Source: Platerodrilus igneus
Lineage: Eukaryota > Arthropoda > Insecta > Coleoptera > Lycidae
Direction of reading: 5' to 3'
Assembly (NCBI GenBank): GCA_036346225.1
Contig: JARFIW010001365.1
Span: 120,001-184,000, forward strand
Length of the DNA stretch: 64,000 nucleotides
The notes below the pieces were generated by a model. That model was given only the letters and a program-made list of their open reading frames with translations. It did not search any database and was not told the origin of the DNA. A program made the translations under genes and the position numbers. Positions 1 through 64,000 of this stretch are shown here, in pieces (the first letter of the stretch is position 1; each line of letters begins with the position of its first letter).

Positions 1-276
1 CATCCGCCTTTTTAGGTTTACGTATGAATTTTACGTTCTGGACCTTCCAGCAACGCGGAAAGACGCCCCTTTCTAGACAACGATTAAACAACCCGGCAAA
101 GACACACGGGGCTAACAGTCACGCCTTTAGAGCTGCGTCTGAAGTAATTTCGTCAAGCCCCGGTGCCTTCTTAGGGTTCATGCTCCTAAGAGCCCTGAAA
201 ACCTCGTGAACTAGGATTGTCTTATCGGCACCTGTTCCCTCCGCCTCTGCAGCTTCCTGACGTACTAAATCGTATG
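1..276 (-). pseudogene. LINE reverse transcriptase fragment (LOA/R1-like)
   Basis: This stretch is a close copy, in the same orientation, of 6888-7165, the segment of the LINE at 4.7-9.9 kb that encodes the start of the RT domain (the KAPGHDGI-type motif). It stops abruptly at about 276, where unrelated AT-rich DNA begins. It has lost reading frame and is a truncated remnant. Its other end lies outside the window, so it could continue to the left. Confidence 0.8.
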
Positions 277-890
277 ATAGTATCATAGAAACACATTAAT
301 ACAGTAATTTGATATTTGTAATTATGTCGACAAACGTTTTTATACAACAGAAAAGACAATTTCTGAAATCGTGCATATTTTTGAACAACTTGGTTTACTA
401 AACATTACTCAGCAATTGTGGATTGAAGGGATTGAGTAGCGCAACAATCTGCCTATAAACAGTGCTTAAAAATAATAAAAATTCGTATACTTTATAACGT
501 ATCGGAAGCTTGATATACTGCCTCAGTTTACTATTGTTCGTTGATATATGCAAAGTTCAAGGTTACGCCCACAAATCACATTCCATTACTTAGATTGTAG
601 CTATGCCTCGCAATTCTCTTATCAAACTTGGAGGACGACGTGTAAAACACTTGTAAAGATAGCTTGTAATATGAAAAAACTTTACGTAGTCATGTTCCAT
701 ATTAGTGTGGATTCGTTTATCATCATACATTTGTATAAATTTAGTGAATAGTTGTATTTCACTAGTTTTGTTTTTGTCGTGGTTTATTACTAAATTATCA
801 AAACTTTAAACAGATTATATCATTCATAAAATCTGAATCAGAGTTAGTTAACCATCGCTTATAATTGGCGGGCTCTCCAAAGTTTACACT
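277..890. other. AT-rich intergenic DNA, no gene seen
   Basis: I find no coding similarity on either strand and no obvious repeat. The only open frame (548-751) has no recognisable domain and the composition of non-coding DNA. Confidence 0.5.
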
Positions 891-918
891 TCCAGGGGGC
901 AAGATCCCCCCCCCCAAT

Positions 919-1720
919 AGCAAATTATTTTATTTTCTGTATAGCATCTGACTGGACTAACATTGCACCACATGCACCAAAAGACTTATAGCTAGCACCC
1001 AAAAACTATGTCAGTTATTACAGTTCAGGGGGGGGGGGTGCGCTTTTTTTCTTGCACTTGCTAGTACTAACATAGCACCGCATAGCACCACCAATCGTAT
1101 AGCTGGTACCCAAAAAATGGCGGAGATATAACAGTTTAAAGTTTAATCTTTTCTCTAGCACCTGCTTGTACGTCAGCCACCCCCCACACACACTTTCTTC
1201 AAAAAATTTTTCTTGCAACTGCTAGAACTCATATAGCACTACATAGCACCACCAGTTCCATAGCTAGTACTCAAAAAATGACGTAGATATAGCAGCTTAA
1301 AGTTTATGCCCTTAGGCGATGTTAGCCCCCACTCCACTTTTTTTAAATTTTTTTTATTGCACTTACTAGTATTAACATACCACCGCATAGCACCACCAAT
1401 CGTATAGTTGGCACCCAAAAAATGGCGTAGATATAACAGTTTAAAGTTTAATTGTTTTTCTTGCTCCTGCTTGTATGTCAGCCCACCACACACACACTTT
1501 TTTGAAATTTTTCTTCTTGCAACTGTTAGAACTAATATAGCATTACATAGCACCACCAGTCCCATAAGCTAGCACTCCAAAAATGACGTAGATATAGCAG
1601 CTTAAAGTTTATGCCCTTTGGCGGGGTTAGCCCCCCACTCCACTTTTTCTATTTTTTTTTCTTGCATCTGCTAGTACTAACATAGCACCGCATAGCACCA
1701 CATTATATTTAATTCAGGTC
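919..1720 (+). repeat. Left arm: ~152-bp tandem monomers
   Basis: The landmark caccaccaRT..atag recurs at about 1087, 1248, 1391 and 1551, with alternating spacing of about 161 and 143 bp. The unit is therefore better described as a dimer of about 304 bp. The word TAGCACC(R) occurs two or three times per monomer, followed by a conserved block ending in cagtttaaagtttaa. Runs of G or C separate units. Confidence 0.75.
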
Positions 1721-2309
1721 TATAGGTGTACTTTTGGTATGTTACATACAAGTTGCATATATAATATAATGGTCTTTCAATCACTACGTGCCTCTGCCAT
1801 TATAAAAACACCGAATTGCACATCAAGAATTAGTTCTGCAAATATTCCAATAAAACAGGATAGTAGTGTTGCGGTGAGAATTTTATATAGCGCCACCACT
1901 GTTTTCATCAGATTAAGTAATACAACAAATTTTGGATTGATTTATTGCATGAAACTTTAAAACTGTAATTGTTACTATTTAAAAGATTCAACCAAATGCG
2001 AAAGGCGTGGGCTGTAGCCATATCTTAGTTGCTGCAAGCTACGAACTATCTAAACGTCAGGATTTTACGGATTGGCAATCTAATTGGAAGAAAACACAAA
2101 ATAAAATAATTCGTGTTGCCATTCACTTAATGGAAAAAATTCTGAAAGATGTTGTTTGTGAGTTTGTCGAACTAGGTCTATCCCACGCAACTCTAAACCG
2201 CTGTAGCTTCAACATCTTTTCCAATCTAACTATCTACACAATTTTTACTGCTATGCGGAGGCATAATGTTACTAGCGAAGTTCTAGCGTGTTGAGAGGGA
2301 GTAGTGACG
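1721..2309. other. Unique spacer of foldback element 1
   Basis: This is unique AT-rich sequence between the arms. An open frame of 95 codons lies at 2007-2294 (+), ending with a stop just before the right arm. It has no recognised motif and no sign of codon constraint. It could be a captured fragment or chance; I do not call it a gene. Confidence 0.45.
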
Positions 2310-3308
2310 ATGGCACCACTTTCGACTTGTTATATCTCACCCATTTGGTTTAAAGTTAAGCAATTGGTGGTGTTACGTAATGCTATGTTAGTGTTTGTAA
2401 GGGTACAAAAATAATAAAATATAGTGCATACAGTGAGGGGTGTTAATCTTATCTGGCCAAAAACTTCTAATCGTTATTCTTTGGGTGATAGGTATGCGAC
2501 TGGTGGTACTACGCGGTACTTTGTTAATATTAGCAGTGCGAGAAAAAATTAGAAAAAAAATTGCCAGGAGGTTCACGCTATTTTAGCCTTCCCCAAAGTT
2601 TGTACCGATATATCTTGCCATTTTTTAGGTACTAGCTATGCAACTGTTAGTGCTATGTAATCCTATATTAGTTCAAACAGTTGCAAGAGGAAAATTTTAA
2701 AAAAGTGTGGGTGGGAGGGTGGCTGACATACTAGCAGTGCAAGAGAAAAGATTAAACTTTAAGCTGTTACATCTCCACCATTTTTTGGGTGCCAGCTATA
2801 CGATTGGTGGTGCTATGCGGTGCTATGCAAGTACTAGCAAGTGCAAGAAAAGAATTAAAAAAGTGGAGTGGGGGGGGCTAACATCGCTTAAGGGCATGAA
2901 CTTTAAACTGCTATAGCTACGTCATTTTTTGAGTGCTAGCTATGGGACTGGTGGTGCTATGTAGTGCTATGTAGTGCTATGTTAGTTCTAACAGTTGCAA
3001 GAGGAAAAATTTGAAAAAAATGTAGTGGGGGGGAATGACGTAGCCTAGGGCCCTAAACTTTAAATTGATAAATCTACGCCAATTTTTGGGTGCTAGCTGT
3101 GAGAACGGTGGTGCTATGTAGTGCTATGTTAGTGCCATCATGTACAAGAGAAAAATTTGAAAACAGTGTAGGGGGCTGACATCACTTTAGCCCCCAAACT
3201 TTGAACTGTAATAACGACATGGTTTTTGAGTGCTAGCTATAAGTCTTGTGGTGCTATGTGGTGCAATGTTGGTGCAATCAGATGCTATACAGAAAATAAA
3301 ATAATTTG
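2310..3308 (-). repeat. Right arm: inverted ~152-bp tandem monomers
   Basis: The landmark is the reverse complement of the left-arm landmark (tggtggtgctatg). It occurs at about 2493, 2791, 2943, 3097 and 3240. The monomers are diverged from one another, so the arms were not recently homogenised. Several short open frames here are by-products of the repeat. Confidence 0.75.
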
Positions 3309-3348
3309 GTGTTGGGGGGGGGGCAAGGTGATCTTGCTCTTCCAGGGA

Positions 3349-4693
3349 ACAACCTCATTCATTCATCAGACACGAATGTTTAGACACTCGTGTCACATGT
3401 TGTTAGTTTGGATTTGTTGTCGAAAAAGTGGTCAGATTTATAGAAAATATTGAGAATCTTTACACATATTTGCCAACAATTTACAGGCAGAGAAATATAT
3501 CAATACTTTAACATTATAATTTGAATTAGGGCCGCTATACTTGCGGCCACGTCCCCAATGCTCCACCCGGAGGTACTACATTGGGTTTAAACGCGAAAAA
3601 TAGTCGTGCTCCTAATTTATTCTTACTTCATAGTTGATTCACCCTAAATAAAAACTAAATAAAAATCTAACAAACCTAAAAATCTAACAAACCTAACAAA
3701 CTCTAACAATCTAATAAACCTAAAAATCTGACAAAACTGGAACAAAACAAAACAAAACTAAAACAGGGTTGTAAATAATGGTATCCCTAGCGCTGACTTT
3801 CGAGTGTACCCGATCAACAAGCAAAAATGAGAGGGGGAGGGATCCGTAATACCGGATAGCAGACGCCGGTTCTGCTTACCAGTGCGACCTGAAGGGTCGT
3901 CTTAAAACTATCCAAATCTAGCTAACTAATTTAAATCCATCCCTAGCTTTCCTATCGTTCCCTAACTGATTTACATTATGATTACAATCTTCGCAATTCT
4001 GCTCGACCTTCCCAAATATATACTGCAACCAAAATGGCGACAAAACGTCAAACAAAACAAATAAGCCACATAATACATGCTATATATAAATAAATATAAA
4101 GTGTAAATATAAAATATAAATAAATATAATTATGGAAATATATAAATAAATGTTTAATAAGCGTTAAGCATATAGCAGTGCACAAAATAGCGAAAGCATC
4201 ACCCTATTTATCAGGTGCACTCGCACAAGCATTATGTCGGCTAGCGCCTTTACACACCAAACGTGCTTCTTAAATTATTTCAAAACTACTAATTAATGTA
4301 AATCAATGCTTGTGCGAGTACAGCCGCCACATTTTAAGTCTTACCTCGATAATAAAATTCTCCAGCATCCGAAGATCTGGTCGTCTGTAACTTACTTCTA
4401 ACGGTGGGACGGGGTGCACTGCTAAAGTCCTGGTGGGTATGCACTAAATGTTTTGGGGATCACAATCACTATCACTATCACTTCACTTTCAAGTCCTGGG
4501 GATGCGCGGTTGCACTCTGTTTTATTATCCTTGTTTACTTTATTGATTTAATTTAATGAGGGTTTATGATTTATTTGTTATTGTTTATTTGGTATTATTT
4601 ATTCCCGATTTTCCGCACATAATTATGAAGATAGGCAGTGATTGTATTAATGGAGTGGGGTTTCTCGTGCATATTGGACATTTTGGTATAATT
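3349..4693. other. Non-coding AT-rich DNA with a hairpin
   Basis: No coding sequence is recognised. It contains short runs based on aaatctaacaaacct (about 3650-3740), an AAATATAA-rich stretch (about 4080-4150) and an inverted repeat. CTCGCACAAGCATT near 4224 returns as its complement near 4303, with about 65 nt between. Part of this may be 3' sequence of the LINE to its right, but the poly-T run at 4694 makes a better 3' end. Confidence 0.45.
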
Positions 4694-4709
4694 ATTTTTT
4701 TTTTTTTTT
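4694..4709 (-). other. Poly(A) tail of the LINE
   Basis: An uninterrupted run of T on the plus strand lies about 100 nt beyond the stop of ORF2. It is the expected 3' end of a minus-strand LINE copy. Confidence 0.55.
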
Positions 4710-4808
4710 AATATCAGGTTTTGGTTATGCTCGTATCCTTACTCACGCCAAGTCAATCTAAAATTTTCAATCCTCCCACCAACCCCACCGAATTTTTACA
4801 CGCGGTCG

Positions 4809-5201
4809 TCATTGATTGTCTAATCTCGCGACCCTTCCCGCGAATTCTTTTAAGGCTGTCCAGAACGCCTTCTGGTTAACCACTTCCCCGACTTCCTCTA
4901 GGCTCTTTGGCCATGCCAGACCTAGGATAGCTAGTTTGCTATCAGCCAACCCTCGATTTCCCGCCTCAAGCGGGCAGTCGAAGAGCACGTGCTCTGCGCT
5001 TTCCGCGCCCTCACCGCATTCGCAGCGGTCGCTATTGGTTAGACCGAACCTTTGTAAATACGCCTTCAGGGCGCCGTGCCCTGTTATCAACTGCACCATT
5101 TTGTGATCGAGCTTAACCTCGATCTTACCTCTGGCTTCTATGCTCGGTATGAATTTGTGGGTCAACCTGCCCGTGGCAGCGTTGTTCCACCTCTCTTCCA
5201 T
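4809..5201 (-). pseudogene. LINE ORF2 C-terminal region
   Basis: This encodes the part of ORF2 after RNase H. It contains TGHGALKAYLQRFGL and CECGEGAESAEHVLFDCP, a C-terminal signature with clustered Cys and His shared by R1, LOA and I elements. It is in a different frame from the RNase H segment and overlaps its end, showing a frameshift at about 5165-5200. It ends with a stop at 4809, then a short 3' UTR. Confidence 0.8.
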
Positions 5202-5674
5202 TGTCGAATTGATTTTTCGCGCAGCTTTCTTTTGATTAAAGACCTCGGTATCGACGAATGTGATATTCGAAAGTCGCCCGTCGCGGCCTCTTTAGCTAAT
5301 TCGTCAGCCCTATCGTTTCCTACGTTACCATTGTGCGACCTGACCCAACAGAACTTTAAACGTCGAAACTCTAGCGCCGTACGCGCTATCCTCCAGACGT
5401 CCGCTTGGAGATCTGTCGAGGTGTTCATGTTTGTTAAAGCCTTTAGCGCCGATTTACTATCACTGATTATATAATACTCGTCTCTGCCCGTATGGTTTAT
5501 TACGTAATCGATAGCCTCTCGTATGGCTACCAATTCGCACTGGAAGATAGTGCACCAGTTCGCGAGTTTGGTTTGAAACCGAAACACCTCCCTTTCCTGC
5601 TTATACACGACAAACGCCGCGCCTGCTTGCCCATCGTCCATACGTGAACCGTCCGTATAAATTCTGATACCCAT
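5162..5674 (-). pseudogene. LINE ORF2 RNase H domain
   Basis: This is a type I RNase H fold that removes RNA from the RNA:DNA hybrid during reverse transcription. It shows the YTDGSRMDDG start with the first catalytic Asp, a Glu in FQCELVAIREA, IISDSKSALKAL with the next Asp, and WVRSHNGNVGNDRADELA with the final Asp. All key acidic residues are present, so the domain itself looks intact. The frame breaks lie before and after it. Confidence 0.88.
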
Positions 5675-5814
5675 CGCGTCCTCATCACCTTCGACAAACT
5701 CGATCCCTCTAATATCAGCCGGGTGCTCTAACTCAGATACAACAATCTTTCTTGCAATTTCCCTATTACCAAGATTAAGATCTTCGATAATTTCGCGCCC
5801 TTTTCCTATATTTA

Positions 5815-7652
5815 TTAATCGTCTATCTCTAATCTCCTAACGACATATTCGATAGGGAGAGACCTACTGATCACCAGGACAGCCTCCGTGGAGGTGGTCC
5901 TGTACGCCCTCGCCGCTTTTACCGCGGTTATGCGTTGTACGCTCGTCAATTGACGCATCTCCCGGACTTTACAACCTTCTGCCCATACAGAAGCTGCGTA
6001 CAGTATTGCCGGCTCAATTGCTCCGGCATAAACCGTCCTCAGCGATTCGCCCCTGAAACCCCACTTTATTTTAGCCGCCGCCATCATTTTATTTGATATT
6101 TCGCCGCCCTTACTTTTTACGTATTGTACGTGCGCTTTCCAATTTAATTTATTGTCGATCTTGACGCCGAGGTAGGTAATACAATCTTTAAACGGGATTT
6201 TCTCCTCCTAGCTCTAACCTAGGAGGTCTCTGTCCTGGTTTCGTGCCGAAATAAAGCGCCTCTGACTTCGCCGTGTTAAATTTTAATTTTACCGCCTGCG
6301 ACCATTCGTGTAATTTATTAAGCGCCTCGTTCGGTTTTGTGCGCATATCCATTAACAATCTCGATCTTACAATTAAAAGTGTGTCATCTGCAAACCCAAC
6401 GATTGAGCATCCTGCGGGCAACTTGACCCTAAAGATGCTCTCATACAACAACTTCCAAAATGTGGGACCAGAACATGACCCTTGCGGGCATCCCTTTCCA
6501 CCTCACGCGACAGAACTTCACCCGGAATTTCAACCTGTGCTAATCGCCCCGAGAAATAGCTCTTGATCAAAGACATCAAGTTTCGCGGACAACCCCTACG
6601 ATCTAACTCGCAAACGATTAATGGCCACCAGGCAGCATCAAATGCTCCTGAAATGTCCAAAGCAACAACGACACAGTACTCTTTGGCATCTCTTGCCTGC
6701 TTAATTTCCCGACAACGAACTCTAAGGCGTCGATAGTCGACTTGCCCTCCACGAAACCAAACTGTCGGTTATTAAAACCGCCGCTGTCTCGCACTAGGTG
6801 TTCAACACGCGTAGTCATAACGCGATCTAAAACTTTCCCCAGCACCGGTAGCAAGCTAATTGGACGATAGCTGCCCGGATCTGACGCATCCGCCTTTTAG
6901 GTTTGGGTATAAATTTCACATTCTGGATTTTCCAGCAACGCGGAAAACGCCCTTTCTAAACAAAGATTAAACAACCCAACAAAGACACACGGGGCTAACA
7001 GGCACGCCTGCAGAGCTGCGTCTGAAGTGATTCCATCATGCCCCGGTGCCTTCTTAGGGTTCATCCTCCTAAGAGCCCTGACGACCTCGTGAACTAGGAT
7101 TGCCTTATCGGCACCTGTTCCTTGCGCCTTTGCAGCTTCCCGACGTATTAAATCGTGCGACCTTTCATCCCCCTCGGGATTATCCGATGGGAAAAATTTC
7201 TCTAGTAAATATTCCGCTGTGGTTTTAAAACCTTCCGTGTATTCGCCATTTGTTTTCTTTATATTACTGAGCGCGATTTTTTGTTGTTTTCCTCTAATTA
7301 CGCGGTATGCGGTTCCCCAGGGTTCTTTCTCTGAGTTTTGCGTGCAGAATTCTTTAAATTTATTCGTTCGCGTTTCTTCTATTAATATTTTATATTCGCG
7401 GTAACTTTGATTATATTCTATTCTCCTTTGTTCTCTTATATCTCCCGAGGCGCGTTGATAGCGGCGCCTTAGGTTACGCGTTTCTGCCCGCTTGGTGGTT
7501 AGTTCCCGGGTCCACCAGGGTACGCTGTCTTTAAATGTTTTCTTTTTCGGCATGGAATACGACGACGCGTCTACCACCGCGTCGTTTAATTTTTCCGCGA
7601 GTGTTTCTACTTCGTCTGCCTCTCGGCAGTTAAATAGCTCATTTTCGAGCAC
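5815..7652 (-). pseudogene. LINE ORF2 reverse transcriptase
   Basis: This runs in several frames. The linker has PWWTRELTTKRAE (about 7500). RT motifs follow: KKAPGHDGITSDA (about 7050), a segment at 6854-6618 with RVEHLVRDSGGF and FGFVEGKSTIDAL, MDISGAFDAAWWPL (6660), and the catalytic GFADDTLLIV (about 6390). The thumb-like segment 6087-5815 has WGFRGESLRTVYAGAIEPAILYAA, shown here in two parts for length. Frameshifts near 6900, 6640, 6450 and 6190 make it a pseudogene, but FADD is preserved. Confidence 0.85.
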
Positions 7653-8420
7653 AGGATACTTTTGCCAAATTTTTGTTTAAATCGCTCCCAATTTGCTTTT
7701 TATTACAGAACCGCGGAAATACAGTTAGCTGCTCGTTTGCACTTGTTTTGGTTTCAACGTCCCATGTTATTAATTTATGATCAGAGAGCGTTTCCTCGTC
7801 CGACCTTAATTTCCAATTACAAATCGTTTCTAACATTTCGTGCGAGACTGCAGTAATATCTATAAAACTGCTGCCTCTATGCGTCTCAAACGTAGGTAAA
7901 TCATTAGTGTTTATCACACTAAGATCCCATTCCGTAAAAGATCAGCAACCTGCGAGCCTCTATCGTCTTCGATAGGGCTGCCCCATAGTGGCGACTTGGC
8001 ATTAAAATCTCCCCAATGACTAGATTTTTATTTCTGCCGATTTTACGAATAATATTATCTACTTCATTTATCAAGTCTTCGGTTTAGATTTTCCCGCCGG
8101 GAATCGACCGGCGGGAGGTACACGCTTATTACATAGAACGCATTTTCCCTGATTTGATTTCGGCCGTCGTTACAAACTCGTTCGATAAATTATTTAATAT
8201 AATTCCGGCGCACGTTCCATTATTTATTATTATCCGCTACGCGGTCGTTCACTATTCGCGTTTAAGACGGTAACCCCTCCCAAAACCTGTTATTTTGTGG
8301 CCATACAGGTGCGGTTCCTGTATAAACCCGATGTCGATATTATTTTCGATGAATAACTTTACGAAGTTATTTGTTGCCCTCTACCTTTCCCGAGATTTAG
8401 TTGCGCGAATTTAATCTTCT
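7639..8420 (-). pseudogene. LINE ORF2 endonuclease domain
   Basis: This encodes the apurinic/apyrimidinic-type endonuclease that nicks the target for target-primed reverse transcription. Around 8000-8040 the minus strand reads VIG..FNAKSPLWGS, the GDFNAKSPLWGS-type motif. The 7917-7639 frame gives SSFIDITAVS and SDEETLSDHKLITW, the C-terminal SDH motif with its catalytic His. The N-terminal half is badly decayed and I could not follow it in one frame. Confidence 0.72.
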
Positions 8421-8446
8421 TGCTTCTTATGGACTTTGTTTTATCT

Positions 8447-9864
8447 TCACAGTCCATAATCGATGTTTCGTGTGATTGCGTGCTTCAGACGTTGCATCGT
8501 GGGGCATCTACTCGACTTGGCGTCGTGGCGCGTATCGACCTTCGCGCCACCGCCAGTTCTGTCGTTTGCCCTAGCGCAAACCACACAGCAGGGGACTGCC
8601 TTCCGGCAATTCTTGAATTCATGCCCGACCTCGGCACAGTTACCGCACCACTGTACCTTCTCCCTGCACTCCATCGATCGATGGCCGTACTCGTAGCACC
8701 GGTAACACTGGGTCATCGAGAAGTGGTCCCGGGCCCATACTCTTCGCCACCTGAGGTTAATAGCATCAGCTAATATACGTCTTCGAAGTGTGGGGGTCAC
8801 TTCGAAGACTACGTTGGCGAAGGGATCTCTAGGGCCCTTTCCGCCAAACCTGAACTTCTCTCTCAGGTGGTCTTCTAGCTTCAAATCGCCGAAACGGGGA
8901 TTCTGGCTCGCAATCAACCGCACGAGCTCTTCAGCCTTCATCCCCGCTTCGACCCCGGAAGAACGACCCGTGGACGTTTCTTCTCGATGGTCTTCGCCAC
9001 GAGTTCCTTGCAGTTCCCGCCGACCTTCAACTGCAGTTTCTTGGCGTCGTCGCGACCTGCGCACTCCACAACGACACCGCCCCGGCGCGTCCTACGAGCT
9101 CCGACAACAACAAACCCATCTCGAGCGGGATCGACCTTCTGCTTCAGGGTCGTCATCACGTCGTCCTTCTGGCCTGGCCTGGCGTCGACCCTTACAGCAA
9201 ACGTAGGGCAGATCCTGAAGCTGCAGCGGCGTAGGAGACCTTGCGCTGCACCGACGCACCCTGACTCTGGCCTCCTGAAACGACAGAATTCACCGCCGGA
9301 CTTCCCCAACAACACTTGCTCTCCTGAACCATCTAAACAAAGACGCAGCGCCCTAACCATACCTATCAGTTGGTTCGTCACGTCACGGATATCATCCACG
9401 GCGTGCCGAACCATCTTCCTATCCTCCACGACGATAGTGGCGGAGGTCGTCGGCACCTTCCCATAGACGGCAGCGTGCGCCTTCCTCACCCTAAACTTTA
9501 AGAGTTCCAGCTCATCGAGGTCGCTAGCATTAACGCTACCGTTGCTGCTAGTCGACATCGTGCGCTGGGCTCTCGAAGTAGAGGGCAATTCTGGCGCCGC
9601 GACCACCACGGGAGGCCCCGACTCCCCAGACACGACCGCCGCAGACGCAAGCTCCTTCCCTACCTCCTGTACCTCCTCCTGAGTTTCTAACAAGAAGTCC
9701 TTTAGCACTACCTTAAGCTGTTTTCCCCCCAACAGCGCCCTCCGCCGCCGACCTAGCAGACTCCGACCGATCGCCCCTCTTCCTCCTGGGCAGCGGCTCC
9801 TCATCGCGGTGGACCACCATGCTGACAAAACTAGCAATAAAATGACACCTAAAACGCAGCTCAA
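8447..9864 (-). pseudogene. LINE ORF1 (gag-like, CCHC zinc knuckles)
   Basis: The first frame (9864-8938) starts with Met and holds a long Ser/Ala/Glu-rich N-terminal part. After a frameshift near 9000 the second frame (9064-8447) carries CYRCYEYGHRSMEC and CGNCAEVGHEFKNC, two complete CX2CX4HX4C knuckles, plus a partial third (CCVVC). Proteins like this bind element RNA and form the RNP. The segment is much richer in GC than its surroundings, as is common for LINE ORF1. Intact protein is not possible from this copy. Confidence 0.82.
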
Positions 9865-9927
9865 AAACGTCCTAACCGTTACGACGCTAAAAGAACGACG
9901 CTAGAAGAACGCAAAACGTTGGTCCAA

Positions 9928-10215
9928 TAAAAATGTTTTGTTTAAAGGTGAACCGTAAACAACCTTGTATTTATTAAAACTTCAACCGCCCAATTAAATA
10001 TCAAATTTTAACAAAAATACAACAAGCACTAAGCGTCAAAATAACAACTAGAATCAAATAAATTTCCTAACGCAATAAAAATATCTCGATTTAAAATGTA
10101 CCGTAAAGAACGCTATTTATTTATTTTAAATTTTTAAACCGCCAAATCAAATTTAAATAAACTAATTACTTCAAAATATTAAAATATCTAATTTATAAAT
10201 AAGAACACTTTATTT
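9928..10215. repeat. Diverged ~146-bp tandem duplication
   Basis: Two related units follow one another, starting near 9928 and 10074. Each reads aataaaaat, then a tract with RCCGTAAA.AAC or ACCGTAAAGAACG, then an A/T-rich run into aaaccgccmaat. They lie immediately upstream of the LINE ORF1. They may be promoter repeats of its 5' UTR, a known LINE arrangement, but that is inference. Confidence 0.5.
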
Positions 10216-10945
10216 TTAAATGTGTAATTAACAAAATAAGGTCGAGCGCAATCGGAATGTGGTAACCGGAAATGACCTTTCACTTAATCGCTTGGTAACT
10301 AGCACAACCCGTAACTGTTACACCGCTTAATTACACCAAAATCGATTTTAAAGGAACTTTTAAATACGCGTGAACTTAAATTACGGAAAATTTATATTAA
10401 AATTGTTTTAAAATTTACAGTTTTGAGTTATTTATTTGATTTAAAAGGGCTTAGATTTTTGTTTTTGGTTATTATTTTATTATACGCGCACTATAAAAAA
10501 TTCACACACTTTTGGTTGTTTTACCCGGTTTTTACTTGATTTAGGCGGATTTTATTTTAAATTTATTATTAAAATGCCTTTTAAGTTATTTCGAAATTGT
10601 TTTTGAGTATTAGTTGAGTAGACCTTTGTTTTATTAACCCGAAATTTATTTAGTTTATTTTAAAACGCGGATTTGGTTTAAATTACAAAGAAGACGCGAT
10701 TTATTTAGTTTTTATTTAGTTTAAATTCTGTTTTAAAATTTTATTTTACTGCCCTGTATTTAAAATTTGATGGCACACAATTATAAAAATAAACACAATA
10801 AAAGCAAAGCTTCAAATAAAATAATACAACAATAAATAATATAAACCCTAGATAAAAACTTACTGTTATTGCTGAAGCGGGAGCTCGGCAAAAACACGTC
10901 CGCTCGCTTCAAGCGGCAACTAGAAAGTTCAATACTTTAACAGCA
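10216..10945. other. AT-rich DNA, no gene seen
   Basis: The sequence is low in complexity and rich in TTTA/TAAA, with no recognisable coding sequence. A short GC-richer patch with cgctcgcttcaagcggc lies near 10900 and may mark the outer edge of the LINE 5' UTR. Confidence 0.4.
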
Positions 10946-11360
10946 GGACCCAATCTATCCCAATAAAACTTGTTAATATTACAAGCCTTAATAGCATGCC
11001 CACCAATCTCTATAATCTACTAAAATGCCTAACCAAATACACATCATTTAATTCAGAAAATGAAAAAATCTTACATACAATTGATAACATGACAAACTTT
11101 ATCCAACAGATCAGAGGAATTGAGGAGTCTTAGATAAAAATCAGAAAAATAAATACAGCACAATTGCCAGATACGGTCCCACTTTTGAGCCCCCTTGGAT
11201 ACACAGACTACTTTATGTTGTTCCTAACGACATCTTTGTAATCAAAGGACTACAAGAAGACACGGAAGAGTTTTTAAGTTGTCTACTTAATGGTTTGAAT
11301 GACGAAATGCTAGAGTTAATCAGGTTAGTTAACAACCAAGACACTTTTCTTCAGAGAAGC
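10946..11360 (+). pseudogene. USP10: USP10-like deubiquitinase retro-pseudogene fragment
   Basis: The plus strand, read across frames, resembles the catalytic domain of the ubiquitin-specific protease USP10. LQALIACPP (about 11000) corresponds to the helix after the catalytic Cys box. NLYNLLKCLTKYTSF follows, then FEPPW, and then GLQEDTEEFLSCLLNGLNDE (about 11250-11310), the USP signature normally reading GRQEDAEEFL. It is intronless, with frame changes and an in-frame stop near 11130, so I read it as a decayed retrocopy. It ends where an RTE fragment begins. The catalytic Cys itself is not preserved, since a stop and other residues replace the NxCY.N box. Confidence 0.72.
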
Positions 11361-11389
11361 ATCAATAGAATTATAAAATGTAACTGCGG

Positions 11390-11775
11390 AATATCACTAT
11401 CTGCGTGCGATAGTCTGATCTAGGTCTTCTGCCTCTTTTTTCCCATCTTTGCTTGTAATATATCTCACACTATTCTCCAAAAATGCCTTAGAACGTATTC
11501 TGTACTACTATTTCTCCTATTTTTTTCCACAGATATCTTATTCCCCTACTATTTCTATAACCTATTTGTTATTAACTTTGCCTATCCATGCTATCATCCT
11601 CATATATCTGAAGCACAACATTCCAGAAAGCTTCTATCTCTTTCTGTCTACTTTTCATAATGCTCATATTTCAGAGACGTACTGGCTGTGCTCCAAACAT
11701 ATGTTTTCAACAATTTTCTTCCTGTTTCTATGTTTGTTGTCTTTGAATATAGGGGTTGTTCTCTTTTGTTAAATA
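11390..11775 (-). pseudogene. RTE-clade LINE 3' fragment (inverted)
   Basis: The reverse complement matches the copy at 12.9-13.3 kb. It includes NIETGRKLLKTYVWSTA (about 11700), a KVDRKR segment, an EDD/MDRQS stretch matching the usual ISWTDKV region, and the terminal nucleotides agaatacgttctaaggcatt. Orientation is opposite to the three copies that follow. Only the C-terminal part of ORF2 is present, typical of 5'-truncated LINE insertions. Confidence 0.7.
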
Positions 11776-12344
11776 CAGTTCGGGCCCCTTCTATTGTTTT
11801 ACAATTATATACCGTATTTATTGATTAACTGAATATGTGCGTATCCACCCTTATTGTGGTGCACTGTATGTTACTACCTTACTAAGAATTTGTTTCAGGA
11901 TATAAAAAAGTATGCGTGTGAACAGGTGTATCGTTTTTCGGAAAATAATAAATTATTGGAAGTTCTGGAATCTTTTTAAATAGTTCTGGACTTCTTGTTA
12001 TGCTAAATAAATGGTAGTGCTCGTTAACACAAAAAATATGTAGCACATTGTTTTACACGATTTCCGTGTATATGCATTGTTAGAATTCGTAAAATGTAGT
12101 TCTACAATTGTTCTATAAATATATCTGCTACACAAAAGCAAAAGTAAATGATTTTGTTTAAATAAAGAATATTAATTAAACCTCTTCTGAACGGACATAC
12201 GCCTTGAAGAAGTTCTAAAATACTAGAACGGGTAGAATGGTTTGCATGTTTCTGTGATCTAAAAAACCGAGATGTAGGTTTAAACCAATTAGTGAAGTCT
12301 TCAGTGAGGCATCTAACTATGACAGGTCTCCGAAAAAGGACAGC
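11776..12344. other. Non-coding DNA, no gene seen
   Basis: I recognise no coding sequence. The word taccgtatttattg near 11810 resembles the end of the pogo element at 14.9 kb but has no partner, so I do not call it an element. Confidence 0.4.
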
Positions 12345-13392
12345 GGCTCTTTCGATACTTAGAGTGATAGATACCGTAGAGGGAGAGTATATAGCTTATA
12401 CAAAGAGCAAACAGCAGTAATAGAATTAGAGCAGGAACGTAGAGAAGTAAACATTAGGAAAGGGGTGAGACAGGGATGTGCCCTATCCCCATTAATTTTT
12501 AACTTGTACATTGAAGAGGCAATGAATATTGTTAAATGCAGGAAAAGATATGGAATTACTATGCAGGGACAAAAATTCGTTATGCTTAGATTCGCAGACG
12601 ATATAGGGGTATTAGCATCTAGCAAGGAAGAGTTAAAAGCTGCTCTTAATGAAATGGAAACAGTTCTAACAGAGAGATACAATATGAAAATTAATAAAAA
12701 TAAAACTAAAGTACTAGTATTTAAAGGAGGGGAAAACAAATCAAAAACAAGAATACAAATAGGTGACAAGAACTTACAACAGATTAAGTATTTCTGTTAC
12801 CTAGGGAGCCAAATAATGCAAGATGTGAAAAGCGCAAAAGATATAAATCAAAGATTAGCACAAGGTCGTGCTACATTTAACAAGAAAAAGCAACTACTAT
12901 GTTCAAAGACAATAAGCATAGAAACAAGGACAAGCTTGCTTAAAACATATGTATTGACCACAGCACTGTACGCCTGTGTACCCTGGACAGGCGGGGATGC
13001 GGACAAGAAAAAGGTAGAAGTCTTTGAAATGTGGTACTACAGACATATGATGAAGATAACATGGACAGACAAAGTTAAGAACAAAGAGATACTAAAAATG
13101 GTAGAGGAAGAAAGAAATATGTAGAAATATGTAGAAATAGTAGGGGAATAATTATATCTGTGGAAAAAAGATAGGAGAAATAGAAGTGCAGAATACGTTC
13201 TAAGGCATTTTTGGGGAATAGTATGGGATATATTACAAGCAGAGATAAGAAAAAGGAGATAGATGTAGACGTAGATCAGATAGTGATAGACGCAAACTGT
13301 GCAAATTTCAGGGAAATGTGTAGGTTAGTTCAGAATAGGAAACAATGAGGGTACGCGTCTAACCAGTTCCAAAACTGAAAACCTAATGATGA
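12345..13392 (+). pseudogene. RTE-clade LINE, C-terminal RT part
   Basis: The open frame 12465-13124 (219 codons) begins inside the RT domain with RQGCALSPLIFNLYIE. It continues through FADDIGVLASS (catalytic FADD), NKNKTKVLVF, the thumb KYFCYLGSQI and ALYACVPWTGG, and the RTE signature FEMWYYRHMMKITWTDKVKN. The sequence after the stop remains RTE-like to a tail at about 13385-13392 (atgatgataatgata), the short-repeat tail typical of RTE elements. It is 5'-truncated and lacks the endonuclease. Confidence 0.85.
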
Positions 13393-14125
13393 TAATGATA
13401 GCAATATTAACATCTAACAAGAAAGAGTTAGAAGCAGCTCTTAATGAAATGGAAATAGTACTAAGAATGAGACACGGTATGAAAATCAACAAAAATAAAA
13501 CTAAAATATTAGTATGTGAAGGAGGAGATCATAGGTCAAAAACTAGAACACAAGTAGGACACGAGAACTTTCGATATTAAGAATTTCTGCTGCTTTGGAA
13601 GCCAAATAATGCAAGATGGAAAAAATACAAACGATATAAAGCAAGTATTAGCACAAGACCGTGCTGCATTTAACAAAAAGCAGCAGCTACTATGTTCAAA
13701 GATAACAAACATAGAAACAACGAAAAGATTGCTAAAAGCATATGTGTAGCGCTGTGAAACTTGGACAGGAGAAAACGCAGACATGAAAAAGATGTTTTTA
13801 AAAATGTGGTGCTACAGACGTAAGGGGAAGATATCATGAATAGACAAAGTTAAGAACGAAGAGGTTCTATAAATGGTAAGGGAAGAAAGAAATATATGGA
13901 AAAGAGTAAAAAATATGAGAAATAGGTCACATACTAAGGGATGAGGGAATAGTGGGGAATATATTAGGGGCAGAAATAGAAAAAAAGAGAGGTAGAGGTA
14001 GACCTAGGTTAAACTATTGCACAAGGATAGTGAATGACGTAAGCTGTGGAAATTCAGGGAAATGTGTAAGCTAGCTCAGTATAAAAGTTAAAGGAGATGC
14101 ACGCCGGAAAGCATAATGATGAAAA
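13393..14125 (+). pseudogene. RTE-clade LINE fragment, second copy
   Basis: A second, more decayed tail of the same family. The 13386-13580 frame reads NKKELEAALNEMEIVL and KINKNKTKILV. Later frames give counterparts of the thumb and the DKVKN.EVL segment. It ends near 14125 in aatgatgaaaaaa. It abuts the previous copy head to tail, which could be a tandem duplication or insertion into the A-rich tail. Confidence 0.75.
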
Positions 14126-14334
14126 AATTAATTGCATTTAAGTCGGACGATTATGCTAAGCAGCTACGGATGCTGGTTTTGCAATATTTCCAACAAATGT
14201 TGATTGTGGAAAAGGATTAATTGAAATACTATTAATTTGGTAAGTATCTAAGTGTTGGAGGATGGTAATAGCGTTCAGGTTGCTTAACCCCTTTTGCGTA
14301 CCACTGAATATCGGTGAAGTGGGGATTATATTTA

Positions 14335-14834
14335 GAAAACAATATTAGGGGAACCGTATTGTATCTAACAAGAAAGAGCAGCCGCTATGTTCGAAAACAT
14401 AGAAACAATTATTGATAGCATATGTGTGGAGCACAGCACTGTACGGCTATGAAATAGGGGCAGTAGGAGAAGCAGAACGAAAAACGTAGAAACCTTTGGA
14501 ATGGGGTGCTTCAGGTGAATGATAATGATAGCAAGGATAAACAAAGGTTAATAATAAAGAGGTTCTAAAAACAGTAGGGAAAGAAAAATATCTTAGAAAA
14601 CAAAAAAGGAATAGGTGAAGTAGAAGGATAGGACACTTTCCAATACATTAAGGAATATTTCAGGAAGCTAGAAAAAAAGAGAGGTAGAGGTATTCCTGTA
14701 AACTATTGTATGCCGATAGTGAAAGCTGCAAGCTATGGGAATTTCAGGAAAATGTGTAGGTTAACTCAAAATAGAAAACAATAAAAGTACGCGTCTAACC
14801 AGTTTCAAGACTGAAGATCTAATGATGATAATAA
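14335..14834 (+). pseudogene. RTE-clade LINE fragment, third copy
   Basis: A short third tail. It starts inside the AFNKK..LLCSK region, passes TYVWSTALYGYE-like sequence and ends with the tail block acgcgtctaaccagtttc followed by tgatgataataat, almost the same as the end at 13392. The frame is destroyed. Confidence 0.7.
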
Positions 14835-15223
14835 TCCCAACGAAAAATCCAAATACCGTATTTACTCGCGTAAGACGCCCATCTTTTTTCCAAAAAATAT
14901 TTTGAGATTTTAAGGGTGCACGTCATACGGGAGGATTTCCAAATTAATGTCTAATAAACCTACTGTGATAATAAAGAAAAGTCATTGTTATTACGGTAGG
15001 TACGAGGAGATTTCCAAATTACCTGTCACATTACGACGTTGTATATTTCTAAGTATTGGCTGACAAGTTTTGTTTAATTACACATATCCGGTCATTTATT
15101 CCTGCCTAGTACCGTAATAGAGGTTACATGTTGTTCTTTAACAATCTGTATTGAAATACAACAGTCAGTATTCGTTTTATTTTTGTAGAGCAAAGTTGAT
15201 TGCGTTGTTTTCTTACCCGTAGA

Positions 15224-17181
15224 AATGAGTTGTGCAAAACGTTTACGGCCGTTTACGGCCGAGGAAAAGTTAAAAGTTATTCGTCTAGCAGAGAAAGTTG
15301 ATAATCGTGCAGCAGGCCGTAAATATGATATTCCTGAATCGTGTATAAGAGATCGGTGAAAGAAAAAAGAGAAGTATATGGATGTTAATACCGTTAAAAG
15401 TAAACAAGCATTTCGGGTTGGAATCCCTAAGTTTCCTCGAGTAGAAGAGCAGTTGTTTTCTTACATTCAAGGTACACGCTGCAAACGTTCCTCTATTGTC
15501 TCGTTAAAGGTAATGGGTAGAGAGTAAATTCGAAATAACAGTCACCCATTCAAAAATTACCGTATTCATAAAATGGATAAATTAAATGTTCACATAGCAG
15601 TATACATAACGTGCTATTAATTAACTAATTACAGGGCGTCGATTAAACAGCAAGGCGCAACATAAACGGCAATTAAACAATGTAAAAGTGCTTACAGTAT
15701 TATTCCAGAGCGCTAAAATCCATGCTTGGCAGATTACAACTCAACTTACAGCACTGGAATTCCTCGAACCCCAATCTTAAAACATGACAATGCGCATACG
15801 CACTATGCACAGCAGAGTCAAATACAACACGCTTGGAATTATGCCGTAACTAAAAATTAGTATAATCTCGCCCGCACATTCACACTACTTTAGTAATTTA
15901 ATGATATTACAAATTAACCATTGGAATATAAATCGCTTTCAAAACTAACTACACACGTAGACTGCCCATGCTAATGGCCGATATACTTCCGCTTGCGTAT
16001 CCAGCATCCGACTGACCCCCTTGCTATCCGATAACCTTGGTGAAAACATACCCTTCTCTAAGGAAGGCAGCCAACAATATAATTTACGTGCAAATAACTA
16101 CTAGCCGACGTTCTACTTAACCTAACGGAAATACGATATTCTTACAGCATCACATTTTAAGAAAATAATACATGCAAACAACTGAATAGGCGCGCTACAA
16201 CGCCAGCAAACATTTGCTATTTCAATATAAACTGCGCAGTTAAAAGCCGCACAAATAGCAAGTGAACTTCAAATCCCCAATTTTAAAGCAAGTTGAGGAT
16301 GGGTTAGTCGTTTTATGGATAGGCATAAACTTTCAATAAGAAGACGTACATCTATTTGTCAACGTTTACCGGATACCTACGACGAAAAATTATTGGCTTT
16401 CCAACGATATGTTATTCGGTTACGTTAAGAAAAAAACTTTTTAATGGGACAGATAAGAAATGCCGATCAGACGCCAGTTTACTTTGACATGCCACGAGAT
16501 TCAATAATTGATGTGGGAAGTAAAACTGTTCGCGTGCGCACTTATGGTTACTAAAAACGGAGGTGTACAGTCATGTTGACAATACTTGCAGTTGGCAAGA
16601 AACTTCTACCTTTTGTTGTTTTTAAAAGAAAAACCCTTCCAAAAGGTGAAAAATTGCCTGCTGGTGTTATTGTTAGGTGCCAGGAAAAGGGTTGGATGGT
16701 TAACGAACTAGTTTTAGAGTGAATAATATGTGTATGGAAGCGGCGACCAGGTGCTCTTTTAAAACCGAAAAATATGTTAGTGATGGACAGTTTCCGCGGA
16801 CATGTAACGGAGAATGTGAAAAAAAGGCTTCAAGAAGGTGAAACACTGCAAGCTTGTATTCCTGGTGGAATGACTTCATTACTCCAGCCACTCGACGTTT
16901 GCGTTAATCGACCTTTTAAAGCTCATTTGAAACATTTTTATTTCGAATGGATGTCAACTGAGGTCTATGGAACAACTCTAAAAGGAAAACTCAAAAAGCC
17001 GAGTTTGACATTAATCTGCGAGTGAATCTTAGCGGCATGGACTCTAGTCTCAAACGATTTAGTTGTACAAGAAATGTTGCATTTCTAACAGCTAGATGGA
17101 AGTGAAGATACTGCCATATGGGACGGCGAAGACGATCACGCTCCCTCGGAAATTGGTGAGACAAGCAGCGATGAAGATTGA
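15224..17181 (+). pseudogene. pogo/Tigger transposase, broken
   Basis: It starts with Met at 15224 and an N-terminal helix-turn-helix of CENP-B type (EEKLKVIRLAEKVDN, then AAGRKYDIPESCIRD, stop at 15357). It continues to about 15520. After a 700-bp interruption it resumes near 16255 with KAAQIASELQIPNF and the second DNA-binding helix GWVSRFMDRHKLSIRRRTS. The DDE domain follows: NADQTPVYFDMP with the first Asp (about 16457), MLVMDSFRGH with the second (about 16780) and LLQPLDVCVN with the third (about 16890). It ends in an acidic tail at 17181. At least four stops plus the insertion show it is dead. Confidence 0.85.
15525..16245. other. Interruption of the pogo transposase
   Basis: About 700 bp separates the two parts of the transposase coding sequence. 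I find no TIR, poly(A) tail or coding domain in it. It might be a decayed insertion or an ancestral intron. Confidence 0.5.
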
Positions 17182-17523
17182 AAAATAAGTAAGGATCCTT
17201 TTCAGATTTATCGTATCTATGCTTTAAATAAACTTTAAAAACTTGTTTACTTTTTACAATACGTTCTGTTTTTTTTTCTGTAACAGACGTACTGTTATCT
17301 GACCTGACGTATATATCCGTATAGTGTCCTCAATCTACCTGCCGCCATTTTTGTGTTTAGCCTAGTAGTAGATAGTGACAATTTAATTTTAGAGTGTTTT
17401 AAAGTACCTAATCAAAATATCAGTCGAAAATTTCAAATTTAGTTTTTTTTCCCTTAAAACTGCACTTGATTTTTGGGGTGCGCGTCATACGCGGGGGCGC
17501 GTCGTGCGGGAATAAATACGGTA

Positions 17524-19230
17524 AACCTGAATTTTGTAACATAATGATCAGGCTGCTACACTCCCTTCAAATAAGTTTGTCTTCATAAAAGTTGATACAC
17601 AAGTAAGTACTACATTTAATATAATTTCAACATGCATAAAGTTTATCGAAATTCAGCGACTTTAAGCCAAAGGTGCTGTTTATATTCAATACCGGAATTA
17701 TTCAAATTAGCAAACACCATTCTTCCATCCTTCGGAAAAACCATTACATCAGCCGAACATCAGGATTGTTGATATCGATGGAAAAACCATAACTGTCCAA
17801 AAAGTAATTAATCTTCCATAACAAGATTAATTCTAATTACATACTAAAATTTCAAATAATCCTACAGCATCAGGAATTCATGCACGGCTCCACATACAAA
17901 TCATAACTTCACGTTTTCATAATTGAACAATTTCCAAGCCAAAAATTGTTTGAGCATTGACGACTAAAATGAACATCTATTTACTTCACGGCACTACAAA
18001 ATAATGAATTATTCGTCATTGTAAGTGCTAGCACCGTATCACTCTTTATTTGATAAAGCCGGGCGTTCTGATATCGACGAAAATTAAAGGCGACACATTG
18101 CTATTTTTTTAAGCCGACCATGTCAAAGAAATGGCATGATGATTACTTTCGCCAGAGTAAATGATTAATGCCTGTTTGTCTTTTTTGAAATAGCAATTAA
18201 CTAACTCGTTGTTTCCATGCCCGTGGTCCCGGATTTGAATCCCGGTACATTCCGTTTGAAAAATGTTAAACGAGCATTTTCATAAAAATACGCCCCCGTT
18301 TGGAGTGAAGTAAAATGGAAGTCCCGTGTGTGTGTCGTCATGCATGCTAAAGACCCCTACCTTACTTGATTCAGTAAGGGTTCGACAAAATTCAAAATTT
18401 TCCAGGAAGAGTAACTCGCTTCTTGACCAATGTAGTACCTTCGGGTGAAGCATTGAAAAAATCAAGTGTAATTTCTCCATATGCACATCAATACAAAAGT
18501 CGTAATGATACATTCATAAAGCAATAACAATGTAAATACAAATATCTTAAACAGCGCCAATCAAACTTACAGTTTTATAATTTATTTTCAACAACAGAAG
18601 CTATTTTCTATGAACAACAAGAGGTGAATTTAATACAAATCCTTAATTGTTACTATTAGATCGAAGGAAATTACTTGAAAATAGTTCGAGCTTCAAATAT
18701 TATTTGTTCGTACTTGAAGTTTGGTACTAGGTAAGTATAATTCTGTGAATTATCCATAGATACAATGAAATAATTTTTGTTTTAAATAGAATTTGTTACA
18801 ATAAGAGTGTTGAGTGCTATATGCCACATTTAAATTATTCGGTCACATACGTTCTTAAAAGACTGCGCTATCAAAATGCTAATGTAGTTGCATACATTAA
18901 ATATATTTCTAATGAATTCTTTAAATGGCGCTAGAGAATTGTAACTCATTTGGTAAGTTTGCAAAAAGCAGCATAATAATAATAATATTCAATTAGTTAT
19001 GATTATGCACTTTATTCGTTTTCATTATTTTCTAGTTTTTATTAAGGTATTAAGTGCGTATGTACTGAGGTTTTTCGATATAGGTTGCGTTATTCTATTG
19101 TGAAGAAGGTTCAAAAGCCTAATCTAATCAATAATTTTCCTATTCATTGCTTTCGTAGAGTTTTCAACAAATAGATAAGCGTTTTAGAATATTGTTGACT
19201 AATAAAATGTTTGGAGATTAAGATTAGGAT
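17524..19230. other. Region upstream of the protease-homologue gene
   Basis: No coding sequence is recognised. It is AT-rich, with one tRNA-like B box (listed separately). The 77-codon open frame on the minus strand at 18280-18513 has no recognisable motif. Confidence 0.45.
18190..18262 (+). repeat. Possible tRNA-derived SINE remnant
   Basis: The segment gtcccggatttgaatcccgg resembles a tRNA T-arm and pol III B box: stem CCGGA/CCCGG with one mismatch around the 7-nt loop TTTGAAT. No acceptable A box or acceptor stem precedes it, so it is not a tRNA gene. A SINE fragment is the simplest reading. Confidence 0.35.
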
Positions 19231-19234
19231 AATG

Positions 19235-19240
19235 TATATA
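19235..19240 (+). promoter_or_regulatory. TATA box of the protease-homologue gene
   Basis: TATATA lies 47 nt before the start codon, and the start codon context is ccaaaATGA. With initiation about 25-30 nt downstream, the 5' UTR would be only about 15-20 nt, as is common for insect digestive serine protease genes. The position is inferred from sequence only. Confidence 0.5.
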
Positions 19241-19281
19241 GTCAAAGCATTCAGCAGGAAGGGCATTTACAAATCTCCAAA

Positions 19282-19330
19282 ATGATACTGTACGCTGTCT
19301 TGCTGTGCTTGCCACTCATCAATGCTACTC
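19282..19330 (+). CDS. Exon 1: signal peptide
   Basis: It encodes residues 1-16, a hydrophobic leader (MILYAVLLCLPLINAT), ending in phase 1 before GTAAGT. The following intron is 55 nt (19331-19385) and ends ttgtattgtag. Confidence 0.88.
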
Positions 19331-22300
19331 GTAAGTAGTAACCCGATACATTATGATAATTTGCTATTGTATACTTGTATTGTAGCTGTTTTGCCTCACG
19401 ACCATGAGAGAATTGTAGGTGGAACCAAGGCAGTTCTAGGTGAATTACCGCATGTGGTAAGTACGATTTTGCACCTATATTTGTTTTTCTTACACATTAA
19501 GTGTCTATTGGTGCCAAAAATATTCCTATTACGGTTATGAATTATTGCTAAATTTGGGTACCTGTGACCTGCTCTGAGGTATCGTAAATATTTTTGGTAC
19601 ACAATAACATGAGACGCGAAACACCACAAATCTACTAGATTAAAGAGCAAATAAAAGAAGAGTATCGGTATTTATAAAATCTTTTAACATTTCTTCTTGC
19701 ACGGGCTGCTTTCTCTCTCGCGGAGTTTGTTTGTTTGCTGTTTAAAAATATAACTTATTGTGAATAAAAGTTCGTTACGTACAAAATGGCTACTAGTATC
19801 GGACTTAAATTGAAATTTGAGCAAAAAGATGAAGAGGTTAATCCAGGAATTAGCTACCGTAACATTCAAACCTTCTACTGTATGGACCCATTTCACTCAC
19901 TGAAAAGTGTTTGAAACGTTCTGAAGTAAAGCAACTGTAAAGTATGAAAGTCCAAATTCTAAACATTTTTTTTACTTTTCTATTATATCGTAATAGTAAT
20001 GTTGCGTACATATTGCTAGGACATAAACCGTACACATTTATTTTTTAGAAAAGTACTGTATAATCCACTAGATTCACTACATCAAAAAAGAAAATGCTCA
20101 GATGAGAATCTTGAAAGTGAGCTGTAACTTTTATATTTCTGACTTATTGTTTGGTTTGACAAATTACCACGTTTTTTATTTTAGCCTAAATCGAAAGATA
20201 TAAATTAAAACTATACTAAAGTTTGTAGCATTATCCTTACAGTACACCGAGGAAATAAACCCCAACATAAAATGGCAAGTTACATTAAAAAAAAAATAGA
20301 GAACATAATAAGGTATAAATATAATAAGTTTTAATCGTTTTTTTATACCTTGTGAACGTTATAAACGTTGTAAATGTTCGTACCACTAATTTAAGATATC
20401 AGTAATACTGTATGTAATTATTCACATTCAACCAATTATATATGCAACTAGCGTCCGATTTCAAAGGTGCAAAATGTTAAATTTTAATAATGTAAGTCTG
20501 TGTAAAAGCTCTCCGAATTCCTCGGTACTCATCACATTCAGTACTTTATTTATAAAACAAAAAGTTTCTCGGATAGCCATAAAACCTTAGAAATACAAAA
20601 ATGTTCAAATTAAAGTATCAGAAATGGCGTAGTGATAAATATTTTAGAACACAAAGATCTTAAAGATATATCATGTGAATGACCCAAGGCAATAACACGT
20701 TAGCGAAAAAATCATCTATACGCTTCCCTGAATAAAATATTCTCGTTTCCTTTAGCACAATAGTTCAGTCTAAAAATTTCTGGTCTCGGATGAAAATATG
20801 TGTACTCCTATTTCCAACTTCTTTTAATTCACAAGGTAAATTTATATAATTTTAGTATCGTAATCTTTTTTCTAAAGAGTTTGTGTAAAACGACTCAGCC
20901 AATCGACCAAAATGAGTACCTTGTTGTATAAAAATACTCACCGGGTGAGAAACTAAATTGTTAATATATCGAAATAATTTATGACGGCACAAGTCTATTA
21001 ATCATACAAGAATTCTCAAACACTGTAAAAGCCCTGAGATGGACATCAATCTAACCTCTTAACTGATGAAATAGTATGTTCTGGTTACAATTGAAGGAGG
21101 AAGTAATATACTAAAAATATATAGAACCCAAATCGGTCCAGAAATGGGACTTGAGTTTTAGTTATTCAATCGGTTAATTCCAATCAAATTTAGAAAACTT
21201 AATTTCGGGGTTCCGGGCTCGGGCGCATAGTAAGGTAATTTAATTAGTACAACTGCAGGAGATAGGTAGGTCACATCCAAAAGGATGTCCGCTCATTTAA
21301 TCAACAGGACTTGAAGTAAGTAGATGTACGGAAGACTTATCCTCGACCATGAATGTAGATGTTACACCAATTTGCCATGTAAGTTTCTTTCCCAACACTT
21401 TCTGTCTTTTTGGATTTTGCTGGATATTTCTCCTTTGTTTTAATTTGATACAGTCTCCTATAAATTTTTTTAATACTCTGAGAGGTTGCAGTTAGTAAGA
21501 TTTCTAGTCACCAACTTTTTAGTAAAGTTATACAATGTAGGAAATTAACATTTTTACTAAACTGTTCGAGGTTGAGGTTAAATACTTATAATACAAACTT
21601 ATGATTGCATTTTTTTTAAACAAAATGTTAAGTTGCCAATAGCCAGTTTGCTAAGGTACAATAGTTTTTGTTTCTTTGAGTCAATCTTCTTGATTTATTT
21701 TTTACTAAAAGAAGGTTGCCAAAAACAGTTCAAGATTGCAAAAAGTACAGTGTTTGCTGTTTGATGACTGTGACCCCAAACGTTCTACTGATGTACTGTA
21801 ATGTGTAATTTTTGCAGATTTCAGTATTTTCCTTTCCTGTAAATGTTTTTTTAAAGATATATCGTCGCCAATTGTAAGCTTCACCTTTAAATGTAAATTA
21901 ATTCGTACAGTTTAGTATTTCTACATCAAGCGATCCAAGATTGCAAATTCATTTCGAATTTTCCAATAGATGAAAACTACTTGAACGACGTCTTCAAGAT
22001 AAGATTACAGTAATACCAAATAGTTCTAGCAATTAAATAATAGTTTTGATAAGGAAAAATATATTTTGCAGATAAGTTAGTTTCTACATTAAGCTTAAAT
22101 ATTAGTAACTATCATAGCATTTGAAATCTAACTTTTAGAAACAAATACCTTATATTTTTGATACAAGTTATCTGGGAAATGTTTATTAATGTCTTTTGAC
22201 ATAAATAGCACTTGAAGTTTTATCTAGAATTTAACATTGTGCTCCGTGGAATCATACTAGACATTTAAGGGTTGTATAGAATTGAAGTTTTAAGTGACTC

Positions 22301-25300
22301 TATCTAACGCTTCCTAAGCTTACTACTCTTACGAATCCCTTCTTATAACAAAAACCTGACCGCGATCCCCTAAGTGAAGTAACTGCCTAACAAAAAAATT
22401 ATAAAGTTGATGTGTTGAATATAAATGGTGAGATAGAAATAAAGTATAAATAAAACATTTTGATTTTTAAAGTACTTTTCGTTAAAACCACAAGTTCCAC
22501 TTTAACACGCAAAAATAAATTACTTTTTTTCAATACAGTTGGTGGGATCATTTATATCGGCTTTATGTTCCTTAGTGATATAAGCAAGTGATATTTTATG
22601 AGAATTAATTTCCACTCAGGTTTTTTGTGATAAGGCTCATAAATGTAGTACGATAACATTCTATTAAACAGGAAGTGAGAGAACAATTAACAGTTTCTCT
22701 ACAGTAACATTGTGCAAGTTGTCAGTGAACGTCACCATACCTAAATGTATTAGGAGTGCGATTTTCTGGAAGAGCTTCGGATGTATGTTCTTCAACAGAG
22801 AAGTTGTGATTAAAATTAGTTACTGATTATAAACTTGGACTCGACGGTTTTCTTCGATTTTTATAAAAAGTAAACAAATTAGTAACATCCAAGCGCTATC
22901 GCTATGTTTAAGTCCAGCCGTTCACAGAAGTTCAATTTAATCCCTGTCAAAAAGAAATTATTGATTTTGTATGATAAAGCAAACATTGAACACGTGCAAG
23001 AAACTTACGTGTACAGATTGGAAACGGAGATATAGGTCTATGGTATACTTATTATTAAAACAAAATAGTTTTCACATCTATCTAGGTCAGAGATTACTTA
23101 ACAATAAACCAGAATCACAAAAGCTTTTTTATTGAAGATAAACATTATGGATTGTAACCCATATGTTGCTTTATCCAAATAGTAATTTGTGTTCTGGAAA
23201 CCAGTTCTTAAAAGATACCTGCAATGCCTTGCTTAACCATATTTTCAGTATATATGATTTTCCAAGAGATCGTTGCGACGTTCTGAACATTTCTACTATT
23301 GAAACACGCTTAATTAAAAATTCTATAGGTCCTCAATATAAAACGCCCAATGGCAACTGTATGGATTTATATGCATAACCGATTTTATGGTCAATCAGAA
23401 TCAGACATCTGAAGAAGGAATGAAGGCAAGAATCAGTTGAAATGGTAGCTCACACGGAGCTACTAGTTCATTTTAGAAGAATCCGAGTTTTGGTTAAATC
23501 TAATTTTAAAGACGTCCGTGAAGTTAGCATCCCCAAATGGGAAATTTTTGAAAACTTACATAGAATTCGTTTGCCCACGATTTGCCTACGTTTGCCCAAT
23601 ACAAATTTTCATTTGCCTACCTCCCAATAAAAAGTTATGAGCAAAACAAAAAATGGAGCAAAATGTTAATCCAGCACCCCCATGCAAAAAATTGTCCAAT
23701 TCGTTAGTAGAATTTGATTGTCCACGATTTGCCCACGTTTGCCCAACACAAATTTTTATTTGCCCACCTTTAAAAAAAAGTTTGTCAAATAAAAAAATTG
23801 GGAAACCGCGAACTTAGCACCCCAATTACGAACTTTTTCAAAATGCACATAGAATTTGTTTGCCCATGATTTGCCCACGTTTGCCCAACATAAATTTTCG
23901 TTTGCCCACCTCTCAATAAATAGTTATAAGCAAAACAAAAAACGAAGCAAATTTTTAATCCAGTACGCTCATCCAAAAAATTCTTCAATTCGTGAGAAGA
24001 ATTTGATTGTCTACGATTTGTCCACGTTTACCCAACCAAAAATTTTGTTTACCCATTCCTTAAAAAACTTATAGGTAAATAAAGAAATTGCAAAATTTTT
24101 CAAAATACACATAGAATTCGTTTGCCCATGTTGACCCTGCACAAATTTTTGTTTGCCCTCCTCGCAAAGGATAGTTATAAATAAAATAATACGGACAATC
24201 ATCTAGTATGAGCAATTCCAAAGCATTTTTTTCGCATTAGGGCTGGAATTGTTTGCCCACTCGTACTTTATGTTTGCCCATGCGTTAATGTTGTTTGACC
24301 ACCTCGCAAAAGATAGTTACAAATAAACTAATACGGACAATCATCTAGTATGAGCAATACTGAAACTTTTTGCGCATTGAGGGCTGGAATTGTTTGACCA
24401 CACGTTCATTTCGTTTGCCTCCTCGTTCTTTTTGTTTGTCCATGCGCTAATGTTTTTTGACCACTTCGCAAAGGATAATTATAAATAAAATAATACGAAC
24501 AACCATCCAGTATGAGCAATTCTGAAGCATTTTTTACGCATTGAGGGATGGAATCGTCTGCCCACTCGTTCTTTTTGTTTGCCCATGCGTTAATGTTGTT
24601 TGACCACCTCGTAAAGGATAGTTATAAATAAAATAATACGGACAATAATCTAGTATGAGCAATTCTAAACCATTTTTTACACATTGAAGGCAGCAATCGT
24701 TTGCCCACTCGTTCCTTTTGTTTGCCCATGCGTTAATGTTGTTTGACCACCTCGCAAAGAAGTTATAAATAAAATAATACGGTCAGTCATCTAGTATGAG
24801 CAATTTTGAAGCATTTTCTACGCATTGAGAGCTGGAATCATTTGCCCACTCGTTCTTTTCGTTTGTCCATGCGTTAATGTTGTTTGATCACCTCGCAAAG
24901 GAGAGTTATAAATAAAATAATATGGACAATCATCTAGTATGAGCAATTCTGAAGCATTTTTTACGCATTGAGGGCTAGAATCGTTTGCCCACTTGTTCTT
25001 TTCGTTTGTCCATGCATTAATGTTGTTTGTACACCTCGCAAAGGATAGTTATTAATAAAATAATACGGACAATCATCTAGTATGAGCAATTCTAAAGCAG
25101 TTTTTACGCATTGAGGGCTAGAATCGTTTGCCCACTTGTTCTTTACGTTTGCCCATGCGTTAATGTTGTTTGCCCACCTCGCAAAGGATAGTTATAAATA
25201 AAATAAAATGGACAAATATCCAGTATGAGCAATTCTGATGCATTTTTTACGCATTGAGGGTTGGAATCTTTTGCCCACAAGTTCTTTTTGTTTGTCCATG

Positions 25301-28300
25301 CGTTAATGTTGTTTGACCACTTCGCAAAGGATAGTTATAAATAAAATAATACGGACAATCAATAATCTAGTATGAGCAATTCTGAAACATTTTTTACGCA
25401 TTGAAGGCTGCAATAGGTTGCCCACTTGATCTTTTCGTTTGCCCATGCGTTAATGTTGTTTGACCACCTCGCAAAGGAGTTATAAATAAAATAATACGGA
25501 CAACCATCCAGTATGAGCAATTCTGAAGCATTTTTTACGCATTGAGGGATGGAATCGTTTGCCCACTCGTTCTTTTCGTTTGCCCATGCGTTAATGTTGT
25601 TTTACCACCTTGCAAAGGATGGTTATAAATTAAATAATACGGACAATCATCTAGTATGAGCAATTCTGAAGCGTTTCTTACGCATTGAGGGCTGGAATCG
25701 TTTGCCCACTCGTTTTTTCGTCTGCTCATGCGTCAATGTTGTTGACCACCTTGCAAAGGATAGTTATAAACTAATTAATACGGACAATCATCTAGTATGA
25801 GCGATTCTAAATCATTTTTACGCATTGAGGCTGGAATCGTTTGCCCACTTATTCTTTTCGTTTGTCCATGCATTAATGTTGTTTGACCACCTCGCAAAGC
25901 ATAGTTATAAATAAAATAATACGAACAATCATCTAGTATGAACAATTCTGAAGTTGTTTTACGCATTGAGGGCTAGAATCGTTTGCTCACTCGTTCTTTT
26001 CGTTTGCCTATGCGTTAATGTTGTTTGCCCAACTCGCAAAGGATAGTTATAAATAAAATAATATAGACAATCATCTAGTTTGAGCAATTCTGAAGCATAT
26101 TTAACGCATCGAGAGCTGGAATTGTTTGCCCGCTCGTTCTTTTCGTTTGCCCATGCGTCAGTGTCGTTTGCCCATCTCGCGGAATCGAGTAATTAACAAA
26201 TAAAACTGAAAAAATGCAGATTATCGGTCCCGAAGATTCACGACCGAATTCTATTTTTTTTTTTAATTTTTAAATTTTTTTATTTAACTATAACTTTTTT
26301 AAAGGGTGGGCAAATAAAAATTTTGGTTGGGCAAACGTGGACAAATCGTGGACAATCAAATTCTTCTCACGAATTGAAGAATTTTTTGGATGGGGTACTA
26401 CTGGATTAATAATTTTGTTTGTTTTTGGTTTTGCTCATAACTTTTTATTGATAGGTGGGCAAATGAAAATTTATGTTGAGCAAATGTGGGCAAATCAAGG
26501 GCAAACGAATTATATGTGCATTTTAAAGAATTTCGCAATTGGGGTGTTAACTTCGCGGTTTCCAAATTTTTTTATTTGACTATGACCTTTTTTTAAAAGG
26601 TAGGCAAATAAAAATTTGTGTTGGGCAAACGTGGGCAAATCGTGGGCAATCAAATTCTACTAACGGATTGAAGAATTCTTAGCATTGGAGTGCCGGATTA
26701 AAATTTTGCTTCATTTTTTTTGTTGGGAGACGGTCAGACGAAAATTTGTGTTGGACAAACGTGGGCAAACGAATTCTATAGACACTTTCAAAAATTTCCC
26801 AATTGGGGGTGCCAACTTCACGGACCTATTTTAAAGATATGCAGCGACTATTATTCAGTTGTAATACACGGAGAAGGAGCTATTCATCTGAAAATTACAA
26901 AAAACAGCATGGTACTTTACAGAAACTTTTGACATTAAATTTCTTCAACAGTTTTCTGAGTTTTGAAGGATATTAATCCAATGATAAAGTGCCTTGAAAA
27001 TTCTAATTTAATAAAACATTTATTTTTAGGAATAGATTCTGCCGTAACGTGGAGATTAGCAAAAAATCTTTTTACAGACAAAGTATTTATGTGCAAAATT
27101 GGACTGAAGGACCCTTTCAAGTTTTTATAGTGTCCAACAAATATATGTGTATGAGGTACGCTTTTTACCAGCTCAAAAGCTGTCAAACTGCCGGGATTCG
27201 ACAAATTGTAATGGAAAATCGGCATAAAAAATATAGAAAAATTAAAACACACTTTGGTCATGGACACGAAACAAATAATACAATTTACATGTTAAAATAT
27301 TGGATTTCTCATAAATAAAATCAAGGTCAAATAGACGATTTATCTCAGAAACAATTTTATATATGACACTGTCAGTGTGGTGAAGATGCCTACGAACCTG
27401 AAACGTAACAGTAATTAACTTTTTGGATATTATAAGTTACTCTCATTCCTCAATACCTCCAACAGAATAGTTTCCTGTCTTAAAAACTAGACATGCAATT
27501 ATTATTCCTTTAGAGGATTGTAAAATTGCGAATGCCGGAATGGCATACATTCATCTATTTACCACAAGTCTTCCCCAAAATGCTAAAACGAAATAGAAAA
27601 ACGTTATAAAATTCTGCAGCAAATAAGTCGTTAAATCGAAATGGTGGAATTAATATTTCGTCCTCTTAAGTCCATACTTAAATCCAGAGACTTCCATACA
27701 TTTCCATAAATCAAAAACTAGTTTTGGGATCAACGCTTTTAAAGACCAGAGGATGCTATAAAAATGTTTAAAAATGTAGCGTCTGGTGTATCGTTGTCTA
27801 AATAGAGAAAATATTCTAAAAACTGATTTGTTCGCTTTCAAAAGGGATATTTTAAAAAATTGTAATCATCTTTCAGTCTCAAAATTTTAAGTCATCTGGT
27901 ATCCTGGAATTGTGGTAAACTTAGCAATATATCCTAGTCTGTAGCTTAGTATATCTTCAAGTATTGATAGTCAATATATTTTTTCGGTAAAATCAGCATT
28001 GTTTTTTAGTTTCTGTGAAATTGTACATTGCAGCAGTATAAGTGAATTTAAAATCGCACACTTACCATATATCTCATAGCAAAGCATAGAAAACTGTACT
28101 TACCTGAAACAAAAAAACAATATTAATAATGCTGCCGATTACAAAAGTAGTTTATGTAAAGCTATGTTATCTAGCAACGTTGCGAATATAATTCGTAGTT
28201 GTATAATGATAATTATAGCCGCAAACATAGCATTCTTCCACTTTCACACATTCCCCATTCAGATGGAAAAAGAATTCCGCATGCGCAAGATGTAGTCTCA

Positions 28301-31300
28301 AAACGGCGTAACGGAGTACTTTGCTCGACGTGTTTTTGCGTTCCTATCGGTCATAATGCACCTCCGCAAGCTAGCAATCCCCTGTCGTTAAGTAGTGAAA
28401 GGATTTTTTATATCATAAGTCGTGTGGTCGCCAAAAGAAATCAGAGCTTCTTACGATCCGTGGTTTCGCTCTGATATCCATCGCAAAACATTTACGCACA
28501 TAAGTAACCGAGTTCCATAGCAATTGATATTTTCTGGTACTTTTAGTGTTTTCTTATGTTTCTAAATGCTCTATTAAGATCTATATATATTCAAAGCATG
28601 AAAAGTTCAACCTTTCTATCTGGGTAACGTTTGTCGTTTTGGTTATGCAAGGCCAGACAATAAGCAAAATAACCACCACAAATAGTTAATGGAAGAAAAT
28701 AAGTTTATCTACTAAATTGACTTGTTTTTTATTCGAACTCGTTATTTCAGAAAATTATAATAACTTACAAAACTGCTCTATTAGCCACTTGATAACAGTA
28801 GTCAATAGCTATTATATAATGATCTTGCAAATTCGTAGAATGTTTCTCGTATTATAACCTCGAGGAGCCGTAAATATTGGCATTGGAAAAGTAAGGCAAT
28901 CAATAGAGCCAACAGGTTATTCGTTTTGGATACTCTCGCATATTCCTTTTGGTCGTTTAGGCTAAACTTGGACGACTGAACTTGATTATTAAATATCTTA
29001 TGCATATACATCAAACAATTTAAGCATGTCGTAACTTACCAACGTATAAACTTATGGCATTTACATTCGTAAACAATTCTGCATATAAAGTTAGAGTTGA
29101 TTTTGTTTTATCGTATCCTAGTTGTAGTTAATAGAGACACTGTAAACACCAGAAGCATTTTAATTTAACCACATTTTCCAAGGCTTCAATAGCGCGGAAG
29201 ATGGTTGTATGGATGAAAAAAGCTAATTTTTTTTAATTGTTTCTAAAACTAGCAAACATATAGAAAACTCAGAAGTTCCTTTATTCTTTCGAACTATTTT
29301 GAATACAACGTAATATTCTTTGAAAATGAGAACACATTTTCTAGTGAAATTTGACTTTCTGTTCTATTGATGATAAATTTAAATCACATAAAGGTTCACT
29401 TTAGAAAAGTTATAAGTAAATCGAATTAGTTTAAAAATTTTTTAAAAAGTGAGACGCCGAAAGAGGGTAGGGGAGATAATTTCCTATTGAATCAAAAATG
29501 TGGGTGAAACTGTAAAGTAAGTTGCAGTTGTTATGCGCTCTACCTATGAGCTAAACTAGGAAACAAAAGGAATCTTAAGTAAGATTCGCTTAAAGAAGAA
29601 ATTTAAAATGTTGAAAGACAATATCATCAAGGGAAAAAAAGTGAGCAACCTGTTGCAAAGCTTGAAGGCCTTATAGAAGAAGATGACGTTTACTAGTTTA
29701 AAGTAATCAAGTTTTAAAATTCCATGATTCCGTAAAGTAAGGAGAAAATCTATAGTATCTGTCAGAAAATATACCACCAAAGTAATTATAACGCCGAAAA
29801 TCAGTGGGGATTGCTGAAAAATGATTATCTTGGTCTTTCTTGAACTGCAGAAGCATGCATATTGCAAAAAAGGCAACTACTCTATAAGTATTCAGTTTAA
29901 GGTTCTCAACATGCTTATCGGAAGTTTAACGCTAGGCAATTCGTTGTTAATGGCAATAAACGGAATTAACCAGGTTTTGTCTATATTTATTCTTACAACC
30001 ATCTGGAGTAAGAACATAAAGCTAAATACGAAATAGCAGAAAGGCTGTGGTAATATCTTATTGAAGCTAGAACTTTCGCGTTTGACGACCCGTAAAAACT
30101 GAAACGGTACGTTCATGTGCAACTTCTGATACATGTGGGAGAGTACAAATAGCATTCAGTATTTTAACAAATGGTCATCAACTCAAGAAAAATTAACTCA
30201 CAGCGTGAACTATAAAACAATTTATATAAAATATTTCTATACATATTCTCTTCATCACGTAACACGTAGGCTATTCATCGCCACAAAAAAGTGCCGTTCA
30301 CTAGCCACCGTGATGAAACGTACCGTCGTGTATTTAAAATCACATTAACGAACTTCTTTCTGATTGAAAAGGTTCACTTCAGCCTGCTTAGTCAAGTGAA
30401 AGTATTTAGAAGTGTTCCGGAACAACTTTTTATAGTTTGATACTGAGTTAATATTTTGCTCATGATAATTATTTAAATACTATCTAGATTTTTAATAATT
30501 TTTGTGGATAACAGATTAATATAACAAATTATTTATAATTACATACTAACACATTTGCTTTTCAACTTATGCTATTTTTCGTTTTCGGTAAAACGTTTAA
30601 TTCAGAACGACACGTTTCAAGATTACCACAATATTGTTTTACTCCTATTCTTAGGTCAAATCTGAAAAACGAATACTCTCTAGATGTGACTCACTCGTTC
30701 CATTTATGATAACATATCAGTTGCTAAACGTTCGCTTGTCTAAATCAATTGCTAGAAAATGCTAACTTTTAAACTTACGTTTTTGTGTTAGTGCAAAATC
30801 TTCCAAATTAATTCTTTAATAAAAAGTAATTTGAATACCATTGGGAAATTCGTTTTCTCGCTTTGATGTTGATGGGGATCGTATGTCATCTTTTATTGGT
30901 ACTGTCACATAATCGTTTTTGGCACAATTTAATGGCATTTAAGGAATTAATGTCATGGCTTGAGCTATAGCAAAAGCTATTGTGTGTAGAAAATTACTAA
31001 CACGTTTAAAGGTAATTAATATCTGATACACGCACCAACTTAAAATAAAAGCAAAACAATAGTTTTAGAGGTAGAATAATTTTTTGTATTTATTAGTTCA
31101 TTACAAATAACAAAATTTCTCTCAGTTTCTATGCCGTAATAACATAGACCTGAATAGTTCAGGGTGTGATTGTTGTCTTAGGTGTTGGTTGCACATCAAT
31201 TCGCTAATATAGCTACGGAGGGCAGCTTTTGTAACTCCCAAGGTAGGTTCGGGACCGATAAATGGCCCTTGCGCCCCCTGTCTTGCAAGTTCGTCTGCAA

Positions 31301-34300
31301 TTTTATTTCCATTGAGTCCTTGATGGCTTAGCACCCACTGTAAAGTAACAGAGTTCTGCTGTGCCAGTCCATTAAGTGCCTCAATACATTCCCATACCAG
31401 TCCTGATGACACTTTCCGACTTATTCGAGCCTTAAGTGCCGCCTGGCTGTCATACACAATATAAATATGTCTTTTAATAAAGGCACCTCTTATACTTTCC
31501 CGCACACTTTGCAGTATGGCGTGTATTTCCGTTTGAAAAACGATAACGTTTATCCTCAGCAAACGCTTAAACGTACTTCCGATCTCTCATTAAAGAGTCC
31601 AGATCTGGACCCGGTCTCGCCCTTAGAGCCATTGGTGTGCTAGATCATGCTGCCCGGAAGTAATCTACCCTTCAATTTTTACCACTCCACATCCTGGGTA
31701 ACAGTCTTGAAGAGTGTATCAGGCGGATGCTGGGGCGTCATTTGATCCGAATGCATCTCAAACAGATGCCCCCAATTTCTCCCAAGCCATCTCGTATGCT
31801 CCGTCCCTTCGATAATCCTAGACTGAAGGTTCTTAAGTTTGTATAGTCCAAGACTGGCCTCTCCCATCACTATCAAGTGTAGCGGGGAAAGGCAAGGAAA
31901 GTCTCCTAAACAGCAGTGGGCGTAGAAAACATCGCCCCTGTAATACTTAAACAGGCCAGTCTTTGGATCCTACCCAACTTTATTTTGGTGTTTGATTGTT
32001 TAGCCTTGGGTCATCATACCAAGGCTGCATATGTTATTGTTGGTCTGACCACCCTAGTGTACAGCCAGTGTACCATGTTTGGTTTTAGCCCCCAGGATTT
32101 GCTGCAAGTGCATCTAAATATTGCTAAAGAAATTTCCGCCTTCCGTACGATCTTATCAATCTGTTGCTTCTATGTGAGTTTGGAGTCCAGAGTGACTCCC
32201 AAGTACATCACTTCGCCTGACAGGCCGATTTCGTTTCCGTTAAGGAGGAGGGGTGTAATGCCCGCAATCTTCTTTTTCCGGGTAAAAGGTACTAAAGTGG
32301 ACTTTTAGAGATTGAATCTAAGGCATTCACCAGTTGCTCATATCTCTACTATTTTCAGGGCTTTTTGCATGCGGTCCCTGATAATACTATTATATTTACG
32401 CTCCACTAAGACAGCCAAATCATCAGCATATCCTAGCGGGGTAAACCCTTTTCTGCTCAGCTCCCACAACAGTTCATCTATGACTAGGTTCCACTACAGG
32501 GGAAACAACTCCCCCCTGCGGACATCCCAACTGCTCTAGTGACCGTCGAGATGGTGCTGAAGGATGTGTCATCAAACGCTTCCTCTATGTCCAAAAAGGC
32601 ACATAGATAGATCTCTTTGTTAGCTAGAGTCTTTTCGACCCTGAAAACCAGGTGACGAATAGCTGACTCTGTTGAATGTTCTGCTCTAAAAGCAAACTGG
32701 TTCGAGTGTAATTGGCTAGTTGCCAAAATACTCTCCCTGACATGCCTGTTAAGCAGTTTTTCCATCGTCTAAAGATGAAAAGTCATAAGATTAATGGACC
32801 TGTGAGATTTTGCCTGTGAGTGGTTCGGATGACCAAGTATAGCAATAAAGGCTACCCTAGTTAACCTCCAACTGTACGAAATATATTGAAATGCCAAAAT
32901 AGCCCTCAAAACTCTGCAGATCCAACTCAGCAGAAAGTTTGATCCGTTTTGTAGTATGGCTGGGATAATCCTGTCACTGCCGGGAGATTTATATGATTTG
33001 AAAGTATTTATCGCCTACTAAATTTTTTAGAAGGAAATCACCTTTTTCGCTATTGCCCAGTCCTCCTGAGATGCCCTCCTTTCGGGGGTCTTGGAGCCTT
33101 GGACAAAATTGCACTCAATTCCTATGCTGTAATAGCATAGACCTGAATAGTCCAGGGTGTGATTGTTGAGTTTTTTTAAAGGTCTACACATCGTATGCAT
33201 AGAATAGCAAGAAACAGGGATATGCACCTTAAAAAGATATTCTAAATATTCTAGATTCTCGCGCAAATCCATTAAGACACTAGGACAATTTACTTTAATT
33301 TTTGAAGTTGGTAGCAAGCATGTGCGCACGCACACCTTGCTCATGTGCTTGAAACTATCGTCTACGATACTACAGCAAGAATAAGGATGCTAAAAATTCA
33401 AAATGGTTATTACAAAAAAACATTAAAACATTAGGAAATTTCTGTTGTACGAGTCTAAAAAATATGTCACCACTAAAAATAATGTTAACTGAGGTAATGT
33501 AAAAGAATGAGGTTTATTTAATGCAACAATATGAAAAATTTATTTAAATTGAGTAGAGAAATATTGAAGGCTTTATGTTCAAACAAAGATTTGGATTTTT
33601 AATGTTTTGCAGTTTTTTCTAACGGCGTGAGATAGGTTTTGGGCCTCTGGAAGATTCTTTTTAAAAAATTTTCGCCAAAAACTCTTCTATCAATTTTATT
33701 TTCAATTGTTTAATTACAAAAATAACTTATTTCTGTTACAACTTAGACGTTTATATTCACTAAACATTAAGTAATTCAAATTGAGAAAAATACTTGAAGT
33801 TAATAAATCAATAATTAATGATTAAAAATTATGGCGAGTAGTTTGAACTACCAACAATGTTAAAGTTATGAAGTTCTAAGACTGACTGATCATCATTGGC
33901 TCTTCATGGTATTTATGCTATCCCTGCCTTCGCATTGTCTTGTGGTAAATGCAAATCTCATGTCTGCTACTTCTTGATAAAATACGTTGTATTGCTTTTT
34001 AGTAATCTTAATTCTAACAATTGCTTTCTTATAATCTATTGTGACCTGCACCTGCAGTATCATGCTACGTCTGGAATACAAAGTAGTTGCTTCCTTTGTC
34101 ACACCTGATTATGAACTTTTATTAACTTTTTATAATGTGTCTTTCAATTATACAATGTAACAATCTATTTCTTAAGATTTAATAATTGCATTTAAATATA
34201 CATATTTATTAATTTGGGGGATATGTAACTCGTGGTGTATCAAACTTTTCCATCGTTATGTAGTTACGTTTTCCTTAGAATGTATTCGTGTAAAATAAAT

Positions 34301-37300
34301 CTAGGCATTGTAGCTATTATTTAGTAAAACAAAGTATCCTCATTACGATTCACACATAGTCTTAAGTTGTTTAACCCTTTTATACCTTAAAATAATAAGA
34401 TTTTAGTTGTAAGGCATAGGATTAATCATACATACTCATAGTGTATTATATTTTCAGGTGTCACTACGTGTTGCCGATGCACATATTTGTGGTGCCTCTG
34501 TTTTGTCCAAATACCGTGTATTAACAGCAGCTCACTGTGTTGCGCAACCGTAAGTATTAAATCAATAAACGACATTATAGGTAACAAGTTTAAATTTTTT
34601 ATGTGGGTATGTTCTTCTATTGTTTTATTACTTGATTCTGGGTTTCACAATCGTGGACCAAAAAGTATATTACAGTAATTTATTAACACTTGTACTATGA
34701 CGTCCAGAGGCACTTTATACCTCTACGATGCCCAAATTTTCAAAATAGCGTTGACCTTATATAGACCATTCTTAAGATTGTTTTTACTTGTAACATGTGC
34801 GGAATCTAAAAGCGTTTTAAAAATCCGGCCTAAAATTTTAATATGGTTACGAAATAAACCTTTACAAATAATAGCATGGTGCATGTAATATGCAGTAAAA
34901 GAATCTTTAAATCAGATTACGATCTTCTATAGCACACTCATTAATAAACAAACAGGTTACAGGATTGGTCCGTGTTATAGCACTGTGCTACAATTAATTA
35001 TTTTTGTTTTTACTGTAGAATGTAAACCCAATCATGACTGTATAGAAATCAGACGTTATATATTTTAGAAACGTTGACCGGTTGTGGCTCACTTAGTTAA
35101 GGAAATAAAACACAACTAACTACACAGCGACTGAACGTTTACTTGAATTTATTTGAATAATTGAAGTAATATTGTAAATTAATTAACTGAATGACATTTC
35201 ATCTTACGCTAACATTAGTTCGTGTTATAACGCGTAAATCTACTCGACTACTCCTCTGTTCTAGCAACTCCACACATTTACACTTGTATGCTGCGTCCTT
35301 AGCTAGAAAGCGGTTAACCTTGACACAACCGCAACGCACCTGCTTATTACAGGGTGAATATCCCTCGGTTGGAGATTAGAATGTGAAGGATAAAACCCAA
35401 GCTTTGAGTTATAGATGTGTGTCTTGACAATAATCCAAAATAATCTTATCAGTCCGCTTTTTAACCCATTCGCTGCCAACCCTTTTTTCTTACTTTTGAG
35501 GTACTTTTAAACTTAGTTTGGGTTATATCGATACAAAAAAATGTTTAATAATATTTTACAGTAAAGAAACGAAAACAAATTATTGTTTCTTTATTGGGTT
35601 TAGCAATTTATATGTGTACCAAAGGCAAAAAACATCAACCTGAAACTAAACGCTTATCTATTGCGTATTTTTTACAAAGAGCGTTTTAAGTAATATGAAT
35701 TTTATAATTTGTAGATCAGTTTATACCTGCAGTTTCATGGAGAAGTTTAAAACATTCAAAAGGATGTAATTTTCTTTTTTTTTGATAGTTATCCAAACCC
35801 GGTAAAGTGGAAAGCTTCTATAGCCAAAGTGTGGGACTCTCCTTGCGGCATACCCACTAAAACCACTCTCACTGGGTGCGTCTGCCAAACGGCTCCTCCG
35901 CACTGCAGCCTAAAAGGTTTATTGTGCTGACCCTAGTTAAGTTGATTAGTACACATGTCCTGGGTCTATCAGTGGATCTACTATATACAAGTACCCCACC
36001 TATTGAACTCAGTGCTAGCACCTTTCCCTTGCAAATCCAAGGTTCCTAGATAAGGTCTATATCGCAGTCCCCCATCAGCTTACATGGTGGACGGGTGTGA
36101 CTCTGTCCAAGTCCCAGATTCGACTTTCTTGGCTTTCCTCAGCTTTCTACGCTGAGCTTCAGAAAGCTTCTTTGCTTGCAGTCCAGTGCCTGCAAGTTTC
36201 TTTATAGTATTCTCCATGTCTGGTGTTTCAGACACCGGTCTTGCAATCGCACTTGCATCCCAGGTCTGCTCCACCCCCATGGATACATTTTGGTTACCTA
36301 AGGAGTCTCTCATTGCTGATTCCACCTCTTCAGGTTCAGTTTTACTAGTAGTACCAATATTATTCATGATTGTTCCCACGAGTATGGGGGATGTAAATGG
36401 TCACCATGCCAGGTGGCCACAGTTGGCATGGAAGGCGTAAATAAAACGGGGTGCCGCCCTGTTTCCTAAGTTTTGGACCGATTGAGATTGGTCAACTATC
36501 CAGCCACGCATCCCTTGGGCTCGATCCTACACCACGGGGTTTAAGAATTTTTAACTAGGTTGTCTCCTCTTGGTCCGGGCGGGTAAGCCAAGTCCCCCAC
36601 ACCCTCTTGCCCGTGGAAGATGACCACGACGGCAGGGAAAGCACGGTATGACGGTTTTGCAGAATTGCCCCACCGGCTTCTATAACCTCAGCGCAGGCCC
36701 ATTAGTTACGAAAATACAGCTAGGGTTGATGGGTTTGGTCCGCGGAATCGTTTTCACTTGGCTAGGGAGCGGATTTTATCCCTCATCAGCACAGTCTCTT
36801 GCTCTCCACCATGTTGTTGGTCTTATGCCACTCAGGTATATTCTGAAATTGTATACTTGAACTGTGTCTGTTTGTGTTTGATTTCGATCTTCGAGGACTT
36901 CTGATAAATTCTAGTAGACCAAGAGGACGTCCATCTTCTTCCAAATCACTAGCAATCTTTATTTCTCTTGACTTCGATCTAAAATTTATGCACTATGCAC
37001 CGAAGTACTTGGTAGGTGTACAAAAATCTGCTCCCACTATTCGTTGTTGTGTAGCTTTGGTTAATAGTTTGAAACACTTCTATCCATTACATCCATATGG
37101 GTTGGATTGCATAAAGAATGTTTCAGCAGAACAATTAGGAAGAGCAGTTTGAAATTACATGTACAACGACGGAAATAGTTTTTTATTGAATCAGAATAAT
37201 GTCCTTCTTACCTCTAACTGATTTTTTCATTGTGCTTTTGTTTAACGAGCATTTGCTAAATATATTTTGCCTGATTATACCAGTACTTTCATATTTCGGG

Positions 37301-40300
37301 AAACTCTTTTTTCTCACAAGTGGTGGTCCGGAGAAAAAATTGTGTATAAAAAGGTTAAATTTCTTTGTATGAGAATACCGTTTCACCTTCCAACAAATGT
37401 TGCCACTACAGATGCTGACAGGCAGAGGCCGCTGCTACCACTCGCTTGATAGGACTCGGTATTTAGGAGATATCCGTCTGACACATTTTGAGACAAAAAC
37501 TTGAATTCATACCCAATAGGTTTCCTTGAATTTGCTGCTTGCAGATGTGATAGTACCATTGATTAACCAAAGGATATTGCCATTTTCACTTAACCACATA
37601 CTTCTTATAAACACAGCATTTAAATGGTCTACGAATGGTATTACTTTATCAAACTTATCATTTGGTGATAATTCAGTAGCGTTCACAAAATGTAAATTCT
37701 TTAGTATTTCTCTATATCTATTACTAGACCTGACATCGTATTAGCAATAGCTTCACTTCAATGATCACAATGCAAGCTCTAAAACATGTATTTTTTGTTT
37801 TTCTGAAACTACCCAGAAATCAAAAGAATTGAAAAGAAAATTTTAGTTCTTCCACTGAGACTTAAAACAGTTTGTTTGAATTTTGCTGTGCAGCATACAA
37901 TACAGTTTATTCGTTGATGTAATTGTAAACAGCATTGGTCCAAAACAATTTATAAAGGTCAACTAGATTTTCCTTTGGGACCTGCGGGCGAGAGATGGTA
38001 ATGTTATCGGTATTACTTTCTGTAAAGTCTCTTTTCCTCCACTTTTCCTTAGTCTGTGTAAGCTATAGCTTCTTGTTATTGTTTACACCGCTTAACAAAA
38101 GCTTATTCTCATCGCTATTACAGGCATTTCTTCTTCTTCGCGGCGATGTGGTACCAGGGTTACTTCAACATGAGTTTTTAATATTTTTAGACAAGACTTT
38201 TCGGAAATACCAGCTGTAGTTTCGTTGTGTGATAATTCAAAGTCACCGTTCGAATTGTCAACAGGGGAGTTTGTTAGTTCTTCATTTAGCTTATTCAGTA
38301 ATTTGTTGAGACTGTCTGGGCAAGTATATTTCTTCTTCCCGTAAAATGCTTTACAGTCCCTTTTCTGCAAAAGTACGCATATTCTAATTAATAGGTAGCG
38401 TATGTAGCCATGTTACAATATTGGAACATACACAAATGGACGTAATCAAATACAAAATAAAAAGGTTAAATTTTCACACGGCACTTAAGTGTTCTTCAAA
38501 TTACAAATATTCACTATAAAGCAACACTCTGCTACGAGAGTGGCGAGTGGCAAGTGGGCAGGGTAGTATACCTACAACAAAAATCAAAGGAGGCCTGAAA
38601 TAAAGAAAGAACAAATACACACACTCATTCATACTCAAAACACAACATATCAACAAAAGAAACCTATAATTAAACACAATATGTACACCCAATAAATAAT
38701 TACACACTAAATCTAAAAAAAAAGTATCAACCAAAAGAGCAAATCATTTTTTTTTAAATGGTGAGCTGCCGGTTTTAGGTTACTCCCTAGATTGAGTTTC
38801 AAAAAAGGGAATTAAACGAAATTACCCCTCTAAAACCAACAGCTCTAAATCAGCATGGTAAATCTAAAACTATACATCTAATGGCAACAACATTTTCAAA
38901 TGTGCCAGCAAGCCTTCAAATCATTTTCACTTTAATAAGTTGTACACTATTAGTTATTTAAAGCAAATAGTAATGCATTCATATAGTGTCAATAAATCTC
39001 AAACTAATTCACTAATTTTTGTCTAAACGAATTAAATTTAGGAATGCATAAGCTAAAACCGAAAATCCCAACCGATATGGTTGCAATCGTAAATGATGGA
39101 GAAAGAAAACACTCACCCTCGAAGTTGCTGACGTCGAGGTTGAGTCACTAGCTGGTCCACAGCAGCAAATAAGTGGGCCTACGCCCATAAAGAACGCACT
39201 TAGCCTCCCATTAAAGCAAGGGACGACCATTTATCGTGGCTTGAAGGCAACCTGAAGAAGCTAGAGCAATTACCAGTAAAAATTGATTTAATTCCGACAA
39301 AAACTACAATCGTCTAAAAAGCCTAAATACACACCACGCTGTATAGCGTGCGCAAAATTTTCATAACGAAAAACGGAAACAACCCAACATTCCTACACGT
39401 GTCTCCGTTGTGTAGATTGGAAAGCAAATAAAATCAATTTTGTTCAGCCAGTGACCAGAGTTCAAAGTAATATTTCTAGTCAGAACTAACATGGAAAAAC
39501 ACAGTATGTATTGGAATAATACGCAGCTTTAATTCGACGAGTTCTTCTGACGGAAAACACATAAGAAGCAATTATCGAATATTTGGAACACGTTGGCGAC
39601 TATCTGAGTATAGCGTAAACTTTACGTTAGGGAATTCTGAGAAGTTGAATTTATTCTTAATTAGCAGAAGTATTTACCTAGTAAAATATACAGGATATTT
39701 AATTTATCGAATAAAGTTTTGTTTTAGAAGCAAAAGTATTGGCCAGCGTATTTCTTTTTAATTATAAATCGACGATTTTATTTAACCGTAGACATAGAAT
39801 TTAGATAAACGGATAATTAATTAGCAAAGGATTTGAGTTGAAAATTAATGTAAATAAAATAACCAATTATTGCCGAAAATGAACGATATATAATCTTTGA
39901 TAAACCCAACCCATAGAGCCATTAGAAAACCGCGATAACACTTCTTAGCACTTATTAGCATTTTTTAACCTCTTCTAAATTCATCGTTAACACGCGGCGT
40001 TGACAATATAAAAGTAAAACATTCATATGAATTTAAAACCGGTACTACCATCTAGTAAGTAGTAGCAAAAACCTAAGTGTTCCAAAATGATAAATCGTTA
40101 CGAGCGGATTAAATACCCTTTGATTTGGTTTAGGTCAATCGATTTATAGCGAAGCATATATGATCGTACAAAAATAGAGATTAAAACTTTTATTGGATTT
40201 TAATGATTTAGTAAGTCTGAAGCAATAAACATTAATATTTTTGCTTACGCACGGACGCGCGTGTACGGAGGTGATTGCATGTTCCTGCGTACATCGATGC

Positions 40301-43300
40301 ACGAGTATTAACGAGCGTGCAAACTGGCGGACTTGTTTACATAGGTGATTGAGTACGTGTCTGCGTAATCCCTTCTTGATGTGTACAATATGCTTGTGTT
40401 TGTGAGTGTGCATGAGTGAATACATGCGAGCGCGCACGTGCTTACGTACGCGCGCCTGTGTCATGTCATTAAACTGTTTTCCAAAGTATTCCGATGGATT
40501 AAAAACAGAGTTTTCGTTGGCGAAAGATCTATTTTACATACTGCTCGAAAAGAGTTCTGTCGATTTTGATTAAAATATTTATTGGATAAATATTTACGTG
40601 TTATTTTAGATGGACTAGTTTTGTTTTTGCGAAAAATGTAAAAAAATACATTTTTATGAGTTCGTATTATAAAAGATTTAATTGAATAACTAACACCTCA
40701 TACGTTTAAATATGTACGTGTCCATGCACACTCTTGCCAATAATGTCTAACATCTTGTAATATAAAATATATGGGGGTGTGAATTATTAGCCTAAGGCTA
40801 AATTGAAGATCTTCTTATGGTGAAGGGATCTTGACATTCTTCCGACTAAGCCAGGAGTCTATTCCTTGGGTAGAGCTTTAGGAGTGATCGTGGGTTTTAC
40901 GACAAAACATTGTTTACTTACTGACTCTAATATAACTAAAATAGGGGGGTGCAAAAGGGGCGCCACCAAGTCCTTAAATTTTTTAATCACCAGTTTGCCC
41001 TAAGGGATGATTTGGAAGTCCTTAAAGAGAAATATCGCATTTACTGCTAAAGCAAGAGCTTTAAAGAAAATATTATTAATATAACAATGAAGGACACAAA
41101 AGATGTACTCTTGCTACCTTATACTACAAAGAAAAAGAATAGCCATTTATATCAACAATTTAAACATTATTATATGTACTAATTTAGGCATTAAGCCTCT
41201 TGAAGGTGCTGTTTAATGCTTCTTTATCAAGACGCTGTTATAGACTTTACTTTTATAAAAGGGTATTTATACCTTTTTAACTCAATTACCCTATCTTTGA
41301 ATTCACTTGTCTAAAATAAAACAATTATGCAATTGAATTTAATGGTTGTTCTTTAATTAAAATTTTGCTTTCTAAGTAATAAAATTTTATGTAGAAAATA
41401 TACATCAAAATGTGGTCTAAAGTTTTCAACACCATGATTGATTATGAAAATTGCGACTGTCTACTAAGAATAAAAAGAAAATACCAATAACGTATTAAAC
41501 ATTTTTACAAGACTTTCCAAATAAATTACCCAAAATATACAGATCTGTTACCTTGGTTTACAAATGTTATTAAATATTCAAAGACTAAAAATTTTAGTTC
41601 TCGTAATTACTTAAGGTGTGATTGAATTTCAATGAAATACTTTGTTAGAATTAAATAAAGGTTTTCATATTCATTTGCAATAGTATCATGCATTTTCCTT
41701 GATTCAAACTGTGGTAAATTCTAAATAGCAAAAGTTTTCGTAATTACATGGTAAAACAAGAATCATAAATTCTTACAATGTTGTTTTCGATCATCTGCCT
41801 CAATGTTAAGATAGGCGAACAGCTGTAGTCATGTCTAAGTGATAGAAAAACGCTTACCTTACAAACAGTTGTTTTAAATGACATTGAAACAATTACGTTG
41901 TCGAATCCAGATGTGCTAGCCTGCGATCCTTTGACAAACAAATGACGTCAACGTACTGTCCATATTTTATTACGTAATATACTGGATTTTTACTGGAACC
42001 ATTTACATGAACTTAAGTGCATTTTATCTTCGCAAATCGAAACAAAATCGAACCATAAAACAGGCTATCCAAAGTACATCATTTTCCACTTGTGTTAAAC
42101 ACAAATTATTTAATTTAAGACAATGCAGTGTATTTTATAAATAATTTGAAAAGGATCTGTAGTCGTCAAAAAAGATTGTTACAATTTTGTGCAATTAGAA
42201 TCATGTCTAACAAATGAAGCACTGTTGCATCGAGTCAGTGCATAAACGCATTTATTTAATTAAACATCCTCACTTAAGTGGTTATAACTAAAATTTCTAC
42301 AGCGGTATTTATATGCTTATACTGATGTTTGGACAAACAGTTAAGAATGTTTCTTAAAGAAATTTGCAGACTAGTTTGGGGATCACGGTAAGAAGAACTA
42401 AACGATAATCATACACTCGGTTCTGTTACAACAACGAAAATCGACAAGTATCTAAGGCAGTATGCAAAGATCCGCCAGTGGTAATACGTATAATCTCAAA
42501 AATCTTAAGATTGCAGTGGAAAATTCTACGCATTGGGTAGTTACTAATTTCTATTGAAATACTTTTAAGCTGAAACTAAAAATGGTATGGTAAACAAAAC
42601 AATAATAATTTTGAAAGGTTCGTTATGCCCGATGACGTAATCATTTTCATTAACCAATGTAACAAAGATACATAAACAAAATACCAATATATTTAGAGTA
42701 CAAATATGTTTCTGGGAAAATGTTGAAGTTTGTTGGCAAGACAAAGAATATGGCGTTCTACTGGATTCTACAGGTGTTTTGAGAAATATTTTGGAATTAG
42801 AGCAATGTGTTTTTAAAACAATGTTAAGTCAAAATACGATCGTATGTGTCTGAAAAAATGCAAATTTTCGTCATTAAGAAAATAAACGTGATTGGACACT
42901 TTAGAAGAAATTCTCCAATGCAGCCCAGCACAATTCATATAACATGATATTGAATTCGAATGCAATTATATACTTCTGAGAAGCGGTAATTTTTTTTGAA
43001 ACAAAAAAGAAAATAGTTTGAAGTAGACTCAGAGGTATGGACTCCTAATTACGGGTTCTTTTCGTGGGTTACTTAAAAACATAAAATGAAAAATTACTAG
43101 ATTCCAGTTATGTGGTTTTATTCTCCACAATAATAAAGAAAAATGAATATCCTAGTTAACGCTTATACTCACTACTTAAAACAAAACACTTAAAAGGGTA
43201 CAAAACAACCATACTGCACCCCTCCTATTCTAGCTAAAATATTCCTAACTATTCAGGGTCAAACAACTACCGGACATAGGTAGAATAAACTTAGGTATTA

Positions 43301-46300
43301 ATAATAATGCTAGCAACTACTTATCCTAAATTATGCTAATATTAGTAACTAGAATTTTCCGGACCAATACTATTTCACTTTCACGCGCCCTTGAAGTTTA
43401 TTAATATATTTCTTTCCCCAAGTTCCGCGGTCTGATAACGTCGGCGAAGTAAAATATAACACCAAACGTAAATAAAATAATGTTAGATAGGGGCCCCTTT
43501 CTGCTCATATACAAACGAATCATCATCCTACAAGGCAAACAACTACCTTTTCACAAAACACGTGATGGTTGAAAGCAGTACTGGATAATATTTGTACCCA
43601 GATCACCACTATCCACAAACCGTGAATTCTAATATTTCTTCATCACAAAAAGTTGAGCATGCTTAATACTGTAAATTAATACGATACCTACAGATTTTAC
43701 TTTGTTCTGGATCCAAACCCAGCACTGCGTCACTTTCTCAGTTATTCTGTAAGCTTTAATTTCTAAAGCATCACTTTTACAAACGAAACCACATCAAATT
43801 CTCAACGCGAATATTAATATAAATAATCACGTTTCTTAATATATATCTCGCCTATTGTCTCACTCAGCCGACTATTCAGGCGCAAACTAACCGATTACGT
43901 ATCTGCCCGCACCCTCGTTCGCACCCCAGGATGCGCTTAGCGCTTAGATATAACTTACATACTAGAACACAACATTGTTTTCGATGCAAGGACAGAATTT
44001 TAAGAAGAGGGAAGATTGTAATATAACAAAATAATTATGTATACCGGGCGCGCCTAGCACAAGTTTTTAAGAGCACCAATCACTTTGAAAATTTTGAGGA
44101 AGGTGTGTAACCGCTACAATAGGTATAAGCAGTATTAAGTCCAAATGTGGTTATCTGTCTCTAACATAGTGTAGGATCTTCGTCATAGGAAAACGTGGAT
44201 CCTCTGTGTCCCGACCGGAAACTTTACAAACAATTCTAACGAAGGCCTTGAACCAACCACCGTAAATATGAAATAAATTTAAGTTAAAATGGAATGAAAC
44301 GTTTATTAGAAGAACACATTCGTTAGTGTGAAATAATTGCCATCAACCAGGTCAACTTACATAGAAATAATGCTGAAATAATTGGCAAAATCAATCAAGA
44401 TTGTTTTAAAACAGTGGTAAATTCAAACAAATGGTACATTTTTGCGAAAATGAGGAATTTTGTTAGTTAGAATATGAATTAGATCTACCGAACCAACAAT
44501 TTTAGGAAAAATTCTTATTAATGTCGTGGAACTAAAAACAATGAGTTTAAAACAACAAAGAGTTTAAAATGTGATGGTATGCTTCTGAGAAGATATAAAT
44601 TCTTGTAAATAGATTCATAAATATGAGTTTTAATGGTATGAACTCAACTTTAGAAGAAATTATGACAAAGCTCATGGAACCAACCGCAATTTATTTATAG
44701 CAATATCAAATGTAATGGTGTGCTTTGAAAAAATATCGAATTTTAATAGGTAAACGACAATGGCTTTCAATCAGACTAACTGCTTTAGAAATCTTGAGGG
44801 TCACGTATATAAATTATTATTAACACGTAAACCGCCGCAGAGCATTTTTAAGAATTGAAAAGTTTTCATCCTGTACAGCTGGCGGCCAAGTGGCTATGTC
44901 ATTTTAGTACCAACTGAACCGCCGACGTACAAGAGGAGAGCTATGTTTTGAGATAAATTGGATGCCGGCGTTTCAGGTTACGTACAATTCCCCGTATACT
45001 AGTTATTCTTCGTCGTACAAGTAAACATGTGCACCATTGGTTTGGCGATCGGAGCATGGCGAATATGAAAAAACATGTATCAAAAAACGAAAGCTTTATT
45101 TCTATTCATTATTTAATACACACAAAATTCAGTACAGAAATATACTTAAAAATGTTCAGGAACACACTGAATACAAATAAAAGGTTTTTCGGAAGATGTA
45201 TCGCAATACGTAGTTACTCTTTTCGCTGAATTTGCTGCTAGTTTCCAGTTTTGCTCCGCCGCTAATTTCTTGTAACAGTATAAACATCTTTTTCTGATTT
45301 TTCTATTCCTTTTGCATTTCTCTTCAGTCTGTTTCATTTCATGCTGTATCTTTTTTTGCTTCTTATCCTGTGTGAAACTTCGCCTTCACCTGTAATTTCC
45401 AAAAGCGACTCCACCAAAGGTTCCCAAAATTTTCTAACCAAAATTTTTGATGTTAAATAAACCAGCTTGTATGAAACTAAAGCATTAACTACAGATGAAC
45501 CCATCAATAATTCGATGGCAACTTTGTGATACCACCTTACCGATTTTCGGATAGGTGAAGAATATGTGGCCAATTGGTCGGACAAATCAATTTCCGTCTT
45601 TCCTGCTTTGTTCAACAATGCATTGAGGCTTTTTAATCTCTTCGCGCTTTCTCTTTAACTTACCGGTGTTTACTATGTCCAAAGTGTGATATGTGGAGAG
45701 CATTAACACATCTCTTTGTCTTTCCACTTAGATACAACGATTCCTTTTTCATTTTTTTTACCTATTATTTCTCCTTTTTTAGTTTTGCTGACACAACTTC
45801 CTTTGATAGACCTTTTCTGTTTTTTCTTAGGGTATCAGCTGAGTGAGTTTTTCGAGTTAAAAGTTGTTTTGCAAGAGGGTTGCTGGTATAGAAATTGACG
45901 TTTACCACAACTCTGCCTTCACCCAAAGAATACTTACACAGATCCATCACTGTACTTGTTGGGAGAGATACTTTCTGATTCGCGCTTTTGCCTTGATAAA
46001 CAGAAAACGATTAAGTATATCCTTTCTGATCGCACATCTTACTGAGCTCGATGCCATATTTATGCCGTTTTCCAGGAATATATTGTCTAAATTTTAGTCT
46101 ACCTCGAAAAGGAACCATGCTTTCATCAATTGCTATTATTTTTCTTGGCTGCGTTACCTGTTTGTATCTCAAATTAAAGTGAGAAACTAAAGGCTCGATT
46201 TTATGAAGACGACTATCTGTCTCTTCATTATTCGAAAAATGCCAAAAGCGCAGAAGAGATTGAAATCTGTTTCTTGGCATTGCTTTTGGAATGAGATTAT

Positions 46301-49300
46301 TTTTGTATATAGAGTGTGTGCTCCAGTAAGCCTCAATATTAGGGTAACCACTAAACCCATATGGCACAACACCAAAAAACTTTTTCATTTCCGGTAGTGT
46401 TACTGGCTTCCAAAGTGAAAGTTGGTTTTTTGACTTTGGTCTACCTAACTTTGTTATTACTTGTTGCGCATTTCGCTTCGTTTCTATAACCATCGTTTCT
46501 AACCAATCTTTGGTCACAAACAGGGAATAAACATTGAATTCTGTAAATGTACTTGTTGAAGCCAAATTTGGGTTTAGGCCTTCATTTCCTAAAAATGCAA
46601 AGGTTTGCTGATATTTTCCAGTTACTTCTTTCCATTCAGAAATCAGTATCGAATTGATACCAGAATTATCATTAGAAGCATTATCCGGGTAATGGTCTTC
46701 TTCGGAAAAACTGTCTTCTGAAGATATGGAAATACGGTGCTGAAAGTCCGGACCTCTGACACTATCATCACTATCAAACTCCTTGCCGACTTCGCTACTT
46801 TCTGACTCGGCAAAAATTTTTTCCGCTTCTTCTAGTAATTCGATGTCACTCAACGGCCTCTTATTTGAATCCATATTAATCGAAATGCTATCTTGACTTG
46901 TGATAAAATCGTAAAAAATCGCTTACCCGAAAAATATGAGAGTACAGTGTAGAAAAAAAAACTACGTATATCAAAATAAACTAAACGAATTTATCAATTT
47001 GTAAAACTGCCAACCGCATGCAAACTCGATCTGAAACTAACGGTCACTGACGACCACTTTACCGTAATGTCGCATTCACGCTAATAAATTCCCTCGCTTT
47101 TTACACATCGTAGGAGGGATAATGCATGTACGCCGCTTGTACTAATGGCAAATTTTAAATGTCAACTTTACATGCACGCCGCCTGTAGAGCTGGTTACCA
47201 ATACAAAATAATTATTAAATCGGTCTCTCGTTCAAAAATATGTTACTTAGATATTAGTTTCATGACGATACAAAGATGTGTACTATAAAAAAGCAAAGAC
47301 ATTTACGTAGTACCTCAAATATTTCTTTCGGCACATCAGTCCTACGTCAGTTGGTAGCTGGCTGTACCGGTGGCCGTTAACGTGTGAAACCTCCAAATGT
47401 GGTTATATTCCTTTGACTGGGCTACTGTTAATATACAAATGATGTTTAACTTTACCAACTCTTTTATAAAAAACTCTGACAAAGCTGGTAGTACCAACCA
47501 TCATGGATATAAAAATATGTAAATCTAAATATGATTATATGGTTATGTTGTAATAGAATTTTTACTTTTTGGTTAATATAAGGCAGAGGGTGGTTTCAAT
47601 TAATATGACATAGAGCCAAACGGTGTTGCCAAAAAGAATTATCTATGCTCGCGGACCTGTCTTTGTACAGTTTTAGGGCGCCACTACGTCAAACACATAA
47701 ACCAAAAAATAATCTTCTTAAGGAAAGACGTAGATAAATCTTAAGGGAATTAACTTATGCCTGAAGATAGATATTCAACAACATAACTTTGCTTCTTTTA
47801 CACTTAAACATTGTAACTAGAGTTTCAGAAATAAAACTATTACAGTAGTTTGCAGATATGCAATAAAGTTATTTGATGTTCTTGTATATACAAAAAAATT
47901 AATAAGATAAATTAAAGACAATCATAATTATAAGAGCATGGAGTGGAAAGGTCTTATCAATGTTGAATAGACAAATTAGCAGTTGTTAGTGGGCGAGGCC
48001 CATAATAAAAAATTATATCTTATTACATTAAGCGAACGCTTCAAACCTAGCAATTGTTAATGGGTGAAGCCCATCATAAAAAAATATTCAAGCAAAGATC
48101 TTTGTTCTCGGCTAACAAGGATAAGTCAAAGATTAGCTTATCATATAATTTGTTACAGAACATATGTTTGACTTGTTTGAGTAAACATGTAACTCCAGAT
48201 GTTTATCTAGCAGATGTTAAACTATTTAAATTTAACAAGTAATACAAAAAATTTAGTTAGATCATCTGACATAGTCTAAATAAAGTGAATTTATTTTTAC
48301 TGGAAAGCTTTCTAATTTTATATTCAAAAACACTAAAACTATTTCAAATCGTTAAGCAAATTATCTTATATGTATTCAGTGGCGCATAATTTATTTTAAT
48401 AAGAAAGCTTTTATACCTTAGTATATGAAAATATGCTACAATTTTTAAATAGTTTAACAATAAAACTTTAATATATTTAATGATCAGAAATGTTTTGAAT
48501 ATCTAAAAATCATTTAGGAAATTATTTATCCTTTAAGTCGACAACGTTACACCATGAATTTCTTGCTTGGGTCGATGTTTGTTACAACAAATAAGAACGT
48601 ATTCACCGAAGGAAAGTGTTTACACACACTTACAACACCTGCGGATTGTAACCACGTGCCAACGTCGTTACATTATCAACGGATGGAATGCCATCTTCAA
48701 AGCTTGATCGACTTTCATACATCACAAAATTATGCAAATCAATTACTGAAATCCATTATATATTTATCATTAAAGGTGAAACTTATAGGTGAAAATGCTT
48801 GCGTTTTATAGATCTTCTTCACTTCGCTGATTGTCTTCAATAAATATTTGCCCTCTTCATACACCATGCAACGTGTCTCTTCCAAGAATCTAATTTAATC
48901 CGACTCATCTTGGTAGGAAAACTATACTTCCACGTTTTTTAGTATTGCTTCTTTATCTGACTACATCCGGTACAAGAATGCATCAAGTACTTCGGGCAGA
49001 CGCCTTGAAACCCCACGCGCATGATTGCGCGGATCGATAAACAAGTCGACTACATATTTACGCCTGGATCGCGGCAATCCATCAAACATATAGCAATATG
49101 GTAATTGACTATAGGTGAAAACGTTACAATGTGAAGGTATAGACTTCCATTAGTAAAATAACAAAGGTGGCAATAAAACAGATCAATCATTTTGGACTAA
49201 ATTTTGAAAAGGCTAAGTAACCAGGACTATAAATTTGCGATAGTTTGAAATTCAAACGTTTTGATACGCTTATGGGAAGATATAGATTTAACATACGATG

Positions 49301-50384
49301 AAATAATAAATTTATCAGTAGTTTTAAATTATACCTTACGAGGCACGTAGTCTCTTAAATACAGAGTAATAATTTATTTCACCCGTATACGAAAGTAAGT
49401 TTTATAAAAATATGGCCCCATGATATTGTGTCCAGTCAGTCGCTCTGGTACAAACTACATGTTAAACTAAAGTAGACAGTTAGCAACTGCCCGCAAATTC
49501 TAGAGGGGGTTTATTTAACAAATTAATTTTCAATTTTACAAACAAATATTTTGTCATTTATACTTTACTATGTTTAATTTATATTGAAATTAACTTTATT
49601 TAAAACGTTATCATAATCTTGTATATTATTAAACAGTGCAAATTGGATAAAGAGATCGGCACTGACCGTAGTTGTCTTCATTTAACGTTTTCCTTATTTT
49701 ACAGTTCTGGCGAACTTTCAGTTCAACACAGTGTTATAAAGGTATCTCCAACTGGAAATGTACGCAAAGTTACTGAGGTAGTGCTGCATCCGAAGTTTGA
49801 CTCATACAGTCTTGATAACGATATCGCAGTGTTAAAGGTTGCCGTCTCAAGAGTAGACACTTACTAATTATAATTTTACAGGTGGAGTTTTTCAAATTCA
49901 CTCAAAATGTACAGACTGTTAATTTGCCTCAGCAAGGAGCTTATCCACCTTCAGGATACCCTGCAGTTTTAGCCGGTTGGGGTCTTGGCAATGTAAGACA
50001 TCATTGCAAAATTACTTTAATTTACGAAAACTTTCAGGCTGGAGAAACTAAATTCGAAGATCTCTATAAAGTGCATGTAATGATATATACGGATGCCGAG
50101 TGTAAAGCTATTTACGGTGATAAAATTAATCTACTATTGCATCTGTGTGCCGGCGTTCCTGAAGGCGGTAAAGGTGAATGTAAGGTAAGTAGCTTACGAA
50201 GAAGTAATCGGAAATATACGTATGAGATTTTTAGGGCGATGATGGCGGTCCGCTAATAGGTGTTGATGGTACACAGCATGGTATTGTTTCTTGGCTATTT
50301 CCCTTCTGTGGTTCTAAAGGATTCCCAGGCGTATATACACGAATTACTAACTATGTCGACTGGATCAATCTAAAAATACAGTAA
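19282..50384 (+). CDS. Secreted trypsin-fold serine protease homologue (catalytic Ser replaced)
   Basis: Seven exons (19282-19330, 19386-19456, 34458-34549, 49705-49837, 49882-49992, 50038-50184, 50235-50384) join with GT-AG introns into 753 nt, 250 residues plus stop. Residues 1-15 are a signal peptide. R25/IVGG is the activation cleavage site. H66 lies in LTAAHC and D110 in DNDIAVL. The Ser position (204) is Asp, in GECKGDDGGPL. D203, which pairs with the new N-terminus, is kept. Six cysteines form the three canonical invertebrate pairs (51-67, 174-189, 200-226). S1-pocket position 189 is Gly, as in chymotrypsin- or elastase-like members. Without Ser195 it should not hydrolyse peptides. It is probably a secreted gut or haemolymph pseudo-protease, but its role is unknown. 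Confidence 0.88.
19386..19456 (+). CDS. Exon 2: propeptide and IVGG activation site
   Basis: It encodes residues 17-40, a short propeptide PVLPHDHER followed by IVGGTKAVLGELPHV. It ends in phase 0 at GTAAGT. The next exon lies 15,001 nt away. Confidence 0.9.
19457..23513. other. Intron 2, first part: no recognised element
   Basis: AT-rich unique DNA. I found no coding sequence, inverted ends or LTR in it. The GC-richer patch near 21205-21300 (ccgggctcgggcgcatagtaagg) is unassigned. Confidence 0.5.
23514..24180 (+). repeat. Left arm of foldback element 2
   Basis: Four to five units of about 145 bp. Each carries two or three copies of GTTTGCCCA(C/A) and alternates between a form with caatt.tagaag and a form with cacatagaatt, so the arm has a dimeric pattern. 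Its inverse lies at 26271-26825. Confidence 0.75.
24181..26195 (+). repeat. 142-bp satellite array (about 14 copies)
   Basis: The word tgcgttaatgttgtttg recurs at 24586, 24729, 24870, 25013, 25156, 25299, 25446, 25587, 25729, 25869, 26011 and 26153, giving spacings of 140-147 and mostly 142-143 bp. Each unit contains three spaced copies of a TTTGCCCA-like word, a caaaggatagttataaat block and a cta-gtatgagcaattctgaagc block. Units are highly alike, so the array is younger than the arms. Confidence 0.88.
26271..26825 (-). repeat. Right arm of foldback element 2
   Basis: The reverse complement of this segment aligns with the left arm, including the subterminal blocks caattcgtgagaagaatttg and catccaaaaaattc. 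Short open frames in it, in the same register as those in the left arm, are repeats and not genes. Confidence 0.75.
26838..31078. other. Intron 2, middle part: no recognised element
   Basis: AT-rich DNA with several open frames of 60-110 codons on both strands (for example 27049-27318 and 29556-29876). None shows a known motif. A GC-richer stretch at about 28240-28480 containing cgcatgcgcaag is unassigned. Confidence 0.45.
31079..33120 (-). pseudogene. LINE remnant: RT plus RNase H
   Basis: A 5'-truncated LINE. In minus orientation it starts near 33120 with ERRASQEDWAIAKKV, passes TFKSYKSPGSDRIIP, MEKLLNRHVRESILATSQLH, HSTESAIRHLVFRVEKTLAN and AFLDIEEAFDDTSF, and the catalytic YADDLAVLV region near 32430 (one base off frame). 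It ends with RNase H at 31562-31122: FQTEIHAILQS, IVYDSQAALKA and WVLSHQGLNGNKIADELA, which keep the acidic residues. Many frameshifts. It resembles the RNase H-bearing Jockey/LOA-type families of insects and differs from the element at 4.7-9.9 kb. Confidence 0.82.
33118..33175 (-). repeat. Extra copy of the LINE 3' terminus
   Basis: The sequence atagcatagacctgaatagt and what follows repeats 31133-31170, the coding end of RNase H, almost exactly. It is fused to the upstream break of the larger fragment, so two pieces of the same family were joined here. Confidence 0.7.
33176..34457. other. Intron 2, last part: no recognised element
   Basis: AT-rich unique sequence up to the acceptor of exon 3 (polypyrimidine tract ttatattttcag). 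Nothing else is recognised. Confidence 0.45.
34458..34549 (+). CDS. Exon 3: catalytic His
   Basis: It encodes residues 41-70 and part of 71. It contains VSLRVADAHICGAS and VLTAAHC with the catalytic His66 and the Cys51-Cys67 pair. The acceptor is ttttcag and the donor GTAAGT, phase 2. It sits between two 15-kb introns. Confidence 0.9.
34550..35460. other. Intron 3, first part: no recognised element
   Basis: Begins with the exon 3 donor GTAAGT. The stretch 35080-35400 is richer in GC and could be a decayed LTR, but no pair or primer site was found. Confidence 0.4.
35461..35484 (+). repeat. piggyBac-like terminal end with TTAA
   Basis: TTAA is followed by CCCATTCGCTGCCAACCC, which matches the usual start of PGBD-type piggyBac elements in insects. 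I could not find the opposite end. The transposase remnant at 37.2-38.4 kb could belong to the same element. Confidence 0.5.
35740..36870 (-). pseudogene. LINE 5' end with ORF1 start
   Basis: The minus frame 36379-36080 encodes a 99-residue N-terminal ORF1 part ending in AKKLSEAQRRKLRKAKK. This basic KLSxAQRRKL motif occurs in ORF1 of RNase H-bearing insect LINEs. Upstream (36380-36640, GC-rich) is the probable 5' UTR. The rest of ORF1 and ORF2 is missing, and an AT-rich region begins at about 35800. Confidence 0.6.
37183..38370 (-). pseudogene. PGBD-type piggyBac transposase remnant
   Basis: Read on the minus strand in several frames: an N-terminal part from 38370, LVDLYKLFWTNAVYNYI (about 37960), SSNRYREILKNLHFVNATEL (about 37730, the RxRFxxIxxxLHF motif), DKVIPFVDHLN, and FNLFIHNFFSGPPL with GIIRQNIFSKC (37350-37270). 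The last two correspond to the second-Asp region D-N-FFTS and the following GTIRxNR motif, with the Asp replaced by His-Asn. The first-Asp block (DEMM-like) is not recognisable. It is strongly decayed and nested in intron 3, next to a LINE fragment. Confidence 0.7.
38400..40230. other. Intron 3 sequence, no recognised element
   Basis: AT-rich, with a GC-richer patch at 39050-39250 (minus frame of 72 codons with CCCGPASDSTSTSATS) that I cannot assign. Nothing else is visible. Confidence 0.4.
40231..40470. repeat. Degenerate GT/CG-rich alternating tract
   Basis: A stretch of about 240 bp rich in alternating purine-pyrimidine words such as gcgcgtgta, tgtgtttgtgagtgtgcatg and gcgagcgcgcacgtgcttac. 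It is a decayed (TG/CG)n-type repeat in AT-rich surroundings and is prone to Z-DNA. Confidence 0.55.
40471..44819. other. Intron 3 sequence, no recognised element
   Basis: Mostly unique AT-rich DNA. The patch 43085-43985 has higher GC and an AATAAA on the minus strand near 43130, which could be an old LTR. There is no second copy in the window to confirm it. Confidence 0.4.
44824..47384 (-). mobile_element. piggyBac transposon with both ends
   Basis: The left end TTAA|CACGTAAACCGCCGC and the right end GGTGGCCGTTAACGTG|TGAA form an inverted pair (CACGTWAAC.GCC). The left flank is the piggyBac target TTAA (44820-44823) and the right flank TGAA (47385-47388), one substitution away. Subterminal words of the type GCCGCYTGTA recur near 44878, 44930, 47130 and 47177, probable transposase-binding repeats. 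A broken transposase occupies the middle on the minus strand. Confidence 0.82.
45146..46874 (-). pseudogene. piggyBac transposase, broken
   Basis: It starts at Met 46874 with an acidic N-terminus. Then come the domain entry WKPVTLPEMKKFFGVV, AMPRNRFQSLLRFWHFSNNE and IAIDESMVPFRGR with the first catalytic Asp (about 46120). In-frame stops follow at 46012 and about 45765, and frameshifts near 45700 and 45620. VVVNVNFYTSNPLAKQLL (about 45890) has Val where the second catalytic Asp is expected. DLSDQLATYSSPIRKSVRWY (about 45590) precedes a C-terminal Cys-rich finger: RCLYCYKKLA, TTYCDT and PFICIQC (45270-45160). Loss of the Asp and several breaks make it inactive. Confidence 0.87.
47385..49704. 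other. Intron 3, last part
   Basis: AT-rich and mostly featureless up to the exon 4 acceptor. A diverged duplication lies at 47978-48088. The patch 48810-49090 gives a possible coding trace on the minus strand, but I do not recognise the family. Confidence 0.45.
47978..48088 (+). repeat. Diverged direct repeat with small hairpins
   Basis: The word tagcagttgttagtgggcga (47980) returns 71 bp later as tagcaattgttaatgggtga. Each is followed by a short inverted pair, GGGCGAGGCCC or ATGGGTGAAGCCCAT, and then an A-rich run. Confidence 0.55.
49705..49837 (+). CDS. Exon 4: catalytic Asp
   Basis: It encodes residues 71-115 and holds VTEVVLHPKFDSYSLDNDIA with Asp110. The acceptor is ttattttacag. The donor is GTTGCC, weaker than the others, in phase 0. 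A cryptic donor two codons later (GTCTCA) would add two residues. Confidence 0.82.
49882..49992 (+). CDS. Exon 5: middle of the protease fold
   Basis: It encodes residues 116-152, including FTQNVQTVNLP and the conserved AVLAGWGLGN. The preceding intron is 44 nt and contains a near-perfect branch site (TTACTAAT). The following one is 45 nt. Confidence 0.87.
50038..50184 (+). CDS. Exon 6: second barrel, specificity region
   Basis: It encodes residues 153-201, with DAECKAIYG (Cys174), HLCAGVPEGG (Cys189) and ECK (Cys200). It ends directly before the active-site GD pair, in phase 0 at GTAAGT. Confidence 0.9.
50235..50384 (+). CDS. Exon 7: mutated active-site Ser and C-terminus
   Basis: It encodes residues 202-250. 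It starts GDDGGPLIGVDGTQHGIVSW, with Asp204 in place of the catalytic Ser, and ends CGSKGFPGVYTRITNYVDWI followed by NLKIQ and stop. A 50-nt intron precedes it (acceptor tttttag). Confidence 0.9.
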   Translation, partial: GDDGGPLIGVDGTQHGIVSWLFPFCGSKGFPGVYTRITNYVDWINLKIQ

Positions 50385-50416
50385 TGGACAAAATTTTTCT
50401 TTAATATTTAAAGTAA

Positions 50417-50422
50417 AATAAA
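50417..50422 (+). terminator. Polyadenylation signal
   Basis: AATAAA starts 33 nt after the stop codon of the protease homologue, giving a very short 3' UTR. Confidence 0.7.
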
Positions 50423-50543
50423 TGATTGGCTTATATCCTAGACTAATAAACACTTTTTTTGAAGGATAGTGTTACTTTTTACTTAACTGTGAAAGTTGCG
50501 AGGAGCTGTGTATCACATAGTTTAAATCTTTGTTTAAGGGTTG

Positions 50544-50871
50544 TGTTGGTAACACATCATACACTAAAATTATAGTCGTCCTGGTAACGCTTAAGTGAAC
50601 TACGGATGTTGGGTGCTTTGGAAAAACGTGAAAAGACGAACAAAAAATATGTCAATATGTCAAAGGGTTTTGTTAATTAGGTGAATTTAGATAGAATTAG
50701 CTGTACATCGACGAAAATACAAGGGCAACCAAAGTAAGTAGTGGTACCATGACTGTAAAACAAATTGTAATACTGTCTCAATATAGTTTATTAAAGCTAT
50801 ACGTTCGCTGGAAATATAAGTTTCAATCTGGCGGACTAACTGCTCCAAAACATGGATTCCTACTGCAACCA
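50544..50871 (+). repeat. BEL 5' LTR
   Basis: It aligns along its length with 57055-57372. By eye roughly one base in eight differs, and there are a few small indels, so the insertion is old. Confidence 0.85.
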
Positions 50872-50897
50872 AAAAATCTTTAAAAAATTTGCTGTAA

Positions 50898-52265
50898 ATG
50901 AGTCACCATTCAGAAGTCACATACTGCGCCACATGCAAGCATCCTGAAGAAGGTGACATGGTCGAATGTGACGACTGCAATGAGTTGTTCCACTTTCACT
51001 GTGCCAGTGTTTCCACGGGAATGGAAGGAATAGCCTGCAGTTGCTGTAACTGCAAAAACAAAGAAAATCTAAATATCGAAAGCCAGCGGCAAGAAGACAT
51101 GGCAATAGTAAAAAATGAATAGCGTAACCGTACCGTGAGTGTTGAGCAAAATCGTAAAGTTGAATTTACTAATAATAAGTCTAGTTTGTATGATGCTGAA
51201 TTACAACTTAAGTACTTAGAAGAAGAGAGACAAGCTAATCTGCGCAACTTGCAAAAGAGGTACGAACTATTGTAAAGGCAAAATAATCCGTGCAAAGACA
51301 ACTCGCTAGGGCGTTCGAATGCAATAGACTTAAGTCGAAAGACTACATTGTACCGGGCTGTTTTTGCAATAGTATTACGGATAACTATTGTCAGGCACAA
51401 AACTTGCTAAACTGTGGGTCTTCGCCTCTGTCTACACCTGCGGCACCTCTGCAAGCACAACACATTCATGCTCGACAAGGGATTTCCAAGGACTTGCCGT
51501 TATTGAGTGGAAAACCAGACAAATGGCCAGTCTTTATAAGTAGCTATGAAAACTCAACTAGACCTTGCGGCTTTAGCAACGATGAAAACCTACTTCGTCA
51601 AAGCCTTGGAATACGTCAGTAGTCAGTTATTAACTCCCGCCTTGGTTCATGACATAATTTCTACGCTAAGAATGGTATTTGGAAAGCCCGAATATAAAAT
51701 AAATAGCTTGCCAGAAAAAATTTGCGCCTCTAGTGGTGTTAACGTGAATAAACTTAAAACTTTGATCTCCTTTGCGGTGGACGTTAAAAATTTAACAGCA
51801 ACTATACAAGCCGCAAGACTTGATTGGCATTTAAACAATCCTTACTTGTCCAAGGGTTGATCAGCAAACTATCAGCCCAAATGCATCTAGAATGGGCCAT
51901 GACCACAGGACGTAATGTCGAATTTAACCTCTTGGCTTTTAGCCAATGGCTTTACAATTTAGCTTGCGCGACAATTTCTGTCACAGCAGCTCCTCCAAGT
52001 GCAAGTCAGGACGAAAAGCGTAGAACACATCCTATTGCCTTTCACAAGGGACAAAACACACTGAAAACCAAAGTAAAAAAAGGTTGGCACCAAGCAGAAA
52101 AACACAATTGTGTGCACCGAAAAATGAGACGTTTTCGAGACAATGTCATACAATGACGGATGAGATGTTGTCCACAAGAAACGGTTGTGTCGTTCCTGTT
52201 TAAAGTTTCACAATCCACGATTTTGCAAGAAACGACTCTAGTGCGGAATAGACAGTTGTACTGCA
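50898..52265 (+). pseudogene. BEL gag with N-terminal PHD-like finger
   Basis: It begins at Met 50898. The first 60 residues hold CATC, CDDC, FHFHC and CSCCNC, a C4HC3 arrangement like a PHD finger. A coiled-coil-like segment (AELQLKYLEEERQANLRNL, about 51190) follows. Then comes the Pao gag core: LPLLSGKPDKWPVFISSYEN, TRPCGFSNDENLLR, ISTLRMVFGKPEYKI and NLTATIQAARLDWHLNNPYL. The nucleocapsid-like finger is CRSCLKFHNPRFC and KHHRLLHK (about 52190-52280). Frame changes occur near 51120, 51280, 51600 and 51850. Confidence 0.82.
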
Positions 52266-52289
52266 AAGCATCACCGACTATTACATAAA

Positions 52290-52895
52290 ATGGTAGTAAT
52301 GCGCGACACTAACCTACAGCCAAATACAGTGGCAATACATGTACAAAAAACTTCAAACGTACTGTACCGTATCGTCCCTATTGTAATTTATAGTCAAAAA
52401 GCTTCTATAGCCATTTATGTTCTCCTTGATGATGATTCCGGGCCAACCATAATAGAAAAAGATGTGATAAAGCAATTGAATTTAAAAAGTAAAGTATCTG
52501 ATTTATGCTTGCGATGGACCGATGGTTCTATTCGTGTCAAAAATAATTCAGAACTTGTAAATCTTAAAGTGTGTAGCAAATGCACCCTTAACCAAACCTT
52601 CACATTGCGAGACGTACACACCGTCAGTAAGCTAGACTTGCCTACTCAAACGCTGTTCATAAAAGAGCTTGAGGTGAAATACCAACATGTACAAGGTCTA
52701 CCGGTAGAGTCGTATCAAGATGTTGTACCACAAATGATTATCGGTCTGAATAATAAGCACGTGGCTATGCCAATAAAGTTTAGAGAAGGCAAAACTACTG
52801 AACCATCTGCTATTAAAACACCTTTGGGATGGACAATTTATGGAGTGCTAGAAAGGGAAGACGTTTGTGAGTCCGTAAACCCGAGCTTTCACTGA
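52290..52895 (+). pseudogene. BEL aspartic protease region
   Basis: An open frame of 201 codons. IYVLLDDDSGPTIIEKDVI carries the catalytic Asp in a LLDxxS context typical of the A17 peptidases of Pao elements. KTPLGWTIYGVL near the end is the conserved TxLGWxxxG motif that precedes the RT in this family. The frame ends at a stop 25 nt before the next segment. Confidence 0.82.
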
Positions 52896-53095
52896 CACAT
52901 CTGCGAAAGCGCTTGTGACATGGCATTACATAAACTTGTTAACGAAAGCGTGAAGCTTGGCAATATGGGCTCCAAAGACCTAGCACGAGATCATACCAAC
53001 TCCGATAAATTGAAAATGCTTGAAGCGTATGTAAATCGAACGGGAAACCACTTTACTTCTAAACTTCTGTGGCGTGCAGACAACATAACCATAGA

Positions 53096-53953
53096 ATATA
53101 CCTTACGGAATAGAAGGGAATCATCCATAATAAAAATTATAACCTTAATACTGACTTGCCACCTATGAGACGAGGCTGGTACTAACAAAAAACGATTTCT
53201 GTAATTGTGCTGTTTACACTACTAACGTGTCAATTTATACAAAAGAAAAGACACCGGACAAGCAATGTTCGCAGGCGGTCACCCATCCAAGTACTGACCG
53301 AGCCCAACGTTGCTTAACCTCGGTGATCGGACGAGAAGCAACACTGAGGGGTAAGCCGCCACGGTTACGGAAACTTTTGTTATATCACAAAATTTGAATC
53401 ATTGTACAAAGTTTAGTTGTACGTGATATTTTTCATACTTGGGATTGTTATGTACATTTCCACTAACGTAAATTTTATAAATATATTTTGATTTGATTTG
53501 GTGCTTTTCAACGTGGTATGGTCGTTGTCTATATTAAAAATCGCGTTCCGGGTATGTAGAGTGCATATGCGAATGCACCTAGCAAATATTCGAACTCCGC
53601 GTTTCTTATATGAAAATACAATTTGTATTTAATGTCAGTATTCTATATACATAGGATAGTATAAATACTATCAGTGCTTCGCATAAGCTAACCTAACTAA
53701 AAGGACTTCCCTAAATTAACAATAATGAATTAAAAACCTATTTACCTTAAGTGTTAATTATTTGAATTGCTATTGAAAATTCAAGGTTCTTGAACATCCG
53801 TAAAATTAAGTTTTGTGGTTAGGTTATGTTTAATTATTGTTTCCGTAGCTTTTAATTTTTATTGTCGACTTCTTTGCGCGTGCTGCCATCTTACAGGCGA
53901 GGAAAGAAAGCATTATATGAATCAAATATGGGCTATTCAGTTTCCGCCCCTTG
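53096..53953. mobile_element. 858-bp insertion in BEL pol with 8-bp duplication
   Basis: AACATAAC stands on both sides (53088-53095 and 53954-53961). Both copies encode the same Asn-Ile-Thr of the interrupted RT frame, so the insertion boundaries are fixed by the protein. An 8-bp duplication fits hAT-type transposons. The right end in reverse, CAAGGGGCGGAAAC, looks like a hAT end, but the left end CATAGAATATACC matches it poorly. No transposase is present. A 5S-rRNA-like segment lies inside. Confidence 0.75.
53262..53368 (-). repeat. 5S rRNA-derived sequence (pseudogene or SINE3 head)
   Basis: The minus strand reads TTCTCGTCCGATCACCGAGG, TTAAGCAACGTTGGGC and TACTTGGATGGGTGACCGCC, the core of arthropod 5S rRNA including the internal promoter boxes A and C. 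The first ~35 nt and the last ~15 nt differ from 5S and no longer pair as helix I, so it is not a functional 5S gene. A 5S-headed SINE is possible; a captured pseudogene is the alternative. Confidence 0.75.
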
Positions 53954-54700
53954 AACATAACTTTACCCGATAATTATATGGCTATGCGCCGATTGATATG
54001 CTTCCAAAAAAAGTTAAATCAGGATGCGGGGCTCAAGGTTTTAGTAAGTACTCATATAGACAGCATGAAACAAAAGCAATATGTACGAAAGCTTACTCCA
54101 TCCGAAATAAAGCAAGAGTACAAGAGGAAATGGTATTTACCTATAACTTTAGTCCGTAATCCTAATAAGCCGAGTATAATAAGATTAGTGTGGGACGCAG
54201 GGACATCACACCATGGTGCCTCTCTTAATAAATGTCTGAACTAGGCCCAGATTTGCTACGCCCGCTTCTGCAAGTTTTATTCAACTTTCGTATCGGTAGA
54301 GTTAGAATTTGTGGAGATATGCGAGATGTTTCATAGAATTCACATTGATGTAAAGGATCAGCAGTGCCAAAGATTCTTGTAGCGCAACTGCGAGAAGAAT
54401 TAGCCACCAGATGTTTATGTCTTGCAACGTCATTATATTGACGACTGGCTCGACAGCGTTGATACTGCAAGTGAAGCTATTGAATTAGCCAAAAATGTTA
54501 TTGAAGTTCATAAACGTAGAAATTTTCATATTCGTAACTGGCTTTCAAATTCTCAAAAAGTAGTAACTGCGCTCGGTTCTCCAGAAGTAAAAAAAGACTT
54601 TTGCCACGCAGGGCAATCAATCGATCATGTGGTTCAGCCAAAAAAAATACTTGGTCTGTGGTGGCAAACAAACAACGATACGTTTACGTTTAGTTTAAAG

Positions 54701-55450
54701 TAGACAAAAGCTAGCACTAAAATTCTACATGAAGGAAAGGCATCAACCAAACGAGAAGTTTTAAGACTGTTAATGTCAATCTTTGATCATCTCGGCCTTT
54801 TATCATGCTATACGATTCAACTCAAAACCCTGCTACAATGCGTCTGGCGTGCTGGAATCAAATGGGACGAACCAATCTCTAGTGAATTGATACCTAGTTG
54901 GAAGCTATGGCTTTCACACTTAGAGCAAGTGTCTCAAATTCACATTCCAAAATGCTACAATAACGACGTGAGACCACAAGACTGCATAATTGGGTTGCAC
55001 GTGTTTTTGGATGCGCTGTCGCATACTTCAAATTCGTTTACGAAAAGAAAACTCATGTTTCATTGATAACTTCTAAGGCTAAGGTAACGCTATTAAGCCC
55101 AATATCTATACCCCGCATGGAACTTCTCGCTGCAGTACTGGGTTCGCGCTTTGCAAGAACATGAGCTTGTAAGCAGCGATACATATTACTGGTCAGACTA
55201 GCAAACTGTCTTAGTATGGATTCGTTCCGACCCCCGAAAGTACACACAATTTGTGATGTATCGAATTGCTGAAATACAAACAAATGCAGACGTAATGCGG
55301 TGGCACTATCTACCATCAAGACTAAATGTTGCTGACCTGGCTACGAAGTGGCATAATAAAAATGTATTTGAGCCGTCTAGCGTTTGGCATTTAGGTCCGG
55401 AGTTCTTGAGACTACAAACTGAGCAATGATTCCTGCAAAGTTTTAAATCA
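54701..55450 (+). pseudogene. BEL RNase H region
   Basis: TKREVLRLLMSIFDHLGLLS (about 54745) is the Pao signature following the RT. ELIPSWKLWLSHL and IPKCYNNDVRP follow, then GLHVFLDALSH with the first acidic residue of the RNase H fold. IPRMELLAAVLGSRFA (about 55110) carries the Glu. Later parts are in shifted frames. Confidence 0.78.
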
Positions 55451-55479
55451 ACGAATAATTACATTTTACAACCACAACC

Positions 55480-56640
55480 AGAGATGTATGAACAAATCGT
55501 GGCGGTCCAGACAAAATGTTTTGCATTTATTTATACTTTCCGCTTTTCAAAATGGGGATGCTTGGTGAGATGCGTAGCTTACGTCAAACGGTTTATAAGA
55601 ATGATACGCAGAACAAAGCAAAACGATTTAGAAGTTAGTACGAGCGTAGTAGGAGTAGAATCGAACCATCTAACAAGGAAAGAGCTAACACAGAGCCTAG
55701 AATTCCTTTACAAGCTTGCACAAACGTACTCGTTTTCACTCGAAATGCCGAATTTGCAACGAGACCCCAGATGTATTCTAGATAAGGGGAGTACGCTTAG
55801 GAAACTCTCTTTTTTTGTTGACAACCTGGGAATACTGTGACAGCTTGGACGGTTAGATAATGCTCCAATCGCAAGTGAAACAAAACATCCAATCATGCTA
55901 CTAAAAGATCATAGGATCAATTATGTGCTGATTGACTGGTATCATCGTAAGTACCATTGTTCATCACGAAACCGTTGTTAACGAATATCTTAAGTTTGCG
56001 ACATATATTTCGAACTGTCAGGTTTGTAAAAATCGTATAAGCCCAATCCTCCAGAAATGGGCCAATTACCCGAAGCACGTTTGGCACCGTACGCTCGCGC
56101 GTTCACATATGTTGGTGTAGATTTTTTTGGACCATTTATAGTAATAATTGGAAGACGCTCAGGAAAGAGATACGGCGTCTTATTTACGTGGCTGACATGT
56201 CGTGCAGTACACATGGAAGTAGCCTATTCGCTTCCATGAACTCGTGTGCAATGACTATTAGAAATCTTATCAGCATGAAAGGAATGCCATCACAGATGTT
56301 TAGCGATAACGGCAGCCAAAAACGAACTAAAAGAAGCCTACAAGCGACTGGACTTCAACGCCTTGCAAGAACAATTTACTACAGACAAAACTAAGTGGAA
56401 CTTCATTCCACCTGTTATTTCACACATGGAAGGTTATTGGGAACGGATGATACGTTCTGTTAAAACCGTGCTGTACCAGATTATAACACCCGAAACGAAA
56501 TTATCAGATGAAAAGTTGCATAACCTCTTCCTAGAAGTTGAATGTATTCTGAAGCCGGTCGCTTACTTACTTATCGCTAGTCACCGCGTAACAAGAGTCA
56601 CTTACGCCAAATCACTTTCTGTTGGGCAGTTCCTCTTGGG
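55480..56640 (+). pseudogene. BEL integrase
   Basis: After a decayed zinc-binding part (LKDHRINYVLIDWYH, about 55900), the core shows ARLAPYARAFTYVGVDFFGP with the first Asp (about 56120), SGKRYGVLFTWLTCRAVHME, FSDNGSQ with the second Asp (about 56310), and MEGYWERMIRSVKTVLYQII with the catalytic Glu in the family's normal position (about 56440). Three frames are used. Confidence 0.84.
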
Positions 56641-56734
56641 TTAAATTGCCCGGCAAATTTGATGCAACCGATCAATATATTAGGAGTTCTTGGAGACACT
56701 CTTAGTTTGTAGCCGATAAATTTTAGAAAGGTGG

Positions 56735-57001
56735 GTGACTGAAGTGCTACTGACTCTTACAAGAAGAATTAAATGGACCGATCAAGTCAAACCGATAGAA
56801 GTGGGTGATATAGTAATAGTAATTGATCCAAACTTTCCTCGTTGCACTTGGCCTAAAGGAATCGTAATCCAAACCTTTGCTGGTAAGGATCGCGAGGTTA
56901 GGAGCGTCCGTATTCGAACAACCAAAAGAGAGTACCATCGTCTGGCAACCAAGATTATAGTCCTTGATGTGAAGGGTGTGATTGTTTCGAACAACGCATA
57001 G
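56735..57001 (+). pseudogene. BEL pol C-terminal tail (DUF5641-like)
   Basis: RRIKWTDQVKPIEVGDIVIV, DPNFPRCTWPKG and GKDREVRSVRIRTTKREY are the usual C-terminal beta-barrel signatures after a Pao integrase. The frame ends 54 nt before the 3' LTR. Confidence 0.82.
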
Positions 57002-57054
57002 TCGCCATTAGTCGAGTATAAACTCACTCGGATCGTCTATACCGGCAGGGAGTA

Positions 57055-57372
57055 TGTTAGCAACTCATCATACACTAAAATTGTAGTCGTCCTGGTAACG
57101 TTTAAGTGAACTACGGGTATTGGGTGCCTATGGAAAAACGTGAAAAGACGAATAAAAAATAAGTCAAAGGGTCTTGTTAATTAGGTGAATTTAGATAGAA
57201 GTAGCTGTATATTGACGAAAATATAAGAGCAACCAAAGTAAGTAGTGGTACTTTAACTAAAAAACAAATTGTAATGTTGTCAATATTGTTTTTTAAAGCG
57301 ATACGTTCGTTGGAAATATAAGTTTTAATCTGGCAGACTAACTGCTCCGAAAATTGGAATTCTGCTGCAACA
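57055..57372 (+). repeat. BEL 3' LTR
   Basis: Starts TGTTAGCAAC and ends CTGCTGCAACA. It matches the 5' LTR at 50544. Confidence 0.85.
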
Positions 57373-57470
57373 GTTTGTAGAAAAGTCTTTATTGTAAACG
57401 CCCATTTAGATATTTTGAACGTTGAAGGTTAATAAGACATGCAGTGGTTCGCATAGTAGATTAAACCTAT

Positions 57471-57561
57471 TGTGGCGGGCTACTACTACCGCGTTTCCCC
57501 AATTTAAAACAAGTAATAACAATAGTCTTTATTACTCACTGTTCACAAGTCTAATTAACAG

Positions 57562-57617
<56 letters not shown>

Positions 57618-57737
57618 ATGAATTGAAATAGATGATTCATTCTCTTGTATGTGCTCGAACATCCTAAATTGCTGGAGAATATACAGTGCTTACGGCGCTT
57701 GTGTGTTCAACGGGTTGCCTAATAGTAGCTCGTAACA
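57471..57737 (-). repeat. Gypsy 3' LTR
   Basis: On the minus strand it starts TGTTACGAGC directly after the purine run and ends CCGCCACA. It contains AATAAA (about 57530, minus) and an (AT)n microsatellite. No partner LTR exists because the 5' end of the element is missing. The inner boundary is firm, the outer one less so. Confidence 0.65.
57561..57613. repeat. (AT)n microsatellite
   Basis: About 50 bp of nearly pure AT dinucleotides inside the Gypsy LTR. Confidence 0.95.
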
Positions 57738-57750
57738 CTGCCCCCTCTTT
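57738..57750 (-). promoter_or_regulatory. Polypurine tract of the Gypsy element
   Basis: AAAGAGGGGGCAG on the minus strand directly precedes the LTR start TGTTACGAGC, the expected plus-strand primer for reverse transcription. Confidence 0.65.
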
Positions 57751-57804
57751 AAAACCGTTACGTCTCGTAACTGTAAAAACATATTGATGCCAATTCGATG
57801 ACTG

Positions 57805-57861
57805 ATGACGGTATCGACAGCTATCTCCTCTGGTGCATCCACCACGTCGTTGGAAATAACA
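57805..57861 (-). pseudogene. CCCH zinc finger after the macro domain
   Basis: CYFQRRGGCTRGDSCRYRH matches C-X7-C-X5-C-X3-H, the RNA-binding CCCH finger, in the same frame as the last third of the macro domain. The frame continues about 45 codons and runs into the LTR, stopping at 57664. The zinc ligands are all present. A single such finger commonly binds RNA, but that role here is inference. Confidence 0.72.
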
Positions 57862-57914
57862 GTCAACACTCTTTTCTTGGTCTTGGGAGGCAGCCGGTTG
57901 ATAACAACAAACAA

Positions 57915-58325
57915 GGACTTGGACGTTGGCTCTTTGGAAAACTACTTCTAGCATATTTCGGACTATCCTCCAATCTAAGCGATCCAGTCCACAGCCTAGT
58001 TGGGCACCGCTAGTCCCGTTACTCCATTTTCCATCATCTGAGCCTTAAGATTCAGCAAAGCCTCTTATAAATGTCCATAACTAGGTTTCTGCCATGAAGA
58101 ATTTTTGGTGACCAGATAGAAAACATAACGATTATTATCCTGAAAACCAAAGCTTTTTCTACAGTTGGCTGTTGTTGTACTAATTCATCAATACATCCAA
58201 ACTTTTTCTTGAAAACAATAGCTATCCCTCTTGACATTGGCAGGTCCTGAGCTACTCAATGTGCAAGGGAATCTCTTCTGGTGCTTTAAGCAGATTTTGC
58301 TGTTTTTCAACAACAACGCCAAATC
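57915..58325 (-). pseudogene. TARG1/OARD1-like macro domain fused to Gypsy pol
   Basis: Read in order on the minus strand: QNLLKAPEE (58320), DSLAH-stop-VAQDLPMSRG (58273), IAIVFKKKFGCIDELVQQQ, RYVFYLVTKNSSWQKPSYGH (about 58120) with the Lys that is the nucleophile in TARG1, NGVTGLAVP, and LGCGLDRLDWRIVRNMLEVV (57999) with the catalytic Asp, then VQVLVCCYQP. Human TARG1/OARD1, which removes ADP-ribose from Glu/Asp and hydrolyses O-acetyl-ADP-ribose, has the same order SLAHC, GIAVLFKKKFG, ITKKRASHKPTY, GCGLDRLQW. Here two stops and two frameshifts break it. Location after the integrase suggests it was the end of the pol polyprotein. Confidence 0.8.
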
Positions 58326-58930
58326 TCGCCTTAGCGGAACCACCATACGCCGCCATGAAACTCTTAAAATCTACATTTGGCTCTTGATTAATAACTCTTT
58401 GCACACCATTCTCAGTACTCAAGCCTCCCTGGTTATTGCCAGCATAAGATGTTAAACGGTCAAAGTGTACCACTTTTAGTTTACCACGGGGAGATCTTCT
58501 GATCCGGTTCACTACATCATTAATTGTTTTCAACACTTCGTACGGGCATTTCCATTGTCTTTGTAGTTTTGACGACAATCCTCGTTTTCTTTGTGGATTA
58601 TTCAACCGCATAAAATCTCCAGGGTGGTAACCACTTTCTTGTGCTCTCGTGTCATATTGTGATTTCATTCAATCGCTTGCTGCCTGGATATTCTTTCGGA
58701 CGTTTTCGTAAATGCTTATTGATCTTTCACAAAGCTTACTAACGTAATCTTCACCTGCAATCTCTTCTCCAGGTTTGAATCAAAACTGAAGATCACATGG
58801 TAGCCGCAATTTACGTCCTAACATCACGCAAGCGGGAGAGTATCTTGTGCTGTCATGTACCGAAGATCGGTACGCTAGTAAGAACAAATGTAAATATTGG
58901 TCCCAGTCTCGTTGATGTTCAGAGACAACT
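58252..58930 (-). pseudogene. Gypsy integrase C-terminal region
   Basis: STRYSPACVMLGRKLRLPCD (about 58840) ends the core. The frame 58668-58252 starts MKSQYDTRAQESGYHPGDF and includes QRQWKCPYEVLKTINDVV and GKLKVVHFDRLTSYAG, the GPY/F-type C-terminal module. A linker of about 55 residues leads straight into the macro domain. Confidence 0.82.
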
Positions 58931-58934
58931 TTAG

Positions 58935-59448
58935 CTACGTGGTTCTAGTCTTCCTGATTCCAAGATGCTTGCAGACCTTCTGAAACAACGCTGATTCGAA
59001 GTTCCGACCTCGATCGGAGTGTAATTCTAACGGAACTCCAAAGCGACAAAACAACTCCCTCACTAGTACATCTGCAACTGTCTTGGCTTCTTGGTTAGGC
59101 ATAGCATACGCTTTCGGCCATTTGATAAAATAATCCATTTCAACCAAGATGTATTTATTACCGTTCCTCTGATTCAGGAAACGGACCAGCTGTATCAATG
59201 ACCACCCTCTCAAAAGGATTCCCCACGTTATACTGTCTCATCGGGGCTTTACGTTTTGTAACCGGGCCATTTCCAGAGGCACACAACTCACAATTCCGGC
59301 ACCACTCCTTCACATGTTCTTTGCAGTTCATCCAGTAGAATCTATCTCTCACTCTTTCGAGAGTTCTTTTCACGCCAAAATGCCCTAGGGAAATACCATC
59401 GTGCAAGTGCTGCAACACTTCCGGCACTCTGCTTCTCGGCACTATCAC
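58935..59448 (-). pseudogene. Gypsy integrase zinc finger and core
   Basis: The HHCC finger is HDGISLGHFGVKRTLERVRD followed by WCRNCELC. The core has ERVVIDTAGPFPES with the first Asp (59170, frame change after it) and LELHSDRGRNFESALF with the second. After HLGIRKTRTT the sequence jumps to VVSEHQRDWDQYLHLFLLAYR (about 58930-58870). The roughly 30 residues between, which hold the catalytic Glu, are missing. Confidence 0.83.
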
Positions 59449-59454
59449 TTGAAG

Positions 59455-60447
59455 TCATCTCTCAGTGCCATCTTCACATTCCAGGCGTCGTTTCAAGATT
59501 CTATTTTTAATCATCAAGGAGTCCCACTGTGCCCAGTATGCCTTCGGGCTCCTACTTGAAATACTAATTTTTTCCCAAGCTGGTCGTTGTCCTCTACTTT
59601 TGCACTCAATAATACATCCCAATTCGGCGTCATTCTCCTGGTCTTCTCGTATTCTTTCGGGTTCCCAAGTATCATCGGTTACCGTCATTCTATGGATGAT
59701 ACTTATTTTCTCTTCCATCTTGGAGCAATGATTGCAGTCCACCGGGCAAGGTCTCCTTGATAGAGCGTCCGCATTCCGATGACTAATTCCTACACGATGT
59801 TCTGTGTCAAAGTTATAGTTTTGCAACCGCTCTATACACCTCGCCACTTGCCCTACAGGATTTCGAAACTCTAGTAACCATTTTAGTGCAGTATGGTCTG
59901 TTCTCAACAGGAATTTACGGCCGTATAAGTACTTATAAAAGTGCTCTACGGATTTGACGACGGCCAACAGCTCCTTTCTTGTCACACAATCGTTCCTTTC
60001 TGGCCGCGACAAGACTTTGCTGAAATTCTCAATAACTTTTTCTTGTTCGTCATGCACTTGAGATAGAACACTTCTTATAGCTGTGTTACTGGCATCGGTA
60101 TCCAACACAAATTTCCCCTCCATCTGTGGATAACTCAAAATTGGTGCTGTAACTAGTAGCCGTTTCAGCTGTTCAAATGCACTGTGGTAGTCGTCATTCC
60201 AATCATATTTTTGTCCATTTTCGGTTAATTTCGGTAACGGTTTGGCAATGTTCGTAAACCCAAGTATAAAACGTCGGTAATATGTGCACAATCCTAAAAA
60301 ACTGCGTAGTTGGTGTATATCTGCTGGTGTAGGCCACTCTTGTACCGTTTTTATTTTGTCAGGGTCAGCGCTTATTCCGACCTCTGAAACGACATGTCCT
60401 AGGTATTTCCCCTCTTTTCCAAATAGGTGACACTTCTTGGGGCTCAA
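59455..60447 (-). pseudogene. Gypsy RT thumb and RNase H
   Basis: An open frame of 330 codons, the longest in the window. PKKCHLFGKEGKYLGHVVSE and LRSFLGLCTYYRRFILGF are the connection region. KFVLDTDASNTAIRSVLSQ holds the first Asp of RNase H, VTRKELLAVVKSVEHF the Glu, LLRTDHTALKWLLEF the next Asp, and GISHRNADALSRRPC closes the domain. It appears intact. Confidence 0.9.
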
Positions 60448-60462
60448 TGTAAGGTTTGCCCT

Positions 60463-60861
60463 TCAAAATCTTCGGAATAACTCCTCTAGGTTCTTAAGGT
60501 GTTCTTCAAAAGACCGGCCAAACACTATCCCGTTGTCTAGGTACACCAGACATGTTTTCCAGGACAGTCCACGCAGCATCGACTCCATCAAACGTTCAAA
60601 AGTAGCAGGGGTATTGCATAATCCAAATGGCCATAATCCAGTTCCAGTTGTAAACGCAGTTTTTCCTTTATCCTTTGGCTCCAAGCCTACCTGCGAGTAT
60701 CCGCTTTTCAAGTCCAAGGTCGAAAACCATTTAGATCCGTATAGAGTATCCAAGGTCTCCTCAATTCTGGGCAAAGAATAGCTGTCTTTCTTTGTCACAT
60801 TGTTTAACCGCCGGTAGTCTACACCAAACCCTGTCGACCCATCCTTTTTCTTGACAAGCAC
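60463..60861 (-). pseudogene. Gypsy reverse transcriptase
   Basis: [38 protein letters not shown] with the first catalytic Asp, [16 protein letters not shown] and [18 protein letters not shown]. The box normally reading Y-x-D-D is YLDN here, a single-base change of the second catalytic Asp that should abolish polymerase activity. Confidence 0.88.
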
Positions 60862-61450
60862 TACTGGGGATGCTCATGGACTATTCGAGGGTTCAATCAC
60901 CCCTTGTCCTGATAATTTGTTCGGCTTCTTTACGTTTTTCCAAAGGAAGCCACCCGGGGTGTTGTCTTATCGGTTGCGCATCTCTAGTACTGATCTTATG
61001 TTGCACAACATTCGTTTTTCCTTTCTCACTATCATCCAGTGCAAACACACCTCGATATCGTCCGTCCAGTTGTTTTACCTTGCCCAGTTGGTCGCCGTTT
61101 AATCTTTGAAACAAAAGTATCAACAGATCCAGCAATTTCTGTAAGCAACCGTTGACTGGTTTATCTTTCGTGTCGTCCACACAACGTTTAATATGGCATA
61201 CTGGAATGCAACTTCCCACAATCATGTCTTTCTTCAGGGTCACCGTGTGCGGATTAATGTTCAGCACCCATATTGGCATCATATTTCAAAACTTTACCAG
61301 TGTTTTCCAATTAGTAATCCCTCCTGATCCATTCCCGATTCAGTTGCTTCCATGATGCATATTTGTCCTTCCCGAAGCGTAACATCCGGGCGTCCCATTA
61401 CTATCATTTCCGCCTTCTCAGGTATTTTCATATCACAAATCAACCTTGGT
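60862..61450 (-). pseudogene. Gypsy pol segment between protease and RT
   Basis: Around 61440-61300 the minus strand gives MICDMKIPEKAEMIVMGRP and EGLLIGK, then the frame 61282-60893 gives MPIWVLNINPHTVTLKKDM and, near its end, HPGWLPLEKRKEAEQII. These match the segment in Ty3/Gypsy pol that links the aspartic protease to the RT. The protease itself is missing. Confidence 0.75.
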
Positions 61451-62480
61451 TTACGGGGCGCCAAATTCTACCTCTGCCAAGGGCGCTAGGATCCCTTTAT
61501 ACAGCCCTGATAATAATATAATAAAACATCCGAGCTGAATTTTAACGCCGCAGCTACATTGGTATTTCACACCAGTCGTCGGATTGCAGGTGCGTGAAGT
61601 TAGACGCAACTTTGTAAGCACTGATATTCTTATAGGTGCCAAAAGTAGGGCTTCGTTTGTGCTCTTTGGTGCTTCATATGTCACCGACGTACGGCTACTA
61701 ATAAAAAAATTGCCACTTAAATTTTTGCGGCTAACTTCACAACTGGTCAAGGTTTGTTACAAATTCAAAATTTTGTTTCAGCCGAAAGTTAGTGCTTCGT
61801 TAGTGCTTCATATTTCAGCGACGAGCGACTTCTAATAAAAAAATTAGGGACATTTATATTTTTAATTCTAGCCGCGGTTTGTTTCAACTTCAGAAACGTT
61901 TGCAGCCGAAAGTTGGTGCTTCGTTAGTGTTCTTCAGTGCTTCATATTTCAGCGGCGTGTGATTTCTAATAAAAAAAGGTATGACCTCTTAAACTTTTAG
62001 CTCTATCCGCGGTTTGTTTAGATTTTAAAAAACTTTTGCAGTTAAGAGTTAGTGCTTCGTTAGTGCTCTTTAGTGCTTTATTTTTTAGTGGTGTACGACT
62101 TCTAGTAAAAAAGTTATGGCCACCTATGTTTTTAATTCTAATCGTGGTTCGTTTCAATTTCAAAAAACTCTTGCAATCGAGAGTTAGTGCTTTGTTAGTG
62201 CTCTTTAGTGATTCATATTTCAGTGGTATACGGCGGCAAACGAAAAAGTTACGACCACTTATATTTTTACAGCTGACCGCGGTTTGTTTCAGTTTCAACA
62301 TTTTGTACCGCCGTAAGATAGCGTGTCATTAATGCTCTTTAGTGTTTCATATCTCAGTGGCGTACGACTACTAATAAAACAGCTGTGCCATTTGCAGCTG
62401 GCTGCAATTTGTCTCAACTACAAAGATTTTTTACAGCCGAAAGATAGTGTTGTGTACTTTCGAGTGGTCTGTATTTCAAT
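61451..62480 (+). repeat. ~135-bp satellite array (six to seven copies)
   Basis: The block gttagtgcttcgttagtgct recurs near 61647, 61790, 61913, 62048, 62183, 62318 and 62443, mostly 135 bp apart. Each unit also has a cgacttctaataaaaaa block and a gcggtttgtttcaatttcaa block. The word (T)TAGTGCTT is repeated two or three times per unit. The first 100 bp (from the Gypsy junction) is GC-richer and could be the outer end of an element. Confidence 0.82.
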
Positions 62481-63080
62481 GGCATACACATATACATACT
62501 AGAGAAATTGGAAAATTTTGAAGATTCGAATTAATTTAATTAATTTTACACGAAAACATTGCCCCGAAACTTCAGACAAATGCTATTTAACGAGTTAGAA
62601 TTGGAATAGAATATCGTGATTGTATTTATCTAGATGCTCTTGTACAGATGCGACTTAATAGAAAATTCTCAAAGTTATATCAAGACTTCCTAAACATATA
62701 AAAGGCAAAAAATTCCATATTATTAATAATTTGTTTTAATCATTTGAATAAAGTTTTCGAAAAAAATTGATTGCTATTCGTAAAAAATATTATTTATACA
62801 ATAATATTACGAACTTGCGAAATAAGAAAGTTTATAAACCAGTCGCAATTTTAGGGTTAATCTGAACGTTAGCTGCTCATGTAATACATTATCTGAAATT
62901 TAAAATACACGTATCATCTTTCTGAAATAAATTCTTACTTGCAACTTAATAACCTGTGATGCTAGAAATAAGTTATATTCGAAATTAAGCTCTGGAAATA
63001 AGTATAATTAAACTGGCGTTGGATAGAATGAATAGGAATATAAGGAATATACAACTTCAAAGTTCAGAGCCAGAAGTTGG
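62481..63080. other. AT-rich spacer between two satellites
   Basis: Unique AT-rich sequence with no coding trace. Confidence 0.5.
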
Positions 63081-63890
63081 CAAAAATTTTTTGTTACAGA
63101 AACACTAACAGTCATATGTAGCAGAATATGCAGTGCTTCATTGTGTCTTAACCCCAAGGCACCGCACTTTCGTTTTCTGAACTATTCGACATTTTTGTTG
63201 TAGCAAGCAATAAAGACAATAAATGTAGCACAATCTTTAGTGCTTCGATGGTGTTTCATTGTGCTTCAAACCGCAAAGCAGCCGCATTTCTGTTTTCGGA
63301 TATAGTTGACTCCAAATGTTAGATCCGAAAATGTGCTACGATTTTTTTGTTGTAGAAGCACTAACGGCAACATGTAGCATATTCTGTAGTGCTTCGTTAG
63401 TTTTTTATTGTGCTTGAAATCCCAAAGCAACCGCACCTTTGGTTTATGATATATTTAACACCAAAGGTTAGATCCGAAAATGGGCTACAATTTTTTGTTG
63501 TAGATGCACGAACAACAGTATGTAGCACCCTCTTTAGCACTTTGTTCATGCTTTATAGTGCTTCAAACCGCAAAGCTGCCGCACTTAAAGATTCTGAAAT
63601 ATTCGACTTCAAAAGTCAGATCTGAAAAATAGGCTACAACTTTTTTGTTGTAGACGCGCTAACGACGATATCTAGCATAATCTTTAATACTGCGTTAGTA
63701 TTTTATTGTGGTTCGAACCGCAAAGCAACCTTACTTACGGTTTCGGAAATATTCGTCTCCAAAGGTCAAAACCGAAAATGGGCTACTTTTTTTTGTTGTA
63801 AAAGCACTAACGACATTATGTAGCATAATCTTTAGTGCTTCGTTAGTGTTTTATAATGCTTTAAACCACAAAGCAACCACACGTATTGTT
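63081..63890 (+). repeat. ~147-bp satellite array (five to six copies)
   Basis: The block ctacaattttttgttgtag recurs near 63335, 63484, 63630 and 63779 (spacing 146-149). Each unit has aaccgcaaagcaaccgcac, a block with gaaatattcgactccaaaggt and tagatccgaaaatgggcta, a caacaaaa-type block, and agtgcttcgttagtgtttta. It shares the word TAGTGCTTCGTTAGTG with the 135-bp satellite. Confidence 0.82.
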
Positions 63891-64000
63891 GCGACATATT
63901 GTCGTTAGTGCTTCTACAACAAAAAATTGTTTGCCCATTTTCGGATCTGGTTTTTTAAGTCGAATGTTTGCGAAACCGGAAGTGCGGCTACTTTGCGGTT
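63891..64000 (-). repeat. Inverted start of the 147-bp satellite
   Basis: From about 63895 the monomer appears in reverse orientation (tcgttagtgcttctacaaca to ctactttgcggtt at the window end). The array therefore turns on itself, probably the right arm of a third foldback structure that continues beyond the window. Confidence 0.7.

What the first reader, a model, noticed from the sequence alone, without database searches (positions are those of the whole stretch)
57915..58325. Macro domain of TARG1/OARD1 type at the end of a Ty3/Gypsy pol
Downstream of the integrase C-terminus, in the same orientation and before the polypurine tract, the minus strand encodes in order the hallmark blocks of a TARG1-like ADP-ribosyl hydrolase, including the nucleophilic Lys block and the GCGLD catalytic Asp. 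ADP-ribose hydrolases of the macro fold are used by several RNA viruses to undo host PARP action. An LTR retrotransposon with one could counter ADP-ribosylation-based restriction; that role is inference. Macro domains are not among the standard Ty3/Gypsy pol modules I know of, though related proteins may already exist unannotated in databases.
Basis: partly seen in the sequence, partly recalled or inferred. Interest (0 to 1): 0.92.

Follow-up and report, generated by a model that had tools for sequence, protein, structure and literature searches.

The report
Retrotransposon carrying an ADP-ribose eraser
A high-copy jumping element, with relatives in several beetle families, carries behind its DNA-inserting enzyme a domain of the cellular ADP-ribose-removing enzyme TARG1 plus a zinc finger; selection has kept the TARG1-type domain, which is predicted to strip host ADP-ribose marks from the element or its landing site.

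Summary
The window's minus strand (61442-57471) is a 5'-truncated, frame-broken Ty3/Gypsy copy. Behind the integrase C-terminus and before the polypurine tract and 3' LTR it encodes a TARG1/OARD1-type macro domain (about 58298-57907). It is not a stray host fragment: in another copy one uninterrupted frame runs from protease to zinc finger between LTRs identical at 583 of 584 bases, and all 139 scored places in the 2.7-Gb genome match macro plus zinc finger. The domain from an unbroken copy aligns without gaps to human OARD1 (E 4.9e-36); the model of a relative fits TARG1 at 1.1 Å. The catalytic Lys and Asp are kept in 127 and 126 of 127 element sequences. Variants shared among copies show purifying selection in the true frame only (p 8.6e-7). 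Beetle proteins of four species show integrase-macro-CCCH. Element macro domains form one clade (99/99) beside host OARD1s, so one capture is likely. I commit to a catalytic eraser of host ADP-ribose acting with the integrase; activity and role are untested. My searches found no paper on this architecture; a review cites fish retroviruses with macro-domain proteins.

The parts
57471..61442 (-). Ty3/Gypsy LTR retrotransposon copy, 5'-truncated, frames broken
   Evidence: 88-91% DNA identity to other copies over 57464-61442; Pfam pol domains
60463..60873 (-). reverse transcriptase part
   Evidence: PF00078 E 2.3e-18
59455..60462 (-). RNase H part of pol
   Evidence: PF17919 E 2e-28, PF17917 E 1.1e-26
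59158..59454 (-). integrase H2C2 zinc-binding part
   Evidence: PF17921 E 1.4e-20
58935..59237 (-). integrase core part
   Evidence: PF00665 E 1.1e-12
58453..58548 (-). integrase p58-type C-terminal domain
   Evidence: PF22938 E 5.2e-10, residues 41-72 of the open piece 58252-58668
57907..58298 (-). TARG1/OARD1-type macro domain, frame-broken in this copy
   Evidence: three-frame translation; the last part hits OARD1 by itself; unbroken copies E 4.9e-36
57805..57873 (-). CCCH zinc finger (C-x7-C-x5-C-x3-H)
   Evidence: PF00642 21.1 bits, cut-off 20.5; CPSF4 E 3.8e-6
57738..57750 (-). polypurine tract, read as KRGQC/RRGQC in the pol frame of relatives
   Evidence: sequence; RGQC in 97 of 122 element proteins
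57471..57737 (-). 3' LTR, TG...CA, inner part lost, holds a TA microsatellite
   Evidence: matches the two ends of about 540-bp LTRs of other copies

Best explanation
A multi-copy Ty3/Gypsy LTR retrotransposon family encodes, at the end of its polyprotein behind the integrase, a TARG1/OARD1-type macro domain and a CCCH zinc finger, and the macro domain is predicted to work as an ADP-ribosylhydrolase that would erase host ADP-ribose marks during integration. Shown: the architecture, its presence in uninterrupted recent copies and in beetle relatives, retention of the catalytic Lys/Asp pair, purifying selection on the macro domain, and one clade of element macro domains. Predicted: the TARG1 fold. 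Inferred: the domain was captured once from a host OARD1 gene, probably of arthropod type. Inferred: fused to integrase, it enters the particle and the integration complex, and there removes ADP-ribose that host PARP1-type enzymes put on acidic residues of integrase, Gag or chromatin, or on DNA ends, so that integration or later expression is not blocked. The CCCH finger probably binds nucleic acid and positions the module (inference, the weakest step).
Against: No activity was measured. The ADP-ribose-loop reads MSRG in 116 of 122 element proteins (MSRGI 115, MSRGV 1) and in none of 132 host sequences, which mostly read MGAG or MGKG, so substrate or activity may have changed. The macro domain evolves faster than integrase (48-62% against 69-75% identity). 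Selection on the zinc finger and tail was not significant (p 0.069), and that part of the model has low confidence. In one search three of the eight significantly changed mobile elements went down without PARP-1, and its authors allow an indirect effect. The protein was not seen; whether the module is cleaved off integrase is unknown.
Confidence: 0.5

Rival explanations
1. The macro domain is a targeting reader: like the chromodomain behind the integrase of chromoviruses, it would tether the integration complex to ADP-ribosylated chromatin, with catalysis secondary or lost.
For: Position directly behind the integrase C-terminus, where chromoviruses have a chromodomain (PMC3605345, abstract start in the listing); macro domains are readers as well as erasers (PMC7050489); altered loop MSRG.
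Against: Both catalytic residues are kept in 126 of 127 sequences or more, and OARD1/TARG1, the hydrolase of its class, is the nearest relative.
Confidence: 0.2
2. The domain is an eraser, but acts in the cytoplasm or in the particle as a counter to host restriction, on Gag or on element RNA, rather than at integration.
For: TARG1-type enzymes also cleave ADP-ribose at nucleic-acid ends; the review (PMC7050489, passage) suggests RNA ADP-ribosylation may mark transposon RNA. The CCCH finger resembles RNA-binding CPSF4 fingers. Macro evolves faster than integrase, as counter-defence genes can.
Against: Fusion at the integrase end of pol; no ADP-ribosylation-based restriction of retroelements in insects came up in my searches, which were not aimed at it.
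Confidence: 0.22
3. The domain is a neutral passenger or only a structural spacer that no longer does anything with ADP-ribose.
For: The zinc-finger part shows no significant selection; the loop changed.
Against: Purifying selection on macro in the true frame only; catalytic pair kept across species.
Confidence: 0.06
4. It is a host OARD1 fragment or pseudogene that happens to lie next to a truncated element.
For: The window copy is truncated and broken.
Against: In 20 of 20 fetched copies the LTR start lies directly behind the segment, 10 of these 20 have a second LTR 4.9-6.3 kb upstream, and in L049 macro shares one frame with protease, RT and integrase; same order in other species.
Confidence: 0.01

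Closest known systems
TARG1/OARD1/C6orf130 (ALC1-like class macrodomain hydrolase)
   Different: Part of a retroelement polyprotein, followed by a CCCH finger; loop MSRG instead of MGAG/MGKG; activity untested
Chromoviruses (Ty3/Gypsy with an integrase C-terminal chromodomain)
   Same: Ty3/Gypsy pol with an extra chromatin- or mark-related domain behind integrase (PMC3605345, listing)
   Different: No chromodomain hit in L049; the extra module is macro plus CCCH
Fish epsilon-like endogenous retroviruses with macro-domain proteins
   Same: Retroelement that carries a macro domain (PMC4977317, one passage, citing Basta et al. 2009)
   Different: Retroviruses with additional open reading frames, by that passage; here macro lies in the pol frame of a Ty3/Gypsy element. 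The original paper was not read
Macro domains of alphaviruses, coronaviruses and rubella virus
   Different: Low identity (10-16%) against 42% for TARG1
DarG antitoxin macrodomain
   Different: Bacterial, about 20% identity; clearly further away than TARG1

Membership tests
Ty3/Gypsy LTR retrotransposon | pol order protease, RT, RNase H, integrase | tested here: met
   L049 read in three pieces; RT to integrase also in the window in pieces
Ty3/Gypsy LTR retrotransposon | flanking LTRs TG...CA, polypurine tract, short target-site duplication | tested here: met
   L049: 583 of 584 LTR identity, 4-bp duplication ATAC, polypurine tract; the window copy has only its 3' LTR
Ty3/Gypsy LTR retrotransposon | placement of RT within a Ty3/Gypsy clade by tree | not tested
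   no reference set of named elements was on hand
TARG1/OARD1 macrodomain hydrolase | sequence nearer to OARD1 than to other macro classes | tested here: met
   E 4.9e-36 against 5.2e-6 for the next family in PDB
TARG1/OARD1 macrodomain hydrolase | macro fold of TARG1 type | tested here: met
TARG1/OARD1 macrodomain hydrolase | catalytic pair Lys84 / Asp125 | tested here: met
   127 of 127 and 126 of 127 element sequences; both present in the window copy
TARG1/OARD1 macrodomain hydrolase | host-type loop MGAG/MGKG | tested here: not met
   MSRG in 116 of 122 element proteins; this loop is not established as essential
TARG1/OARD1 macrodomain hydrolase | ADP-ribosylhydrolase activity | not testable with these tools
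   needs a bench assay
Chromovirus | chromodomain behind integrase | tested here: not met
   no Pfam chromodomain at E 0.01 in the L049 pieces
CCCH zinc finger protein | C-x7-C-x5-C-x3-H finger at or above the family cut-off | tested here: met
   window piece 21.1 bits, cut-off 20.5 for PF00642; other CCCH families below their cut-offs, and 17-18 bits in L018, L012 and L049
Fish retroviruses with macro domain | retroviral pol lineage with macro as an additional reading frame | not tested
   no sequence of these was fetched

The most novel reading that the evidence does not exclude
A whole lineage of LTR retrotransposons, shared by several beetle families and amplified to thousands of first-look candidate places in this genome, has built a captured ADP-ribosylhydrolase and a CCCH finger into its integrase polyprotein, so that the integration machine itself erases PARP marks: a transposon-borne counter to ADP-ribosylation, which would imply that ADP-ribosylation restricts retroelements in insects.
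Probability: 0.45. Interest if true: 0.92.

Novelty: new variant of a known kind. Interest (0 to 1): 0.8.

Why it matters
Macro domains are known from RNA viruses and, by citation, from fish retroviruses. Here a transposable element keeps one in its integrase polyprotein under selection. If the domain is active, it points to host ADP-ribosylation as a barrier to retroelement integration or expression in insects, and the macro-CCCH part can be tested alone, without the element. It also bears on annotation: none of the 119 element-type proteins listed carries a precomputed macro label, and some are named 'cleavage and polyadenylation specificity factor' or 'C3H1-type domain-containing protein' by their source.

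Tried and rejected
Host fragment beside a truncated element: rejected. Passenger domain: disfavoured. Chromodomain-type element: no hit.

The genome's own host OARD1 gene was not found. With a host-type query, 150 places were scored of 9864 first-look candidates; they score alike and look like element copies, but I did not check them row by row. A degenerate pattern for the host loop gave 8 places, 6 of them near-identical. One of these was read (L061): a multi-copy OARD1-like sequence with a stop, beside another repeat. L062, read from the other pair, is decayed.

Viral contigs: the macro profile found 165 encoding stretches, 80 kept, not examined and presumably of phage DarG type; the pol query P0028 matched nothing. 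The clade of this pol and a sister lineage without macro were not determined. Between-species codon rates could not be computed (proteins only).

Papers: eight searches gave no report of a macro domain in a Ty3/Gypsy pol. Searches asked for two of three terms and listed only 10 of 3956 and 10 of 93 papers. The library lacks most subscription journals. PMC11642819, a listing hit, concerns an aphid RNA virus (passage). PMC3642678 (the TARG1 structure paper) is not held.

Full report
1. What is in the window. The minus strand from 61442 to 57471 is a Ty3/Gypsy copy. Pfam finds RT (60463-60873), RNase H (59455-60462), H2C2 (59158-59454), integrase core (58935-59237) and the p58-type integrase C-terminus (58453-58548) in separate frames. 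Behind them come a macro-like stretch (about 58298-57907, frames broken), a CCCH zinc finger (57873-57805; PF00642 21.1 bits, cut-off 20.5), a polypurine tract and a 3' LTR that starts TGTTACGA at 57737 and ends at 57471. The copy lacks its 5' part and the middle of the LTR. The window's own open piece 57664-58044, used as it stands, already hits OARD1 (E 5e-4) and CPSF4 (E 3.8e-6).

2. It belongs to the element. The window lies in an unnamed 2.71-Gb genome. With the 667-bp segment as query, all 40 scored places (of 4428 first-look candidates) match at 90-100% identity. I fetched 20 of them with flanks, the window's included. In 20 of 20 the LTR start lies directly behind the segment. In 10 of the 20 a second LTR match lies 4.9-6.3 kb upstream; two of these ten match over only 155 and 264 bp. 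Four of the 20 have one open frame from the integrase C-terminus through the macro domain (L010, L012, L018, L025), three of them (L012, L018, L025) through the zinc finger too. With a protein query, 139 places were scored of 12985 candidates and all matched; by eye 128 of 139 have no stop inside the match, but these are the best-scoring ones.

One copy, L049, has a natural frame of 1653 codons. Read in three pieces it gives zinc knuckle, protease, RT, RNase H, H2C2, integrase core, p58, Macro (E 9.5e-4, 19.5 bits, under the cut-off of 22) and CCCH (17.5 bits, under the cut-off of 20.5). Its LTRs agree at 583 of 584 bases, with a 4-bp duplication ATAC. Two others differ at 4 of 517 and 5 of 520 bases; for the fourth, L050, no LTR pair was found in the stretch fetched. 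The family therefore moved recently. I also searched with RNase H alone, so as not to choose copies by the macro domain: 39 other loci were listed. Eight of them show a macro hit at the right distance and strand, and the two that I read carry it; the other 29 were not examined.

4. Relatives. A search with the macro-CCCH region found 196 proteins among 443 candidates; 120 were listed. Of these, 119 and three were taken as element proteins by similarity (122 in all). P0024, a sawfly protein with two macro domains and no pol label, was set aside as host-type. All 122 hold the macro domain, 120 a CCCH motif just behind it (not P0029 and P0123), and 97 the RGQC that encodes the polypurine tract. 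The named sources are Harmonia axyridis, Molorchus minor, Aromia moschata, Gonioctena quinquepunctata and Aquatica leii, all Coleoptera of four families, and an Erysiphe pulchra record. The Aquatica protein is short and has no CCCH motif, and the Gonioctena model has a disrupted integrase part. P0028 shows RT, RNase H, integrase, macro and CCCH in one protein. Identity of the L049 integrase part to eight relatives is 69-75% in seven (35% in the disrupted model P0026); macro identity is 48-62% in eight of eight. Macro thus evolves faster than integrase, which can mean weaker constraint or pressure to change.

5. Origin. In a tree of 50 macro domains the 21 element domains form one side of a branch (99/99, 100% of 200 bootstrap trees). 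They lie in a group with fly TARG1-type proteins and OARD1-type proteins of unnamed source (88/84, not starred), inside a larger group (95/86). The outgroup did not root cleanly and some host rows are long. 'Captured once, probably from an arthropod host gene' is therefore likely, not proven. The five sequences of this genome are sister to the other 16.

6. Selection. In 39 copies (of 44 loci; five dropped as identical), variants seen once should mostly be decay after insertion, while variants shared by four or more copies should mostly date from replication; variants in two or three copies were left out of the test (macro 14 synonymous, 17 non-synonymous, 3 stops). Macro: single 38 syn / 129 non, shared 25 / 13, p 8.6e-7; with the frame shifted by one or two, p 0.31 and 0.39. 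Integrase C-terminus: 60/238 and 35/16, p 1.8e-11; shifted 0.73 and 0.58. Zinc finger and tail: 15/54 and 6/6, p 0.069, not significant (stops counted as non-synonymous). Macro has thus been under purifying selection, like integrase, while the element replicated.

7. How it most likely works. Human TARG1 cleaves ADP-ribose esters on acidic residues, O-acetyl-ADP-ribose and phosphate esters at nucleic-acid ends, and interacts with PARP1; Lys84 and residue 125 are its catalytic pair (PMC7050489, passages; that text writes Glu125, the OARD1 sequence P0157 has Asp). It also removes thymidine-linked ADP-ribose, which needs Lys84 (PMC8501950, passages). In parp-1 mutant Drosophila eight mobile elements changed significantly, five up and three down; ten more were up at weaker significance, nine of them of the gypsy superfamily, perhaps indirectly (PMC7712786, passages). 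In mammals SIRT6 mono-ADP-ribosylates KAP1 to silence L1 (PMC4695847, passages). An integrase-borne eraser would meet such marks at the cDNA ends and at the target site. That step is inference.

8. Novelty. Chromoviruses show that Ty3/Gypsy elements can take up a domain behind integrase (PMC3605345, abstract start in the listing). A review cites fish epsilon-like retroviruses with macro-domain proteins (PMC4977317, passage; original not read). Eight literature searches gave no report of a macro domain in a Ty3/Gypsy pol, two of them seen only in part, in a library that lacks most subscription journals. I rate it a new variant of a known kind.

Noticed in passing
L061 (G000:C1220:1172620-1173060); L062 (G000:C1527:665600-666050): A second, different OARD1-like sequence with the host-type MGAGIA loop, present at 14 further places (84-92% over parts of its first ~304 bp; 40 of 157 candidates scored), beside another repeat. 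L062 is a decayed relative.
   Followed up: partly
18219-18471: 80% match to the 5' (gag-side) part of copy L023, so probably a fragment of a related element.
   Followed up: no
51287-57001, + strand: A row of broken open frames that look like a BEL/Pao-type polyprotein (recalled motifs; no Pfam support in the two pieces scanned), ending just beside the Gypsy 3' LTR.
   Followed up: no
49819-50256: Trypsin-like fragment, PF00089 E 9.6e-5.
   Followed up: no
61641-62382 and 63046-63942: Tandem arrays of about 135-bp and 148-bp units next to the truncated 5' end of the element.
   Followed up: no
P0002 (protein search hit): An element protein filed under the powdery mildew Erysiphe pulchra groups with the ladybird Harmonia (99/87), probably insect DNA in a fungal assembly.
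   Followed up: no
P0024 (protein search hit): Neodiprion pinetum protein of 1073 aa with two OARD1-type macro domains, a host-type relative.
   Followed up: no
L065-L144 (IMG/VR contigs): 165 stretches in viral contigs encode TARG1-like macro domains (80 kept, 29-43% identity), presumably DarG-like phage proteins.
   Followed up: no
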